A stretch of 64,000 nucleotides of DNA from Sphingorhabdus rigui (GTDB lineage: Bacteria > Pseudomonadota > Alphaproteobacteria > Sphingomonadales > Sphingomonadaceae), in assembly GCF_014196595.1 (NCBI RefSeq), contig NZ_JACIEA010000001.1, forward strand, positions 870,845 through 934,844. Reading direction: 5' to 3'. Both the position numbers and the translations under genes were made by a program. Positions 1-64,000 of the stretch are shown one piece after another; within the stretch, counting starts at the first letter, position 1; the number at the start of each line of letters is the position of its first letter. The notes under the pieces are model-generated. The model did not search any database. It had not been told where the DNA came from and saw only the letters and a list, made by a program, of their open reading frames with translations.

Positions 1-2
1 CT

Positions 3-296
3 CAGTTGAGCTACGTCCCAAGCCAGGACAACACCGGTAACACCGATAACGTCTATGTCGCTACCAATGCGTCGATCGCTTTGCCTGACTCACCAATTTC
101 GATCGTCGGCTCAATAGGCATTGAAGATGGCGCGTTTACCGCGGGCAGTGAAAAGCTCGATTGGACGCTTGGTCTGACGGCTAATGTTGCAGGCTTTACA
201 CTTGGCGCATCTTATGTCGACACCAACCGTCGTTCGGTGTTTGCATTTAAAGACAGCGCGGCTGGCGTCGTATTTTCGCTCAGCTACGGTTTCTAA
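3..296 (+). CDS. TorF-family putative porin, C-terminal part (partial)
   Basis: Only the last 97 or so codons are present; the open frame runs off the left edge, so the true start lies outside the window. The sequence alternates polar and apolar residues in beta-strand fashion and ends in aromatic Phe after a Tyr-Gly, the usual end of an outer-membrane beta barrel. It resembles the end of the small TorF-like porins that are common in sphingomonads. It lies 74 bases upstream of a glutamine-synthetase-like gene on the same strand, so it may be the uptake channel for that cluster (inference). Confidence 0.6.
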   Translation, partial: QLSYVPSQDNTGNTDNVYVATNASIALPDSPISIVGSIGIEDGAFTAGSEKLDWTLGLTANVAGFTLGASYVDTNRRSVFAFKDSAAGVVFSLSYGF

Positions 297-370
297 GACC
301 GTAAATTGAATTCCATGATGTGCGCGGGCTGGCTTGACCTTTTCAAGTCGGTCTGCGCACATATTGTTTT

Positions 371-1717
371 ATGACTATAAACCTCGCCAATTGGATAGCC
401 GAGCATAAGATCGACGAGGTCGAATGCATCGTTCCTGATATTAACGGCGTGCAGCGCGGCAAGGTTTTGCCGGCCAAGAAATTCCTGTCGTCTGTCCGCG
501 ATAAATCGCTCCGCATTCCCGGTAGTGTCTTTATCTGCACAATCGACGGCCATTATCCCGAAGATATCGAAGATATTTGGGACAAGGATCCAGACAAAAT
601 CCTGATCGCTGATCCCGACACCATCTGCGTTGCGCCCGGTTTTAAATCGCCAACCGCATTTGTGATTGCTGACGTCCTCCATGGTGATGGCACTGAAGTG
701 GAAATCGCGCCGCGCACGATATTGAAAAAGATTCTGGCCCTTTACGCCAGCCGCGGGTGGAAACCCATCATTGCGCCCGAGGTTGAATTTTATCTCGTCA
801 GCCAAAATGTCGATCCGGACTTTCCGCTTGTGCCGCCGACGGGGTCGAGCGGACGGGCGGAAACGGCAAGCCAGCCTTATGGGCTTGAGGCGATGAATGA
901 ATATGAAGACATCATCGATCACATCTATGATGACTGTGAATTGATGGGTCTCGACATCGACACGATGATTCACGAAATGGGTGCTGCCCAGCTTGAGGTT
1001 AACTTTCTGCATGGCGACCCGCTGAAGCTTGCGGATCAGGTATTTCTATTCAAACGCGTTGTGCGCGCTGTGGCCAAGCAGCATGGTGTCTATGCCACAT
1101 TCATGGCCAACCCGATGGCGGGCCAACCGGGCAGCGCGATGCATCTGCACCAATCGGTGGTGGATGCTGAAACCGGCCGCAATCTGTTTTCGAACGCCAA
1201 TGGCCGCGACAGCGCGCTTTTCCGGAGTTATATCGCGGGGCTTGTGAAGTTCATGCCACAAGTATCGCCGCTTTGGGCGCCGAACGTGAACAGCTTCCGC
1301 CGGATGCGTCCCGACAGCGCCGCACCGATTAACGTCCAATGGGGCGAAGATAACCGCAGCTGCGGCTTCCGTGTGCCGATTTCTGACAAGGCCAATCGCC
1401 GCGTCGAAAACCGTTTGCCCGGCGCGGATTCCAATCCCTATCTCGCGATGTCCGCATCCTTGGTTTGTGGCTATATCGGCATGGTGGAACGCATGATCCC
1501 GGCCAAGGCGATAACGGGCAGCGCCTATAATCGTGCGCGGACGCTCCCCCGAACCTTGGAAGCAGCGCTGGACCGCTTCAGCGCGTGTAAGCCCGTCCGC
1601 AACCTGATTGGCGAAGAGTTTTTCGACATTTTCTATGCCATCAAAGACTATGAATTGTTCAATTACCAATCGGTCGTATCAAGCTGGGAACGCGAGCATT
1701 TGTTGCTGAGGGTGTGA
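371..1717 (+). CDS. Glutamine synthetase family protein (gamma-glutamyl-amine synthetase-like)
   Basis: A 448-residue protein of the GS-III/PuuA-like group, which couples glutamate to an amine with ATP. The N-terminal beta-grasp part has the typical DINGVQRGK segment. The catalytic part keeps EVEFYL, a metal-ligand stretch MHLHQS, the NRSCGFRVP arginine loop and the final RVENRLPGADSNPYLA block. The protein lacks the adenylylation-type tail of true GlnA and follows the PuuA pattern, so the substrate is probably a polyamine or other primary amine rather than ammonia. The gene overlaps the next gene at a TGATG junction, which argues for one operon. The exact amine cannot be read from the sequence. 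Confidence 0.85.
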   Translation: MTINLANWIAEHKIDEVECIVPDINGVQRGKVLPAKKFLSSVRDKSLRIPGSVFICTIDGHYPEDIEDIWDKDPDKILIADPDTICVAPGFKSPTAFVIADVLHGDGTEVEIAPRTILKKILALYASRGWKPIIAPEVEFYLVSQNVDPDFPLVPPTGSSGRAETASQPYGLEAMNEYEDIIDHIYDDCELMGLDIDTMIHEMGAAQLEVNFLHGDPLKLADQVFLFKRVVRAVAKQHGVYATFMANPMAGQPGSAMHLHQSVVDAETGRNLFSNANGRDSALFRSYIAGLVKFMPQVSPLWAPNVNSFRRMRPDSAAPINVQWGEDNRSCGFRVPISDKANRRVENRLPGADSNPYLAMSASLVCGYIGMVERMIPAKAITGSAYNRARTLPRTLEAALDRFSACKPVRNLIGEEFFDIFYAIKDYELFNYQSVVSSWEREHLLLRV

Positions 1718-2988
1718 TGCCTGATCGGTTGAATGACAGCTATTACCGCGCGACCGCGCATGGCTGGGAAACGCAGCGTCCGCTCGATTACGCTTTGGAT
1801 TGCGACGTCGCGGTCATTGGCGGCGGCTTTACGGGTTTGTCGGCCGCATTAGCCTGCGCCGAAAAAGGGCTTAAGGTCGCTTTACTTGAGGCCCAGACCA
1901 TCGGCTTTGGTGCATCAGGCCGCAATGGCGGGCAGCTCATTCCCGGGCTGCGTTGGTCGATGCGTGAAATCGACGCGGAGTTTGGACGAGAGCGGGCAAA
2001 AGCCATATTCGATTTGGCATGGGGTGCAGGCGCAAGGGTGCATGACCGCATCGTCAGGCATGATATCCCATGCGATCTGAAATCGGGTCATCTCGAAGCC
2101 GCCTATAAGCCGGGACATTTCGACGACATGCAACGCGAGGCCGCTTTTTTGGCGCGCGAATTTGGCTGGGATTCAGTCGAGGTTGTCGCACCTTCCGACA
2201 TCAATACACACATCAACGGCGGCGCATACCACGGCGGCCTTTATGACGCCAAAGGTGGGCATTTCCATCCGTTGAACTACGCGCTTGGACTAGCAAAAGC
2301 GGCGCTGGCCGTAGGTGTTTTGATATTCGAAAATACCACCGCGCAAACGCCGGTGGACCGGGCTGGCTATGTCGAGATCGCGGCGGGGGCAGGATCGCTC
2401 AACGCCCGTCACGTGATCATTGCCACCGACAACTGGACGGGCGATATTGCGCCGGAACTTGGCCGCTACACTGTCCCCATTATGAATTATAACATCGCGA
2501 CAGCGCCATTGCCCAATGCCGACCAGCTTTTGCCCAGTGACGCGGCGGTTGCGGACAGCCGGTTTGTTTTGAACTATTTCCGATTGAGCGCAGATAAACG
2601 CCTGATTTTCGGTGGTGGTGAAAAATATGTCCGACGCCCGCCGGCAGACATCGCAGGATTTGTCCGAAAGCATATGGTTGAGGTCTTTCCCTCGCTTGCC
2701 CAGACGAAGATCGATTATGCATGGGGAGGTGCAGTGGGCGTGACGATGAACCGGCTGCCGCACATGGGGCGCAAAGGGAATGTTTTCTACGCACACGGCT
2801 TCTCCGGTCATGGCGCGTTGGTCACAACGGTCGCGGGCGAGGTGATGGCAGAGGCTGTGCTTGGCACCATGTCGCAGTTCGATGTCTTTGCCAGCCTGCC
2901 GCACAGCCGGTTCCCGGGCGGCAAGTGGTTGGCGCGGCCGCTCGCGACCCTTGGACTGCTCTATTATGCAATGCGAGACCGACTGTGA
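1717..2988 (+). CDS. FAD-dependent oxidoreductase, gamma-glutamylputrescine oxidase-like
   Basis: A DAO-type flavoprotein of about 423 residues. A Rossmann dinucleotide fold starts near residue 30 with DVAVIGGGFTGLSAAL, followed by the FGASGRNGGQL stretch typical of PuuB and related glycine/sarcosine oxidases. The C-terminal part has the SGHGALVTTVAGEV FAD-contact motif. PuuB oxidises gamma-glutamyl-putrescine to an aldehyde, ammonia and peroxide, which fits the glutamine-synthetase-like genes on both sides. ATG 1717 overlaps the preceding stop; GTG 1714 is an alternative start. The substrate is inferred from context. Confidence 0.85.
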   Translation: MPDRLNDSYYRATAHGWETQRPLDYALDCDVAVIGGGFTGLSAALACAEKGLKVALLEAQTIGFGASGRNGGQLIPGLRWSMREIDAEFGRERAKAIFDLAWGAGARVHDRIVRHDIPCDLKSGHLEAAYKPGHFDDMQREAAFLAREFGWDSVEVVAPSDINTHINGGAYHGGLYDAKGGHFHPLNYALGLAKAALAVGVLIFENTTAQTPVDRAGYVEIAAGAGSLNARHVIIATDNWTGDIAPELGRYTVPIMNYNIATAPLPNADQLLPSDAAVADSRFVLNYFRLSADKRLIFGGGEKYVRRPPADIAGFVRKHMVEVFPSLAQTKIDYAWGGAVGVTMNRLPHMGRKGNVFYAHGFSGHGALVTTVAGEVMAEAVLGTMSQFDVFASLPHSRFPGGKWLARPLATLGLLYYAMRDRL

Positions 2989-3008
2989 TAGCAAGGGCCG
3001 CCATAGAA

Positions 3009-4331
3009 ATGATGCGCACGCGTGAGGTTGCGCGGTTTGTTGAAGCCAACCCAAAGTCGCATGCGCAGTCCCAAGCGTCAAAAAGCTGGTTTCAGGGTGT
3101 TCCATTCCATTGGATGCTCGATTGGTCCACGCCATTCCCGATCGTCGCTCAGGAGGCGTCTGGCGCGACGCTGACGAGTGTTGACGGGCACGTCTTCGAT
3201 GACTTCTGCCTTGGCGATACAGCCAGCATGTTTGGCCATTCGCCGCAGCCATTGGTCGAGGCCCTGACCGGGCAAGCGGGGCAGGGGCTCAGCTATATGC
3301 TCCCGACATCAAAGGGTGCAGACGTGGGCGATATGCTCGCCGCAATGTTCGGGCTGCCGCAATGGCAAGTCACGACCACGGCAAGCGAGGCAAATCGCGC
3401 CGTTATTCGCTGGTGCCGTGGGTTGACCGGCCGCGACAAGATTTTGATCTTCAATGGCTGTTACCATGGCGCGGTCGATGATGTTTTTGTTGACCTGCGT
3501 GATGGCGAGGCGGTCAATCGGCCAAGCCTGATCGGACAGGTGCAGGATTTGCTGCCGACCACTGTCGCAATCGAGTTTAACGATGTGGATGCACTTGCGG
3601 CGGCATTGCGGGGCGGCGACATTGCATGTGTGCTCGCGGAGCCTTTGATGACCAATATCGGCATGGTGCGAGACGCGCCGGGCTTTTTGGAGACGTTGCG
3701 CGCCTTGTGTGACGAAACGGGCACGATATTGGTGCTTGATGAAACCCACACCATTTCTTCGGGCTATGGCGGGCACAGTAACACCCACGGACCAAAGCCT
3801 GATATCATGGTGGTGGGGAAATCCATCGGCGGCGGCGTGCCATGTGCGGTCTATGGGTTTACGGACGAAATCGCGAAAAAGATGGCGGCGCTGAACCAGT
3901 CGCGTCCGCCGGGACATAGCGGCATCGGCACGACATTGTCGGCTAATGCGCTCGCTATCTCGGCCATGCACGCGATGTTGGGGCAGGTCATTACGCGGGA
4001 TGCTTATGCCCATATGTTGGCGACCGCGGACCGGCTGGTATCGGGATTGAATGCCGTGATCGCGGCGCACCAGCTTGACTGGCATGTCAGCCATGTCGGT
4101 GCCCGCGTGGAAATGATATGCTCTGCGGTGCCGCCGCGTAACGGCAGCGAGGCGCGCGCCGTGATGGACCATGCGTTGGAAAGTGCGATCCATTTATACC
4201 TCGCCAACCGCGGCATATTGCTGGCGCCTTTCCATAATATGATGCTCGTCAGCCCCGTGACGTCGCCGGCGCAGGTCGATCGGTTGGCGTTTGAGTTGAA
4301 CAATGCGCTGACTGAGCTACAAGCGTCTTAA
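3009..4331 (+). CDS. PLP-dependent aminotransferase, class III / glutamate-1-semialdehyde aminomutase-like
   Basis: A 440-residue fold-type I PLP enzyme. Visible motifs are FNGCYHGAVDD, the cofactor-binding LDETHT near residue 240, and VVGKSIGGGVP, where Lys271 should form the Schiff base. The closest family is the glutamate-1-semialdehyde aminomutase-like aminotransferases, but the operon position next to amine-activating and amine-oxidising genes argues for a catabolic transaminase rather than haem synthesis. The open frame reaches far upstream; the real start is ATG 3009 (AGGG ahead of it) or GTG 2985, which overlaps the previous stop. The amino donor and acceptor are unknown. Confidence 0.82.
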   Translation: MMRTREVARFVEANPKSHAQSQASKSWFQGVPFHWMLDWSTPFPIVAQEASGATLTSVDGHVFDDFCLGDTASMFGHSPQPLVEALTGQAGQGLSYMLPTSKGADVGDMLAAMFGLPQWQVTTTASEANRAVIRWCRGLTGRDKILIFNGCYHGAVDDVFVDLRDGEAVNRPSLIGQVQDLLPTTVAIEFNDVDALAAALRGGDIACVLAEPLMTNIGMVRDAPGFLETLRALCDETGTILVLDETHTISSGYGGHSNTHGPKPDIMVVGKSIGGGVPCAVYGFTDEIAKKMAALNQSRPPGHSGIGTTLSANALAISAMHAMLGQVITRDAYAHMLATADRLVSGLNAVIAAHQLDWHVSHVGARVEMICSAVPPRNGSEARAVMDHALESAIHLYLANRGILLAPFHNMMLVSPVTSPAQVDRLAFELNNALTELQAS

Positions 4332-4354
4332 ACAGGGTAAGTGAAAGTGACGTC

Positions 4355-5758
4355 ATGACAATTAAGCGGGCCAAGTCATCTGCGACCATCGCCGCACGAA
4401 GCGAGGCTGAGGCCTTTTTTGCGGCGAACCCGGATATTGACTCTGTCGAAATGATTTACACCGACATGGGCGGCGTGCCGCGCGGCAAACGTCTGCGCCA
4501 GCATGAGGTGCTATCGGTGTATGAAATCGGTCGCTTTTTCCCCGGTTCCATCACCGTGGTCGACATTACTGGACAAGATACCGTTGAAACAGGCTTGGTC
4601 TGGGAGGATGGCGACGCTGATCGTTCGATGAAACCAATCCCGGGAACACTCGTCCGGACGCCATGGGCGGGGGACAATGCCGCGCAATTCATGGTCGATT
4701 TTTATGAGCTGGATGGTCAGCCGCATGATCTGGACTCGCGGCATGTGTTGGGTTTGGTCGTTGACCGTTTCGCAGAAATGGGGCTGACCCCGGCATTGGC
4801 GGTCGAGCTTGAATTTTATCTGTTGGACCCGAAGCGTGCCCGTGACGGTTCCATTCGCCCAGCGCGGCCCGATTATAGCCACCAAACACCACAAATGGTT
4901 GAGGTTTATGGCCTGCGTGAACTGGACGACTTCCGGCCGTTCTTTGATGAGCTGTATGAAACCTGCGATATTCAGGGGCTTCCCCTGGAATCCGCTATAT
5001 CCGAATTTGCGCCGGGGCAGTGCGAGCTGACCTTGCGCTACAAGCCCGACGTGTTGCGGGCGTGCGATGATGCAATCATGTACAAACGGGTGGTGAAGGC
5101 CGTGGCGCAAGCACATGGTCTGGAAGCGACCTTCATGGCCAAACCCTTTGCGGAACAAGCAGGCTCCGGCATGCATATTCACGTGTCGATGAACGATGCC
5201 GACGGGAACAACCTGTTTGCGTCGGATGATCCCGAAGGCACGCCAATGCTGCGCCACGCCATTGGCGGCATGATTTCAGCGGTGGGCGATTGTTTCGCGC
5301 TCTTTGCGCCGCATGCAAACAGCTACCGCCGGTTCAAGGCGAACAGCTATGCGCCCGTCGCGCCGACATGGGGCGTCAACAACCGCACCGTTTCTTTCCG
5401 GATACCGGCAGGCCCGGCGGCAAGCCGCCATGTCGAACACCGCGCATGCGGCGCTGATGCCAACCCATATCTGGCCGTCGCGGGCGTTCTTGCGGGTATC
5501 CATCACGGCATCGTCAACCAGATTGATCCCGGCCCCGCAGTCGTCGGCAATGGGTATGACCGCGACAGTTCAGGCGATGACAATCCGCCAAGCAACTGGT
5601 TCGCTGCGGTTGACCGCTTCCATGGGTCAAAGCTGATGCGCGAGTATCTGGGCGAACGCTTTGTGGACATGTTCACAATCGTCAAACGCGTCGAACAGGA
5701 CCGCTATTTCGGTCAGGTCCCGTCAATCGACTATGACTGGTATTTGCGAAACGCTTAA
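4355..5758 (+). CDS. Second glutamine synthetase family protein (gamma-glutamyl-amine synthetase-like)
   Basis: A 467-residue PuuA-type ligase, clearly different from the one at 371. It has DMGGVPRGKRL near the N-terminus, ELEFYLLD, ECxxx-free FAPGQCELTL, the canonical GSGMHIHVS metal site, NNRTVSFRIPAG and the HVEHRACGADANPYLA block. All residues expected for ATP-dependent gamma-glutamyl transfer look intact. Its start follows the aminotransferase gene by 23 bases, so it closes the four-gene cluster. Two paralogues in one cluster suggest two amine substrates or two steps (inference). Confidence 0.85.
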   Translation: MTIKRAKSSATIAARSEAEAFFAANPDIDSVEMIYTDMGGVPRGKRLRQHEVLSVYEIGRFFPGSITVVDITGQDTVETGLVWEDGDADRSMKPIPGTLVRTPWAGDNAAQFMVDFYELDGQPHDLDSRHVLGLVVDRFAEMGLTPALAVELEFYLLDPKRARDGSIRPARPDYSHQTPQMVEVYGLRELDDFRPFFDELYETCDIQGLPLESAISEFAPGQCELTLRYKPDVLRACDDAIMYKRVVKAVAQAHGLEATFMAKPFAEQAGSGMHIHVSMNDADGNNLFASDDPEGTPMLRHAIGGMISAVGDCFALFAPHANSYRRFKANSYAPVAPTWGVNNRTVSFRIPAGPAASRHVEHRACGADANPYLAVAGVLAGIHHGIVNQIDPGPAVVGNGYDRDSSGDDNPPSNWFAAVDRFHGSKLMREYLGERFVDMFTIVKRVEQDRYFGQVPSIDYDWYLRNA

Positions 5759-5849
5759 GCGCTAGCGGTAGGAAAGCTTATGGAATTGCGGTAAATGAAC
5801 GGTTCGCCGGCACGATACACGCGCCTTAACACATTCGTTTCCGCCCCAC

Positions 5850-5878
5850 TTGCATTTCACCGATGTCGCGGCCATATG
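5850..5878 (+). promoter_or_regulatory. Probable promoter of the SRP RNA gene
   Basis: TTGCAT (5850-5855) and CATATG (5873-5878) are separated by exactly 17 bases and place transcription start at about 5885, where the RNA stem begins. Confidence 0.5.
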
Positions 5879-5884
5879 CGGCGT

Positions 5885-5972
5885 GGGAGTCGGATGGACG
5901 TGGCACTCGCCAACCTGGTCAGATCCTGACGGAAGCAGCCACAACGAATTCGCTGCGGGTCATCCGGCTCCT
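5885..5972 (+). ncRNA. ffs: Signal recognition particle RNA, small bacterial type (4.5S)
   Basis: The conserved SRP domain-IV tetraloop and asymmetric loop are readable at about 5915-5941: CCTGGTCAG, then CTGACGGAAGCAGCC. The flanks pair as expected: GGAG and CGGATG (5886-5895) match CATCCG and CTCC (5961-5971). This RNA binds Ffh and targets membrane proteins to the translocon. It lies just upstream of dnaX, a gene order known in many alphaproteobacteria. The exact ends are set by the pairing and could extend a few bases. Confidence 0.92.
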
Positions 5973-6035
5973 ACTTTTCCCCGCCTTTTCTTTTAGAAAA
6001 CTTCGACAAAGGTCGGTGACCGTCCTATCGTAACG

Positions 6036-7802
6036 ATGATGCCCGATTCCAATCGCCCAGAATTCGCAGAACGCGACCCGGATATGCCCGATGATGCTTT
6101 GGGACTTGGCCTGGAATTGCCGCCCGTAGCGCAACCGACAGCTCCTGCCGCACCCATGCCGTCAGCGCCAGCTGCTGCTCCGGCAAATACCGGTGGAGCG
6201 GCTTACCGCGTGCTGGCCCGCAAATATCGTCCCCAAACCTTTGCCGAGCTTATTGGCCAAGATGCGATGGTGCAGACGCTTGGCAATGCGATTAAGCGCG
6301 ATCGGTTGGCGCATGCGTTTTTGATGACTGGCGTGCGCGGTGTCGGTAAAACCTCGACGGCGCGGCTGATTGCCAAGGCGCTGAACTGCATTGGTACGGA
6401 CGGGCAGGGTGGCCCGACGATTGATCCCTGTGGCACCTGCGAGCCGTGCGTTGCTATCGCCGAAGGCCGCCATATCGATGTCATCGAAATGGATGCCGCG
6501 AGCCACACCGGCGTGGATGACGTCCGTGAAATTATTGAGGCTGTGCGCTATTCTGCCGTTTCGGCACGCTACAAGATTTACATCATCGACGAAGTCCACA
6601 TGCTGTCGAAAAACGCGTTTAACGCGTTGCTGAAGACGCTTGAAGAACCGCCCGGCCATGTCAAATTCCTATTTGCGACGACCGAAGTGAATAAGGTTCC
6701 GATCACCGTTTTGTCACGGTGCCAACGGTTTGATCTTAAGCGTATTTCCACCGCAAAATTGGCGGACCATTTCGCGGACATCGCTGCCAAAGAACATGTT
6801 GAGGCCGAGGTTGAGGCGCTGACATTGGTTGCGCAAGCCGCCGAGGGCTCCGTACGCGACGGCTTGTCGATACTCGATCAAGCCATTGCCCATGCCGACA
6901 TGGAAGGTGACGGCAGGGTTACGGCTGCGCAAGTGCGCGATATGCTTGGCCTGTCGGATCGCGGCGCAATCCGTCGGTTGTTTGGCCTGATATTGGCGGG
7001 CGACGCGCAAGGCATGCTGGCGGAAGCCCGCAGCCAATATAATCTGGGCGTTGAGCCGCTCGCGATGTTTGCCGGGCTTTTGTCCGAAGTGCACCGGCTG
7101 ACGCTCGCAAAGGTTGGCGCACCGCGCGATGGCGCTTTGGATGCCGACGCTGCTGCATTGGTGGAAGAGCATGCGGATCGTCTGTCCTTTCCAGTCCTGC
7201 ACCGTTTGTGGCAGCTGTTGCTGAAGGGGCAGGAAGAGGTCGCGCGTGCCTCTGTACCGCTTGATGCTGCGGACATGGCGCTTTTGCGCGTTATTCACGC
7301 CGCGACACTTCCCGATCCCGGTGAGTTGGCCAAGATGATTGGGCAGGGCAGCTTTGCTGCGCCACCGGCCTCTGCGGCCACTGGACCGAGCGCGCCACAG
7401 TCCGCGACCGTGCAGACGTTAATGCCTAGCGATTTCCATGCACTTTTGGATCGTTTGGCGCGCGAGGGTTTTGTCGGTCTGGAGATGACCCTGCGGGATG
7501 TTGTCCGTCTGGTTGAATATGCGCCACCGGTATTGGCATATCAGCTGGCGGGGCCCGTTGCGCCCGGTTTTGTTGCGGAACTGCGTGATGCTTTGGCGAA
7601 GGTGACCGGCACGCGCTGGGACGTTGAAGAGCGCGCTGGCGAGGCTGCACCAAGTTTGTTGGAGCAAGAGCAAGCGAAGATCGACGCTGAAAAGCGCATA
7701 ATATTGGAGTCACCTCTGGTCAAAGCGGCGTTTGCTGCGTTTCCGGAGGCGGAGCTGCTCGACAGCGACGCGCATGACATGAAATGGAGTAAGAGCGCAT
7801 GA
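6036..7802 (+). CDS. dnaX: DNA polymerase III subunits gamma and tau
   Basis: Clamp-loader ATPase of 588 residues. A Pro/Ala-rich N-terminal extension (about residues 28-52) precedes the core motif YRVLARKYRP. The AAA+ domain shows Walker A GVRGVGKTS (99-107), four zinc cysteines (118, 132, 135, 138), Walker B-type DEVH (185-188) and the SRC arginine-finger motif (227-229). The tail continues to a tau-type C-terminus ending near TRWDVEE. I see no frameshift signal that would make a separate gamma form. ATG 6036 and ATG 6039 are adjacent alternatives. The stop overlaps the ybaB start. Confidence 0.96.
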   Translation: MMPDSNRPEFAERDPDMPDDALGLGLELPPVAQPTAPAAPMPSAPAAAPANTGGAAYRVLARKYRPQTFAELIGQDAMVQTLGNAIKRDRLAHAFLMTGVRGVGKTSTARLIAKALNCIGTDGQGGPTIDPCGTCEPCVAIAEGRHIDVIEMDAASHTGVDDVREIIEAVRYSAVSARYKIYIIDEVHMLSKNAFNALLKTLEEPPGHVKFLFATTEVNKVPITVLSRCQRFDLKRISTAKLADHFADIAAKEHVEAEVEALTLVAQAAEGSVRDGLSILDQAIAHADMEGDGRVTAAQVRDMLGLSDRGAIRRLFGLILAGDAQGMLAEARSQYNLGVEPLAMFAGLLSEVHRLTLAKVGAPRDGALDADAAALVEEHADRLSFPVLHRLWQLLLKGQEEVARASVPLDAADMALLRVIHAATLPDPGELAKMIGQGSFAAPPASAATGPSAPQSATVQTLMPSDFHALLDRLAREGFVGLEMTLRDVVRLVEYAPPVLAYQLAGPVAPGFVAELRDALAKVTGTRWDVEERAGEAAPSLLEQEQAKIDAEKRIILESPLVKAAFAAFPEAELLDSDAHDMKWSKSA

Positions 7803-8134
7803 AAAGCATGGAAGACATGATCAAGGCAGCCCAAGAGGCAGCCCAAAGCATTCAGCAGCAAATGGAACAAGCGCAAGCGACGCTCGACACCATTCATGTC
7901 GAAGGCCAGTCTGGCGGCGGTTTGGTGAAAGTCCGCGCCACGGCAAAAGGCCGCATCTTGAATGTGGCAATCGATGACAGCCTGATCGTTCCTGCTGACA
8001 AGACGATGCTGGAAGACCTCATTACCGCAGCATTTAATGACGCCCGTGAAAAAGCGGATGCCGCGAGCAATGCTGAAATGGGCAAAATGTCGAGCAGCCT
8101 GCCTTTGCCTGCCGGGTTCAAACTGCCGTTTTAA
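7799..8134 (+). CDS. YbaB/EbfC family nucleoid-associated protein
   Basis: A 111-residue small DNA-binding protein, the usual family length. An N-terminal coiled-coil helix (about residues 3-30, rich in Gln/Ala/Glu) is followed by the family core GGGLVKVRATAKG and a second helical region ending in a short tail. The ATGA overlap with the dnaX stop fits the conserved dnaX-ybaB pair of bacteria, often joined by recR. Family members bind DNA as dimers. Confidence 0.93.
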   Translation: MKSMEDMIKAAQEAAQSIQQQMEQAQATLDTIHVEGQSGGGLVKVRATAKGRILNVAIDDSLIVPADKTMLEDLITAAFNDAREKADAASNAEMGKMSSSLPLPAGFKLPF

Positions 8135-8288
8135 TCCCGCCAACATTGGCGCCATTTTCATTTAAACCCGTTTTTTCCCCAGCAAATTGCGCTTTTGGGG
8201 ACCAGATGCATTGAAAGCCTGCGCAGAGCACTCATATTGAGCGGCAACGGGCGTGCCGCATTTTTGCGCGACCCCAGTTGGAGTATCT

Positions 8289-10688
8289 ATGGATCTGAAC
8301 CTGCCTTTATTGCCCTTGCGCGATATCGTTGTTTTCCCCGGTATGATTGTGCCCTTGTTTGTGGGGCGGGATAAGTCGGTCGTCGCGCTGGAAAAAGCGA
8401 TGGCGGCGAACAAGGAAATTTTCCTCGTCGCGCAGCTTGATCCTGCCGAGGACGATCCCGGCAAAGATGATTTGTACGATATCGGTGTAACCGCGACGAT
8501 TATGCAGTTGCTGAAGCTGCCTGACGGTACTGTGCGCGTTCTGGTTGAAGGCAAGCAGCGCGCGCAGCTGCGCGATTTGGTTGAGCAGGGCAGCGAATAT
8601 GTCGAAGCGGCGGTATCCCTCGTTGTCGAACAAAATGCAGAAGGTCCTGAAGCCACCGCCCTGATGCGTTCGGTCGCGGACCAGTTTGAAAATTATTCGA
8701 AGCTCAATAAGAAATTGCCCGCTGAAACCGCGGTGCAGCTTTCGGAGATCGAAACGCCGTCGGCGCTTGCGGACGCCGTCGCGGCCAATATCCAGTTAAA
8801 GGTGTCGGATAAGCAATCGCTTCTGGTTGAAGCGAACCCGCTTCGCCGCCTGGAAATGGCGTTTGCCTTCATGGAAGGCGAATTGGGCGTATTGCAGGTC
8901 GAAAAGAAAATCCGTGGCCGCGTGAAGCGCCAAATGGAAAAGACCCAGCGCGAATATTATCTGAATGAACAGATGAAGGCCATCCAGCGCGAGTTGGGCA
9001 ATGACGATGGCGAAGGCGGCGACGAAGTGGCCGAGCTTCAAAATAAGATCGACACGACGAAGCTGTCCAAAGAGGCAAAGGCGAAAGCCAATGCCGAATT
9101 GAAAAAGCTACGCGGCATGGCACCCATGTCGGCCGAGGCGACCGTCGTGCGCAATTATCTCGATACGCTTTTGGGCATACCATGGGGCAAAAAGTCCAAG
9201 CTGAAGCGCGATATTGCCAAGGCGCAGGAAGTTCTTGACGAGGACCATTTTGCCCTCGAAAAGGTCAAGGACCGCATTGTCGAATATCTTGCGGTACAGG
9301 CACGCACCAACAAGCTTAAAGGCCCAATTTTGTGCCTCGTCGGACCTCCCGGCGTTGGTAAGACGTCGCTTGGCAAATCGATTGCTAAGGCAACGGGACG
9401 TGAGTTTATCCGTCAGTCGCTTGGCGGCGTGCGCGATGAAGCGGAGATTCGTGGCCATCGCCGGACCTATATCGGTTCGATGCCCGGTAAGGTCGCGGCC
9501 AATTTGAAAAAAGCAGGAACGATGAACCCGCTGTTCTTGCTCGATGAAATCGACAAGCTTGGTCAGGATTTTCGTGGCGATCCGGCGTCTGCATTGCTTG
9601 AGGTTCTCGATCCAGAACAGAACAACAAGTTCAACGACCATTATCTGGAAATCGACTTGGACCTGTCCGACGTGATGTTCGTGACAACGGCTAACAGCCT
9701 TAATTTGCCACAGGCGCTTTTGGACCGCATGGAAATCATCCGGTTGGAAGGCTATACCGAAGACGAGAAGCTAGAGATTGCGAAGCGACATTTGCTCGAC
9801 AAGCAAATCGAAGCTCATGGGTTGAAGCCGGAAGAATTCTCGGTCAGCGACGATGCTCTGCGTGATCTGATCCGCTATTACACGCGCGAAGCCGGTGTGC
9901 GTACGCTTGAGCGCGAAATTGCAAAGCTGGCGCGTAAAGCGCTGCGCCGCATCTTGGAAGGCAAAGCCACCAGCATTGCCATCACACCCGATAATCTCGC
10001 AGATTTTTCGGGCGTCCGTAAATATCGCCACGATATGGGCGAGGAAGAAAACCAGATTGGCGCGGTTACGGGGCTTGCTTGGACGGAAGTTGGCGGCGAA
10101 CTGCTCACCATCGAAGCTGTGACTGTTCCGGGTAAGGGCCAGATCAAGACCACCGGTAAGCTGGGCGAAGTGATGGGCGAGTCCATTCAGGCCGCCTTGA
10201 GCTACGTTAAGGCGCGTGCACCGAGCTATGGCATTAAGCCAAGCCTGTTCGGGCGCAAGGATGTCCATATCCACCTTCCCGAGGGTGCTGTGCCTAAGGA
10301 CGGTCCATCGGCAGGTATCGGCATGGTGACATGTATCGTCTCGACCTTGACCGGCATTGCGGTGCATCGCGACGTTGCCATGACGGGTGAAGTTACCTTG
10401 CGCGGACGCGTGCTCCCAATTGGCGGACTGAAAGAGAAACTGCTCGCCGCGCTCCGGGGCGGCATCAAGACGGTGCTCATTCCGCAGGAGAACGAGAAGG
10501 ACCTCGCCGATATTCCAGGCAACATAAAAGAAGGTCTGGAAATCATTCCTGTCAGCCATGTCGATCAGGTGCTGGCGCGTGCGTTGGTGTCGCCTCTGGT
10601 GGCCGTAGAATGGACGGAAGCCGATGAACTTGCTGCGGCCTTGCCGCCTGCAGTTGGCGGCGAAAACGGGGCGTCGGTGACCCATTAA
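8289..10688 (+). CDS. lon: ATP-dependent endopeptidase La (Lon)
   Basis: A 799-residue LonA protease, full length. The N-domain starts with LPLLPLRDIVVFPGM; the AAA+ domain has Walker A GPPGVGKT at 352-359 and LLDEIDK as Walker B. The protease domain has the Ser-Lys dyad: Ser674 in KDGPSAG and Lys717 in GGLKEK. The start ATG 8289 has GGAG at 8280-8283, which decides it over an upstream in-frame codon. Lon degrades misfolded and regulatory proteins in the cytosol. It is followed by the HU gene, as in many proteobacteria. Confidence 0.97.
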   Translation: MDLNLPLLPLRDIVVFPGMIVPLFVGRDKSVVALEKAMAANKEIFLVAQLDPAEDDPGKDDLYDIGVTATIMQLLKLPDGTVRVLVEGKQRAQLRDLVEQGSEYVEAAVSLVVEQNAEGPEATALMRSVADQFENYSKLNKKLPAETAVQLSEIETPSALADAVAANIQLKVSDKQSLLVEANPLRRLEMAFAFMEGELGVLQVEKKIRGRVKRQMEKTQREYYLNEQMKAIQRELGNDDGEGGDEVAELQNKIDTTKLSKEAKAKANAELKKLRGMAPMSAEATVVRNYLDTLLGIPWGKKSKLKRDIAKAQEVLDEDHFALEKVKDRIVEYLAVQARTNKLKGPILCLVGPPGVGKTSLGKSIAKATGREFIRQSLGGVRDEAEIRGHRRTYIGSMPGKVAANLKKAGTMNPLFLLDEIDKLGQDFRGDPASALLEVLDPEQNNKFNDHYLEIDLDLSDVMFVTTANSLNLPQALLDRMEIIRLEGYTEDEKLEIAKRHLLDKQIEAHGLKPEEFSVSDDALRDLIRYYTREAGVRTLEREIAKLARKALRRILEGKATSIAITPDNLADFSGVRKYRHDMGEEENQIGAVTGLAWTEVGGELLTIEAVTVPGKGQIKTTGKLGEVMGESIQAALSYVKARAPSYGIKPSLFGRKDVHIHLPEGAVPKDGPSAGIGMVTCIVSTLTGIAVHRDVAMTGEVTLRGRVLPIGGLKEKLLAALRGGIKTVLIPQENEKDLADIPGNIKEGLEIIPVSHVDQVLARALVSPLVAVEWTEADELAAALPPAVGGENGASVTH

Positions 10689-10774
10689 GGGGTGATTTAT
10701 TGCTTTCGGTTGGTCGTTATCGTTGAAACTGGCAGTTTTTCACAGAAAATGACGGTTTTGGGCGGATTTTTCCT

Positions 10775-10801
10775 TTGACAGTGCACGCAATGTCATCATT
10801 A
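10775..10801 (+). promoter_or_regulatory. Candidate promoter of the HU gene
   Basis: A perfect -35 TTGACA is at 10775-10780; CATTAT at 10796-10801 is the best -10 candidate, with a short 15-base gap. The remaining 79 bases before the HU start would be the leader. The -10 is weak, so only the -35 is convincing. Confidence 0.4.
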
Positions 10802-10880
10802 TCGCGCGACCGGCTCACGCCGCGACTCAATTAATCAATGTTTTGAGTTTCATACAATTTTTGAGAGGGGGGTTCCCAAT

Positions 10881-11153
10881 ATGAACAAGCAAGATCTCGT
10901 CAATGCAGTTGCAGACGCAAGCGGCCTGACCAAGGCAGATGCTGGTAAAGCAGTAGAAGCGACCTTTGAAGCAATCACTGGCGCGCTGAAGAGCGGTGGC
11001 GAAGTACGTCTCGTTGGCTTCGGCACATTCGGCGTTGCAAAGCGTAAGGCTTCGACCGGCCGTAACCCACGCACTGGCGAACCAATGACCATCAAAGCAT
11101 CGACTCAGCCTAAGTTCAAGGCTGGCAAGGCGCTTAAGGATGCCGTCAACTAA
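10881..11153 (+). CDS. HU family DNA-binding protein
   Basis: A 90-residue histone-like protein, the exact family length. It has the N-terminal helix pair MNKQDLVNAVADASGLTKAD, VRLVGFGTFGVAKR for the beta saddle, and the DNA-binding arm with GRNPRTGEPMTI. The ATG is preceded by GAGAGGGGGG, a strong ribosome site, which fits high expression. It carries its own promoter region and a strong terminator, so it is probably monocistronic. Confidence 0.96.
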   Translation: MNKQDLVNAVADASGLTKADAGKAVEATFEAITGALKSGGEVRLVGFGTFGVAKRKASTGRNPRTGEPMTIKASTQPKFKAGKALKDAVN

Positions 11154-11178
11154 GACAGGCCAAATCTATTTGGGAAAA

Positions 11179-11209
11179 AGGGCGGGGCGAAAGCACCCGC
11201 CCTTTTTTT
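11179..11209 (+). terminator. Rho-independent terminator of the HU gene
   Basis: The 9-bp stem AAGGGCGGG / CCCGCCCTT with a short loop is followed at once by a run of T. It begins 26 bases after the HU stop. Confidence 0.93.
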
Positions 11210-11264
11210 ATACCCGACGCTAGCGGATATAGCCGTGGTGCAACATGGCAAATATAACGCACAC

Positions 11265-11291
11265 GCAAAAACGCCGCCATGACGGCGGCGT
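11265..11291 (-). terminator. Terminator of the small membrane-protein gene
   Basis: On the minus strand a GC-rich hairpin (CGCCGCC / GGCGGCG, loop of 5) is followed by TTTTTG. It lies 46 bases past the stop of the minus-strand gene at 11337. Confidence 0.75.
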
Positions 11292-11336
11292 GATGATGCA
11301 GCCGATATGCTCGGCCCGTTTGTGCAATAAACCTTA

Positions 11337-11576
11337 TTAAGCGGCGAGGCGCATTTCGCCCATGGAGCGGCCAGCGACCGGGAATGCGATAATCGTTGCA
11401 GGGGTGCGACGACGCATGTCGCCACATATGATGCGCCGTTCGCGGGCAACTTCGCCTGCAAATTCCATTGCAACGACTTCACGTATCCGCGGCATTGCGT
11501 TGCGCACTGTTAAAAATATTGTGCCGGCTGACAAGCCAAGCGCGGTCACAAAAAGAAGGGAAGCTACGATAGTCAT
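11337..11576 (-). CDS. Small membrane-anchored protein of unknown function
   Basis: A 79-residue protein. Residues 4-24 form one hydrophobic segment (VASLLFVTALGLSAGTIFL); the rest is charged and Arg-rich (RERRIICGDMRRR) and probably cytoplasmic. AAAGGA lies 8 bases before ATG 11576, and a clear terminator follows, so this looks like a real single gene. It resembles short hypothetical proteins of sphingomonads. I know no function for it. Confidence 0.65.
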   Translation of the reverse strand: MTIVASLLFVTALGLSAGTIFLTVRNAMPRIREVVAMEFAGEVARERRIICGDMRRRTPATIIAFPVAGRSMGEMRLAA

Positions 11577-11754
11577 GGCACTGGTCCTTTCTGTCCCCCG
11601 CCAAATTATTTAGCGGGCTTTGCTGGCCCGGCATGGGCAGCGTTTGAGCCCTTGTTCGCTATTTGTTCTTACTTGTCAAGCATGTTCTCACCGACGAAAT
11701 GAAGTGGAGTATTTCGGGGATTATCTGTGGAAAACTTCCGTAATCAGGACAGGT

Positions 11755-12165
11755 TCAACGCCCTTCGCTTTTTCCGCGCCTTTCAGCGAACCATGCCTGT
11801 AACCCTTGTCGCGAGCAGCCGGTAAATCCATTTGATCCGTTTACCGAGCAGCTGTTGGGAAGAACTGCGCGGGCATAGCCATCGAGGCTCTCGACGGCGG
11901 ACGTCCAGCTCCCGCCGCGAACCGGTGCGCCTTCGGCTTTACGCAGCGATTCGGGAACGCGGTATCGTTCGCTTTCGGGTTGGGCAGCGCACACGACAAT
12001 TTCATCGCCTGCCGCCTTGGGGCATTTGTCTTCGCCGAAAGTGACGAGAAACGAAATGCGTTCGGGAGGAGCGGATACCAGTGCCTCACCCAACGGATTG
12101 CCTTCGGCCTGCAAAGGACTGCACAGCAGGGCAATGGGCAATAACAACGTAATGCACTTTAACAT
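11755..12165 (-). CDS. Secreted protein of unknown function
   Basis: A 136-residue protein with a typical Sec signal peptide (MLKCITLLLPIALLCSPLQA, cut probably after Ala20). The mature part has four cysteines (near 48, 59, 105 and 117), enough for two disulfides in the periplasm, and a motif DEIVVCA-PESERYRVPE that I associate with a hypothetical family of sphingomonads. No catalytic motif is visible. It is transcribed away from rpsB. Confidence 0.72.
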   Translation of the reverse strand: MLKCITLLLPIALLCSPLQAEGNPLGEALVSAPPERISFLVTFGEDKCPKAAGDEIVVCAAQPESERYRVPESLRKAEGAPVRGGSWTSAVESLDGYARAVLPNSCSVNGSNGFTGCSRQGLQAWFAERRGKSEGR

Positions 12166-12269
12166 ATATGGCCTTTATGCCGTTCCAGTGTGTGGGCTAA
12201 GCTGCGTCGGCTGAACGCTTTGTTAATAGCAAGGGCGCCCAATATTTGGCCAGCTGTACGCGTTTGTTC

Positions 12270-12296
12270 TTGACGAATCCCCACCGCGACTATAAC
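12270..12296 (+). promoter_or_regulatory. Candidate promoter of the rpsB operon
   Basis: TTGACG (12270-12275) and TATAAC (12291-12296) lie about 108 bases before rpsB. The 15-base spacing is shorter than ideal. Confidence 0.4.
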
Positions 12297-12403
12297 GGCG
12301 CGCTCATTCCACATGGGAAACGCACATACCGGTGCTGATCTTTGTCTTTTAGGCAACAGTGACGTTCTAGTTTCCCAGAGGCTCAACCGGAAGGAGAAGT
12401 ACC

Positions 12404-13213
12404 ATGGCGGCACCTGTCGTAACCATGCAGCAATTGCTTGAAGCTGGGGCCCATTTTGGCCACCAAACACACCGTTGGAACCCGCGTATGAAGCCGTATA
12501 TCTTCGGCGCGCGCAACGGCATCCACATTCTCGATCTCTCGCAGTCCGTGCCTTTGTTCGCACGTGCGCTTGATTTTGTTGCCCAGAGCGTTTCGTCGGG
12601 CGGCAAGGTTCTGTTCGTTGGCACAAAGCGCCAGGCACAGGGCCCAATCGCGGACGCAGCCCGCGCATCGGGTCAGCATTTCGTCAACCACCGCTGGTTG
12701 GGCGGCATGCTCACCAACTGGAAGACCATTTCGAACTCGATCAAGAAGCTCAAGACGCTTGAAGAGCAGCTTTCGGGCGACACGCACGGTTTCACGAAGA
12801 AGGAAATTCTTCAGATGACCCGCGAGCGCGACAAGCTTGAAATGAGCCTTGGCGGTATCCGCGATATGGGCGGCATTCCTGACGTGATGTTCGTCATCGA
12901 CGCCAACAAGGAAGAACTCGCCATCAAGGAAGCCAATGTTCTTGGCATTCCTGTCATCGCGATCCTCGATTCGAACGTATCGCCAGACGGTATCGCGTTC
13001 CCGGTTCCTGCAAATGATGACGCAGCGCGCGCCATTCGTTTGTACTGCGACGCCGTTGCCACTGCGGCGACCAAGGGCAACGTAAATGCTAAGGTTGCCA
13101 AGGGCGTTGACCTTGGTGCCGAAGTTGAACCAGCTGCTGAACCTGCATTGGCCGAAGAAGCTGCACCTGTAGCCGAAGTCGCTGCAGAAGAAGCACCGGC
13201 TGCCGACGCGTAA
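12404..13213 (+). CDS. rpsB: 30S ribosomal protein S2
   Basis: A 269-residue S2 protein. It opens with [22 protein letters not shown] and has the rRNA-contact segments [11 protein letters not shown] and [11 protein letters not shown]. The last 35 residues or so form an Ala/Glu-rich acidic tail, an extension seen in many alphaproteobacterial S2 proteins. GGAAGGAG lies ahead of ATG 12404. It leads the conserved rpsB-tsf-pyrH-frr array. Confidence 0.98.
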
Positions 13214-13223
13214 ATAAACCTTA

Positions 13224-13312
13224 TGACCCCCCGACTTGTTCGGGGGGCATGACCCGAAATATCGGTGTACACATCGTTTTCGGATCATATTTTCCCGCTT
13301 TCACGGGAATGA
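13224..13312. repeat. Two palindromic repeat units between rpsB and tsf
   Basis: Unit 1 is CCCCCCGA-CTTGT-TCGGGGGG (about 13227-13247). Unit 2 is TTCCCGC-TT-TCACGGGAA (about 13291-13310), followed by TGACAA. Neither has a T-run, so they are not classic terminators. Similar units occur in other gene gaps of this window. Confidence 0.7.
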
Positions 13313-13361
13313 CAAAATTGGCGGCTATGGCTGCCGCCGCATTCATTCGAAAGGACAAAAT

Positions 13362-14288
13362 ATGTCTGCAATTACAGCTTCAGCCGTCAAGGAACTGCGT
13401 GAGCTTTCCGGCGCCGGCATGATGGACGCCAAAAAGGCGCTTGAAGAAACCAATGGCGATATCGAAGCCGCGGTAGATTTGCTGCGTGCCAAGGGCCTTG
13501 CAACTGCTGCCAAGAAATCGAGCCGTACGGCTGCAGAAGGTCTTGTCGGCGTTGCCGTTGAAGGTACCAAGGGTACCGCCATCGAAGTCAACAGCCAGAC
13601 GGACTTCGTTGCGAAGAACGAACAGTTCCAAGAATTCGTTGCTGCCGTCAGCAATGTTGCCTTGAGCCTGAGCGCAAATGACGCTGAAGCGGTTTTGGCT
13701 GCGCCTTATGGCGATGGCGAAACCGTTCAGGACCGTTTGACCAACAACATCGCAACCATCGGTGAAAACCAGGTTATCCGCCGCGTTAAGTCGCTTTCGG
13801 TCAGCAATGGTCGCGTCGTGTCTTACGTGCACAACGCTGCTGCGCCTGGCATGGGTGGTATCGGCGTTCTCGTGGCGCTCGAAAGCGAAGCAGACGCTGC
13901 AGCGCTGGATGGCCTCGGCAAGCAACTGGCGATGCACATTGCTGCTGCATTCCCGCTTTCGCTCGACGAAACCGGTTTGGACGCAGAAACACTTGAGCGC
14001 GAGCGTGGCATTGCCCGTGAGAAGGCTTCGGAAAGCGGCAAGCCTGCCGATATCGTCGAAAAGATGGTTGAAGGCGCTGTTAAGAAGTTCGCAAAGGAAA
14101 ATGCTTTGTTGAGCCAGCCATTTGTTATGGACGGCAAGACACCGATTTCCGACGTTGTTGCCGCCGCTGGTAAAGAAGCCGGCAAGCCAATCGTGTTGAA
14201 GGACTATGTCCGCTTCCAGCTTGGTGAAGGCATCGAAAAGGAAGTGTCTGACTTTGCAGCTGAAGTGGCTGCTGCGGTCGGCGCATAA
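13362..14288 (+). CDS. tsf: Elongation factor Ts
   Basis: A 308-residue nucleotide-exchange factor for EF-Tu. The N-terminal UBA-like helix has [20 protein letters not shown], and the core has the [10 protein letters not shown] motif. ATG 13362 follows AAAGGA; the open frame reaches further left through the palindromic repeats but that part is not protein-like. The normal bacterial length and the position after rpsB leave little doubt. Confidence 0.97.
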
Positions 14289-14301
14289 ATATTCTGGGCT
14301 T

Positions 14302-14319
14302 CCCCGTCAGATGACGGGG
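14302..14319. repeat. Palindromic repeat between tsf and pyrH
   Basis: CCCCGTC-AGAT-GACGGGG forms a 7-bp stem with a 4-base loop, 13 bases after the tsf stop. There is no T-run. It could be an attenuator or an mRNA-stabilising hairpin. Confidence 0.65.
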
Positions 14320-14390
14320 ATAAAGCCTTGGCGATGTGGCGCGCGGCTCCTATAGCTGGGCGCCATTATTGTATCGGGACGAGGGACATT

Positions 14391-15116
14391 ATGAGCGCGC
14401 ACGGCTATCGTCGTATATTGCTTAAGCTTTCGGGCGAAGTGCTGATGGGGGATCAGGCCTATGGCATTGACCCAGATACCGTCGCGCGCGTGGCCGAAGA
14501 AGTGAAGGCTGCCCAGGATACCGGGCTGCAACTGTGCCTCGTTATCGGTGGTGGCAACATCTTCCGCGGAATGGCTGGTGCTGCCAAGGGCATGGACCGC
14601 GCACAAGCGGACTATATGGGCATGCTGGCGACGGTCATGAATGCTTTGGCCATGCAGAATGCGCTCGAACAGCTTGGTGTTCCCACACGGGTTCAGTCTG
14701 CCATCGAAATGGACAAGGTGTGCGAGCCTGTCATTCGCCGCCGCGCAGAACGTCATCTTGAAAAAGGCCGGATCGTGATCTTCGCCGCCGGCGTTGGTGC
14801 GCCATTCTTCACGACCGATAGCGGCGCTGCGCTGCGTGCTGCTGAAATGCAGTGCGATGCTTTGTTCAAAGGGACTTCGGTCGATGGTGTCTATGATGCC
14901 GATCCGAAGAAGGTCGCGACAGCAACCCGTTATGAAACATTGAGTTACGACCGGGTCTTGGCAGATAATCTGAAGGTTATGGACGCGAGCGCCGTGTCAC
15001 TTTGCCGTGACAACAACATTCCAATCGTGGTGTTCTCCATCCGCGAACAGGGCAATATTTTGAAAGTGCTGGACGGAAGCGGCACTTCTACTGTGGTAAC
15101 AAGCGAAGGAAATTGA
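14391..15116 (+). CDS. pyrH: UMP kinase
   Basis: A 241-residue amino-acid-kinase-fold enzyme that phosphorylates UMP to UDP. It starts with [14 protein letters not shown], has [10 protein letters not shown] for phosphate binding, [14 protein letters not shown] for the UMP site, and [10 protein letters not shown] and [10 protein letters not shown] further on. ATG 14391 matches the family N-terminus; an upstream extension in the same frame is not conserved. It stands between tsf and frr as usual. Confidence 0.97.
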
Positions 15117-15119
15117 ATC

Positions 15120-15677
15120 ATGCCGCAATATGACAAGACTGATGTCGAGCGCCGCATGAAAGGCGCTGTTGATTCTTTTAAGAGCGACCTTTCCGGTTTG
15201 CGCACGGGCCGTGCGAACGTAACCTTGCTCGACCCCGTGGTGGTCGAAGTATATGGCGCACACATGCCATTGAGCCAGGTTGCAACGGTCAGCGCGCCTG
15301 AGCCGCGGCTGTTGTCGGTACAGGTCTGGGACCGTTCAAACGTGACCCCGGTTGAAAAGGCTATTCGTTCGGCGGGCCTTGGCCTGAATCCGATTACGGA
15401 TGGCCAGACATTGCGTTTGCCTATTCCCGATTTGACCGAAGAGCGCCGCAAAGAGCTGGCTAAGCTTGCAGGTCAATATGCGGAGAAGGCGAAAATTGCG
15501 ATCCGCAACGTGCGCCGCGATGCCAATGACGGGCTGAAGACCGACGAGAATAAGAAGGAAATCAGCGAAGACGATCGCAAACGGCTAGAGACGGAAGTTC
15601 AAAAGATGACCGACGAGATGATCAAGGCCGTTGATGATGCCGCTGCGCACAAGGAAAAGGAAATCCTTAGCCAGTGA
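15120..15677 (+). CDS. frr: Ribosome recycling factor
   Basis: A 185-residue factor, the standard length. Family motifs are [28 protein letters not shown] and [17 protein letters not shown]. With EF-G it splits post-termination ribosomes. It begins 3 bases after the pyrH stop. Confidence 0.97.
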
Positions 15678-15710
15678 TATTGGCGCAAGTCCCTCTAAAG
15701 ACATTGTGCC

Positions 15711-15800
15711 ATTCCCGCGAAAGCGGGAATTCATGGCCAAAGTTGTCAGTGAACGCTGATGACTTAGACCATGGCCCCGTGATCAAGTCGGGGATGACAA
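15711..15800. repeat. Composite palindromic repeats between frr and uppS
   Basis: ATTCCCGC-GAAA-GCGGGAAT (15711-15730) is a perfect 8-bp stem. About 40 bases later CCCCGTGATCAAGTCGGGG is a second imperfect palindrome followed by ATGACAATG. Both resemble the units in the rpsB-tsf gap. Confidence 0.7.
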
Positions 15801-15828
15801 TGTTTTGCGGGGCGGCAGGTCAATCATA

Positions 15829-16548
15829 ATGCTGACCAACGGTTCCCAAACTGAGCGCATTGAGGCAGGCACCGGAAAAATGCCGCGGCATGTTGCTATC
15901 ATTATGGATGGCAACGGGCGCTGGGCGAAAAAGCGCATGTTGCCGCGGGCGATGGGGCACAAAAGGGGTGTTGAGACCGTTCGCAAAATCGTGCGGGCAG
16001 CGGGCGAGTTGGGTTTGGAAACACTTACCCTCTATGCGTTTTCGAGCGAGAACTGGAAACGTCCGGAAGATGAAATCAACGACCTGATGGGGTTGATGCG
16101 CGAATTCATCAAATCGGATCTCGATGAATTTGCTGCCAATGATGTTCGTTTAAAGATAATAGGAAATTACAAAGCATTAGCGCCCGATATTGTGGAAATG
16201 CTTGAAGAATCGATTGCGAGAACGTCACAGAACACGCGCACGACGCTGGCCGTTGCGTTGAATTATGGTGCGCAGGATGAGCTTGTGCGCGCGGCCCGTT
16301 CCGCTGCTGCGCAGGGTGAGATTACCGTAGAATCTATCGAAGCCAATTTGGACACCGCAGGTCTGCCGCCGTTAGACCTTTTGATCCGGACGTCGGGCGA
16401 ACAGCGGTTGTCTAATTTCATGCTGTGGCAAGCAGCCTATGCGGAGTTCTGGTTTACAGACACGCTGTGGCCCGATTTCAGCAAGGATGAACTCGCACAA
16501 GCTTTGACCGAGTTTTCGACGCGAGAGCGACGTTATGGTGGCCGATGA
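15829..16548 (+). CDS. uppS: Isoprenyl transferase (undecaprenyl diphosphate synthase)
   Basis: A 239-residue cis-prenyltransferase that makes the C55 carrier lipid for peptidoglycan and polysaccharides. Motifs are [16 protein letters not shown] with the catalytic Asp, [11 protein letters not shown], the FSSENWKRP loop, [14 protein letters not shown] and the final Trp-rich [18 protein letters not shown] 15829 is chosen over an upstream in-frame start that lies in repeat DNA. It overlaps cdsA at ATGA. Confidence 0.95.
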
Positions 16549-17282
16549 CCGATAAGATCGTTCCGTTGCTGAAGCCGCGTTCCGACTTAGGCGTGCGGAC
16601 ATTGTCAAGCGTTGCCATGATGTCAGTGGCCATCGGCGCGATCTGGCTGGGTGGCTATGCGTTTATGGCGCTGATCCTTTTGGTCGGGTTGGGCGTGTAC
16701 TGGGAATTTGCAAAGCTCGCGCTTGCGTTTGCCCGCAATATGTCCGCGCGTATCATCTGGCTTGTTGGCGGGCTTTTGTACGTTGGGCTCGCTTGCTTCA
16801 CGTTGCTGCTGTTTAGCGCGCCGTTTTTTGGAATGACGCCCACAATCATGCTCATCGCCGGTGTCATCGGAACTGATGTCGGCGCATATTTCGCGGGGCG
16901 GACATTCGGCGGGCCAAGAATTGCGCCGCGCATTAGCCCGTCGAAAACATGGTCTGGTTTGCTGGGTGGAATGGTTGGCGCTGGCTTGATGATGATCGCT
17001 ATTCAGGCCGCGATTTACGCATTCAGGGGCGGCAACGCGGGCGATGGCGATGTTTATCTGACTTATGGTTGGCAGCGCCTTGCATTGACCGGCGCTGCAC
17101 TTGCCATTGTTGCCCAAATAGGTGATTTTTTCGAAAGCTGGATGAAACGACGGGCAGGGGTAAAGGACTCCGGAGGGCTTATCCCGGGTCATGGTGGCTT
17201 GTTTGATCGTACCGACGGTTTGATTGCCGTCGCATTTGTCGCTGGACTGATCACCATATCGCAAAGCGTAATGGGCAGTTAG
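16545..17282 (+). CDS. cdsA: Phosphatidate cytidylyltransferase
   Basis: A 245-residue integral membrane protein with about six hydrophobic segments. It carries the family signature near the C-terminus, [20 protein letters not shown]. It converts phosphatidate and CTP to CDP-diacylglycerol for phospholipid synthesis. Start and stop overlap or nearly touch uppS and dxr, so the three are probably translated from one mRNA. Confidence 0.94.
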
Positions 17283-17284
17283 CG

Positions 17285-18451
17285 ATGACACGCAGCGTTT
17301 CGATATTCGGGGCCACTGGCTCTGTGGGGCTCTCCACCCTCGATCTCGTGCGTCAGCACCGTGATGCCTATCGCGTCGTCGCCCTGACCGCCAATAGCAA
17401 TGCTTCTGCGCTTGCAAAGCTTGCCATTGAATTCGGCGCAGAGCTGGCGGTGGTTGCTGATGAGGCTTCGTATCCGGCGCTTAAAGATGCGCTGCAAGGC
17501 ACGGGCATCGAAGCGGCTGCGGGCGCACAGGCGCTCATTGAGGCTGCGCAGCGTGATGTTGACTGGACCATGGCATCTATCGTGGGCTGCGCTGGACTGC
17601 CGCCCACCATGGCCGCGATACAGGCGGGCAAAACCGTTGCCCTTGCCAATAAAGAAGCGCTGGTTTCGGCGGGCGCGCTGATGATGGCTGCGGTGCGGCG
17701 GTCAGGCGCCGCGTTATTGCCCGTCGATAGCGAGCATAATGCCATTTTCCAGTGCCTTGCCGGTAGCAAGCTGGAGCATGTGCGCAAAATCACGCTGACG
17801 GCAAGCGGCGGGCCGTTTCGGTCGTTCTCGCTTGACCAGATGCGTGCCGTCACACCTGCGCAGGCCGTCGCGCATCCCAATTGGGACATGGGCGCAAAGA
17901 TAAGCGTCGATTCCGCGACGATGATGAACAAGGGCCTTGAGCTGATTGAGGCATATCATCTGTTTCCCGTCGGGCTCGATAAGCTCGACATTTTGGTTCA
18001 TCCGCAATCGGTCATTCATTCGATGGTGGAGTATGACGATTGTTCAACGCTGGCGCAGCTTGGTTCGCCGGACATGCGTATACCCATCGCCAGCGCGCTG
18101 GCATGGCCGGAACGTATGGCCACGAACTGCAAGCCGCTGGATCTCGCGACCATCGGACAACTGACGTTTGAGCAGCCCGACATTGTGCGCTTTCCTGCGC
18201 TGCGCTTGGCGCGTGCGGCCATTACCGAAGGCGGCGCAAAGCCGGCCATCCTGAACGCCGCTAATGAAGTGGCCGTCGAAGCGTTTTTGCATGGCCAGAT
18301 TGGCTTTCTGGATATCGCAAATGTGGTGGAGGCAACATTGACGGCCTATGCACCGGCAGCGCCCACACATCTGGACGATCTGTTCAGCATAGATGCAGAT
18401 GCCCGCATCTATGCGCGGCGTGAATTGGAGACATTGACGCGTGGCAACTGA
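17285..18451 (+). CDS. dxr: 1-deoxy-D-xylulose-5-phosphate reductoisomerase
   Basis: A 388-residue MEP-pathway enzyme (alias IspC) that supplies precursors for the isoprenoid used by uppS. NADPH-binding GATGSVGLSTLDL is at the N-terminus; metal and substrate motifs include LLPVDSEHNAIFQ, TASGGPFR and MNKGLELIEAYHLF. It starts 2 bases after cdsA and overlaps rseP by 11 bases. Confidence 0.97.
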   Translation: MTRSVSIFGATGSVGLSTLDLVRQHRDAYRVVALTANSNASALAKLAIEFGAELAVVADEASYPALKDALQGTGIEAAAGAQALIEAAQRDVDWTMASIVGCAGLPPTMAAIQAGKTVALANKEALVSAGALMMAAVRRSGAALLPVDSEHNAIFQCLAGSKLEHVRKITLTASGGPFRSFSLDQMRAVTPAQAVAHPNWDMGAKISVDSATMMNKGLELIEAYHLFPVGLDKLDILVHPQSVIHSMVEYDDCSTLAQLGSPDMRIPIASALAWPERMATNCKPLDLATIGQLTFEQPDIVRFPALRLARAAITEGGAKPAILNAANEVAVEAFLHGQIGFLDIANVVEATLTAYAPAAPTHLDDLFSIDADARIYARRELETLTRGN

Positions 18452-19562
18452 ATCACCCAATATCTTTTTGACCCTGATCGCGTTCATTGCGCTGATCGGG
18501 TCTTTGGTCGTTGTGCATGAACTTGGGCATTATTTCGTCGGCCGCTGGTTCGGCGTGAAGGCCGACAAATTCTCCATCGGCTTTGGTCCGCAAATTTGGG
18601 GCAGGGTAGACAAGCGCGGCACGCTGTGGCGCATTGGATTGTTGCCATTGGGCGGATTTGTTCAGTTTGCTGGGGACATGAACCCGTCCAGCCAAGCCGA
18701 TGACAGCTGGCGGCAGCTGCCCGAGGCGGAACGCAACCAGACTTTTCAATCCAAGACGCTGTGGCAGCGCGCATTGATCGTGTTTGCTGGGCCGACGGTG
18801 AACTTCCTGCTCGCGATACTGATCTTCATGGGCTTTCTGTTGGCATTCGGGAAATCGGTTACACCGCCGGTATTGGACGTGGTTCAGCCCGGAAGCCCCG
18901 CCGCAGAAGCCGGTTTGATGCCAGGCGACCGAGTGCTAAAATTCAATGGACGCAGCATCGAAACTTTTAACCAGATGGCGAACGAGACCATCATGATCCC
19001 CGGTGAGCGCGTTACCATCGAAATCGAGCGCAATGGTGCGCGGCTGGCAAAAGAAACCGTCTTGGCCGAAGTCAAAGAAGTCGATCGCTTTGGTAACGAA
19101 TACCGTATTGGCCGCATTGGCGTTGGCGCCAGTAAGGTTGAAACCCGGGAAGTCGGGATATTGGAGGCGCCCTGGGCCGCTGTCTTGCAAACAGGCAATG
19201 TTTTGCGTCAGCAGATGATGGGCCTTGGGCAGATTATTTCGGGCCGCCGTCCGCTTTCCGAACTTGGTGGGCCATTGAAAATCGCGAAAGTTTCCGGCGA
19301 AGCAATGAGCCTTGGCATTTTGACGTTCATAAGCCTTGCGGCGCTCATCTCGATTAACTTGGGGTTCATGAATTTGCTGCCAATTCCCATGCTCGATGGA
19401 GGACATCTTTTGCTTTACGGAATTGAGGCGATACGCAGACGTCCCGCAACGGCACAAGTGCAGGAGTGGGCTTTTCGTGCAGGTTTCGCAATGCTAGCTG
19501 CGTTCATGCTTATGGTGACATTTAATGACCTTGCGTCTTTCGGGCTTTTTGAAAGCGGCTGA
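18441..19562 (+). CDS. rseP: RIP metalloprotease RseP
   Basis: A 373-residue site-2 protease of the inner membrane. Zinc motif HELGH is at residues 26-30 and the second ligand sits in NLLPIPMLDGGHLL near the C-terminus. One PDZ-like domain (around VLDVVQPGSPAAEAGLMPGD) lies between; E. coli RseP has two. GTG 18441 is the likely start. It cuts anti-sigma factors and leftover signal peptides. The rseP-bamA-skp order is conserved. Confidence 0.95.
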   Translation: MATESPNIFLTLIAFIALIGSLVVVHELGHYFVGRWFGVKADKFSIGFGPQIWGRVDKRGTLWRIGLLPLGGFVQFAGDMNPSSQADDSWRQLPEAERNQTFQSKTLWQRALIVFAGPTVNFLLAILIFMGFLLAFGKSVTPPVLDVVQPGSPAAEAGLMPGDRVLKFNGRSIETFNQMANETIMIPGERVTIEIERNGARLAKETVLAEVKEVDRFGNEYRIGRIGVGASKVETREVGILEAPWAAVLQTGNVLRQQMMGLGQIISGRRPLSELGGPLKIAKVSGEAMSLGILTFISLAALISINLGFMNLLPIPMLDGGHLLLYGIEAIRRRPATAQVQEWAFRAGFAMLAAFMLMVTFNDLASFGLFESG

Positions 19563-19663
19563 AGGCATTGCATACTTGATTGCGGACGCTGCATGGGGCA
19601 GGGACGCAAAACTGTTTTAGCGGCAATAAGCCAACTCCCGGTGGGGGCCGGACATCAGATCGG

Positions 19664-22339
19664 ATGACAATGAAAAGTAGACCTTTCGGCAACCTCAAAA
19701 GCGTTGGCATTTTTTTGATGGGTTCAACCGCCCTTGCGGCGCCTAGCATGATGGCGCCCGCATTTGCGCAAGCTACGCCACCTGCATCTGCCGCTGAGCC
19801 AGTCACGCCGGCTGCGGTGGATCAAATCAATTCCATTACCGTTGTTGGTACACAGCGACTCGAGGCCGATACGGTCCGGTCTTATATCCGCTTGCGGACA
19901 GGGCAGCCTTGGACTCAGGTTTCGGCCGACCAAGCGTTGAAGGACTTGTACGCGACTGAACTGTTCGCGGATGTCGCAGTGCGCAACAATTCGGGTGCGG
20001 TTGTCATTGAAGTACGCGAAAACCCCGTGGTTAACCGCATCATTCTTGAAGGCAACAAGCGCATCAAGAATGACAAGATCGAACCTGAGATTAAGTTGGC
20101 GCCACGCCAGATTTACTCGCGTTCGAAAGTACGCGCGGACGTTGCGCGCATCGTCGAACTCTACAAGCGTCAGGGACGCTTCGCTGCCGTGGTCGAGCCC
20201 AAGCTGGTCCAGCTGGATCAGAACCGCGTCGATATCGTCTTCGAAATCACTGAAGGCCCCAAGTCAAAAGTTCAGCAGATCAACATCATCGGCAACGAAA
20301 AGTTCTCCGATGGTGAACTGCGTGGCGAAATGGTTACGAAGCAATCACGTTTTTACCGCTTCTTCAGCTCAGGCACCAGCTACGACCCTGACCGTCTGGC
20401 ATTTGACCAACAAAAGCTGCGCCAGTTCTATCTGACGCAAGGCTATGCTGATTTCCGCGTGGTATCTGCTATTGCGGAACTGACACCCGATAAGCAGGAT
20501 TTCATTATCACTTATGTGGTGGAAGAAGGCGATCGCTACAAATTCGGCGATGTGAAGGTTGAAAGCCAAATCCGCGATTTCGATTCCGCTCGACTTACAG
20601 CGACGTTGCGCATGAAAAAGGGCAATTGGTACGACGCCAAGATGGTCGAAGATACGGTCGAAAGCCTATCGGAAACCGCGGGTCTATTTGGGTATGCTTT
20701 TGCCGACGTGAACCCTGATTTCCAGCGCGACAAAGAAACGCTGACGATGGGTATTACATTCAACGTGGCGGAATCGCCGCGGGTGTTTGTTGAGCGTATC
20801 GACATTAACGGCAACACAATGACGCAAGACAAGGTGGTGCGCCGTGAATTCCGTTTGAACGAAGGCGATGCGTTTAACAGTATTCAGGTGAAGCGCACCG
20901 CAGAACGCATCAAGTCACTTGGCTATTTTCAGGAAGATCTTGAGGTCGAGCAAGAGCAGGGCAGCGCGCCCGACCGCATCGTGCTGACGACCAATGTCGA
21001 GGAAAAGGCAACGGGCGAATTGTCGCTTTCGGCCGGTTTTTCGTCGATTGAAAACTTCATTTTCCAAGGATCGATCAGGCAGCGGAACTTCCGCGGTCTT
21101 GGTCAGGAATTGCGCACGAATATCTCGTATTCATCCTATTCGAAATCCGCTGAAATCGGTTTTACTGAACCTTATCTGTTCGACCGTTCGATTGCGGTGT
21201 CCGGCGATATCTTTCGCCGCGATTTGAACAGCTTCAACTTCTTCAACAATCAACGCAACACAACTTATCAGCAGGCAACCACCGGGTTTCAGCTGCGCGT
21301 TGGTGTGCCAGTGAACGAATATATCTATTTCCAGGCACGCTATGGCCTCAGCCAAGATGACATCTCGCTTGATGAAAACACGTTTTTCACTGACCCAGAT
21401 GGCACAGGTCCGTTACCTGCATCTTGCGACCCAATCGTTGCGGGCCGCTTCCTTTGTGATGCCACGGGCAAACGCCTGACTTCATCGCTGGGTTACACCT
21501 TGTTATATGATGATCGCGATAACCGCATCCGTCCAACGCGTGGCCAGAGCGTTGGTATCAGTCAGGATTTCGCAGGGCTTGGCGGCAGCGTTAAATATGT
21601 CAAGACGCGCATTAACGCGGACAAATTTTGGAAGCCATTTGGGAACTTTGTGTTTGGCCTGTCGATTGAGAGCGGGTATATCCATCCACTAGAAAATCGC
21701 GGTCTTTCGTCATTGGGCATTGATGACGTCCGTTTGACCGACCGTTTCTATCTCGGTGAACCACAGATGCGCGGCTTTGATATTCGTGGCGTTGGTCCAC
21801 GGGTACAGCGCGTGTTCTTTCAAGGCGATGTCGTCAACGGCGTAGCGGTGAATACGGCATTGACGGATCGGAACCAGATTCAGGACGACGCAATCGGCGG
21901 TCGGGCTTATTATATGGGCCGTGCGGAGCTTCAGATTCCGCTGGGCAGTGGTGCCAAGGAATTGGGTCTGCGCCCGTCATTGTTCCTCGATGTTGGTTCG
22001 GTTTTTGACGTTACCCGGCCGATATTGCAGACGGTTCAGCAACGCGAAATATTGTCTGATGGTACGCAAGGTGCGCCGCTGTATTACTTTGTGGACTTCA
22101 TGGGGACATTGCAGACGTCAACCACCGCGACCAATGCGGACGGATCGGCACGCATATCTGCGCTGCGTTTCGAAGAGCGGTTCTTTGGCGATACATGGAA
22201 GCCACGTGTGTCGGTTGGTTTTGGCGTAAACTGGAACTCACCTTTTGGTCCGTTCCGCCTTGATATTGCCCGTGCGCTGCTAAAACAGCCCGGCGACGAC
22301 ACCAAATTGTTCACATTTAACGTAGGGACTCAATTCTAA
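19664..22339 (+). CDS. bamA: Outer membrane protein assembly factor BamA
   Basis: An 891-residue precursor. A signal peptide ends near PAFAQA; five POTRA-type repeats follow (for example ITVVGTQRLEADTV, IILEGNKRIKNDKI, INIIGNEKFSDGEL, RIDINGNTMTQDKV); the rest is a 16-strand barrel ending in FTFNVGTQF with a C-terminal Phe. The barrel contains the expected MRGFDIRGVGPR motif of lid loop 6 (R/VRGF type). The open frame begins upstream, but ATG 19664 gives a proper signal sequence. Its stop overlaps the skp start. Confidence 0.96.
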   Translation: MTMKSRPFGNLKSVGIFLMGSTALAAPSMMAPAFAQATPPASAAEPVTPAAVDQINSITVVGTQRLEADTVRSYIRLRTGQPWTQVSADQALKDLYATELFADVAVRNNSGAVVIEVRENPVVNRIILEGNKRIKNDKIEPEIKLAPRQIYSRSKVRADVARIVELYKRQGRFAAVVEPKLVQLDQNRVDIVFEITEGPKSKVQQINIIGNEKFSDGELRGEMVTKQSRFYRFFSSGTSYDPDRLAFDQQKLRQFYLTQGYADFRVVSAIAELTPDKQDFIITYVVEEGDRYKFGDVKVESQIRDFDSARLTATLRMKKGNWYDAKMVEDTVESLSETAGLFGYAFADVNPDFQRDKETLTMGITFNVAESPRVFVERIDINGNTMTQDKVVRREFRLNEGDAFNSIQVKRTAERIKSLGYFQEDLEVEQEQGSAPDRIVLTTNVEEKATGELSLSAGFSSIENFIFQGSIRQRNFRGLGQELRTNISYSSYSKSAEIGFTEPYLFDRSIAVSGDIFRRDLNSFNFFNNQRNTTYQQATTGFQLRVGVPVNEYIYFQARYGLSQDDISLDENTFFTDPDGTGPLPASCDPIVAGRFLCDATGKRLTSSLGYTLLYDDRDNRIRPTRGQSVGISQDFAGLGGSVKYVKTRINADKFWKPFGNFVFGLSIESGYIHPLENRGLSSLGIDDVRLTDRFYLGEPQMRGFDIRGVGPRVQRVFFQGDVVNGVAVNTALTDRNQIQDDAIGGRAYYMGRAELQIPLGSGAKELGLRPSLFLDVGSVFDVTRPILQTVQQREILSDGTQGAPLYYFVDFMGTLQTSTTATNADGSARISALRFEERFFGDTWKPRVSVGFGVNWNSPFGPFRLDIARALLKQPGDDTKLFTFNVGTQF

Positions 22340-23043
22340 TGAAAATTCGCAACACCGCCATCGTGGCAGCTCTTTTGTCCGCAACAGCCATTGCCGCTCC
22401 TGCAACGGCTCAGGTAGCCGGTATTGCAACTGCCGAAACATCGGTTGCAATTGCCCGTTCAAAGGCACTCGGCACTGCGTATCAGCAGATCGGTGCGCAA
22501 TACGCAGCCGTCGTTCAACAAATGCAGACCAAGCGTCAGGAAATCAATAACATCAATGTGCAGCTTGATATCAATAAGGATAAAGAACTGACGCAGGCTG
22601 AACTGGACGTTGCAATTAAAGCGAAAAACCCTTTGTTGGCGCAGCTGGATGCGAAGCAAAAGGAAATCAATACGCTTCAAGAGCCAATTATCTTGGCGCA
22701 ATTATATGCAGTCGAGCAGGTTGCATTGAAGTATGAAGCGGCCCAGCAGGCGGTTATTGCTGCAAAGAAAATCAACGTTATCTTGGCACCAGATGCATTT
22801 GTTTGGGCACCTGAAGCCGTTGACGTAACGCCTGCGATTACCGCTGAACTGGACAAAGCTATTCCAGCAGCCGTAATCACACCACCTGCCGGCTATCGTC
22901 CGTCGCGTCAGATTGGCGCTTTGTATCAGCAAATTCAGCAGTTGTTTAACAACGCAGCGCAGATGCAAGCGGCTCAGGCCGCGTCGGCTCAGCCTCGTGC
23001 CGCTGCACCAGCAAACCCTGCAGCACAGCCCGAAAGCCGCTAA
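22339..23043 (+). CDS. OmpH/Skp family periplasmic chaperone
   Basis: A 234-residue protein with a signal peptide (cut near ATAQVA). The middle part is a long Gln/Lys/Glu-rich helical region (about residues 50-140) typical of the tentacles of Skp. The C-terminal 30 residues are Ala/Gln-rich. It is longer than E. coli Skp (161 residues). The TAATG overlap with bamA fits its role in carrying barrel proteins to the Bam complex. Confidence 0.88.
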
Positions 23044-23048
23044 GCGGA

Positions 23049-23510
23049 ATGAGCGAAGCTGATTTTAGCAATTATGACGTCCGCCGGGTTATGTCGGTGC
23101 TTCCGCACCGCTACCCGATGTTGCTGGTTGACCGCGTTGAACAGCTTGTCCCTGATGAGCGCATCAGCGCGATTAAAGCCGTAACTATCAATGAAGGGTT
23201 CTTTCAGGGACATTTCCCTGGAAGGCCCATCATGCCCGGCGTGCTGATTGTCGAAGCGTTGGCCCAAGCGGCTGGCGTTTTGGCGATGGAGAGCCTTGGG
23301 TTGATTGGTTCGGGTAAGCTCGTATATTTCATGTCCATCGACAATGCGAAGTTCCGTGCGCCAGTTGAGCCCGGTTGTTTGCTGCATCTGAATGTCGAAT
23401 TTGTGCAAAAACGTCCGCGGGTTTGCAAATTCGCCGGTCGTGCGATGATGGGGGATCAGGTCGCGGCGGAAGCTGAATTTATGGCCATGATCGCCGATCC
23501 GCCGGCTTGA
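23049..23510 (+). CDS. fabZ: 3-hydroxyacyl-[acyl-carrier-protein] dehydratase FabZ
   Basis: A 153-residue hot-dog enzyme. [11 protein letters not shown] leads, and the active site [18 protein letters not shown] gives His55 and Glu69. It removes water from 3-hydroxyacyl-ACP in fatty-acid elongation. It begins 5 bases after skp. In E. coli lpxD lies before and lpxA after fabZ; neither is present here. Confidence 0.97.
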
Positions 23511-23622
23511 TAATATTCGCGGATAATTGAATCTTGCTATAACTGGCGTCCACCGCTATGCGCGGCGCTTCCGAATTTAGGGCTTCCGGTCGGAAACCGG
23601 TTGCTGAACAAAGGAATTATAT

Positions 23623-23850
23623 ATGAAAGCCGACATTCACCCCGATTATCACATGATCAAGGTGCAGATGACCGATGGCACCGTCTTCGAAACACGCTCC
23701 ACCTGGGGCAAGGAAGGCGATACGTTGGCTCTGGATATTGACCCGACTTCGCACCCAGCATGGACCGGTGGTTCGGGCCGTATGCTCGACACAGGCGGCC
23801 GCGTTGCGCAGTTCAACAAGCGCTTTGGTGGCCTTAGCCTCAAGAAGTAA
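23623..23850 (+). CDS. rpmE: 50S ribosomal protein L31
   Basis: A 75-residue L31 with [19 protein letters not shown] at its start and SHPAWTGG in the middle. No cysteine is present, so this is the zinc-free (C-minus) form. AAAGGA lies ahead of the ATG. Confidence 0.94.
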
Positions 23851-23864
23851 GATAATCAGCGTGC

Positions 23865-23886
23865 CGGGTTGACGCCCGGCATGTGA
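23865..23886. terminator. Hairpin after rpmE, possible terminator
   Basis: GTGCCGGG-TTGA-CGCCCGGCAT is a GC-rich stem about 10 bases past the rpmE stop. No T-run follows on the plus strand, so termination is uncertain; it also resembles the repeat palindromes elsewhere. Confidence 0.4.
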
Positions 23887-23935
23887 TAATCTTAAGGCCA
23901 AAGTATAGGAATGCGCCTGCCTTAGTGGCGCTATG

Positions 23936-24012
23936 GCGACCGTAGCTCAGTTGGTTAGAGCGCTGGTTTGTGGTACCAGAGGTCGGGGGTTCAAGACCCC
24001 TCGGTCGCCCCA
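23936..24012 (+). tRNA. tRNA-His (GTG anticodon)
   Basis: The acceptor GCGACCG pairs with CGGTCGC; U8-A9 follows; the anticodon stem CTGGT/ACCAG holds loop TTGTGGT with GTG. The T-arm GGGGGTTCAAGACCCC is intact and CCA is encoded. The extra G at 23935 would be G-1 facing C73, the special identity element of tRNA-His. Confidence 0.97.
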
Positions 24013-24128
24013 TTTATTCCCCCCGCATAATCCGAGTGACATTCGCATTGCGTAATATTATTACGCCGATGTGTAATTTGATTCCGACTGTCGTTGGAAT
24101 GAATTCGTCCGTATTTGGGAGTGACGAG

Positions 24129-25160
24129 ATGCCCGCTATTTGGGATTTGCCAGACTTTGACTCGCATGAAGCGGTCCATGTGTTTGATGACCGCGCGACA
24201 GGGCTCAAGGCCGTCATTGCGGTGCACTCGACCCATTTGGGGCCAGCAGCGGGCGGAACGCGTTTCTGGCATTATGCCGACTCACAGGCGGCAATTACCG
24301 ACGCACTCCGTTTATCGCGCGGCATGAGCTACAAAAACGCAATGGCGGGGCTTTCTGCCGGTGGCGGAAAGGCCGTCATTCTGGCGAATCCGCAGCGGGC
24401 AAAGCCGCAACAATTGCTTGAAGCGTTTGGACGTGCGGTCGACTCGCTCGGCGGCAAATATATCACGGCGCAGGATGTGGGCATTTCCGAAGCGGACATG
24501 GTCGCCGTTTCCAAGGTTACCCCGCATGTTGCGGGACTTCCGGACCAAGGTGGCGATCCCGGTCCATATACGGCGCGTGGCGTGTTTCTCGGCGTCAAGG
24601 CAGCGGTCAAGCATGCGCTTGGCACCGACGACCTCCACGGCGTCCATGTGGCCATTCAGGGCGTCGGCAGCGTCGGTGGCGGGCTCGCGCGTTATCTGGC
24701 GGCAGAGGGCGCCAAGCTGACGCTTGCAGATGTTGACGCGCAGCGCGCTGCCGATCTTGCGCGTGAACTGGGTGGGCAAAGTGTTGCGGCCGATGCCATT
24801 ATGGCGGTGGAAGCCGATGTGTTCAGCCCCTGCGCGCTTGGTGCCGTGCTGACCGAAGCAAGCGTAGCAGCGCTAAAAGTGCGCGCTGTGGCCGGTGGTG
24901 CAAACAACCAGCTGGCAACCGGCCCTGAAGGTCGGATGCTCGCCGACCGCGGCATCTTATATGCGCCGGATTATGTCATTAACGCAGGCGGTATTATCAA
25001 CGTGCTGCGCCATATCGAAAATGCTGACGATGCCGAGATTAACTGGCGCATTGATGCCATTGCTGGCCGATTGGCGGCAATCTGGAATGAAAGTGATTCG
25101 ACCGGCAAGACACCGGCGGAAGTCGCCGACAATATGGCACAAAAGCTTATTGGCCGCTGA
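24129..25160 (+). CDS. Glu/Leu/Phe/Val family amino-acid dehydrogenase
   Basis: A 343-residue NAD-dependent oxidative deaminase. The catalytic part has GMSYKNAMAGL and SAGGGKAVI, giving Lys69 and Lys81 as in leucine dehydrogenase; the Rossmann part has VAIQGVGSVGGGLARYL. The length suits leucine/valine/phenylalanine dehydrogenases and is too short for glutamate dehydrogenase. ATG 24129 follows GGGAG; ATG 24099 in the same frame is less likely. The exact substrate is not decided by sequence. Confidence 0.88.
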   Translation: MPAIWDLPDFDSHEAVHVFDDRATGLKAVIAVHSTHLGPAAGGTRFWHYADSQAAITDALRLSRGMSYKNAMAGLSAGGGKAVILANPQRAKPQQLLEAFGRAVDSLGGKYITAQDVGISEADMVAVSKVTPHVAGLPDQGGDPGPYTARGVFLGVKAAVKHALGTDDLHGVHVAIQGVGSVGGGLARYLAAEGAKLTLADVDAQRAADLARELGGQSVAADAIMAVEADVFSPCALGAVLTEASVAALKVRAVAGGANNQLATGPEGRMLADRGILYAPDYVINAGGIINVLRHIENADDAEINWRIDAIAGRLAAIWNESDSTGKTPAEVADNMAQKLIGR

Positions 25161-25197
25161 TGCCGAATCCATTGGCGTAACGCTTTGGCGGTGCTAG

Positions 25198-25929
25198 ATG
25201 CGTCGCCGAGTTATGCATCGTTTCGCCAATCCTGCCCGCTTTTTGCGTATTGCAAAGCCACTCACGCCTTGGCTGTTGTGGCTGGGCATCGCTTTGACGC
25301 TCGGGGCTTGCCTGTGGGGTGTGTTCTTCACGCCGACTGAGCGCCTCATGGGCGACACCGTAAAGATTATATTCGTGCATGTGCCCGCCGCTTGGCTGGG
25401 TATGGGCGGATGGACCGGCATTGCCATTGCCAGCATCGTTCAGTTGGTCTGGCGCCATCCGCTTGCTGGCGTGTCCGCGCGCGCGATTGCGGTCCCCGGC
25501 GCGACCTTTGCGGCGATTTGCCTGATCACTGGGTCGATCTGGGGCAGGCCAACATGGGGCACATGGTGGGTGTGGGATGGCCGGCTGACATCCATGCTGG
25601 TGCTGTTTTTCCTCTATCTTGGATATATCGCGCTTTCGAACGCATCGAGCGAGAAGGGCGATACAAGCCGCGTTGCCGCCGTTTTCGGCATCATCGGTGC
25701 CGTCAACATTCCGATCATCAACCGATCCGTCATCTGGTGGGAAAGCCAGCACCAAAAGGCGAGCATCACCTTGGGCGGCTCTTCCATCGATCAAGCCTAT
25801 CTGGTGCCGCTTTTTGTTTCCGTTGCGGGCTTCAGCCTGTTGTTCGGCGCGTTGGTATTGATGCGGATGCGCACGGCGTTGGCTGAAATGCGGATTGAGG
25901 CGCGTATGCGCCGGATGGCGGACTATTGA
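25198..25929 (+). CDS. ccmC: Haem ABC transporter permease CcmC
   Basis: A 243-residue, six-helix membrane protein. It carries the tryptophan-rich haem-handling motif TWGTWWVWDGRLTS near residue 120 and conserved histidines in VHVPAAW and near the third helix pair. It presents haem to CcmE in the periplasm for cytochrome c maturation. ATG 25198 is the probable start; ATG 25213 is an alternative. It begins the ccmCDEFGHI run. Confidence 0.95.
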   Translation: MRRRVMHRFANPARFLRIAKPLTPWLLWLGIALTLGACLWGVFFTPTERLMGDTVKIIFVHVPAAWLGMGGWTGIAIASIVQLVWRHPLAGVSARAIAVPGATFAAICLITGSIWGRPTWGTWWVWDGRLTSMLVLFFLYLGYIALSNASSEKGDTSRVAAVFGIIGAVNIPIINRSVIWWESQHQKASITLGGSSIDQAYLVPLFVSVAGFSLLFGALVLMRMRTALAEMRIEARMRRMADY

Positions 25930-26060
25930 TGCCGCACGCACCGTTCATCATTGCATCTTTTGTTGTCACGGGCGTTGGCATCAGCTGGCTTGTGATCTCC
26001 AGCTATCTTGCCATGCGTCGTGCAGAGGCGTCGGCAGATGAATTGAGGCAACAGCCATGA
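25929..26060 (+). CDS. ccmD: Haem exporter protein CcmD
   Basis: A 43-residue protein. One transmembrane helix (about residues 6-27, IIASFVVTGVGISWLVISSY) is followed by a basic/charged tail (MRRAEASADEL), the normal CcmD form. ATG 25929 overlaps the ccmC stop and its TGA overlaps the ccmE start (ATGA), so the position and spacing leave little doubt. CcmD releases holo-CcmE from CcmC. Confidence 0.9.
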   Translation: MPHAPFIIASFVVTGVGISWLVISSYLAMRRAEASADELRQQP

Positions 26061-26506
26061 AACCCAAGCATCAACGCCTGCTGCTCGCCGTGATTGCGGT
26101 TTTCGCCTTGCTAGGGGCTGGCCTTATCGCCGCCGCGGCATTGCGCGAAGAAGCGTCGTATTTTTACACGCCCACCACCTTGGCCAGCGCCAATGTTGCA
26201 CCGGGCAAGGCCATCCGGCTTGGCGGGATGGTGCAAAAGGGCTCAATCGTCCGCGCCGCCGATGGCGTTTCCATCACCTTTACCGTGCAGGACAAGGATA
26301 AAACGCAAAAAGTCGCCTATCGCGGTATTACGCCCGATCTGTTCGTTGAAGGGTCTGGCGTGGTTGCAGACGGCCGGCTTGGCCCCGACGGCATCTTTGT
26401 CGCGGACAGCTTGTTGGCCAAGCATGACGAAAATTATGTGCCCAAGGAACTGGCGGATATCGACATGAATTCCGCAGAACACACAAAGGACACGCTTTCA
26501 AAATGA
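26057..26506 (+). CDS. ccmE: Cytochrome c maturation protein CcmE
   Basis: A 149-residue haem chaperone. One N-terminal membrane anchor (residues 8-28) is followed by an OB-fold domain. The haem-attachment motif is KHDENYVPKE, giving His123 for the covalent bond and Tyr127. It takes haem from CcmC and delivers it to CcmF. Confidence 0.96.
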   Translation: MKPKHQRLLLAVIAVFALLGAGLIAAAALREEASYFYTPTTLASANVAPGKAIRLGGMVQKGSIVRAADGVSITFTVQDKDKTQKVAYRGITPDLFVEGSGVVADGRLGPDGIFVADSLLAKHDENYVPKELADIDMNSAEHTKDTLSK

Positions 26507-26519
26507 AGGCTTTGACATA

Positions 26520-28448
26520 ATGGCAGAGGCAGGACTTGCCGCATTGTGGCTGGCCGCCGCAATGGCGCTGCTCCAACTTGTAGGCGGCATGACATTGTTG
26601 CGCGGCGGCGCAGGGCAGCTTGTGCCGCTCATCAAGCCTGCGGCCTATGTCCAAGGTGCCTTATGCGCCTTTGCATTTCTTGCGCTGATGTGGCTGTTTT
26701 ACGTAACCGACCTGTCGGTGTTGCTGGTCGCCAGCAATAGCCACATTGATAAACCCCTGATTTTTAAGCTTGCGGGCACATGGGGCAACCATGAAGGCTC
26801 CATGCTGCTGTGGGTATCGGTTCTGTCGGTGTCCGGCGCTGCGATTGCGCTGCTGGAAAAGCGGATTGAATCCAAAACGCTCAATGCGACGCTGGCGGTG
26901 CAGGCATTCATTGCCCTTGGTTTTTTTGCGTTCCTTTTGTTCGCATCCAACCCGTTTGAGCGCCTCGTCCCTGCGCCTGTTGAAGGGAATGGACTGAATC
27001 CATTGCTTCAGGATGTCGGCCTCGCGTTTCATCCGCCAACTTTATATTTCGGTTATGTCGGGCTTTCCATCGCCTTTTCCTTTGCCGTGGGCGCACTGCT
27101 GACCAATCAGGTCGGACCCGCCTTTGCGCGTGCGATGCGACCTTGGGTGTTGGCGGCTTGGATATTCCTGACCATCGGCATCACCGCCGGCAGCTATTGG
27201 GCCTATTATGAGCTTGGCTGGGGTGGCTGGTGGTTCTGGGACCCCGTTGAAAACGCATCGCTGCTGCCATGGCTTGCGGCGACTGCGCTTCTGCATTCGG
27301 TCAGCGTACTTGCCACGCGTAACGCTTTGCGCGCATGGACGATCATGCTGGCGCTCGTCGCATTTGCGATGTCGATGGCTGGCACCTTTTTGGTGCGGTC
27401 TGGCATTTTGACGAGCGTCCACGCATTTGCTGTCGATCCAGAGCGTGGATCGTTCATTCTTGCCTTGATGTTGCTTTACACGAGCCTTGCATTTGTAATC
27501 TTTGCATTACGCATTGGTTCGGTCAAACAAGGTGAGCCATTTCAGCTCATCAGCCGCGAAGGCGGCATTGTTGCGAACAATATTTTCCTCAGCGTTATCC
27601 TTGCCGTGGTGCTCATCGGCACGCTGTACCCGTTGGCCGCCGAAGCGATGGGCGACAAGATTTCGGTTGGCCCACCCTATTTCAACAAGGCAACGGTGCC
27701 TATCGCTGTTCTGTTGATGCTTGCCCTTTTGATTGGCCCGATGCTGCGCTGGCGTCGTGATGATCTCAAGCGGTTGAAATATTGGCTTATCGGGGCGGCT
27801 GCAATTTTGTTGTGGAGCGGCATCGCTGTGTGGAAATTCGCGCCGGACATTGGGCTTTTCCCATTGCTTGGGATCGCCTTGTCATTGGCACTGGCTGTCG
27901 CCGCTTGGCTGCCCTTACGCGGCCGCAAATTGCTGCGCACGCCATTGCCTATATTCGGTATGGTCATCGCGCATTTCGGCATTGCCATCAGCGTTTTCGG
28001 CATGGCGGCAGAGTCCGGATTTTCATCAGAAACATTGACCGCGCTTGCCCCGGGTGAAAGCGCGCAAGTCGCGGGCTGGCACGTGAAGCTCGACGACGTC
28101 AATCCTGTTGTCGGGGACAATTGGGTCGCAGTTGAAGGCCAGATGCATGCCGTAAAAAATGGCAATGCGTTCGTGCTTCGTCCGCAATCACGTCAGTTTT
28201 TCAAACCCGAAATGCAAACGAGTGAGGCGGCATTGCTGACGCGCTGGAATGGCCAACTTTATGCCGTCATTGCGCAGCCGGACCAAGAGGGCGATGGCCG
28301 CTGGCAAGTGCGCTTGTGGTGGAAACCCTTTGTGTCGTTCATCTGGTATGGCGGACTGCTGATCGCGGTCGGTGGCATCATTGCGCTGCTTGGCCGCATG
28401 TTCCGGCGCACGAAAAAGCCTGCTAAAAACAAGTGGCAGACGGCATGA
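26520..28448 (+). CDS. ccmF: Haem lyase CcmF
   Basis: A 642-residue polytopic membrane protein of the CcmF/NrfE family. The WWD motif reads GWGGWWFWDPVENASLLPWL near residues 235-255, and the NHEGSMLLW segment is near residue 95. It attaches haem to the CXXCH of apocytochromes. ATG 26520 lies 13 bases after ccmE, and the stop overlaps the next gene at ATGA. Confidence 0.96.
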   Translation: MAEAGLAALWLAAAMALLQLVGGMTLLRGGAGQLVPLIKPAAYVQGALCAFAFLALMWLFYVTDLSVLLVASNSHIDKPLIFKLAGTWGNHEGSMLLWVSVLSVSGAAIALLEKRIESKTLNATLAVQAFIALGFFAFLLFASNPFERLVPAPVEGNGLNPLLQDVGLAFHPPTLYFGYVGLSIAFSFAVGALLTNQVGPAFARAMRPWVLAAWIFLTIGITAGSYWAYYELGWGGWWFWDPVENASLLPWLAATALLHSVSVLATRNALRAWTIMLALVAFAMSMAGTFLVRSGILTSVHAFAVDPERGSFILALMLLYTSLAFVIFALRIGSVKQGEPFQLISREGGIVANNIFLSVILAVVLIGTLYPLAAEAMGDKISVGPPYFNKATVPIAVLLMLALLIGPMLRWRRDDLKRLKYWLIGAAAILLWSGIAVWKFAPDIGLFPLLGIALSLALAVAAWLPLRGRKLLRTPLPIFGMVIAHFGIAISVFGMAAESGFSSETLTALAPGESAQVAGWHVKLDDVNPVVGDNWVAVEGQMHAVKNGNAFVLRPQSRQFFKPEMQTSEAALLTRWNGQLYAVIAQPDQEGDGRWQVRLWWKPFVSFIWYGGLLIAVGGIIALLGRMFRRTKKPAKNKWQTA

Positions 28449-28975
28449 ACCGGCCCTGGCTTCTGTGGATCCCGCTTGCGGTGGTCGCTTTTATAGGTGG
28501 TCTGGCGATTTACGGCCTTGCTGTGCCGAAAGACGAACAGGTGCATTCGGCGATGATTGGCCAAAAGCTGCCAGCATTTTCATTACCTGCCGCAGCGGCC
28601 GGAGTCGAAGGCTTGGCCAGCGGCGATATGGTTGATGGGAAGCCTCGTTTGCTCAACATTTTTGCCAGTTGGTGCCTGCCGTGCAAGGCGGAAGCGCCGT
28701 ATCTTGACGCGTTGAAAAAGGCAGGTGTCGAAATTGACGCCATCGCCATTCGCGACAGGCCCGAGGACGTCGCAGCGTTCTTGAGCGAATTTGGCAACCC
28801 GTTTCGGCGGATTGGATCGGACAGCGAAATGGCTGTGCAGCTTAAGCTTGGATCGTCAGGGGTTCCGGAAACTTATGTCATCGGCGGTGATGGCACGATA
28901 TTATATCAGCATATCGGTGATATCCGGGCTGAACATGTCCCGATGCTGATTGAAAAAGTGAACGCCGCGAAATGA
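28445..28975 (+). CDS. ccmG: Thiol:disulfide interchange protein CcmG/DsbE
   Basis: A 176-residue thioredoxin-fold protein with one N-terminal anchor (residues 5-25). The active site is FASWCLPCKAEAP, with Cys77 and Cys80; the cis-proline loop is SSGVPETYVI. It reduces apocytochrome cysteines before haem attachment. The start ATG 28445 overlaps the ccmF stop. Confidence 0.93.
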   Translation: MNRPWLLWIPLAVVAFIGGLAIYGLAVPKDEQVHSAMIGQKLPAFSLPAAAAGVEGLASGDMVDGKPRLLNIFASWCLPCKAEAPYLDALKKAGVEIDAIAIRDRPEDVAAFLSEFGNPFRRIGSDSEMAVQLKLGSSGVPETYVIGGDGTILYQHIGDIRAEHVPMLIEKVNAAK

Positions 28976-29373
28976 GAATGCTCGCACTCATATGCCTGAT
29001 GCTTGCAACACCCGTGTTCGCGCAAGGCAGCGGCCCCACGCCCGCATTGGCGAACCGTCAGCTGCCTGATCCCGCACAGGAAGCGGAGGCCACCAAGTTG
29101 ATGCACAGCTTGCGCTGCATTCAATGTCAGGGCCAATCGATCGCCGATAGTGACGCGCACATGGCGGGTACGATGCGCGCGGAGGTGCGACAACAAATTG
29201 CAGCGGGGCAAAAGCCCGAGGCCATTCGTGGCTGGATGATCGCGCGCTACGGTGAATGGGTCAGCTTCGAACCTGATATGAAGGGGGCAGGGCTGCTGCT
29301 TTGGCTAACGCCCTTATTGGTCCTGATCGCTGGCATATGGCTGGCGCGCGGACTATTCCGGAGGGGCGCATGA
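28972..29373 (+). CDS. ccmH: Cytochrome c-type biogenesis protein CcmH (CycL)
   Basis: A 133-residue protein with a signal peptide ending near VFAQG, the redox motif LRCIQCQGQS (Cys49, Cys52) and one C-terminal membrane helix (LLLWLTPLLVLIAGIWLA). It is the short, single-domain CcmH; the TPR part of E. coli CcmH is encoded by the next gene. Overlaps both neighbours by 4 bases. Confidence 0.94.
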   Translation: MRMLALICLMLATPVFAQGSGPTPALANRQLPDPAQEAEATKLMHSLRCIQCQGQSIADSDAHMAGTMRAEVRQQIAAGQKPEAIRGWMIARYGEWVSFEPDMKGAGLLLWLTPLLVLIAGIWLARGLFRRGA

Positions 29374-30026
29374 ACGGTTGGTTCGCACTTGGTATTTTGG
29401 CCATCATTAGCTTGGCCGTGCTCGTCTGGAATGTCCGATCATCGAAAGGTTTGTGGCAGATTGCCGCAGCTGTCATTCTATTGGGCATGACCGGATACGC
29501 GCTTCAGGGACGGCCCACGACACCATCGTCACCTGCTAAGCCACTGGCGGCAAGCGAAGCCGCCGCGATCGAGCTTGTCGACATACGGGCTGATATGGAC
29601 CAAAGCTTTGGCAGCGCAAAACGCTGGCTTGTTACTGCGGACTCATTTGCCAAGCAGGGCGATTACACGCTTTCGGCATCCTATATTCAAGCTGGTTTGC
29701 GCAAAGACCCCAACAACCCGGATTTGTGGTCCGCATTGGGGTTGCAACTGATGCTCGCAAGCGAAGGCCAAATGTCGCCACCGGCGCAATTGGCATTTGA
29801 TAAGGCGCGGGCAATCCGGCCCAATTATCCTGCGCCATATTATTTTGCGGGGCTAGCGCGGCTCTTTGCCGGTGACCTCGACGGGGCCATTTTGCTTTGG
29901 GAAAAGACCGTGTCACTGGCGACGCCGCAAGCCAAGTGGAAGGCACGGATTGAGTCGCAACTGCAAGCGGCGAAGGCATTGCAGGCGCAGGCCGCTAATG
30001 CCCAAGCAGCTAATCCATCTAAGTAA
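29370..30026 (+). CDS. CcmI/CycH-like TPR protein of cytochrome c maturation
   Basis: A 218-residue protein. Two N-terminal membrane segments (about residues 3-20 and 31-47) are followed by TPR-like helices (YTLSASYIQAGLRKDPNNPD, LAFDKARAIRPNYPAPYYF). Family members present apocytochrome c to CcmF. It is shorter than rhizobial CcmI (over 350 residues). ATG 29370 overlaps the ccmH stop; a longer frame exists but runs into ccmH. Confidence 0.82.
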   Translation: MNGWFALGILAIISLAVLVWNVRSSKGLWQIAAAVILLGMTGYALQGRPTTPSSPAKPLAASEAAAIELVDIRADMDQSFGSAKRWLVTADSFAKQGDYTLSASYIQAGLRKDPNNPDLWSALGLQLMLASEGQMSPPAQLAFDKARAIRPNYPAPYYFAGLARLFAGDLDGAILLWEKTVSLATPQAKWKARIESQLQAAKALQAQAANAQAANPSK

Positions 30027-30154
30027 CTGATATAAATTGTTTTTGCTGCCAATGACGGGCTTTATTGCTTTGTTGTGATGGGTTGGTGGCCATGCTAATG
30101 CGCGCGTCCTGACTGCTTCTAGGGGCAAATTGGGGCAAACGCCGGGGAAACGAA

Positions 30155-32095
30155 ATGGTTGGACCGCAAGCCGCAGACGATTTTGGTCATAGCGAGCAAG
30201 ATCAACATGAAAGTCATGCCCCGAAGGGGTCGCTGCTCGCGCTGTGCGTTGGCACAGTTGGCGTTGTGTTTGGCGACATCGGGACCAGCCCGATTTATGC
30301 TTTCCGCGAAACATTCGCCGGACATCATCCTATCACGCCCGATCCGACGCATATTAATGGCGTTCTGAGCCTCGTATTCTGGTCGATGATGATCGTTGTG
30401 ACATTCAAATATGTCTTCACGATCATGAAGGCCGACAACAAGGGTGAAGGCGGAAGCCTTGCCCTTCTCGCGCTGATTAACCGGCAGACTGCGGGCGCGA
30501 AATGGACCGCGCCCTTCGTGATGCTGGGTGTTTTCGCGACCGCATTATTCTACGGCGATTCCATGATTACGCCGGCGATGTCGATCCTGTCGGCGGCGGA
30601 AGGTCTGAAATATGTCAGCCAAGGCTTTAGCGCTTGGATCCTGCCCATATCGATCGTGATTATCGGTGGACTTTTTGCGTTCCAATCGCGCGGTACGGCA
30701 AAGGTTGGCGCATGGTTTGGACCGATCATGCTGGTCTATTTCGCAACGCTTGCCGGCCTTGGCATTATGCATCTTACAAAGATGCCGCTGATCATTCTCG
30801 ATGTTCTGAACCCGCTAAATGCGCTTTATTTTTTCTACGCCGATGGGTTCCGAGCATTTGTGGCGATGGGCACTGTGGTGCTCGCCGTTACCGGCGCCGA
30901 GGCGCTCTATGCCGATATGGGGCATTTTGGACGGCGCCCAATCAAGTTCAGCTGGCTGTTCTTCGTTCTGCCAGCCTTGATGCTGAACTATATGGGGCAG
31001 GGGGCAATGATCCTGTCTATGACGCCTGAGGAAGCCCAGCTGGCCATTCGGGACCCGTTCTTCCTGATGGTGCCGGACATCATTAGCACGCCTGTCATCA
31101 TATTGACGATCTTGGCCGCGATTATCGCCAGCCAAGCCGTGATTTCGGGTGCTTTCTCGCTGACCCAGCAAGCCATTCAATTGGGCTTCATGCCGCGCTT
31201 GAGTATCTTGCATACCAGCGAAAAAGCCGCGGGCCAGATTTACATTCCGGCAATCAACTGGGGGCTGGCGGTGATGGTCCTCTTGCTGGTGCTGTTCTTC
31301 CAGTCTTCGTCCAACCTTGCCGCTGCTTATGGTATCGCGGTTACGGGTGCGATGTTTATTGATACCTGCCTGATAGCGGTCGTTCTCTTGTCGCTGTGGA
31401 AATGGCCAAAGTGGAAAGCCATTCCGATCTTGGCGTTGTTCTTCATCGTCGACTTTGCCTATTTCGGCGCAAATCTGCTTAAGGTTCCTTCGGGTGGCTG
31501 GGTGCCGCTGCTGATTGGTTTGGTGATCTTCACCTTGCTGACGACCTGGTCACGTGGCCGCGCGCTGATGCGCGAGCGTATGGCCGAAAGCACTATGCCG
31601 ATGGAAATCTTCATCAAATCCGCCGCAAACAGCGCGACGCGGGTTCCGGGCACGGCGATTTTTATGGCGTCGGCCGCGAGCGGGGTTCCTTCGGCTTTGC
31701 TGCATAATATCAAGCACAACCGCATTTTGCATGAACGCGTCATCATTCTCACGGTGCAAATTGAGGATGTCCCCTTTGTCGAAACCGGTGAACGGATTAT
31801 CTGCAAAGACCTGGGTGAAGGTTTCTATCGCGTCAAAATGCGCTTTGGCTTTTTGGAAGAGACCAATGTCCCTGCGACCCTCGATATGGTCGATCTGTGC
31901 GGTCCAAAGTTCGACATGATGCACACCAGCTTCTTCCTGTCGCGGCAGACGCTGATTGCTTCGAAGATTCCCGGCATGGCGATCTGGCGCGAAAAGGTTT
32001 TCGCATGGATGTTGCGCAATGCGGCAAACGCCATGGAGTTCTTTAAGCTGCCCAGCAATCGGGTGGTCGAACTGGGAAGCCAAGTCGAAATTTAA
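30155..32095 (+). CDS. kup: Low-affinity potassium transporter Kup
   Basis: A 646-residue KUP/HAK/KT transporter with about 12 membrane helices in the first 450 residues and a cytoplasmic C-terminal domain. Early motifs are [18 protein letters not shown] and [19 protein letters not shown], both typical of the family. It brings K+ in with protons. It stands alone, with 128 bases upstream in which I see no clear promoter. Confidence 0.96.
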
Positions 32096-32140
32096 TACGC
32101 TACGCCGCGTTGACCGTGTGTTGTCGCAAAATCGCTTGAA

Positions 32141-32173
32141 CCTTTTTGTTTCGACCAATACGAACAAAAAAGG
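32141..32173. repeat. AT-rich inverted repeat before the unknown gene at 32194
   Basis: CCTTTTTGTTTCG (32141-32153) and CGAACAAAAAAGG (32161-32173) pair almost completely around a 7-base loop. It could be an operator or a processing site. It lies 21 bases before the next start codon. Confidence 0.45.
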
Positions 32174-32193
32174 AACTTCGATTGGAAGATCGT

Positions 32194-32925
32194 ATGTCGG
32201 TTATTTCATTACTTTCGGCAGCTAGCTTCGCCGATTTGAGAGAAATGTGGCGATCAGTCGATTTCGACCGGCTTGGCATCACCTTTGATGACGGCAGTAA
32301 CCCGGCGAGCGTGTCGGGCAGTCTGCTGTTTAGCGGTGTTGCATTTAGCTATGCGTTACAGTCGTGCCCTCCGCCAGCGGCAACGCACCACATTTTTTGC
32401 AACGCTGATCTTTCGGATATTCAGTCCGCCGTCCATATCGATTTGGGCCCAGCAGTCGCATCTGGCCGCATTGTTCCGGCAATAGTGAAGGCTCTACTGG
32501 AGCTTGGCGACGTTCTCGGCCGCAACTTGGGTATCAAGGCCGTGTTCTGGTCTCCGGCGGCTGTTGTTTCCGGATATGATTATTACGCGGAGGCTGTGGC
32601 GCAATATGCCCAAGGTGCTGCCTTTCCGGCATTGCTGTGTGTTGGCTTTGACATGTCGACTATCGGTACTGTGCAAACCACAGGGTTGGCGTGGCTATGC
32701 GATCAGGAACTTACCTTCACGCATCCGCCGCTGCCGATGCATGAAGCTATGCGTTATGTGGTGCGCCTTGTGCACGACCTTGCCACGCAAGGGGCATATG
32801 ATCGCGCACTGGAGCTGCCCGGCTTGCACGCAGATGAGGTTGTTGTCGTGACGCCCAGCCCCGATCAGGGCAAAGTAAATGCATGCTTGGTTAACGGTAT
32901 TGAGGCCATAAAATCCGTCCAATAA
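32194..32925 (+). CDS. Protein of unknown function (possibly DUF4261-like)
   Basis: A 243-residue protein with no signal peptide or membrane helix, so probably cytosolic. The stretch AVFWSPAAVVSGYDYYAEAV followed by LLCVGFDMSTIGTVQTTGLA recalls DUF4261 proteins, but I hold that loosely. ATG 32194 follows GGAAGA. It lies 48 bases upstream of a predicted AHH nuclease on the same strand, so the two may be expressed together. No catalytic motif is visible. Confidence 0.7.
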   Translation: MSVISLLSAASFADLREMWRSVDFDRLGITFDDGSNPASVSGSLLFSGVAFSYALQSCPPPAATHHIFCNADLSDIQSAVHIDLGPAVASGRIVPAIVKALLELGDVLGRNLGIKAVFWSPAAVVSGYDYYAEAVAQYAQGAAFPALLCVGFDMSTIGTVQTTGLAWLCDQELTFTHPPLPMHEAMRYVVRLVHDLATQGAYDRALELPGLHADEVVVVTPSPDQGKVNACLVNGIEAIKSVQ

Positions 32926-32973
32926 TATATGAGTCGCGCCATTAGGCCCGCGACTATGGTCGGCGGAGGCAAG

Positions 32974-33447
32974 ATGCGCACTTTTCCCAGAATCGCACGC
33001 GCGGCGGCTCCGTTGCATCACCAATCGCATCATATCATTCCTGTCGGCGTCTTTGCCGGTCGGGCATTTGCCGCGCACTTTGATGCTCTGTCGTTCCACG
33101 GATTTGACGCCCGTCAGTTTGATCGCAATGGCGTGTTTTTGCCAGCGACGGAAGGGGCGGCCATACGCTCGGGCTTGCCACTGCATCGGGGGCCGCACCG
33201 CCGGTATAATGAACTTGTGGCCTACCGCGTCGATGCCATTTTTCGAGACTTCGACCGCGCCCGTTGCCAATCGCGCGCACGACTTGAGGCCGTTCAGCGT
33301 ATCGACTTGCTGACGTTGGCATTACGGGCCGTGTTGCGCCGAACGTCACCACGCATGTCACTAAACCAGCGTGACCCGTTCCACAGCAGCGCATGCTTCC
33401 ACGATCTCGATAGCGCGTGCGATGCAATTTGGTTGGCAACTAAATGA
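32974..33447 (+). CDS. AHH-family HNH-like nuclease domain protein
   Basis: A 157-residue protein. It shows the AHH signature: His19-His20 in QSHHIIPVGVF, Asn52 in RNGVFLPATEG, then LHRGPHRRYNE with His71, His75 and Tyr78. This family of metal-dependent nucleases belongs to the HNH/EndoVII fold and is best known as a toxin tip in polymorphic toxins, though here it is free-standing and has no secretion domain. ATG 32974 has GGAGG 4 bases before it; ATG 32929 would add 15 residues. Target and purpose are unknown. Confidence 0.8.
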   Translation: MRTFPRIARAAAPLHHQSHHIIPVGVFAGRAFAAHFDALSFHGFDARQFDRNGVFLPATEGAAIRSGLPLHRGPHRRYNELVAYRVDAIFRDFDRARCQSRARLEAVQRIDLLTLALRAVLRRTSPRMSLNQRDPFHSSACFHDLDSACDAIWLATK

Positions 33448-33548
33448 ATGCGCATAAATTTTATACTGGACGAATGTTGCTTTGAATGGCTATCGCCGCA
33501 ACATAATGTCTTTGCATAACGCGACCTTGCTTCTTCTACGACTTACAC

Positions 33549-33600
33549 GCCCTTAGGCGTGCGCTTGATGTCGGCATCGTTCGGCAGGCCGCCTAAGGGC
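33549..33600. repeat. Long inverted repeat in the leuA upstream region
   Basis: GCCCTTAGGCG (33549-33559) and CGCCTAAGGGC (33590-33600) are perfectly complementary over 11 bp with a 30-base loop that holds a smaller GATG/CATC hairpin. On the minus strand the region also reads as a 29-codon open frame ending in PNDADIKRTPKGV. The rest of the 217-base gap (33448-33664) holds a possible -10 TATAAT at 33632 for leuA. Confidence 0.5.
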
Positions 33601-33664
33601 TTCATGAAACCCCGCCAAGTCTTACAGCCCATATAATGGGCGCAATAGCGAAGTTGCACAGAAC

Positions 33665-35335
33665 ATGATGTTATCCGATCCATCCCGTAAATACCGCGCA
33701 TTCCCGCAAGTTGACCTGCCTGACCGTCAGTGGCCAAGCCGTACAATTGATTATGCCCCACGCTGGCTTTCAACCGACTTGCGCGATGGCAATCAGGCGC
33801 TGATCGACCCGATGGGCGCCGAGAAAAAGCGCCGCTTTTTTGATCTTCTCCTGAAAGTCGGCGTGAAGGAAATCGAAGTTGGTTTTCCAAGCTCCGGTGC
33901 GACGGATTTCGATTTTATCCGTGGTTTGGTCGATAGCGGAAGCATCCCCGATGATGTGACGATCCAGAGCCTGACGCAGTCGCGGCGTGACCTTATTGAG
34001 AAAACGTTTGAAAGCATGGCGGGCGCACCGCGTGCGATCGTGCATCTGTATAATGCCGTTAGCCCCGCGTGGCGGGACATTGTCTTCAACCTCGACAAAG
34101 CGGGCGTGAAGGCCATCGCGGTTGAGGGCGCCAATATTTTGATGGAGCAAGCAGCACGCTTCCCCGAAACCGACTGGCATTTTGAATATAGCCCCGAAAC
34201 CTTTTCGACCGCAGAGCTCGAATTCAGCCTTGAGGTGAGCGAGGCGGTGATGGAGGTTCTGAAACCGACCGCTGCCAAGCCACTGATCCTGAATTTGCCC
34301 GCCACCATCGAAGCCGCGATGCCCAATGTATATGCGGACCAGATCGAATGGATGTGCAAACATATCAGCGCGCGTGATGCCGTCGTCATCAGCCTGCATC
34401 CCCATAATGACAGGGGCAGCGGCATCGCCGCGGCGGAGCTTGGCTTGTTGGCGGGCGGCGACCGGATCGAAGGTTGCCTGTTCGGCAATGGGGAACGCAC
34501 GGGCAATGTTGACCTCGTTACGCTGGCGCTGAACATGTATACGCAAGGGCTGAACCCAGGCCTTGATTTTAGCAATATCGATGAAGTCATTCAGACCGTG
34601 GAATATTGCAATCAACTGCCGGTCCATCCGCGTCACCCATATGCCGGTGAATTGGTGTTCACGGCCTTTTCCGGATCGCATCAAGACGCCATTAAAAAGG
34701 GTTTTGCCGCGCATGAACGGCAAAATGACGAAATCTGGCGGGTTCCGTATCTGCCGATTGATCCAGCTGATCTGGGTCGCTCATACGAAGCCGTCATCCG
34801 CGTGAATTCGCAGAGCGGCAAGGGCGGTGTCGCCTGGGTTATCGAGCAGGACCACGGCCTCAAACTGCCGAAGCGTATGCAAGCCAATTTTTCCACGACG
34901 GTGCAGGAATTGTCTGACACGACTGGCCGGGAGTTGACCGGTGCCGATATCTGGGAGGCGTTTGAAAAACGCTATCATCTGAAAGGTGAAGGGCGCTTCC
35001 GCCTAATCGACTTCCGCGAAAGCCAAAGCCAGCGTCAACTGGATGAGCGGATCTTCGCAGGCAACATCCGCATCGATGGCGTCGAACAAAGCGTGAGCGG
35101 TCGGGGCAATGGACTTATCTCAAGTCTGGCCAACGCGCTTGAGGAGGCTCTGGGAGGGCCACTGGACATCATTGACTATAGCGAGCACGCAATCGGCCAT
35201 GGCACCGATGCACGCGCTGCTGCCTATGTTGAGTGCCGTGTTGGCGATGGGCCGATTTTGTTCGGTGTCGGGATCAGCAGGGATGTCGCGACGGCATCCG
35301 TCAGGGCGATTTTGAGCGCCGCTAACGGCGCGTAA
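33665..35335 (+). CDS. leuA: 2-isopropylmalate synthase
   Basis: A 556-residue LeuA of the longer type. The TIM-barrel starts with [15 protein letters not shown], and the metal site is in [18 protein letters not shown]. The C-terminal regulatory domain (about residue 440 on, from [12 protein letters not shown]) should bind leucine for feedback control. It condenses acetyl-CoA with 2-oxoisovalerate, the first step of leucine synthesis. leuB/C/D are not in the window. Confidence 0.96.
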
Positions 35336-35476
35336 GGCGATCTAAAGGCGGGCGTGCATGAAAAATCACGCCCACCTAACCTTACGTAATGGCTTGTTCC
35401 GTGCCACCCATTTGACAGCCGCAATGTGCAGGCGCTAACCCATCGTTAAATGCTCAATTAACAAGGGATTCGGCGC

Positions 35477-36448
35477 ATGGCACTTCCGGCAATTTTCGAC
35501 AATCTTCGTCTTCCGGTGATTGGATCGCCGCTTTTTATCGTTTCAGGCCCAGAGCTGGTGATTGCACAATGCAAGGCCGGTGTTGTCGGTTCATTCCCAG
35601 CGCTCAATGCGCGTCCGGCCAGCCAGCTGGACGAATGGTTGCACCAGATCACTGAGGAACTCGCCGCACATAACCGCGACAATCCCACGCGTCCTGCCGC
35701 GCCTTATGCGGTGAACCAGATCGTCCATAAATCAAACAACCGGTTGCAGGAAGATTTGGCGACCTGCGCGAAATGGCAGGTTCCGATCACGATCACGTCG
35801 CTAGGCGCGCAGGAAGAACTAAACCAGGCCGTGCACAGCTGGGGCGGCATTGCGTTTCATGACGTCATCAATGACCGTTTCGCGCATAAGGCAATTGAGA
35901 AGGGCGCTGATGGCCTTATTCCCGTCGCTGCAGGTGCTGGCGGACACGCTGGCGTAACCTCACCATTCGCATTGATGCGCGAAATTCGGGAATGGTTTGA
36001 TGGACCGGTTGCGCTTTCGGGATCGATTGCGCACGGTGCGTCCGTGTTGGCCGCGCAAGCCATGGGTGCAGATTTTGGCTATATCGGCAGCGCGTTCATC
36101 GCGACGAAGGAAGCCAATGCTGTTGACGGCTACAAAGATAACATCGTTGAAGCAAAAGCAGCCGACATTGTTTACTCGGACCTGTTTACCGGCGTCAGCG
36201 GCAATTATCTGCGCCAGTCGATCGAGCGCGCAGGGATGGACCCCAACAATCTGCCAAAGGGCGATATTTCCACGATGAACTTTGGTTCGGGCGGCAATAG
36301 CGAAGCCAAGGCTTGGAAGGATATCTGGGGTTCAGGCCAGGGTATCGGCGCGATCAAGGAAGTGCAAACTGTGGCACAATTTATTGATCAGCTTGAGGCA
36401 GAGTATCGCGCAGCCAAGGTTGCTTTGGATGCGGCTTTCCGGGGGTAA
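35477..36448 (+). CDS. Nitronate monooxygenase (FMN-dependent)
   Basis: A 323-residue TIM-barrel flavoprotein of the nitronate monooxygenase / 2-nitropropane dioxygenase family. It opens with PVIGSPLFIVSGPELV, and the FMN phosphate loop reads VAAGAGGHAGVTSPFALM, with later GADFGYIGSAFIAT. It oxidises alkyl nitronates, probably to detoxify propionate-3-nitronate-like compounds. A terminator follows. The physiological substrate is uncertain. Confidence 0.9.
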   Translation: MALPAIFDNLRLPVIGSPLFIVSGPELVIAQCKAGVVGSFPALNARPASQLDEWLHQITEELAAHNRDNPTRPAAPYAVNQIVHKSNNRLQEDLATCAKWQVPITITSLGAQEELNQAVHSWGGIAFHDVINDRFAHKAIEKGADGLIPVAAGAGGHAGVTSPFALMREIREWFDGPVALSGSIAHGASVLAAQAMGADFGYIGSAFIATKEANAVDGYKDNIVEAKAADIVYSDLFTGVSGNYLRQSIERAGMDPNNLPKGDISTMNFGSGGNSEAKAWKDIWGSGQGIGAIKEVQTVAQFIDQLEAEYRAAKVALDAAFRG

Positions 36449-36490
36449 TTATATCCCAAGCTTGGCGTAGCCAGCAAGATATGCACATGA

Positions 36491-36551
36491 CGCCGCAAAG
36501 GCACAAGGCGCGGAAAATCTCCCCTTTGTGCTTTTGCGGCGTTTTATTTTT
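36491..36551 (+). terminator. Terminator after nitronate monooxygenase gene
   Basis: CGCCGCAAA-G-GCACAA pairs with TTGTGC-T-TTTGCGGCG around a loop, followed by GTTTTATTTTT. It ends just short of the convergent yceI-family gene. Confidence 0.85.
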
Positions 36552-36556
36552 GATCG

Positions 36557-37186
36557 TTAGCTGGCCTTTTCAAAGGCGACGCTAATGTCGAGCTTTACCT
36601 CGTCCGATACGACTGGAACGCCGTAACTTACGCCAAATTCGCTGCGCTTAATGGTGGTTGTGGCATGAAAGCCGACGGTTGGCTTCTTGTTGAACGGATT
36701 GTTGCCAGCGCCTGAAAAGGTCGTGTCGAGCACGACTGGCTTGGTAATGCCGTTCAGCGTTAGGTTACCGGTAATTTTGGCTGTCGTGCCCTTGGCCACC
36801 ACGCTGGTGGACACAAATTTTGCGTCCGCTGGCGCAGGACCGAAAAAGTCCGCTTTGCCGCCTTCTTTGCCAGCACGGAGCAAATGGCCCGTGAGGCCAG
36901 CGCTCGCGGTTGTGACTTTGCCTATAGGAATAGTGATATCGACCGTCGATGTATTTGGCTTTGCAGGGTCCAGAACCAATGTCCCGGTCGCATCGCCGAA
37001 GATGCCAAAATAATCGTTGAATCCGAAATGGCTTACGCGCCAGCCGATCAGCGTGTGCCCGGGATCGGTGTTGTACGTTCCTGCGGTCACGCGCGTGACA
37101 TCGACTGCGCCGGGGGTTTGTGGTGCGCTTTGGGCGATGAGGGGGACAGCCGCGAAGAGGGGAAGGGCACATAAAAGCTTGCGCAT
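36557..37186 (-). CDS. YceI family periplasmic protein
   Basis: A 209-residue precursor. A signal peptide (MRKLLCALPLFAAVPLIAQS) is followed by the YceI lipocalin-like domain, with YNTDPGHTLIGWRVSHFGF at the start, TGNLTLNGITKPVVLD and the final SDEVKLDISVAFEK. Family members bind isoprenoid-like lipids in the periplasm. ATG 37186 gives a proper signal sequence, so an 11-codon upstream extension is rejected. Confidence 0.92.
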   Translation of the reverse strand: MRKLLCALPLFAAVPLIAQSAPQTPGAVDVTRVTAGTYNTDPGHTLIGWRVSHFGFNDYFGIFGDATGTLVLDPAKPNTSTVDITIPIGKVTTASAGLTGHLLRAGKEGGKADFFGPAPADAKFVSTSVVAKGTTAKITGNLTLNGITKPVVLDTTFSGAGNNPFNKKPTVGFHATTTIKRSEFGVSYGVPVVSDEVKLDISVAFEKAS

Positions 37187-37203
37187 AAAATTGCTCCAGA
37201 CAT

Positions 37204-37238
37204 GAAAAAGGGGAGGCACCAGTGTCGATGCCTCCCCT
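37204..37238 (-). terminator. Terminator of the ilvBNC operon
   Basis: On the minus strand GGGGAGGCA pairs with TGCCTCCCC (9-bp stem) and is followed by TTTTTC. It lies 25 bases past the ilvC stop. Confidence 0.88.
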
Positions 37239-37262
37239 TAAACTGTCAAGATGCCAAGAAGA

Positions 37263-38285
<1,023 letters not shown>

Positions 38286-38307
38286 TTAGTCCTTCTGCTT
38301 TGCCGTC

Positions 38308-38328
38308 ACCCTGAATGTGTTTCAGGGT
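38308..38328. repeat. Palindromic repeat between ilvN and ilvC
   Basis: ACCCTGAA-TGTG-TTTCAGGGT is a near-perfect palindrome without a T-run. A sister copy (TATCCTGAACGTGTTTCAGGATA) lies between trpB and trpA at 60560. Confidence 0.75.
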
Positions 38329-38364
38329 CTTACTTTCAACGGCGTAATATTTTGACGATGAAAT

Positions 38365-38880
38365 TTAGCTGCCTTCGGCTCCACGCATCAGGCCGACAAT
38401 TCCGGTTCTGCCGACTTCAACCAGGCCGACTTCGCGCATCAACGCGACGAACGTGTCGATCTTGTCCGGGCCGCCGGTTATCTCAAAAATGAAGCTGTTG
38501 ACAGTCGCGTCGATCACGCGGGCGCGGTAGATATCGGCAAGGCGCATAGCCTCAACCCGCTGGTCGCCGGTACCGCGAACCTTAACCAACGCAAGCTCTC
38601 GCTCGACATGGGGGCCAGCTTCGGTCAGGTCCGTGACCTTGTGTACCGGGATCAGGCGCTCACATTGCGCAATGATCTGGTCGATGACCGGGGGTGGCCC
38701 GCGGGTTACAATGGTAATCCGGCTGGTGGTATGGTCTTCGCTGATATCGGCAACGGTCAAACTGTCGATGTTGTAACCGCGCGAGGTAAACATGCCCGCG
38801 ATCCGCGCCAGCGTGCCAGCTTCGTTGTCGACGGTCAGCGTGAGCACATGCCGTTCGGTGAGTTCCTGTTTGATATGCAT
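38365..38880 (-). CDS. ilvN: Acetolactate synthase small (regulatory) subunit
   Basis: A 171-residue protein (also called IlvH). The ACT domain is at residues 9-80 with HVLTLTVDNEAGTLARIAGMF (motif start), and the second half, ERELALVKVRG onward, is the usual C-terminal domain. It makes the large subunit sensitive to valine. The start overlaps the stop of the large subunit gene by one base. Confidence 0.95.
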   Translation of the reverse strand: MHIKQELTERHVLTLTVDNEAGTLARIAGMFTSRGYNIDSLTVADISEDHTTSRITIVTRGPPPVIDQIIAQCERLIPVHKVTDLTEAGPHVERELALVKVRGTGDQRVEAMRLADIYRARVIDATVNSFIFEITGGPDKIDTFVALMREVGLVEVGRTGIVGLMRGAEGS

Positions 38881-40640
38881 TATACGAGCGCCTTTGCTTC
38901 GTCGTCCATCGTCCCTGATACTTCATCGGAATGCAGGATCATGTCCGTATGGGCCGCGCCTGACGGTATCATCGGGAAGCAATTTGAGGTTTTGTGCACG
39001 CGGCAATCGAACATCACCGGCCCGTCATAGGCAAGCATTTCGGCTATGGCATCATCCAGCTTGGCCGGGTCACTGCAACGTATGCCTTTCCATCCATAAG
39101 CTTCGGCAAGCGCCACAAAATCGGGTAAGCTGTCTGAATAGCTTTCTGAGAACCGGCTTTCATAAGTCAGCTCCTGCCACTGGCGTACCATGCCCATCCA
39201 TTCGTTGTTCAGGATGAAGACCTTGACCGGCAAACGATATTGGGTCGCGGTCGCCATTTCCTGAATATTCATCTGGATCGACGCTTCGCCAGCGATATCG
39301 ATTACCAGCGCGTCCGGATTACCCATTTGTGCACCGACCGCTGCGGGCAGGCCATAGCCCATGGTTCCCAAGCCGCCGCTGGTGAGCCATTTGTTGGGGG
39401 CATCAAAATGGAAATGCTGTGCGGCCCACATTTGGTGCTGCCCAACTTCCGTCGTGATGATCGGGGCTTTGTCTTTTGTTGCCGCGAATAAACGTTCAAT
39501 CGCATATTGCGGCATGATTTCCTGCGTGCTGCCGGGGTAGCTGAGGCAATCGACGGCGCGCCAGCCTTTGATACGTGCCCACCAGTCATTCAATGCCGCA
39601 GCCTTGTACTTACGGCCTTTCCACACTTCGACCATTTGCCGCATCGCCGCGCCAACATCAGCCACGATGGGCAGATCAACGCGTACCGTTTTGTTGATCG
39701 AACTGCGGTCGATATCGATATGGATTTTGATGCTGTCGGGTGAGAATGCATCCAAGCGACCAGTTACGCGGTCGTCGAAGCGCGCGCCTAGGCATAGCAT
39801 CACGTCGCACTGGTTCATCGCCATATTGGCTTCATATGTGCCGTGCATGCCAAGCATACCCAGCCATGCGTCGCCGGAGGCAGGATATGCGCCAAGGCCC
39901 ATGAGGGTTGATGTGACAGGCGCGCCGCACAGTTCGGCGAGCTCGCGCAGCGCTGCACTTGCCTCTGGGCCGGAATTGATGATGCCGCCGCCGGTATAGA
40001 GAATTGGCGCCTTCGCATTGGCCAACAGCTCAACCGCGCGATTGATTTCGGCGTAATCGGCTTCGCCCGCAGGGCTAAACCGCGACGACGTTGGGCGCTT
40101 TACGTCGGTGGCCGCTGTCGCAACCTGAACGTTTTTCGGAATGTCGATGACAACGGGGCCAGGGCGTCCTTTGGTCGCGATGGCAAAAGCCTCGCGCACG
40201 GTGGATGCGAGGTCCGCGGGATCTTTCACAAGATAATTGTGCTTTGAACAGTGGCGCGTGATGCCCACCGTGTCGGCTTCCTGAAACGCGTCTGTGCCGA
40301 TCAAATTCGTGGCAACTTGGCCAGTCAAAACGATTAGCGGAATGGAGTCAAGAAATGCGTCGGCAATGCCCGTGACGGCATTGGTCGCGCCGGGGCCTGA
40401 CGTAACCAGCACGACGCCCGGCTTGCCCGTCGAACGTGCGTAACCTTCTGCCGCATGCGCAGCGCCGGCTTCGTGACGGACGAGGACGTGACGGATTTTC
40501 TTATGCTGAAACAGTGCGTCATAAATGGGCAGAACTGCGCCGCCGGGATATCCGAATACGGTGTCCACACCCTGTTCGATCAAGGTATCGATCAAAATTT
40601 CTGCGCCGGATTTTTCGGGCACTGCAAAGTCCTCACTCAT
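38880..40640 (-). CDS. ilvB: Acetolactate synthase large (catalytic) subunit
   Basis: A 586-residue ThDP enzyme. The activating Glu57 sits in VRHEAGAAHAAEGYARS; the ThDP/Mg motif in the C-terminal domain is VIDIAGEASIQMN...LNNEWMG. It makes acetolactate or acetohydroxybutyrate from pyruvate, the first common step of branched-chain amino-acid synthesis. First gene of the operon. Confidence 0.97.
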   Translation of the reverse strand: MSEDFAVPEKSGAEILIDTLIEQGVDTVFGYPGGAVLPIYDALFQHKKIRHVLVRHEAGAAHAAEGYARSTGKPGVVLVTSGPGATNAVTGIADAFLDSIPLIVLTGQVATNLIGTDAFQEADTVGITRHCSKHNYLVKDPADLASTVREAFAIATKGRPGPVVIDIPKNVQVATAATDVKRPTSSRFSPAGEADYAEINRAVELLANAKAPILYTGGGIINSGPEASAALRELAELCGAPVTSTLMGLGAYPASGDAWLGMLGMHGTYEANMAMNQCDVMLCLGARFDDRVTGRLDAFSPDSIKIHIDIDRSSINKTVRVDLPIVADVGAAMRQMVEVWKGRKYKAAALNDWWARIKGWRAVDCLSYPGSTQEIMPQYAIERLFAATKDKAPIITTEVGQHQMWAAQHFHFDAPNKWLTSGGLGTMGYGLPAAVGAQMGNPDALVIDIAGEASIQMNIQEMATATQYRLPVKVFILNNEWMGMVRQWQELTYESRFSESYSDSLPDFVALAEAYGWKGIRCSDPAKLDDAIAEMLAYDGPVMFDCRVHKTSNCFPMIPSGAAHTDMILHSDEVSGTMDDEAKALV

Positions 40641-40688
40641 TATGAAACTGCCCTATGTTGCAGCGCAACACAGTAGGCAAGAGCGGGC

Positions 40689-40717
40689 TAGCTAGAGATT
40701 ACAAAATGACATGTCAA
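40689..40717 (-). promoter_or_regulatory. Probable promoter of the ilvBNC operon
   Basis: On the minus strand TTGACA (40717-40712) and TAGCTA (40694-40689) are 17 bases apart. A small palindrome, TGTTGC-AGC-GCAACA (40657-40671), lies in the presumed leader and could be an operator. Confidence 0.5.
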
Positions 40718-40723
40718 CGATAA

Positions 40724-41626
40724 TCATTGAAATATTGTTTCAAAATAATGTCTATTTGAATCATTTATTTCATCGACGATACGAGGCCATGCGGCGGGGG
40801 CTTGGTTCCTGAACCAGGTAAACTGCCGCTTTGCATATTGGCGGGTCGCAATTTGGCCGCGTTCGATGGCTTCTGCCTCTGACATAGTGCCGTCAAGAAG
40901 CGCGGCGATCTCGGGAACGCCAATGGCGCGCATGATTGGTGCATCGTGCGGCATTTGCTGCGCCAGCAAGGCTTCAACTTCCTGAATAGCGCCGCTTTGC
41001 ATCATCTGTTCAAACCGCATGTCGCACCTTTGATACAGCCATTCACGCGGTGGCAAGAGGAGGAGCGGGCGCAGCGAGATGTCTTGCGCGATGCCACCTG
41101 TCTTAATTTTGCGCCATTCGCTGATGCTGCGGCCAGTGCCCTCAATAACCTCAAGCGCGCGGGTAATACGGATGATATCTGCAGGGCCCAAGGTCGCGGC
41201 CATAGCGGGGTCGCGCTTTTGAAGCGCCGCATAGGCTTGTTCGACGGGCAGTGCCCGAATGCGGGCGCGCAATTCCGGATCGATATCGGGTATGGGTGCG
41301 ATCCCATCGAGTAATGTTTGGATATATAGGCCACTGCCACCGACCAGTACAGGCAACGCGCCTGCATCATGCGCTTCCTCAATGGCGTTTTTGGCATCAT
41401 TGGCCCAGCGCGCCGCCGAACAATGCGTTTGGCCGTCCAGATATCCGAATAAACGGTGCGGCGCGCTGCGTTGTTCGCTTTCGGTCGGTTGGGCGCTGAG
41501 TATCGGCAGGTCGGAATAAACCTGCGCGCTATCGGCGTTGATAATCACGACATTGCGTGACTGCGCCAATTGCAGCGCTAATGCTGTCTTGCCGCTTGCG
41601 GTTGGACCCGCAATAAGCGCGACCAT
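40724..41626 (-). CDS. miaA: tRNA dimethylallyltransferase
   Basis: A 300-residue enzyme that isopentenylates A37 of tRNAs reading U-initial codons. The P-loop is GPTASGKT (residues 7-14), and the family motifs INADSAQVYSDLPI and LVGGSGLYIQTLLDG follow; the C-terminal QYAKRQFTWFR is also diagnostic. ATG 41626 is used; ATG 41650 would add 8 residues and overlap the divergent serB start. The open frame continues far beyond through serB but that part is a shadow. Confidence 0.93.
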   Translation of the reverse strand: MVALIAGPTASGKTALALQLAQSRNVVIINADSAQVYSDLPILSAQPTESEQRSAPHRLFGYLDGQTHCSAARWANDAKNAIEEAHDAGALPVLVGGSGLYIQTLLDGIAPIPDIDPELRARIRALPVEQAYAALQKRDPAMAATLGPADIIRITRALEVIEGTGRSISEWRKIKTGGIAQDISLRPLLLLPPREWLYQRCDMRFEQMMQSGAIQEVEALLAQQMPHDAPIMRAIGVPEIAALLDGTMSEAEAIERGQIATRQYAKRQFTWFRNQAPAAWPRIVDEINDSNRHYFETIFQ

Positions 41627-41642
41627 CTTTTTAGGATTCGAA

Positions 41643-42533
41643 ATGCCCATCTTAACCCTGATAGCAGCAGATTCTTTGGAAAGCGGCATAATTTCAGAAG
41701 CCTGCGACCGATTGGCTGAACATACATGCGTTCCCGAGACCACGGACTGGCTGGCGGAGGGCAGGGCCGTGGACATTCGCTTTGAAGGCGCTCTGGCAGA
41801 TGCGCGCGCCGCGGTTGCCATTTTCGAAGATCGCGTCGATGTCGTCGTCCAATATGAAGAGCAGCGGCGCAAAATGCTGTTGGTTTCCGACATGGATAGC
41901 ACGATGATTACGGTCGAATGCATTGATGAGCTGGCTGACTTTGCCGGAATAAAGCCCGAAATCGCCGCAATTACCGAACGGGCCATGGCGGGGGAGTTGG
42001 ACTTTGCCGAGGCGCTGAAGGCGCGTGTTGCTTTGCTGGCTGGGCTTGATGCCGACATGATCCAGCAATGCCTGCACGAACGCGTCCGCCCTATGCCGGG
42101 TGCGGAGACATTGGTGCGCACCATGGCCGCATGGGGTGCACATGCTGTGCTGGTATCGGGGGGCTTTACCAGTTTCACCGGTCCCGTTGCAGCCATGCTT
42201 GGCTTTGCAGAGGTGCATGCCAATGTCCTTGAGATTGAACAGGGGCGCCTGACGGGACGTCTCGCCGCCGATATTGTCGATGCGGCGACGAAGCGGCAGG
42301 TGCTTCAATCTGCGGCAGAAACGCTCGGGTTAGACCTGAAATCCGCGCTTGCGGTCGGCGACGGCGCCAATGACATGCCGATGATCGCAGAGGCCGTATC
42401 CGCCGAAGGCCTTGGCGTGGGCTATCATCCCCGGCCGCGACTCGCTGCCGCAGCCAATTTCTCGGTACGTCATAATGATTTGACCGCGCTTCTTTTTGCG
42501 CAGGGCGTTAAACCCGACGCATGGGCACATTGA
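41643..42533 (+). CDS. serB: Phosphoserine phosphatase
   Basis: A 296-residue HAD phosphatase for the last step of serine synthesis. Motif I is VSDMDSTMI (Asp83 nucleophile, Asp85), motif II LVSGGFTSF, and motif IV GDGANDMPMI. The N-terminal 75 residues correspond to the regulatory domain of long SerB proteins. ATG 41643 fits the family start; the upstream frame overlaps miaA. Confidence 0.95.
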   Translation: MPILTLIAADSLESGIISEACDRLAEHTCVPETTDWLAEGRAVDIRFEGALADARAAVAIFEDRVDVVVQYEEQRRKMLLVSDMDSTMITVECIDELADFAGIKPEIAAITERAMAGELDFAEALKARVALLAGLDADMIQQCLHERVRPMPGAETLVRTMAAWGAHAVLVSGGFTSFTGPVAAMLGFAEVHANVLEIEQGRLTGRLAADIVDAATKRQVLQSAAETLGLDLKSALAVGDGANDMPMIAEAVSAEGLGVGYHPRPRLAAAANFSVRHNDLTALLFAQGVKPDAWAH

Positions 42534-42606
42534 GTAGGTGAAACAAATTGAGTGCCGCAGGGTTGATGTTATGTTGGCCTGAGCGGTTTTTCCATAGGAG
42601 CATAAT

Positions 42607-43146
42607 ATGCGCGCATTTCTGCCTGTTCTACTCATCCCGGCACTAGCCAGCTGTGCGACGCTTGTGCCAACACGGTCGGGTGAGGTTTCTGAAGTCGTCA
42701 CGGCTGACCTTGCGCGGGCAGATGGCAGCTGGGCAGGCGTTGCAACGATATCGCGGCGCCGGGACGGCGTGTTCCTAAGCCTATCCGCCGAAGCGCCTGT
42801 AGAAGGAACATATGGCATGCACCTTCACGCAGTTGGAAAATGCCAAGCGCCGGACTTTACGTCTGCCGGACCACATTGGAACCCTGACATGAAACAACAT
42901 GGCCGGGATAACCCAATGGGTGCGCACCATGGTGATTTGCCAAATGTAACGGCTGGCGCTGATCGTAAAATAACATTGGAATATAAATTGCCCGATTTTG
43001 TGATTTCAGGACCTACCGGGCTGTTAGATGCCGATGGTGGTGCGTTGGTTATCCATGAAAAAGCAGATGATTATAAAACAGACCCCAGCGGGAACAGCGG
43101 CAAACGAATCATTTGCGGTGTCTTCAAGTCGGGCAACCGGAGCTGA
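42607..43146 (+). CDS. sodC: Cu/Zn superoxide dismutase, predicted lipoprotein
   Basis: A 179-residue protein. The lipobox LASC (Cys16) suggests a lipid anchor. Metal ligands are visible: His72 and His74 (GMHLHAVG), bridging His90 (AGPHWNP), His98, His107/108 and Asp110 (HHGDLPN), and His150 (VIHEKADD). Cys79 and Cys170 should form the usual disulfide; Arg167 guides substrate. It removes periplasmic superoxide. GGAG precedes the ATG. Confidence 0.93.
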   Translation: MRAFLPVLLIPALASCATLVPTRSGEVSEVVTADLARADGSWAGVATISRRRDGVFLSLSAEAPVEGTYGMHLHAVGKCQAPDFTSAGPHWNPDMKQHGRDNPMGAHHGDLPNVTAGADRKITLEYKLPDFVISGPTGLLDADGGALVIHEKADDYKTDPSGNSGKRIICGVFKSGNRS

Positions 43147-43161
43147 AGCTAGGTCCTGTCC

Positions 43162-43791
43162 CTAAACTTTATCCGCATATAGAAGGCAGCCGGGGGCAAC
43201 GCGCTCGAGAATGACGTTGATGTCATTTTTGGCGAAGGCAAAACAACCCTGGCTGCGGCCAATCTTACCCTGATCATGGATAAGTGACTGGTTCACATAC
43301 CATGCTGGATGAATAACAATCGCGCGCGCTTCGGCTTGGTCATTCTGCGGATCCAAACCAATGAGCCGGCGAGATTCGCCATATTGGCCGATATAGGTAT
43401 CGCTGACGAGGTAACTGCCAGCCGATGTCGCTTCGGACCCATGAACGTTTGAGAAATTCTGTACCCATCCGCTATGGCTAGGGTCGGAACCCTTCCCATG
43501 GGCGACCAGATAGTGCGCGGATGAACCGTTCCGTAAATCAACGATGTAAAAGCGTGGGTCGCGTGACGGTTTCGAAAAGTCGGCAAGTGCGATGAGGTCG
43601 TGATTGCGAATGCGGCTTTTATGCATGTCCAGTGCAGCTTTAGCGCGGCTGAGCAATAAAGGCGAGGGTGACCCAGCGTTGTTATTACCGGTTCCCGGGG
43701 CAAAAACGATATCAGTCGCCGTAGATGGCGCGGCAAGCAAGCTGGCACCGGCAATAGCCGATTGAATGAAGTGTCTGCGACCAATTATCAT
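43162..43791 (-). CDS. Murein L,D-transpeptidase catalytic-domain family protein
   Basis: A 209-residue exported protein. The twin-arginine motif RRHFIQSA near the start suggests Tat export. The C-terminal catalytic part shows GRSQGCFAF with Cys183 and an upstream conserved His in AIVIHPAWYV. It belongs to the YkuD_2-like group, whose members probably act on peptidoglycan cross-links. ATG 43791 is chosen to give a signal sequence; the frame extends to 43923. It lies divergent to another L,D-transpeptidase gene. Confidence 0.82.
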   Translation of the reverse strand: MIIGRRHFIQSAIAGASLLAAPSTATDIVFAPGTGNNNAGSPSPLLLSRAKAALDMHKSRIRNHDLIALADFSKPSRDPRFYIVDLRNGSSAHYLVAHGKGSDPSHSGWVQNFSNVHGSEATSAGSYLVSDTYIGQYGESRRLIGLDPQNDQAEARAIVIHPAWYVNQSLIHDQGKIGRSQGCFAFAKNDINVILERVAPGCLLYADKV

Positions 43792-43991
43792 GGAAATAAG
43801 ATAGGGACGAACGTTTGCCAGCAACAGTAGCGCACAGGCGCTTCGCCGCAAAACTAGGACAGTTAACCTCATTGCAGCCGGATCTGTTTTTACCGATTGC
43901 AGCGAAATTAACATCGAATTCATCTGAGTTGTTTGCTAAGATGCTTGAATTGCAGTGTGTTGCTGTATCCTGAGGGTTTAAGGCCAATTCC

Positions 43992-44762
43992 ATGAAATTG
44001 AATGCGGGCATCCGGACATTGCATGTCATATGTGCGCTTGTGCTGTTCGCGAGCGCGCCCGGTGCTGTTGTTGCGCAGAACAGTGCTCCAGCCGTGCCGA
44101 CGAACATACAGGCTAGCCCTGCTGTCGTGCCTGAAAGCGCGGTGCCGCCGCCGGTTGTTGCTCCACCTGAAATCAAACCACCCGCCGTTGCGCCGACACC
44201 AAAGCCCGTCCCAAAAAAGGGACCAGTGGATACGCTTAAGCCCGGGCAGTATGTGTGGATCCCGCAAGACCGCTATGAGGGGCCGATGAAAATCGTCATC
44301 GTGCTGGATACCCAGCGGGTCTATGTATTCCAAAATGACAAGCTGATTGGCTTCAGCACGATTTCGTCCGGTAAAAAAGGCAAAGAAACACCCATAGGTG
44401 CTTTCAATATTCTGCAAAAAAATATCGATCACAAATCCAACCTCTACAGCAATGCCCCAATGCCGTACATGCAGCGGCTCACATGGGACGGGATTGCTAT
44501 ACACGGCGGTTATGTACCCGGATATCCTGCATCGCATGGCTGCATTCGCTTGCCACTGCCTTTTGCGAAGTCATTGTTTGCGGTCACAAAATTGGATCAA
44601 GAAGTGGTGGTATTGAAGGATACATCGACGCCGGTAAAGCGGCCTCCGCCCAAGCCAGAACCAACGTTGGAGCCCGCGCCTGCACCCATGACTGGCGATA
44701 CATTGGCCGACCCATCCGCCACCCCGCCTTCTTCCCCTCCAAAACCCGACACGCGCACTTAA
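43992..44762 (+). CDS. L,D-transpeptidase (YkuD domain)
   Basis: A 256-residue protein with a signal peptide ending near AVVAQN, a Pro-rich linker (residues 45-75) and a YkuD domain. Active-site motifs are AIHGGYVPGYPASHGCIRLP with His171, His182 and Cys184. A Pro-rich tail follows. Such enzymes make 3-3 cross-links or attach proteins to peptidoglycan. It is divergent to the gene at 43162, with 200 bases between the two. Confidence 0.92.
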   Translation: MKLNAGIRTLHVICALVLFASAPGAVVAQNSAPAVPTNIQASPAVVPESAVPPPVVAPPEIKPPAVAPTPKPVPKKGPVDTLKPGQYVWIPQDRYEGPMKIVIVLDTQRVYVFQNDKLIGFSTISSGKKGKETPIGAFNILQKNIDHKSNLYSNAPMPYMQRLTWDGIAIHGGYVPGYPASHGCIRLPLPFAKSLFAVTKLDQEVVVLKDTSTPVKRPPPKPEPTLEPAPAPMTGDTLADPSATPPSSPPKPDTRT

Positions 44763-44803
44763 ACGCAGGCTATGTTACGTCGCGGCATGGGTAACTTCGT
44801 CAA

Positions 44804-44832
44804 TTGACGTTTACGCTAACGTAAAGTAGTGA
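44804..44832 (+). promoter_or_regulatory. Promoter with palindromic operator of the MerR-type gene
   Basis: TTGACG (44804-44809) and TAGTGA (44827-44832) flank the palindrome TTTACG-CTAA-CGTAAA (44810-44825). An operator in the spacer is the hallmark of MerR regulators, and this palindrome resembles those of LiuR-type regulators of branched-chain acyl-CoA catabolism. Confidence 0.65.
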
Positions 44833-44860
44833 CGCTAGTGCACACAAGAGGGAAGGCGCC

Positions 44861-45313
44861 ATGGAATCAATTACGCGCGAGGAAAGGCGGGCCGATGCCA
44901 CCATCGATACGCCAGACGCATTTAACCGCGATTCATTCACAATCTCGGATCTTTCGAGCGAGTTTGATGTAACCGCGCGGGCCTTGCGCTTTTATGAAGA
45001 CCAAGGCTTGATTTCCCCCGAACGTCTGGGGCTTGCCCGCATTTATTCCAAGCGCGACCGCGCCCGGCTTGCGTGGATATTGCGTGCAAAGCGCGTCGGT
45101 TTCAGCCTTGCTGAAATCCGGGAGATGATTGACCTTTACGATCTGAACGATGGCCGCAATATTCAGCGCCGCGTGACCATTGAAAAATGCCGCGACAGGA
45201 TCAATCTGTTAAAGGCGCAGCGTGATGATATCGAAAGCGCTATTCACGAGCTTACCCAATTTGTTTCAACCGTCGAAAAGGCAGAGGCCGCAGACAAATC
45301 TGCCACCGCCTAA
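44861..45313 (+). CDS. MerR family transcriptional regulator (LiuR-like)
   Basis: A 150-residue regulator. After a 24-residue N-terminal extension, the MerR helix-turn-helix reads FTISDLSSEFDVTARALRF and YEDQGLISP; the wing and dimer helix follow (GFSLAEIREMIDLYD). No cysteine cluster for metals is present. It resembles regulators of acyl-CoA degradation, consistent with the acyl-CoA dehydrogenase gene 31 bases downstream. It probably controls its own promoter. Confidence 0.9.
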   Translation: MESITREERRADATIDTPDAFNRDSFTISDLSSEFDVTARALRFYEDQGLISPERLGLARIYSKRDRARLAWILRAKRVGFSLAEIREMIDLYDLNDGRNIQRRVTIEKCRDRINLLKAQRDDIESAIHELTQFVSTVEKAEAADKSATA

Positions 45314-45344
45314 TTTGATATTTCCAGCCAATTAAGGATCGAAA

Positions 45345-47144
45345 ATGCCAAGCTACACCGCCCCCGTTCGCGATATGCAGTTCATTCTCAACGAAGTATT
45401 GGCTGTTGAGCGCTTCGCCAATCTGCCCGGCTTTGAAAATGCCAGCGCGGATATGGTCGACGCGATCCTGACGGAAGGCGCCAAGTTTGTTGAGGGCGTT
45501 CTTTTTCCGTTGAACCAAGTCGGCGACTTGCAAGGCTGCACGCGCCATGAAGATGGCAGCGTCACCACGCCGGATGGCTTCAAAGAAGCCTATAAGCTTT
45601 ACTGCGAAGGCGGCTGGGGCACATTGTCTGGACCCGTGGAGTTCGGCGGCCAAGGCATGCCACACATCGTCTCCATGGCGTTTGAAGAGCTTATGGCGAG
45701 TTCAAACATGGCGTTCGCGATGTATCCGGGGCTTACCCAAGGTGCGGTATCGGCGATCTTGGTGAAGGGCAGCGACGAACAGAAAGCCAAATATGCGCCG
45801 AATATGATTTCGGGCAAATGGGGCGGGACAATGAACCTGACCGAGCCGCATTGCGGAACCGATCTTGGCCTCATCCGCACCAAGGCTGTGCCCAATGATG
45901 ATGGCAGCTACGCCGTTTCTGGAACGAAGATTTTCATTTCGTCGGGCGACCATGACCTGACCGAGAATATCATTCACCTCGTCTTGGCCAAGACACCCGG
46001 CGCACCGGACAGCGTCAAAGGCATTTCGCTGTTCATCGTGCCAAAGTTCCTGGTCAATGATGACGGCTCGCTTGGCGCGCGGAACACACTGTCCTGTGGT
46101 TCGATCGAACATAAAATGGGCATTCACGGCAATGCGACCTGCGTCATGAATTATGACGGCGCTACGGGTTATCTTGTCGGCGAAGAGAATAAGGGCCTCG
46201 CGGCCATGTTTATCATGATGAACATCGCGCGTCTGGGCGTTGGCCAGCAAGGCCTTGGCATTGCCGAAGTCGCTTACCAAAATGCCGTGCATTATGCGCA
46301 AGATCGCCGTCAGGGCCGCGCGCTGACCGGTCCGCAGGATCTGGAGCAGAAAGCTGACACCCTGTTCGTGCACCCCGATGTGCGCCGCATGTTGATGGAT
46401 GCCAAGGCGTTTACAGAAGGTATGCGTGCCTTGTGCCTGTGGGGCGCTTTGCAAGCCGATTTGCTGCACCATGCGCAAACTGAGGAAGAACGGCAGATGG
46501 CGGACGACCTTTTGTCGCTGCTGACGCCCGTCATTAAGGGCTATGGCACAGACAAGGGCTATGAAGTCGCCACCAATGCGCAGCAAGTCTATGGCGGCCA
46601 TGGCTACATCGCCGAATGGGGCATGGAACAATATGTGCGCGATGCCCGTATCGCGATGATTTACGAAGGCACCAACGGCGTACAGGCGATGGACCTTGTT
46701 GGCCGCAAGCTCGCGCAAAATGGTGGCCGGGCAATTCAGGCGCTCTTCAAGATCGTCGATGAGGAATGTGCGGCCGCAAAGGGCGGGGCACTCGCGGATT
46801 TCGCAACCCGTCTTGAAAAAGCCAGTGGCGATTTGAAGGCATCGACCATGTGGTTCATGCAAAACGGCATGGCCAATCCGAACAACATCGGTGCGGGCGC
46901 GCATCATTATATGCACATCATGGGCATCGTGGCGCTTGGCCTACAATGGCTGCGCATGGCGGAATCGGCGCAACGTGCGCTTGATGCCGGCACCGGCAAT
47001 GCGGCGTTTTACGAAACCAAATTGGTGACCGCGCGCTATTTTGCCGAGCGTTATCTACCAGATTGCGGCGCGCATCGTCGCAAGATTGAGGCGGGCAGTG
47101 AAGCGTTAATGGCCTTGTCGCCAGAGATGTTCGCCGCAGCGTAA
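45345..47144 (+). CDS. Acyl-CoA dehydrogenase (C-terminal-domain type, DmdC-like)
   Basis: A 599-residue FAD enzyme, longer than the usual 380-residue type. The flavin/substrate motifs are [14 protein letters not shown] and [14 protein letters not shown]; the catalytic region is [19 protein letters not shown]. The last 150 residues or so form the extra domain seen in DmdC and FadE-like enzymes. The substrate is an acyl-CoA of unknown type; the MerR gene just upstream suggests induction by a breakdown product. Confidence 0.92.
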
Positions 47145-47171
47145 CCGTTCCGGCGTTTCATGCTTAGATAC

Positions 47172-47205
47172 AAAAATGCCGGGATATTACGTCCCGGCAT
47201 TTTTT
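47172..47205. terminator. Bidirectional terminator between the acyl-CoA dehydrogenase and cysK
   Basis: AAAAATGCCGGGA-TATTACG-TCCCGGCATTTTT is a strong stem with T-runs on both strands. It serves both convergent genes. Confidence 0.93.
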
Positions 47206-47207
47206 GT

Positions 47208-48128
47208 TTAGTCGACGGGCAAAAAGTCGGGGACCGATAAATAGCGTTCGCCGGTGTCATAGCTGAAACCAAGAACACGTGACCCCGCTGGCAATTCGGG
47301 CAGCTTCTGCGCGATGGCGGCAAGTGTCGCACCGGATGAAATGCCAACCAGCATGCCTTCTTCGCGTGCGGCGCGTCGTGCGGTTTCCTTGGCAACTTCA
47401 GGGTCGACCTGAATGACGCCATCCAACAATGCGGTGTGCAGGTTGGCGGGAATAAACCCTGCGCCAATTCCCTGAATAGCATGTGGTCCAGGCTGGCCAC
47501 CGCTGATCACTGGCGACAAAGTGGGCTCCACCGCAAAGACCTTCAAATTGGGCCAGGCCTTCTTCAGAACTTCTGCGCATCCCGTGATGTGCCCACCTGT
47601 ACCAACGCCCGTAATCAGGGCATCAATCGGTGTATCGGCGAAATCTGCCAATATTTCCTGCGATGTGGTGCGCACATGGACGTCGACATTGGCAGGGTTC
47701 TCAAACTGCTGCGGCATCCACGAACCCGGTGTTTGGGACACCAGTTCCAAAGCACGTTCAATCGCACCCTTCATACCCTTTTCGCGCGGGGTTAGGTCGA
47801 AGCTGGCCCCATAAGCAAGCATGAGCCGACGGCGTTCCAGCGACATGGACTCTGGCATGACGAGAATAAGCTTATAACCCTTGACTGCCGCAACCATGGC
47901 AAGGCCAACGCCGGTATTTCCGGACGTCGGTTCAATGATCGTGCCGCCGGGTTTCAGACTGCCGTCCTTCTCGGCTGCCTCGATCATGGCAAGACCAATG
48001 CGGTCCTTGATTGAACCACCGGGGTTCGACCGTTCGGATTTAATCCAGACTTCAGCATTGGGGAACATGCGCCCCATCCGGATGTGCGGGGTGTTGCCGA
48101 TGGTTTCGAGGATCGATTGGGCTTTCAT
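47208..48128 (-). CDS. cysK: Cysteine synthase A
   Basis: A 306-residue PLP enzyme that makes cysteine from O-acetylserine and sulfide. Lys41 in [11 protein letters not shown] holds the PLP; substrate loop [11 protein letters not shown] and phosphate loop [11 protein letters not shown] are present. It overlaps the stop of the upstream MFS gene by 4 bases, so the two are coexpressed. Confidence 0.94.
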
Positions 48129-49453
48129 GGATTGCTTCCTCTATATTGTGGTTCAAATGTGCGGGCGTTTTTAAGCTCGGGGAATAGCCGCGCCCAGATT
48201 CCAGTGACCAATATGGCACCAACGCCGCCGAATACAACTGCGCCAACAGGTCCAAGGGCCGCCGCCGCCACACCGGACTGTAGCTCGCCCAATTCATTGG
48301 ATGCAGAAATGGCGAGGCCAGATACCGAGCTTACGCGTCCGCGCATTTCATCTGGGGTGTTCAGCTGAACCAATGATGATCGGACATAGACGGACAACAT
48401 GTCTGACGCGCCAAGGATGATGAGTGAGATTAACGCGACCGCCATGCCAGCCCCCATGTTGAGGAAACCGATGCGCGCATCGCCAAAAACATGGCTGCCA
48501 ATTTCGTGGCTTAGGCCAAATCCAATCGTTGCGACGCCAAAGACCACCACCGCCCAAAGCATTTTGGCGCCAACATTGTGGCGTAATGGCCAGATCGCGA
48601 GCATCAGCGCAACGACGGAGGCTCCGACTGCTGGCGCGGCGCGCAGCTGGCCAAGACCATCCGGTCCGACCATCAGGATATCGCGCGCATACACGGGCAG
48701 CATTGCGGTGGCACCGGCAAGCAGGACGGCAAATAGGTCCAGCGTAATGGCACCCAACAGAAATCGTTCGGACCATGTATACCGCAGACCATCAATCATT
48801 TGCCTTATGGGATGGATTTTTCTTTCCATGCGCGGCGGATGGACTGGCTTCACACAGCTAAGGCTGATTGTGGCGGCCAACATCAAACCTGCCGAAACCC
48901 AATAAGGCAGCGACGCACTCTCGGCGAACATCAGACCGCCTGCGGCTGGACCAAAAACGGACCCGACTTGCCACGCGATGGAACTCAGTGCGATGGCGCG
49001 CGGCAATGCCGGCGGTGGAACAATGTTGGGCGCGATCGCGGACATGGACGGCCCTACAAATACGCGGGCGACGCCATGCAACGCGGCAAACAGGAAAAGC
49101 AGGGGCAGGGTAAGCCCATCGACATAAGTGAACCATCCAAGCGCCAACGCCACCATCATGTCGATGCTGTTGGCAAGCCGCGCGACTGTCCGACGTTCCC
49201 ACCGGTCTGCGGCCCATCCGGCAACAGGGGTCAACAATGCAAGTGGCACGAATTGCACAAGGCCCAGCAATCCAAGCTGCAGCGACGCTTCGCGAATGGA
49301 CATGCCATAGTCACTGCGCGCGATGTCATAGGCTTGGTAACCGATAACGACGACCATCCCCATTGTTGCCAGCACCGCCATAAAGCGTGCGAGCCAATAA
49401 TAGCGAAAGTCAGCGATGCTGAGCGGGTGGATGTTGGGGGGCGTGTCAGACAT
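48125..49453 (-). CDS. MFS transporter (EntS-like)
   Basis: A 442-residue transporter with about 12 membrane helices. The short loop [15 protein letters not shown] between helices 2 and 3 is the MFS signature. It resembles the MFS_3 group of exporters (enterobactin exporter EntS and relatives). It shares a 4-base overlap with cysK; substrate unknown, though a cysteine-related metabolite is one guess. Confidence 0.88.
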
Positions 49454-49539
49454 GATGCGTTCGCCTATCGGCTGGTCTTGCCCAAGGCAATGAGGAGATT
49501 TTCATGACGCCGCTAGCGGCCATTTCACGAGGCCAGATA

Positions 49540-50685
49540 TTATCCTGCATCTTCGGGCATGCCGTGATAGTCGTTGATCGTTTCGAAAATGGTGGTGAGC
49601 GCAGCCTGTTCCTCAGCGGAAATCTCCGGCCTCCAGACTTCGAATAACAATATAACGCGGGTATCCGTGCTTTTATTCCATGCCTCATGTTCGAAGCTGT
49701 CGTCAAAAATGAGGGCCTCGCCTGTGTGCCATGCACGCGTCTCGTTGCCGACGCGAATGGCGCAGTCGTCGGGAACGATGAGCGGAATATGGCAAATCAA
49801 CCGTGTGTTCAAAAGCCCATGATGCGGCTGAATATGCGTGCCGGGCTTAAGCAATGACCATAAGGCAATGGGCGAACGTTTATCGATGCGCGGCATCGGC
49901 GCCAATTCCAGCGCAGCCATCGTCGCCGGACAACGCGACGCGTTGGCTTCAACTTTTTCGCCGTTGCGCCAAAAATAAAACGCGCCCCAGCTTGGATCAT
50001 TGATCAGCGGGTTTGCCGCTCTCGGCCGGTCACTGCTCGCCTCGACATAGGGTGCGAAGTCTTGCCCATTGGCCAACACTGCGCGCAATTCCGCTTGCAT
50101 CGCCGGTACTGCATTTTCGACTTCGGCTATCCACGGAAATTCCGAACGCTCGTAAAATTGCCGTTGCGGGAGCCCAGGAAAATAAAAACTCGAAGGCTGC
50201 TGCACGTATAGCTGCTTTTTGCCGAGCAACATGTCGATTGCCGTGCCAACCCTGCCGTCGCGATGCAAACCCGCTTGCGCAAGCCCGTCAACCAAATGCT
50301 GTTCGAATTTCGCCTGAACGTGCACGATGAAATCGCGCGCGCGGTTCAACATGGGGTGCAGCGATGCCGGCACGTCTGGCATCGTCGCGGCTTGGTTAAG
50401 CGCGGCTTGAAAGAACGCGTTTGCTGCCCGATCATCGCCCAAGCGCGCTTTTAACTCGCCCGACAAAATTAAGGCTGGCAAATGGCGTGGTTCGATTTCC
50501 AATTGGCGCTGCAACGCAGCTTCTTCGGCTTTGGCATCTCCGGCCAGGCTGCAGGCTTGCGCCATCATGAGCCACGGCATCTGGGCATCGGGCAATTCCG
50601 ACAGCAAGCGCATCGCGGAAGACGCGTCGCGGCGGCCAAGCGCGGCTCTTGCGTCCGATATGATGTGTGCAGCCCCCGCAGTCAT
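49540..50685 (-). CDS. TPR and aspartyl/asparaginyl beta-hydroxylase domain protein
   Basis: A 381-residue protein. The N-terminal 110 residues are Ala-rich TPR-like helices (AALGRRDASSAMRLLSELPD; AALQRQLEIEPRHLPALILS). The C-terminal half has the AspH double-stranded beta-helix: HIQPHHGLLNTRLICHIPL, then DDSFEHEAWNKS and an arginine in DTRVILLFEVWRPE. The iron histidines lie in these two stretches. ATG 50685 has GGAAAG ahead of it; ATG 50715 is possible. The target protein is unknown. Confidence 0.85.
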   Translation of the reverse strand: MTAGAAHIISDARAALGRRDASSAMRLLSELPDAQMPWLMMAQACSLAGDAKAEEAALQRQLEIEPRHLPALILSGELKARLGDDRAANAFFQAALNQAATMPDVPASLHPMLNRARDFIVHVQAKFEQHLVDGLAQAGLHRDGRVGTAIDMLLGKKQLYVQQPSSFYFPGLPQRQFYERSEFPWIAEVENAVPAMQAELRAVLANGQDFAPYVEASSDRPRAANPLINDPSWGAFYFWRNGEKVEANASRCPATMAALELAPMPRIDKRSPIALWSLLKPGTHIQPHHGLLNTRLICHIPLIVPDDCAIRVGNETRAWHTGEALIFDDSFEHEAWNKSTDTRVILLFEVWRPEISAEEQAALTTIFETINDYHGMPEDAG

Positions 50686-50731
50686 GGCTTTCCATAACCG
50701 CAAAGCGATAGGCATTACCAGAGCAGATACG

Positions 50732-53056
50732 TCAGCTGATCGTTACAAAACTGTCCATCACCCGTTTGCGGCCCGCCTGTTCGAATTCGATCTCAAGCTT
50801 ATTGCCTTCGATCTCCGCGATTTCGCCATAACCGAATTTCTCGTGAAAGACGCGCAGGCCGATGCTGAGGTCGCTGCGACCTTTATTGCCAAGGCTGACC
50901 GCGCTGCGTGTGTTTTCCGGTATGCGCTGTGGGCGCGGGTTAAATCCGCCGGATGTGGCTGCCCGTTGCCAGCCGGGACCACGCGCATTGCTGCGGCCTT
51001 GGTTGGCGGCGGCCAGATGCGCGAACGGGTCCGTTTGTTCGCTCCAGTTGGCACGCCAAAGTGATGCGCCGCCTGTCATGGTTTGCTCGGCCTCAATATG
51101 GTCGAGCGGCAGTTCCTCAATGAAACGGCTGGGAATGCTGCTGGTCCATTGGCCATAAATGCGGCGGTTTGCCGCATGGATGATGGTGCACCGACGTTTC
51201 GCGCGGGTTATTGCGACATAGGCCAGCCGGCGTTCTTCTTCCAACGAAGCAAGGCCGCCTTCATCAAGCGCACGTTGCGAAGGGAATATGCCTTCCTCCC
51301 ATCCGACGAGGAAGACATTGTCATATTCAAGGCCCTTGGCGGCATGAATGGTCATGATCGTGACGCTTGCGCCGGTATCGCCGCGGTCATTGTCCATAAC
51401 CAGGCTGACATGTTCCAAAAACTCGCCAAGCGTTTCATATTCTTCCATCGCGCGCGCAAGTTCGCTTAGGTTTTCGAGGCGGGCCGATGCTTCGGTGCTG
51501 CGTTCGGCCTGCAAAACGGCCGTATAGCCGCATTCATCCATGATCAGCCGCGTCAGGTTCGCTGGCGACATATGCGCCGCTTCGTCGCGCCAACGGGCGA
51601 TATCGACCACCAGATCGGCGAGCGACTTGCGCGCCTTGCCGGTCAACTCATCAGTTCCAACCAATCGCGCGGCGGCGACTGAAAGCGGGGTGCGCTCGGC
51701 ACGGGCAACAATGTGGATTTTTTCGACCGCTTTATCGCCGATACCGCGTTTTGGGACGTTGACGATACGTTCGAACGCCAAGTCGTCGGCCGGCTGGTTT
51801 ACGATACGCAAATAGGCAATGGCATCGCGAATTTCGGCGCGTTCGTAAAAGCGAAAACCGCCGACTATCCGATAGTTAACGCCGATTTGTATGAAGCGGT
51901 CTTCGAATTCGCGTGTTTGATGCTGCGCGCGCACGAGTATAGCCACGCTGTCGAGGCTCTCGCCTTTATATTGCAACGCTTCAATTTCTTCGCCGACGCG
52001 GCGGGCTTCTTCTGGACCATCCCAGACCCCGATGATGCGGACCTTTTCGCCATCGTCGAGTTCCGTCCACAATGTCTTGCCGAGCCGCGTGCTGTTGGCG
52101 TCAATGAGGCCAGAGGCCGCCGCCAAAATATGCGGCGTGCTGCGATAATTTTGTTCGAGCTTAATCGTCTTCGCGCCGGGGAAATCTTTTTCAAAACGCA
52201 GGATGTTGGCAACCTCTGCGCCGCGCCATGAATAAATGCTTTGGTCATCGTCACCGACGCAGCAAATATTTTTGCGTTTTTGGGCGAGCAAGCGCAGCCA
52301 GAGATATTGGACGGCGTTCGTATCCTGATATTCGTCGACGAGAATATATTTAAACTGGGCCTGATATTTTTCGAGGATGTCGCGGTTGTTTTTCAACAGA
52401 TTCAGCCCGTGGAGCAACAAATCGCCAAAATCACACGCGTTCAGGGCAAGCAAGCGCGCCTGATACAGCGCGTACATCCGTTGCCCCTTACCATTGGCGA
52501 AAGCCTCATTATCACCAGCGTCCAAATCTGCCGGTGACTTGCCCGCGTTTTTCCATTTGTCCAATAATGCGGCAAGCCCGCGCGCCGGAAATCGTTTCTC
52601 GTCCAAATCTTCCGACTGGATCAACTGCTTGAGCAATCTGATCTGATCATCGGTGTCGATAATCGTAAAATTGCTCTGTAGCCCGATTATTTCGGCGTGG
52701 CGACGCAGCAGCTTTGCGCCAATGCTGTGGAACGTGCCAAGCCATGGCATGCCTTCCACCGCGGAGCCGACCATAGCGCCAATACGCTCACGCATTTCAC
52801 GCGCGGCTTTGTTGGTGAAGGTCACGGCGAGAATTTCGGACGGCCATGCAAGGCGCGTGTACAAAATCTGCGCCATTCGCGCGGTTAATGCGGCCGTTTT
52901 GCCTGTGCCCGCTCCGGCCAGCAGAAGCACGGGGCCTTCGGTTGTCAAAACGGCTTCGCGCTGGGGCGCGTTCAAACCGTCCAACCAAGGCGGCGTCGGG
53001 GCAGGGGAGGGGTGATTCACGTGCGAACGATTAGGGAACAGATCATCGAAGGGCAA
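50732..53056 (-). CDS. ATP-dependent DNA helicase, UvrD/PcrA type
   Basis: A 774-residue superfamily 1 helicase. Walker A GAGTGKT is at about residues 48-54, motif II is VDEYQDTN, and motif III DDDQSIYSWRGAE. The C-terminal tail ends in a PcrA-like Tudor module (FHEKFGYGEIAEIEGNKLEI). It unwinds DNA in repair and clears RecA. The start is a rare TTG at 53056, or GTG 53020; the open frame goes on further left without homology. Confidence 0.92.
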   Translation of the reverse strand: MPFDDLFPNRSHVNHPSPAPTPPWLDGLNAPQREAVLTTEGPVLLLAGAGTGKTAALTARMAQILYTRLAWPSEILAVTFTNKAAREMRERIGAMVGSAVEGMPWLGTFHSIGAKLLRRHAEIIGLQSNFTIIDTDDQIRLLKQLIQSEDLDEKRFPARGLAALLDKWKNAGKSPADLDAGDNEAFANGKGQRMYALYQARLLALNACDFGDLLLHGLNLLKNNRDILEKYQAQFKYILVDEYQDTNAVQYLWLRLLAQKRKNICCVGDDDQSIYSWRGAEVANILRFEKDFPGAKTIKLEQNYRSTPHILAAASGLIDANSTRLGKTLWTELDDGEKVRIIGVWDGPEEARRVGEEIEALQYKGESLDSVAILVRAQHQTREFEDRFIQIGVNYRIVGGFRFYERAEIRDAIAYLRIVNQPADDLAFERIVNVPKRGIGDKAVEKIHIVARAERTPLSVAAARLVGTDELTGKARKSLADLVVDIARWRDEAAHMSPANLTRLIMDECGYTAVLQAERSTEASARLENLSELARAMEEYETLGEFLEHVSLVMDNDRGDTGASVTIMTIHAAKGLEYDNVFLVGWEEGIFPSQRALDEGGLASLEEERRLAYVAITRAKRRCTIIHAANRRIYGQWTSSIPSRFIEELPLDHIEAEQTMTGGASLWRANWSEQTDPFAHLAAANQGRSNARGPGWQRAATSGGFNPRPQRIPENTRSAVSLGNKGRSDLSIGLRVFHEKFGYGEIAEIEGNKLEIEFEQAGRKRVMDSFVTIS

Positions 53057-53123
53057 TGCACTTTTCCGCTTTCCTTTCGCCGCCGTCGGTGTCAGCAGAA
53101 ATGTAAGACAAGGGGGAAGTACA

Positions 53124-54407
53124 ATGACAACCACCAACGCAGGTGAAGCCGCAACCGCGCCTGAACCGTCGCATCGTCGGATTCTTGGCGCGGCCATGGC
53201 CGGAACAGCCGTCGAATTTTATGATTTCTATATTTTCGCAACGGCGGCTTCGCTGGTCTTTGGCCCGCTATTCTTTCCGCAATCGAGCCCCGAGGCTCAG
53301 TTGCTGCAAAGCTGGCTGACCTTTGCGTTGGCCTTTATTGCCCGGCCGGTTGGCGCGCTGGTATTTGGTCATTATGGCGACCGCATCGGGCGTAAGGCAA
53401 CGCTTGTCTGGTCGTTGATGATCATGGGCGTATCGACTTTTCTGATTGCGCTGCTGCCGACCTACGCCGTTGCCGGTTGGATCGCGCCGGCGCTTTTATG
53501 CCTTTTGCGTTTCGGTCAGGGCTTTGGACTTGGGGGCGAATGGGGCGGAGCCGCGTTGCTTGCGGTTGAAAATGCACCCAAGGGCAAGGTCGCGCGCTAT
53601 GGAATGTTCCCGCAACTCGGCGCGCCTGTGGGTTTCATCCTTTCGAACGGCCTGTTCCTGATACTTGGCCTCATACTCAGCGATTCCGAGTTCCGTGAAT
53701 GGGGCTGGCGCATTCCGTTTGTGTTGAGCGCTCTTTTGGTCGGCATGGGTTTGTGGGTCCGCCTTCGTTTGACCGAAACACCAGCATTTGCCGCGGCGCT
53801 GGAAGAGGCTCCGCCGCCGCGCGTTCCCATGGCAGAGGTTGTGCGCACCCACCCACGCCAACTGTTCGGCGGTACATTTGCGGCGATCGCCTGCTTTGCG
53901 GTCTTCTATCTCTCGACCGCTTTTGCGCTCGGCTATGGCACAACCAAATTGGGCATCGCGCGCGAGGCGTTTCTGGGCATCCAGCTCATCTCGATCCTGT
54001 TCATGGCCGCTGGTATCATTGTTTCGGGTTACTGGGCCGATCGGACCAGCCCGGCCCGGGTGCTAGCGATTGGATGTGTGGCGCTGGTTGGCGCAAGTTT
54101 CACAACCGGGCCTTGGCTAGGCAGCGGTGACCTGATGCTCACCGGCATGTATCTTTCGCTGCTGCTCTTTGTGATGGGGCTGGTTTACGGACCACTTGGC
54201 GCATGGCTGCCGGGGCTGTTCGCTGCGCGTGTGCGCTATACGGGCGCATCGATCTGTTTCAACGCAGCGGGGATATTGGGTGGCGCGCTGGCCCCTAACA
54301 TCGCTTTGAAACTATCGGAATTAGGCCTCGAATATGTCGGCTATTATCTGGCTGCTATTGCGCTGTTCAGCCTTGCCGGGCTTTGGATGCTACGCCCGGC
54401 GAAATAG
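53124..54407 (+). CDS. MHS family MFS transporter (ProP/KgtP-like)
   Basis: A 427-residue metabolite:H+ symporter with about 12 helices. The family motif GHYGDRIGRKATLVWSLM lies between helices 2 and 3, preceded by FYDFYIFATAASLVFGPLFF. MHS carriers take up betaine, proline, citrate or aromatic acids. The gene is divergent to the uvrD-like gene. The exact substrate is not readable. Confidence 0.88.
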   Translation: MTTTNAGEAATAPEPSHRRILGAAMAGTAVEFYDFYIFATAASLVFGPLFFPQSSPEAQLLQSWLTFALAFIARPVGALVFGHYGDRIGRKATLVWSLMIMGVSTFLIALLPTYAVAGWIAPALLCLLRFGQGFGLGGEWGGAALLAVENAPKGKVARYGMFPQLGAPVGFILSNGLFLILGLILSDSEFREWGWRIPFVLSALLVGMGLWVRLRLTETPAFAAALEEAPPPRVPMAEVVRTHPRQLFGGTFAAIACFAVFYLSTAFALGYGTTKLGIAREAFLGIQLISILFMAAGIIVSGYWADRTSPARVLAIGCVALVGASFTTGPWLGSGDLMLTGMYLSLLLFVMGLVYGPLGAWLPGLFAARVRYTGASICFNAAGILGGALAPNIALKLSELGLEYVGYYLAAIALFSLAGLWMLRPAK

Positions 54408-54426
54408 CCGCCCGTCCAGGATCACA

Positions 54427-54460
54427 AAGCCGGCGGCAATCAACACGCCGCCGCCGGCTT
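54427..54460. terminator. GC-rich hairpin between convergent genes
   Basis: AAGCCGGCGGC pairs with GCCGCCGGCTT over 11 bp, 20 bases after the transporter stop. No T-run is present on either side, so the terminator call is tentative. Confidence 0.5.
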
Positions 54461-54470
54461 GGCGCGGCGT

Positions 54471-55025
54471 TCATGCCTGATCATGATCCGGACGCAGCAA
54501 TGTGATCCGTGCTTTGCCGACGTTGCGCACAGTATCGACGGTGAAGCCCTTGACCTCGACATCCTCTTTGATGCTGGTCTCGACGCTGATCCATGCGGAG
54601 GGTGCAAACCATCCAAAACGGCCAAGCTTGTCGAGCGCTACCGATCCAGCACCGCTGAGATAGGGTGGGTCCATCAGGACGATGTCCGCAGGCCTTAAAG
54701 CGCTGCCCATCGACAGTACCGACGATTTGCGGACATCGCATCGGTCCTTGCCGCCGAGTTTTGCGATATTCTTTTCAAGCGCGTCGAGTGCCAAATGGTC
54801 CTGCTCGACAAAGGTGCAATGCGCGGCGCCGCGCGACAAAGCTTCAAGGCCAAGCGCCCCTGAACCTGCAAAAAGGTCCAGCACCCGCAAATCGTCGAAT
54901 GAACCGAGCCGACTGGTGAGCATGGAAAACAATGTCTCGCGCGTACGATCGGCCGTGGGCCTTGTCGTATCACCCTTGGGCGCCACCAACGGACGTGAAC
55001 GCCACTCCCCTGAAATGATCCGCAT
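54471..55025 (-). CDS. rsmD: 16S rRNA (guanine(966)-N(2))-methyltransferase
   Basis: A 184-residue Rossmann methyltransferase. The SAM-binding stretch is LDLFAGSGALGLEALSRG (about 49-66), the catalytic DPPY is at 119-122, and the N-terminal MRIISGEWRSRPL is typical of RsmD. It overlaps the pseudouridine synthase gene at one base, a pairing that is common. Confidence 0.95.
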   Translation of the reverse strand: MRIISGEWRSRPLVAPKGDTTRPTADRTRETLFSMLTSRLGSFDDLRVLDLFAGSGALGLEALSRGAAHCTFVEQDHLALDALEKNIAKLGGKDRCDVRKSSVLSMGSALRPADIVLMDPPYLSGAGSVALDKLGRFGWFAPSAWISVETSIKEDVEVKGFTVDTVRNVGKARITLLRPDHDQA

Positions 55026-55870
55026 TATTTCAAAGTCTTTCGAAATTCGATGAGGTCGACGCGCCGCACTTCGCCGACAGTGCCGGGTGCAAGCTCACCC
55101 AATACAAATGGCCCATAACGCGTGCGGATAAGACGGCTGACTTCGAGCCCAAGATGTTCAAGGACACGGCGCACTTCGCGATTCTTGCCCTCGGTCAGCG
55201 TCATTTCAACCCAACCATTGCGGCCGGTCCGGCGCTCCAGATTGGCGTCGATTTTGCCATATTTGACGCCTTCAATTTCAATGCCGTGGATCAGCTCTTC
55301 CAGCTGTTCTTGACTGACGTCACCAAAGCAGCGTGCGCGATATGTCCGCTCCACGCCGGTGGACGGTAATTCCATCTGGCGTTTGAATTCACCGTCATTG
55401 GTGAGCAGCAACAAGCCTTCCGTGTTCAAATCCAACCGCCCAATGGGCATAAGGCGCGGCAGGTCTGTGGGTAGAACGTCGTAAATCGTCTTGCGCCCGC
55501 TAAAGTCGCGTTCGGCCGTCAGGCAGCCCTCGGGCTTATGGAACATGTACAATTGCGTCGGCGCAGGTTGGCCCACGGCCTTGCCATCCACCGCCACACC
55601 GCGCAGCGATTTTAGCAATGTTGCGGGGGTTTCGACCTTCTCATCATTCAACGTCACACGGCCATCGGCAATCATGCGTTCGATTTCGCGACGCGAGGCG
55701 ACACCAGCGCGCGCGAGCAGCTTTGCGATACGTTCTTCGCCATCCTTACGCTCCAATGCACCTTTGCTTGGCGCGGCGTTCGGGTTGGGTTTACGGACGG
55801 GTTTGCTGTCCCAACGCAGGCGCGGAGGCTTGGCTGGACGGGCAGGGGCTTTTAAAGGAGGTTTTACCAT
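55025..55870 (-). CDS. Pseudouridine synthase, RsuA/RluB family
   Basis: A 281-residue protein. A basic Pro/Lys-rich N-terminal tail (residues 1-40) precedes an S4 RNA-binding domain (RIAKLLARAGVASRREIE) and the catalytic part with GRLDLNTEGLLLLTNDG, where Asp147 is the nucleophile. The length and motifs suit RluB (23S rRNA) more than RsuA. ATG 55870 has AAAGGCG nearby. Confidence 0.93.
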   Translation of the reverse strand: MVKPPLKAPARPAKPPRLRWDSKPVRKPNPNAAPSKGALERKDGEERIAKLLARAGVASRREIERMIADGRVTLNDEKVETPATLLKSLRGVAVDGKAVGQPAPTQLYMFHKPEGCLTAERDFSGRKTIYDVLPTDLPRLMPIGRLDLNTEGLLLLTNDGEFKRQMELPSTGVERTYRARCFGDVSQEQLEELIHGIEIEGVKYGKIDANLERRTGRNGWVEMTLTEGKNREVRRVLEHLGLEVSRLIRTRYGPFVLGELAPGTVGEVRRVDLIEFRKTLK

Positions 55871-55961
55871 AAAGCGCCTTTGACGCATGTTGCTTCAAAA
55901 GTCACTGGCCATTCAGGAAAATGCCGTTAGTCATCTGCGCAACACGCTCGGAGGGGTCCGT

Positions 55962-57524
55962 ATGTCAGTTGATTTGCAACGTTTTATCATTTTTGCAGCT
56001 ATTTTGATTGCATTGCCGGTTATCGCAATGCTGGTTCCGGCCTTTCGGCCCTATATGCGCAAAAACCCGGTGATTACGTTCCTGCTGGGCATTTCGAGCG
56101 GCTTTCCGTTGACGTTGCTGGTAGCAACAATGACATTCTGGCTGGCGAAGGTCGGCATCGACACCGCGACCATCGGTTTTGCCGTGGCATTGGGCATTCC
56201 CTACACGATCAAATTCCTGTGGGCGCCATTGGTGGATAAGCTGCACTTGCCAGTGCTTACCAAGATATTCGGCCAACGCCGCAGCTGGCTGTTCGTCATT
56301 CAGGCATTGCTGTTTGTGTCGATCTGGCAACTCGGCGCCAGCAACCCGCAGCCGGGCGAGATGGGCCTTTTCGCGATTTGGGCACTGATAACCGCCTTCC
56401 TTTCTGCGACACAGGACATTGTTATCGACGCCTATCGTATCGAGATTTTGGAAGAAGAAGAATTCGCCCATGGTACCGCAACCAACCAGTTTGGCTATCG
56501 CACCGGCAATCTGATCGCTGGCGCAGGCACGATCTATTTTGCCTCTCAGGAAGGGCTGGGGCTTGGCTGGGCAACCGCTTATGGGCTGACTGCCTTTTGC
56601 ATCATCCCTGCCATCATTGGTGCCCTGTGGGCCGGACCGGGCAAGTTTGTTGACCGCTTTGCCCATGTGGAGGGCATGAAGCCAAAGCAGTGGCTGATAG
56701 AGGCCGTGGTGAACCCGTTCCGCGAGTTCCTGACGCGGCATGGCGCGTTCCTCATTCTTGGTTTTGTGCTGGTCTACAAGGTGGGCGATGCCATGGGGCA
56801 GGCGATGCTGAGCCCGATGATCGTGGACCTTGGCTTTTCCGATCTGGATTACATTTCGGCGAACAAATTGTGGGGCTTTGGCGCACTGATTGTGGGTTCC
56901 GCGCTTGGGGCGCCATTCATCCTATGGCTTGGCATGGGCCGCGCGCTGCTGATTTCGGGTCTGTTGATGATGTTCTCCAACGTCATGTTTATGATATTGG
57001 CGGCGACGGGTAACAGTTATTGGATGATGGTTGCGGCGATCTGCACCGAAAATTTGACCAGCGGTATCGGCCTGACGGTATTTGCGACCTATTTGTCGGG
57101 ACTATCGAGCATCGCCTACACCGCAACGCAATTTGCGCTGCTGTCGTCCTTTGCGGGCGTGGGCCGCACGTTCATGGCGGGCCCGGCTGGGATCGTTGCG
57201 GAAAATGTCGGTTGGGTGGGCTTTTGGGGCTTCACCGTCGTGGCAGCCATTCCGGGCATGGTCTTGCTCTGGCTGCTGTGGAGCAAAGGCTATGTCGTTC
57301 AAAGCATTCATCAGGTTGAAGCGGTGAACGAGAAGGCTTTGAAAGAGCCCGTCGGGCCATTGCGTATCTTCGGATTTTTGCTCGTGGTGGCGGGCCTCAT
57401 CGGGCTATTGCTTTCGCAGCCGCTAGAATTTGCCAACAGCATCACGGCGATTTTTGCGGCCGTGTTGGTAGCAGGTGGGCTGCTTGCTTGGAAAGGGCAG
57501 CCTAAGCGCTTGACGCAGCCTTAA
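55962..57524 (+). CDS. MFS transporter of the AmpG (muropeptide permease) type
   Basis: A 520-residue protein with 12 or more hydrophobic segments. Conserved stretches are LLGISSGFPLTLLVATMTFW, YTIKFLWAPLVDKL and SATQDIVIDAYRIEIL, which are typical of AmpG. AmpG imports anhydromuropeptides for cell-wall recycling. ATG 55962 is used; the open frame reaches 55887 without conservation. Confidence 0.88.
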   Translation: MSVDLQRFIIFAAILIALPVIAMLVPAFRPYMRKNPVITFLLGISSGFPLTLLVATMTFWLAKVGIDTATIGFAVALGIPYTIKFLWAPLVDKLHLPVLTKIFGQRRSWLFVIQALLFVSIWQLGASNPQPGEMGLFAIWALITAFLSATQDIVIDAYRIEILEEEEFAHGTATNQFGYRTGNLIAGAGTIYFASQEGLGLGWATAYGLTAFCIIPAIIGALWAGPGKFVDRFAHVEGMKPKQWLIEAVVNPFREFLTRHGAFLILGFVLVYKVGDAMGQAMLSPMIVDLGFSDLDYISANKLWGFGALIVGSALGAPFILWLGMGRALLISGLLMMFSNVMFMILAATGNSYWMMVAAICTENLTSGIGLTVFATYLSGLSSIAYTATQFALLSSFAGVGRTFMAGPAGIVAENVGWVGFWGFTVVAAIPGMVLLWLLWSKGYVVQSIHQVEAVNEKALKEPVGPLRIFGFLLVVAGLIGLLLSQPLEFANSITAIFAAVLVAGGLLAWKGQPKRLTQP

Positions 57525-57526
57525 AG

Positions 57527-58867
57527 TCAGTCTGGACTTTGGTCGTTCAGCCGTAACACTTCACCGGCAAGATAGAGCGAACCGCAGATCAACACATTCG
57601 ATGGCTGGCGATGGCTTGCAATGCGTTCCATCGCAGCGTCAACGTCGCCCTCAGGGGCGGCCACTGCGATGCCAAGATCATCTTTCGCTATCCGGCACAA
57701 ATCCAACGGGTCATGATGCTCATGGCCCGCAATCGGCACGGCGGATAGCGATTCAATTTCGTGTGCGAACGGCGCAAGGAAACCAAGCGCGTCTTTGTTA
57801 ATCAACATGCCGATGATGACGTGAACGGGCGCGCCGTCCTCAAGCGTTTTGGCAATCGCCGCCCCGGCATCGGGGTTGTGCCCGCCGTCGAGCCAGACGG
57901 TTGAACCCGTCGGCAGTCGGTCAGTCAGCGGCCCCGCAGACAATGTTTGCATCCGTGCGGGCCAGCGTGTCCACTCCATCGCGGCAGACAGCGCTGCCTC
58001 CGGAATATGGATCGCCGTTTGATGGCGCAGCATTGCAATGGCCAAAGCCGCATTGTCGGCCTGATGTGCGCCTATCATGCGGGGAAGGGGCAGGTTAAGC
58101 TTTCCGGCGGCGTCGCGGTAATGCAAACGGTCATCATAGACGGCCGCATCCCAGCTTTCACCGCGTGCGTGCAACGGTGCGTTGTGCAATATGGCTTGCG
58201 TGGCAACGGTGTTGGCCATCGATGCTGAATATTTTTGCGTGAGCAGGTGTGATCCCGGCTTTGCAATTCCAGCCTTTTCAAAGGCGATGCGGTCGAGCGG
58301 CGGCATATCGGGAACACCGTCCTCCGCCGCCAACAAGAAGCCTTCATGATCCAATCCCAAGGATGCAATCGCGCACGCCACGGGCTGCGTGAGCACATTG
58401 GTTGCATCCAACCGGCCACCCAGGCCGACTTCGACGATGCACGCATCGGCTGGCGTCCGCGCAAAGGCGCAAAAGGCAACTGCGGTGGTGACTTCAAAGA
58501 AGCTCGCTTCCAGCCCTTCGGCATGGTCCAAAACCTCCGAAAGCAGCGCGGATAAGCTCACGTTATCGATCAGCTTGCCCGCAACGCGGATCCGCTCATT
58601 GAAACGCACCAGATGCGGGCTTGAATAGACATGCGTCGTCATGCCCGCCGCCTCAATCGCTCCGCGCAAAAACGCGCAGGTCGAACCTTTGCCGTTGGTG
58701 CCAGAGACATGGAACACCGGCGGAAGATTATGGTGCGGATTACCGAGGCGGTCCAGCAACGCAGCAATGCGCGTTAGCCCCAAGACATCCTTGCCGGGCG
58801 ACAACATGGTCAGCCGGTCCAATTGCGCCTGAACAGCAGGGTCAGAGGAAATGGCGTGGTCAGGCAT
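57527..58867 (-). CDS. folC: Folylpolyglutamate/dihydrofolate synthase
   Basis: A 446-residue Mur-ligase-fold enzyme of folate synthesis. The ATP loop is VSGTNGKGSTCAFL, and the DHFS-specific SSPHLVRFNERI region and LDGGHNPDAGAAI follow. The start lies 34 bases after the accD stop, as in the accD-folC pair of many proteobacteria. Its end is convergent to the ampG-like gene. Confidence 0.95.
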   Translation of the reverse strand: MPDHAISSDPAVQAQLDRLTMLSPGKDVLGLTRIAALLDRLGNPHHNLPPVFHVSGTNGKGSTCAFLRGAIEAAGMTTHVYSSPHLVRFNERIRVAGKLIDNVSLSALLSEVLDHAEGLEASFFEVTTAVAFCAFARTPADACIVEVGLGGRLDATNVLTQPVACAIASLGLDHEGFLLAAEDGVPDMPPLDRIAFEKAGIAKPGSHLLTQKYSASMANTVATQAILHNAPLHARGESWDAAVYDDRLHYRDAAGKLNLPLPRMIGAHQADNAALAIAMLRHQTAIHIPEAALSAAMEWTRWPARMQTLSAGPLTDRLPTGSTVWLDGGHNPDAGAAIAKTLEDGAPVHVIIGMLINKDALGFLAPFAHEIESLSAVPIAGHEHHDPLDLCRIAKDDLGIAVAAPEGDVDAAMERIASHRQPSNVLICGSLYLAGEVLRLNDQSPD

Positions 58868-58901
58868 GCGGGAATGACAATATAGACTGGTTGTCGTTTA
58901 C

Positions 58902-59756
58902 TTAAGCCGCCTTCTTCTCTGGCGCGAGGTACCCGACGAGCTGCGACAATACGCCGCGGAGTTCGTGGCGGTGGGTGACCATGTCGATCATGCCATGTTC
59001 CAACAGATATTCGGCGCGCTGGAATCCTTCGGGCAGTTTCTCGCGAATTGTCTGCTCAATCACCCGCTGTCCGGCAAAACCAATCAATGCGCCTGGCTCT
59101 GCAATCTGGACATCGCCCAGCATCGCGTAAGACGCGGTGACACCGCCGGTGGTGGGGTCGGTAAGCACAACGATGTAGGGCAGTCCCGCATCATGCAGCA
59201 TCTGAATGGCGACGGTCGAACGCGGCATCTGCATCAGGCTCAATATGCCTTCCTGCATGCGTGCGCCGCCTGCGGCTGTGAAGATGATGTAGGGGCATTT
59301 CGCGCGGATCGCGGCCTTTACAGCGTCAATGAATGCCTCACCAACCGCCATGCCCATGGAACCGCCCATGAAGGCGAAATCCTGAACACTGACCACGACA
59401 GGCTGGCCGTTGATTTCGCCACGTGCGCTCATCATCGCGTCTTGCTCACCTGTTGCGAGGCGGGCGGCTTTGATGCGGTCGATATATCTCTTGGTATCTT
59501 TGAACTTCAACGGGTCTTCGCCGACAACGGGCGGCTTAAGCACGTCATAGCTGTCGTCATCGAACAATGCGGCAAAGCGTTCGGCGGGGCCAATGCGGCC
59601 GTGATGGTCACATTTCGGGCAGACAGACTGGTTTTCCTCAAATTCCTTGAGGAAGATCATCGCCTGACAGCCCTTACACTTGTGCCAGAGCGTTTCGGCC
59701 GTTTCGCGCTTGGCGATGAAGGGAATGGCGTTGCGGACGCGGGTGACCCAGTTCAT
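58902..59756 (-). CDS. accD: Acetyl-CoA carboxylase carboxyltransferase subunit beta
   Basis: A 284-residue protein. The zinc finger has Cys27, Cys30, Cys46 and Cys49 ([16 protein letters not shown]). The crotonase-like core holds [18 protein letters not shown] and the acyl-CoA oxyanion motif [10 protein letters not shown]. It transfers the carboxyl group to acetyl-CoA in fatty-acid synthesis with AccA. It overlaps trpA by 4 bases. Confidence 0.97.
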
Positions 59757-60544
59757 GCGGAGGCCTTTCTGGCTGTGACGATTGCGTGCTTAAGGGATGC
59801 CACATAATCGCGGACTGGACCAGCGGCGTTGACGCCATGTGTGGCGACGAGTTCGACGATTGCGGAACCAACAACAACGCCATCGGCAACGCGGGCGATG
59901 TTGGCGGCTTGTTCGGGTGTGCGGACACCAAAGCCAACCGCGATGGGTAGATCGGTATGGGCCTTTAGCCGGGCCACAGCCTCATCAATGCTGGTCTGCG
60001 CCGCGACTTGCAGGCCGGTGATACCGGCGACCGAGACATAATATAGGAAGCCCGATGCGCCATTCAGGACGGCGGGCAAGCGCGCGGTGTCGGTGGTGGG
60101 CGTTGCGAGACGAATGAGGTCAATGCCCGCGCTGCGCAAGGCAGGGCCAAGCTCAGGGTCTTCCTCTGGCGGAATGTCAACGCAGATGACGCCATCTACG
60201 CCCGCTTTGTTACATTCGGATGCGAACCAGTCGCCGCCACGGATCGTCATCGGGTTGGCATAACCCATCAGCACCAAGGGCGTGTCTGGATGGCGTTTGC
60301 GAAAGGCTGAGGCGAGGGCGAAGATATCCGCCGTGGTGGTGCCAGCGTTCAGGCTGCGGATGTTCGCTTCCTGAATGGCGGGGCCGTCGGCCATCGGGTC
60401 CGTGAATGGCATGCCAAGTTCAATAACATCCGCGCCACCCGCGACGAGCGCATCGAGATTGGCTGCGGTGTCGCCGTCACCCGCAGTGATAAAGGCGACG
60501 AGGGCGGGGTGGGCTTTGGCAAAGGCGGTGGAGAGGCGGGTCAT
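59753..60544 (-). CDS. trpA: Tryptophan synthase subunit alpha
   Basis: A 263-residue TIM-barrel lyase that releases indole. Motifs are [34 protein letters not shown] (with the catalytic Glu49-equivalent and Asp60-equivalent) and [11 protein letters not shown]. It lies downstream of trpB with a 55-base gap that holds a palindrome. Confidence 0.96.
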
Positions 60545-60559
60545 GCAACCAACCCCTCG

Positions 60560-60583
60560 TTATCCTGAACGTGTTTCAGGATA
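60560..60583. repeat. Palindromic repeat between trpB and trpA
   Basis: TTATCCTGAA-CGTG-TTTCAGGATAA is a 10-bp stem; it is nearly the same as the unit between ilvN and ilvC. No T-run on either side. Confidence 0.75.
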
Positions 60584-60599
60584 ACCAAAGTCGGGCCGT

Positions 60600-61841
60600 T
60601 CATATCGAAGTCCCCAAAGCCTCAGCGACGGTGAAAATATCCTTGTCACCACGACCGCAGAGGTTGGCGAGGATGATCTGGTCACGGTCCATCTTCTTCG
60701 CTTCGCGTTCCACCGCTGCAATGGCGTGGGCAGGCTCTAGCGCGGGAATAATGCCTTCGGTGCGGCAGAGCAATTGGAACGCGGCAAGCGCTTCGGTGTC
60801 GGTCACGCTGTCGTAACGCACGCGGCCGATTTCCTTGAGCCAGCTATGCTCTGGGCCAATGCCGGGATAATCGAGGCCCGCCGAAATTGAATGCGCCTCG
60901 GCGATTTGGCCGTCGTCATCCTGCAACAAATAGGTCTTGTTGCCGTGCAAGATGCCCGGGCGACCGCCCGCAAGGCTGGCGGCATGTTCTTTTTCAAGAC
61001 CATGACCCGCCGCTTCAATGCCAAGCATTTGAACGTCTTTGTCGTCCAAAAACGGGTGGAAAAGGCCAATGGCGTTTGATCCGCCGCCAATGGCTGCAAC
61101 CAACAAATCGGGCAGGCGGTTGATGCGGCTCAGCATCTGCGCGCGCGCTTCCTTGCCGATGACGCTTTGGAAATCGCGGACCAATTCAGGATAGGGATGT
61201 GGGCCAGCGGCTGTGCCAATGATGTAGAATGTGTCGTGGACATTGGCGACCCAGTCGCGAAGTCCTTCGTTCATTGCGTCCTTCAACGTGCCAGCACCGC
61301 TGGTAACCGGAATGACCTCCGCGCCTAACAAGCGCATGCGGAAGACATTGGGCTGCTGCCGTTCAATGTCCTTCGCACCCATATAGATGAAGCAAGGCAG
61401 GCCAAAACGTGCGCAGACGGTTGCCGTGGCAACGCCATGCTGGCCAGCGCCAGTTTCCGCGATGATCCGCGTCTTACCCATCCGGATGGCGAGCAATATC
61501 TGGCCAATGCAATTGTTGATCTTGTGCGCGCCCGTGTGGTTCAGCTCGTCGCGTTTGAACCAGATTTGCGCGCCTTTGCCTGCGGGTGCGTTTTTGCGGA
61601 CTTCCTCTGTCAGGCGCTCGGCATAATAAAGCGGCGACGGACGACCGACATAATGCTCCAGCAAATCATCGAACTGGGCCGCAAATGCCGGGTCCTGTTT
61701 TGCGGCGCGATATTCGCGTTCTAGGTCGAGCACGAGCGGCATGAGCGTTTCGGCGACATAGCGACCACCGAACTGGCCGAAATGGCCGCGATCGTCGGGT
61801 TGGTTGCGGAATGAGTTTGGTGTGAGTTCAGCTGTTGTCAT
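60600..61841 (-). CDS. trpB: Tryptophan synthase subunit beta
   Basis: A 413-residue PLP enzyme. Lys107 in HTGAHKINN forms the Schiff base; [13 protein letters not shown] binds the phosphate. It joins indole with serine. ATG 61841 is in the reading frame with the family start ([15 protein letters not shown]); the open frame goes further but lies inside trpF. It overlaps trpF by 14 bases. Confidence 0.97.
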
Positions 61842-62469
61842 GGTTGCGCACCGCTTGGCAGAAGGCCGCAATCTTGTCCATATCCTTGATGCCCGGCGCG
61901 GACTCAACGCCAGACGAGGTATCGACCAATATCGCGCGAGTTTGCCGCAGGGCTTCTCCAACATTGTCGGGGTTCAGACCGCCGGCAAGCCCCCAAGGCA
62001 GCTTGTGCTTATGCTGGTTGAGCAAGGACCAGTCGAACCGCGTACCCGTGCCGCCGGGCAATGCTTGCGCCGGCGCATCAAATAGGATGAGGTCTGCTGC
62101 GCCTTCATATTGGTCCGCATTTTTAAGCGTTGCGGCGTCTTTCACCCCAAAGGCTTTCCAGATTTCGATGTCGACCGCGCTTTTTAAAACGCGCAAATAT
62201 TGGTGCGTTTCCGATCCGTGAAATTGCACGATATCGGGTTTTACGACTTCAATAGCCTTGGCGGTAAAGCCGGGCTCGGCGTTCACCAGCAGCAGGACGA
62301 CCTTTACACCGGCGGGCGCGCGCATCCGCAACGCAGCGGCTTGTTCTAAGGGAACGGAACGCGGGCTCGGTTCATAGAGATTAAGACCGATGTGTGTCGC
62401 GCCTGACTTAGCAGCCGCATCAACGGTATGTTCGTCTTTCAGGCCACAGATTTTGATTTGTGTTTGCAT
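61828..62469 (-). CDS. trpF: Phosphoribosylanthranilate isomerase
   Basis: A 213-residue TIM-barrel enzyme. It begins with [17 protein letters not shown] (catalytic Cys7-equivalent) and ends with [15 protein letters not shown], both diagnostic. It catalyses the third step of tryptophan synthesis. trpE, trpD and trpC are not in this window. Confidence 0.96.
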
Positions 62470-62549
62470 CGGGCGCTAATAGCGGAGCGGTTGGTCCCCG
62501 TCATGCTGAACTTGCTTAACCTCGCGTGATTTTATGTCCGCGTCTTGCG

Positions 62550-63224
62550 TTACAACGTACCCATAATGGCCCGTGCTGCATCTTCGGGGCTCTCGGCCTT
62601 GGTAATCGGCCGCCCGATAACCAATATGCTTGCGCCGTCGTCGCGTGCCTGACGGGGGGTAACAGTGCGTTTTTGATCTGCGCTGGTGCCGCCGGCGGGA
62701 CGAAGACCGGGAACAACGAAAAACCCGTCTTTCCAATTCTTTTTGACGGATTTTACTTCGTGGCCCGAACACACAATGCCGTCGAGTCCCGCTTCCTGCG
62801 CCAACGCGGCCAGTCGGGCGACCTGAAGGTCTGCGCTGTCGGACACGCCGACGCGGTTAAGGTCATGGTCGTCGAGGCTGGTCAAAACCGTAACAGCGAC
62901 AACTTTGGTATGCGCACCGGCCGCCGCCTTGGCATCTTCCATCATCGCGCGGCCACCGGCGGCGTGGATGGTGACAATGGCTGGTTCCAACGTATTAATC
63001 GCCTGCATCGCCTTGGCGACGGTATTGGGAATGTCGTGCAGTTTCAGATCAAGAAAGATCGGCAGGCCGAGCTTTTGCACTTCGTGCACGCCATGATGTC
63101 CGTTGGCACAGAAAAATTCGAGGCCAAGCTTAATCCCGCCAACCTGGTCCTTAATACGCCGCGTCAATTCCAGCGCGTCATCCAGATAGGGCGTGTCGAT
63201 TGCGACGAAAATCGGGTTGGTCAT
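62550..63224 (-). CDS. pyrF: Orotidine 5'-phosphate decarboxylase
   Basis: A 224-residue enzyme that makes UMP. The catalytic array is LDLKLHDIPNT with Asp59, Lys61 and Asp64. The C-terminal VIGRPITKAESP phosphate loop is present. It overlaps the next upstream gene by 4 bases. Confidence 0.96.
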   Translation of the reverse strand: MTNPIFVAIDTPYLDDALELTRRIKDQVGGIKLGLEFFCANGHHGVHEVQKLGLPIFLDLKLHDIPNTVAKAMQAINTLEPAIVTIHAAGGRAMMEDAKAAAGAHTKVVAVTVLTSLDDHDLNRVGVSDSADLQVARLAALAQEAGLDGIVCSGHEVKSVKKNWKDGFFVVPGLRPAGGTSADQKRTVTPRQARDDGASILVIGRPITKAESPEDAARAIMGTL

Positions 63225-63526
63225 ATCATGTCCACAGCGGTGTATGCAGGGGGAGGGGACACTGGAGGCGGTGGCGGCACTGCCGAGCCGCGCTGGTTTG
63301 CCTCAAGCGTCATTATTCGCCTTTTTATGCGCCACACCTGCGTCAGGTGCACGAAGTAAAGCGGCACAAAACCAATCAGAAACGCTGCAATGACCAAAGC
63401 CGGCAATTTGGTGTCTAGGCGAAGGCCACCCCATAGGCTGACCGACACCGGCACCCAATTGTTGGTCGCAAACACGATTAGCCCGATAATGATCGTTACC
63501 CAAATGAGCATCTTCAAAAATCGCAT
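63221..63526 (-). CDS. LapA domain (DUF1049) membrane protein
   Basis: A 101-residue protein with two membrane helices (about 5-22 and 43-63) separated by the NNWVPVSVSLWGG loop, the LapA pattern. A Pro-rich tail follows. LapA-like proteins help in envelope assembly in E. coli. It overlaps pyrF by 4 bases. Confidence 0.9.
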   Translation of the reverse strand: MRFLKMLIWVTIIIGLIVFATNNWVPVSVSLWGGLRLDTKLPALVIAAFLIGFVPLYFVHLTQVWRIKRRIMTLEANQRGSAVPPPPPVSPPPAYTAVDMI

Positions 63527-63631
63527 CGGTCGGCCGCTCCTTCTTGTCTTGCCACCTTATGACAAGATTTTGCCTTTGGGTAGCGCTATCCAACAACCTA
63601 TGCCGCCGCACATTTTGGTGGCGGCCAAGAC

Positions 63632-64000
63632 TTAGCCAAATACGCGTTCGAAAATGGTGTCGATATGTTTGAAGTGATAATCAAGATTGAAGCGGTCTTC
63701 GATTTCTTCGGCGGACATTTTCGCAGAAACATCTGCATCGGCCTTCAAAAGCTCCATGAGCGATTCTGCGCCGTCGGATTCCCAAACCTTCATCGCGTTG
63801 CGTTGAACGATGCGGTAGCTGTCCTCGCGGCTGATACCAGCCTGCGTGAGCGCCAATAGCACGCGCTGTGAATGGACAAGGCCGCCCATGCGGTCGAGAT
63901 TCTTCTGCATCCGTTCAGGATAGATCAGCAGCTTATCAATGACGCCCGTCAGTCGGCCAAGGGCGAAATCAAGTGTGATTGTCGCATCTGGCCCGATATA
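63632..64000 (-). CDS. purB: Adenylosuccinate lyase, C-terminal part (partial)
   Basis: The last 122 codons are present; the frame runs off the right edge at 64000. The sequence ITLDFALGRLTGVIDKLLIY (start) followed by RMGGLVHSQRVLLALTQ and RNAMKVWE is the usual PurB end. The enzyme acts twice in purine synthesis. The 105-base gap to the LapA-type gene holds nothing I recognise. Confidence 0.93.
   Translation of the reverse strand, partial: YIGPDATITLDFALGRLTGVIDKLLIYPERMQKNLDRMGGLVHSQRVLLALTQAGISREDSYRIVQRNAMKVWESDGAESLMELLKADADVSAKMSAEEIEDRFNLDYHFKHIDTIFERVFG

What the first reader, a model, noticed from the sequence alone, without database searches (positions are those of the whole stretch)
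32194..33447. Stand-alone AHH nuclease behind an unknown gene, a possible toxin or defence pair
The AHH protein has the full HH...N...LP...H.G.H..Y set but no delivery domain. AHH domains are known mainly as toxin tips. The upstream 243-residue unknown is 48 bases away on the same strand and has an inverted repeat before its start. It could be an immunity-like or antitoxin partner; or the nuclease could serve a cellular function. The pairing is inference.
Basis: partly seen in the sequence, partly recalled or inferred. Interest (0 to 1): 0.6.

Follow-up and report, generated by a model that had tools for sequence, protein, structure and literature searches.

The report
AHH nuclease with DUF4261-like putative antitoxin
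A small DNA-cutting enzyme of a family known from bacterial weapons sits in the ordinary chromosome of one family of bacteria, always accompanied by an upstream partner gene that it apparently cannot live without, which makes the two look like a built-in poison-and-antidote pair.

Summary
In detail: a stand-alone AHH (PF14412) nuclease lies 48 bases downstream of a 243-residue unknown. The unknown is a remote, full-length relative of DUF4261 (HHalign 97%, E 7.5e-11). The genes co-occur throughout the Sphingomonadaceae: 151 of 155 genomes with an AHH match also have the partner, and all 42 paired loci read have the partner upstream on the same strand. They sit in fixed chromosomal slots beside housekeeping genes. 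No relative turned up on plasmids or in viral contigs. Only 9 of the 155 have a type VI sheath gene; this genome has none. The dependency is one-sided. The partner survives without the nuclease in 29 genomes, and beside frameshifted nucleases in others. I found no intact nuclease in a genome lacking the partner; there, only headless or partial relics remain. Both genes are under purifying selection, evolve far faster than their neighbours, and change in step with each other. Best explanation: a chromosomal toxin-antitoxin-like pair with a nuclease toxin and a DUF4261-like antitoxin. Toxicity, neutralisation, binding and trigger are inferred, not shown. The selective retention of lone partners is unexplained.

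The parts
32194..32925 (+). Putative antitoxin/immunity partner, 243 aa, remote full-length DUF4261 relative
   Evidence: ORF; HHalign to DUF4261 profile 97.1%, E 7.5e-11 over 214 columns; weak PF14080 hits in 4 of 20 homologues; dN/dS 0.17-0.20
32974..33447 (+). Stand-alone AHH (His-Me finger, HNH/ENDO VII superfamily) nuclease, 157 aa from the best start; alternative in-frame start 32929 (172 aa)
   Evidence: PF14412 E 7.9e-13; catalytic residues invariant in relatives; dN/dS 0.07-0.12
32141..32173 (.). Imperfect inverted repeat (arms 32141-32153 / 32161-32173) in a conserved upstream block
   Evidence: possible operator, function inferred only
32136..32164 (+). Promoter-like TTGAAC - 17 nt - TACGAA, conserved in relatives
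   Evidence: read from the alignment; not listed by the consensus scanner, so inference
33028..33207 (+). AHH motif region of the nuclease: from H34-H35 to H86-R-G-x-H90-x-x-Y93 (numbered from ATG 32929)
   Evidence: alignment columns

Best explanation
The two genes form a chromosomal, vertically inherited toxin-antitoxin-like pair of the Sphingomonadaceae. Shown by sequence: gene order partner then nuclease with tight or overlapping junctions, co-occurrence, one-sided dependency, correlated fast evolution and purifying selection. Inferred: the AHH protein is a metal-dependent DNase that damages the cell's own DNA if free; the DUF4261-like protein, encoded first, binds and silences it; some stress or invader frees it. 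The partner has a further, nuclease-independent use that keeps it alone in many genomes.
For: Of 399 genomes of the order, 155 have an AHH match and 180 a partner match, 151 both (compared by hand). All 42 paired loci read are same-strand with the partner upstream, many with overlapping or near-abutting ORFs. The four AHH matches without a partner are two C-terminal relics (G145, G162) and two related genomes (G241, G271) whose AHH reading frame has no ATG/GTG/TTG before the HH motif; there an N-terminal partner relic (57% over 35 aa, E 3e-8) shows that one deletion took the partner's body and the nuclease's start. In the genus, G009, G012 and G038 keep only C-terminal nuclease relics and no partner; in G009 and G038 the partner's first codons are joined to the nuclease's last ones. 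The reverse is common: 29 genomes with partner only, nuclease frameshifted or truncated beside an intact partner in G101, G169, G184, G403, G381, G313, and a clean in-gene deletion shared by a five-genome clade (clade support 0.98). Partner and nuclease distances correlate beyond shared ancestry (partial r 0.685, permutation p 0.0005; control pairs 0.35 and 0.41). AHH nucleases in other bacteria kill as DNases (PMC10902643).
Against: Toxicity and binding are untested; the co-fold of the pair was uninformative (mean pLDDT 46). A lone antitoxin should decay, yet lone partners keep dN/dS 0.16-0.34, so the partner does something besides neutralising its neighbour. Four genus members carry a cytochrome b561-YceI gene between the two, so close linkage is not required. 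A nuclease that merely needs its partner to work would also give one-sided dependency.
Confidence: 0.62

Rival explanations
1. Cellular nuclease with an obligatory helper: the DUF4261-like protein is a chaperone, targeting subunit or activator, and the nuclease performs a non-toxic task such as DNA processing. Loss of the helper makes the nuclease useless, so it decays.
For: Fixed housekeeping chromosomal slot, vertical inheritance, no mobile context; purifying selection on the nuclease; the partner is kept alone under selection.
Against: It predicts intermediates (partner broken, nuclease still intact or drifting); none was seen. In G009, G038 and G241/G271 the nuclease was disabled by the same deletion that removed the partner. 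The nuclease is lost often and the pair evolves far faster than its neighbours, unlike a core function.
Confidence: 0.22
2. Effector-immunity pair for competition between cells: the nuclease is exported by an unrecognised route and lone partners are orphan immunity genes.
For: AHH is classically a delivered toxin domain (PMC3482391, PMC10902643); orphan immunity genes elsewhere may protect against incoming effectors (abstract of PMC10539506), which would explain the selective retention of lone partners.
Against: No delivery domain, no T6SS sheath gene and no VirB4-type gene in this genome; only 9 of 155 AHH-carrying genomes have a T6SS sheath gene. Gene order is partner first, whereas effector-immunity pairs usually have the effector first (general knowledge).
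Confidence: 0.12
3. Chance neighbourhood: a decaying toxin remnant next to an unrelated gene.
For: The nuclease is frequently lost or frameshifted in relatives.
Against: Adjacency is conserved in several chromosomal contexts and many genera; dN/dS 0.07-0.12 and invariant catalytic residues in the nuclease.
Confidence: 0.04

Closest known systems
Tox-AHH nucleases of polymorphic toxins and T6SS effectors (PF14412; e.g. V2a of Agrobacterium tumefaciens 1D1609)
   Same: AHH-family core with HH, N, H, H, Y; a presumed partner gene next door
   Different: No PAAR/VgrG/Rhs/CDI delivery part; fixed chromosomal slot; S/R/K/C-HH instead of A/G-HH; partner upstream; the partner family is not among the AHH immunity families listed in PMC3482391 (Imm-PA2201, Imm-ank, Imm11, 20, 23, 24, 43)
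DUF4261 (PF14080) proteins
   Same: The partner aligns over 214 columns to DUF4261 proteins, C-terminal region included
   Different: Below the Pfam threshold (best member E 0.019). DUF4261 has no assigned function that I found; the one paper in the library that names it is a phenotype-prediction study. The nine short DUF4261 loci found across the phylum showed no obvious AHH neighbour on inspection.
Type II toxin-antitoxin modules
   Same: Antitoxin-first gene order, short or overlapping junction, no delivery domain, toxin not found without antitoxin
   Different: Unusually large antitoxin (243 aa) without a recognised DNA-binding domain; vertical inheritance in fixed loci rather than mobile; antitoxin kept under selection after toxin loss

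Membership tests
AHH nuclease family (PF14412) | Curated profile match | tested here: met
   48.8 bits against a cut-off of 22.3
AHH nuclease family (PF14412) | [AG]HH, N, H, H, Y motif | tested here: met
   HH, N, H, H, Y invariant; the residue before HH is S/R/K/C, not A/G
AHH nuclease family (PF14412) | Nuclease activity | not testable with these tools
   bench assay needed
DUF4261 (PF14080) | Curated profile match | tested here: not met
   No hit for the window protein; 4 of 20 homologues hit weakly, best E 0.019
DUF4261 (PF14080) | Homology over the full protein by profile comparison | tested here: met
   HHalign 97.1%, E 7.5e-11, 214 columns, one-to-one comparison
Type II toxin-antitoxin module | Two adjacent co-oriented genes conserved as a unit | tested here: met
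   42 of 42 paired loci, four of them with one gene inserted
Type II toxin-antitoxin module | Toxin does not persist without antitoxin | tested here: met
   No intact nuclease found in a genome lacking the partner
Type II toxin-antitoxin module | Toxicity and neutralisation by complex formation | not testable with these tools
   co-fold uninformative
Polymorphic toxin / T6SS effector-immunity | Delivery domain or secretion system | tested here: not met
   No other domain; no VipB or VirB4 family match in the genome; other secretion systems not searched
Catalogued anti-phage defence system | Match to a catalogued defence protein | tested here: not met
   PADLOC: no match for either protein

The most novel reading that the evidence does not exclude
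A previously undescribed, family-wide chromosomal nuclease toxin-antitoxin system in which a DUF4261-like protein is the antitoxin, giving a first function to DUF4261, and in which the antitoxin outlives its toxin under selection because it also acts as a general guard or regulator.
Probability: 0.35. Interest if true: 0.68.

Novelty: new variant of a known kind. Interest (0 to 1): 0.52.

Why it matters
[quoted passage not shown] A solitary AHH nuclease held in a fixed chromosomal slot across a bacterial family, with a partner from a family of unknown function, would show such a weapon domain settled into vertical inheritance. It proposes a testable function for DUF4261. The repeated loss of the nuclease with selective retention of the partner gives many natural deletion strains in which to ask what a lone antitoxin is for.

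Tried and rejected
AlphaFold2 of the partner on five sequences: mean pLDDT 57, and Foldseek against PDB gave nothing below E 0.1, so no fold assigned. Co-fold by reading through the stop between the genes: pLDDT 46, no interface information. Profile search of PDB sequences: no meaningful match. T6SS or T4SS delivery: not supported. Mobile-element origin: no plasmid or viral-contig relative. Toxin swap at the nuclease slot in partner-only genomes: in most partner-only loci read, the partner directly abuts the next conserved gene, so the nuclease is simply absent. Defence-island reading: neighbours are ccm genes, kup and leuA here, and recJ, a flavodoxin-like gene and a nitronate monooxygenase-like gene elsewhere (these names are read from the sequences, not from a family search), and PADLOC is empty. 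Fusion of the two genes: the long ORFs in L171 to L174 look like upstream start extensions or overlaps, not fusions.

Full report
Observation. The window (part of a 2.47 Mb Sphingomonadaceae genome, judged by its named relatives) holds, between kup and leuA, a 243-aa ORF (32194-32925) and an AHH nuclease ORF ending at 33447. The best nuclease start is 32974: GGAGG lies about six bases upstream and the methionine is conserved in 18 of 19 aligned relatives. PF14412 matches at E 7.9e-13 and the catalytic residues are invariant in relatives. NCBIfam, PADLOC and PHROGs give nothing for either protein.

What the partner is. Single-sequence Pfam search is blank, but DUF4261 is the top family when 20 homologues are scanned (4 members, best E 0.019). 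A profile of five DUF4261 proteins taken from other genomes of the phylum aligns with the partner profile over 214 columns (97.1%, E 7.5e-11). That E-value is for a single comparison. The partner is therefore most likely a remote, full-length DUF4261 relative. I found no described function for that family.

Distribution. In 100 relatives, 25 have a nuclease match; 22 of these loci carry the partner and the other three (G009, G012, G038) are C-terminal relics. In 399 genomes of the order, 155 have a nuclease match and 180 a partner match, all in one family; comparing the two lists by hand, 151 have both, 4 nuclease only, 29 partner only. In a sample of 289 genomes of the class, the partner was found only in members of the same family (4 genomes). 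No plasmid or viral-contig relative was found.

Loci. In the window's genus the pair sits mostly as ccmF-ccmG-ccmH-ccmI-kup-[partner-nuclease]-leuA (names read from the sequences). In other genera it lies among recJ, a flavodoxin-like gene and a nitronate monooxygenase-like gene. All 42 paired loci read have the partner upstream on the same strand, usually within about 60 bases or overlapping; four have a cytochrome b561-YceI gene in between. One genome, G441, has partner and nuclease on different contigs.

One-sided dependency. Partner kept, nuclease gone: five genus members share one in-gene nuclease deletion whose ends carry a short repeat, and they form a clade on the leuA tree (support 0.98). 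In 29 genomes of the order sample only the partner is found; in those read, the partner usually abuts the next gene. The nuclease is split by frameshift in G169, G184 and G403, C-terminally frameshifted in G101 (and probably G208), internally deleted in G381 and truncated in G313, all beside an intact partner. Partner gone: in G241/G271 a deletion runs from inside the partner into the nuclease's start, leaving a partner N-terminal relic (57% identity over 35 aa) and a nuclease frame with no start codon before HH; G145 and G162 keep C-terminal pieces only; G009 and G038 join the partner's first residues to the nuclease's last ones. I found no intact nuclease in a genome without the partner. These counts are not corrected for phylogeny, and the reading of each relic was by eye.

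Selection. Among close relatives dN/dS is 0.07-0.12 for the nuclease, 0.17-0.20 for the paired partner, 0.17-0.34 for orphan partners in the genus, and about 0.01-0.05 for leuA and kup (one divergent kup aside). Orphan partners elsewhere give 0.24 and 0.16. Lone partners are thus relaxed at most, not neutral. Both genes diverge much faster than their neighbours: partner 50% and nuclease 62% identical where leuA is 93%. Partner and nuclease distances remain correlated after removing ccmF distances (partial r 0.685, permutation p 0.0005; controls 0.35 and 0.41).

Delivery. The genome has no T6SS sheath (VipB) or VirB4 family match. Across the order sample 27 genomes have VipB; 9 of the 155 nuclease-carrying genomes are among them (counted by hand). 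Other secretion routes were not searched.

Mechanism. Shown by sequence: the unit, its order, its one-sided dependency, its selection and its coupled evolution. Inferred: the free AHH nuclease harms its own cell and the DUF4261-like protein silences it. A helper-dependence model fits one-sided dependency too, but predicts genomes with a broken partner and an intact or decaying nuclease, which were not seen. The retention of lone partners under selection is explained by neither simple model and points to a second role.

Known versus new. [quoted passage not shown] Known AHH effectors are T6SS-delivered DNases (PMC10902643). My searches of the paper library found no description of this pair. Hence: new variant of a known kind.

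Noticed in passing
L066, L069, L070, L071: In one sub-lineage of the genus a cytochrome b561-YceI fusion gene sits between partner and nuclease, and kup is missing from its usual place upstream of the pair.
   Followed up: partly
L057-L061: A nuclease deletion shared by five genomes, with a short repeat (CATTTGG-like) at both ends, leaves a tiny in-frame scar after the partner gene.
   Followed up: yes
L061:5071-5860: In G024 the orphan partner itself is split over two reading frames, i.e. decaying after loss of the nuclease.
   Followed up: no
L162:4893-5447: G441 carries an AHH nuclease with complete motif behind an OmpA-family gene, away from its partner gene, which lies on another contig.
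   Followed up: partly
L204:451-2490: A 679-aa protein of G106 (same family, another genus) contains a DUF4261 domain over the cut-off, flanked by what look like further related units.
   Followed up: no
L203:3-1767: A DUF4261 gene in G891 appears to be interrupted by a transposase gene.
   Followed up: no
window 32130-32180: A block upstream of the partner gene, with an imperfect inverted repeat and promoter-like hexamers, is conserved where the flanking intergenic DNA is not; possible autoregulation site.
   Followed up: partly
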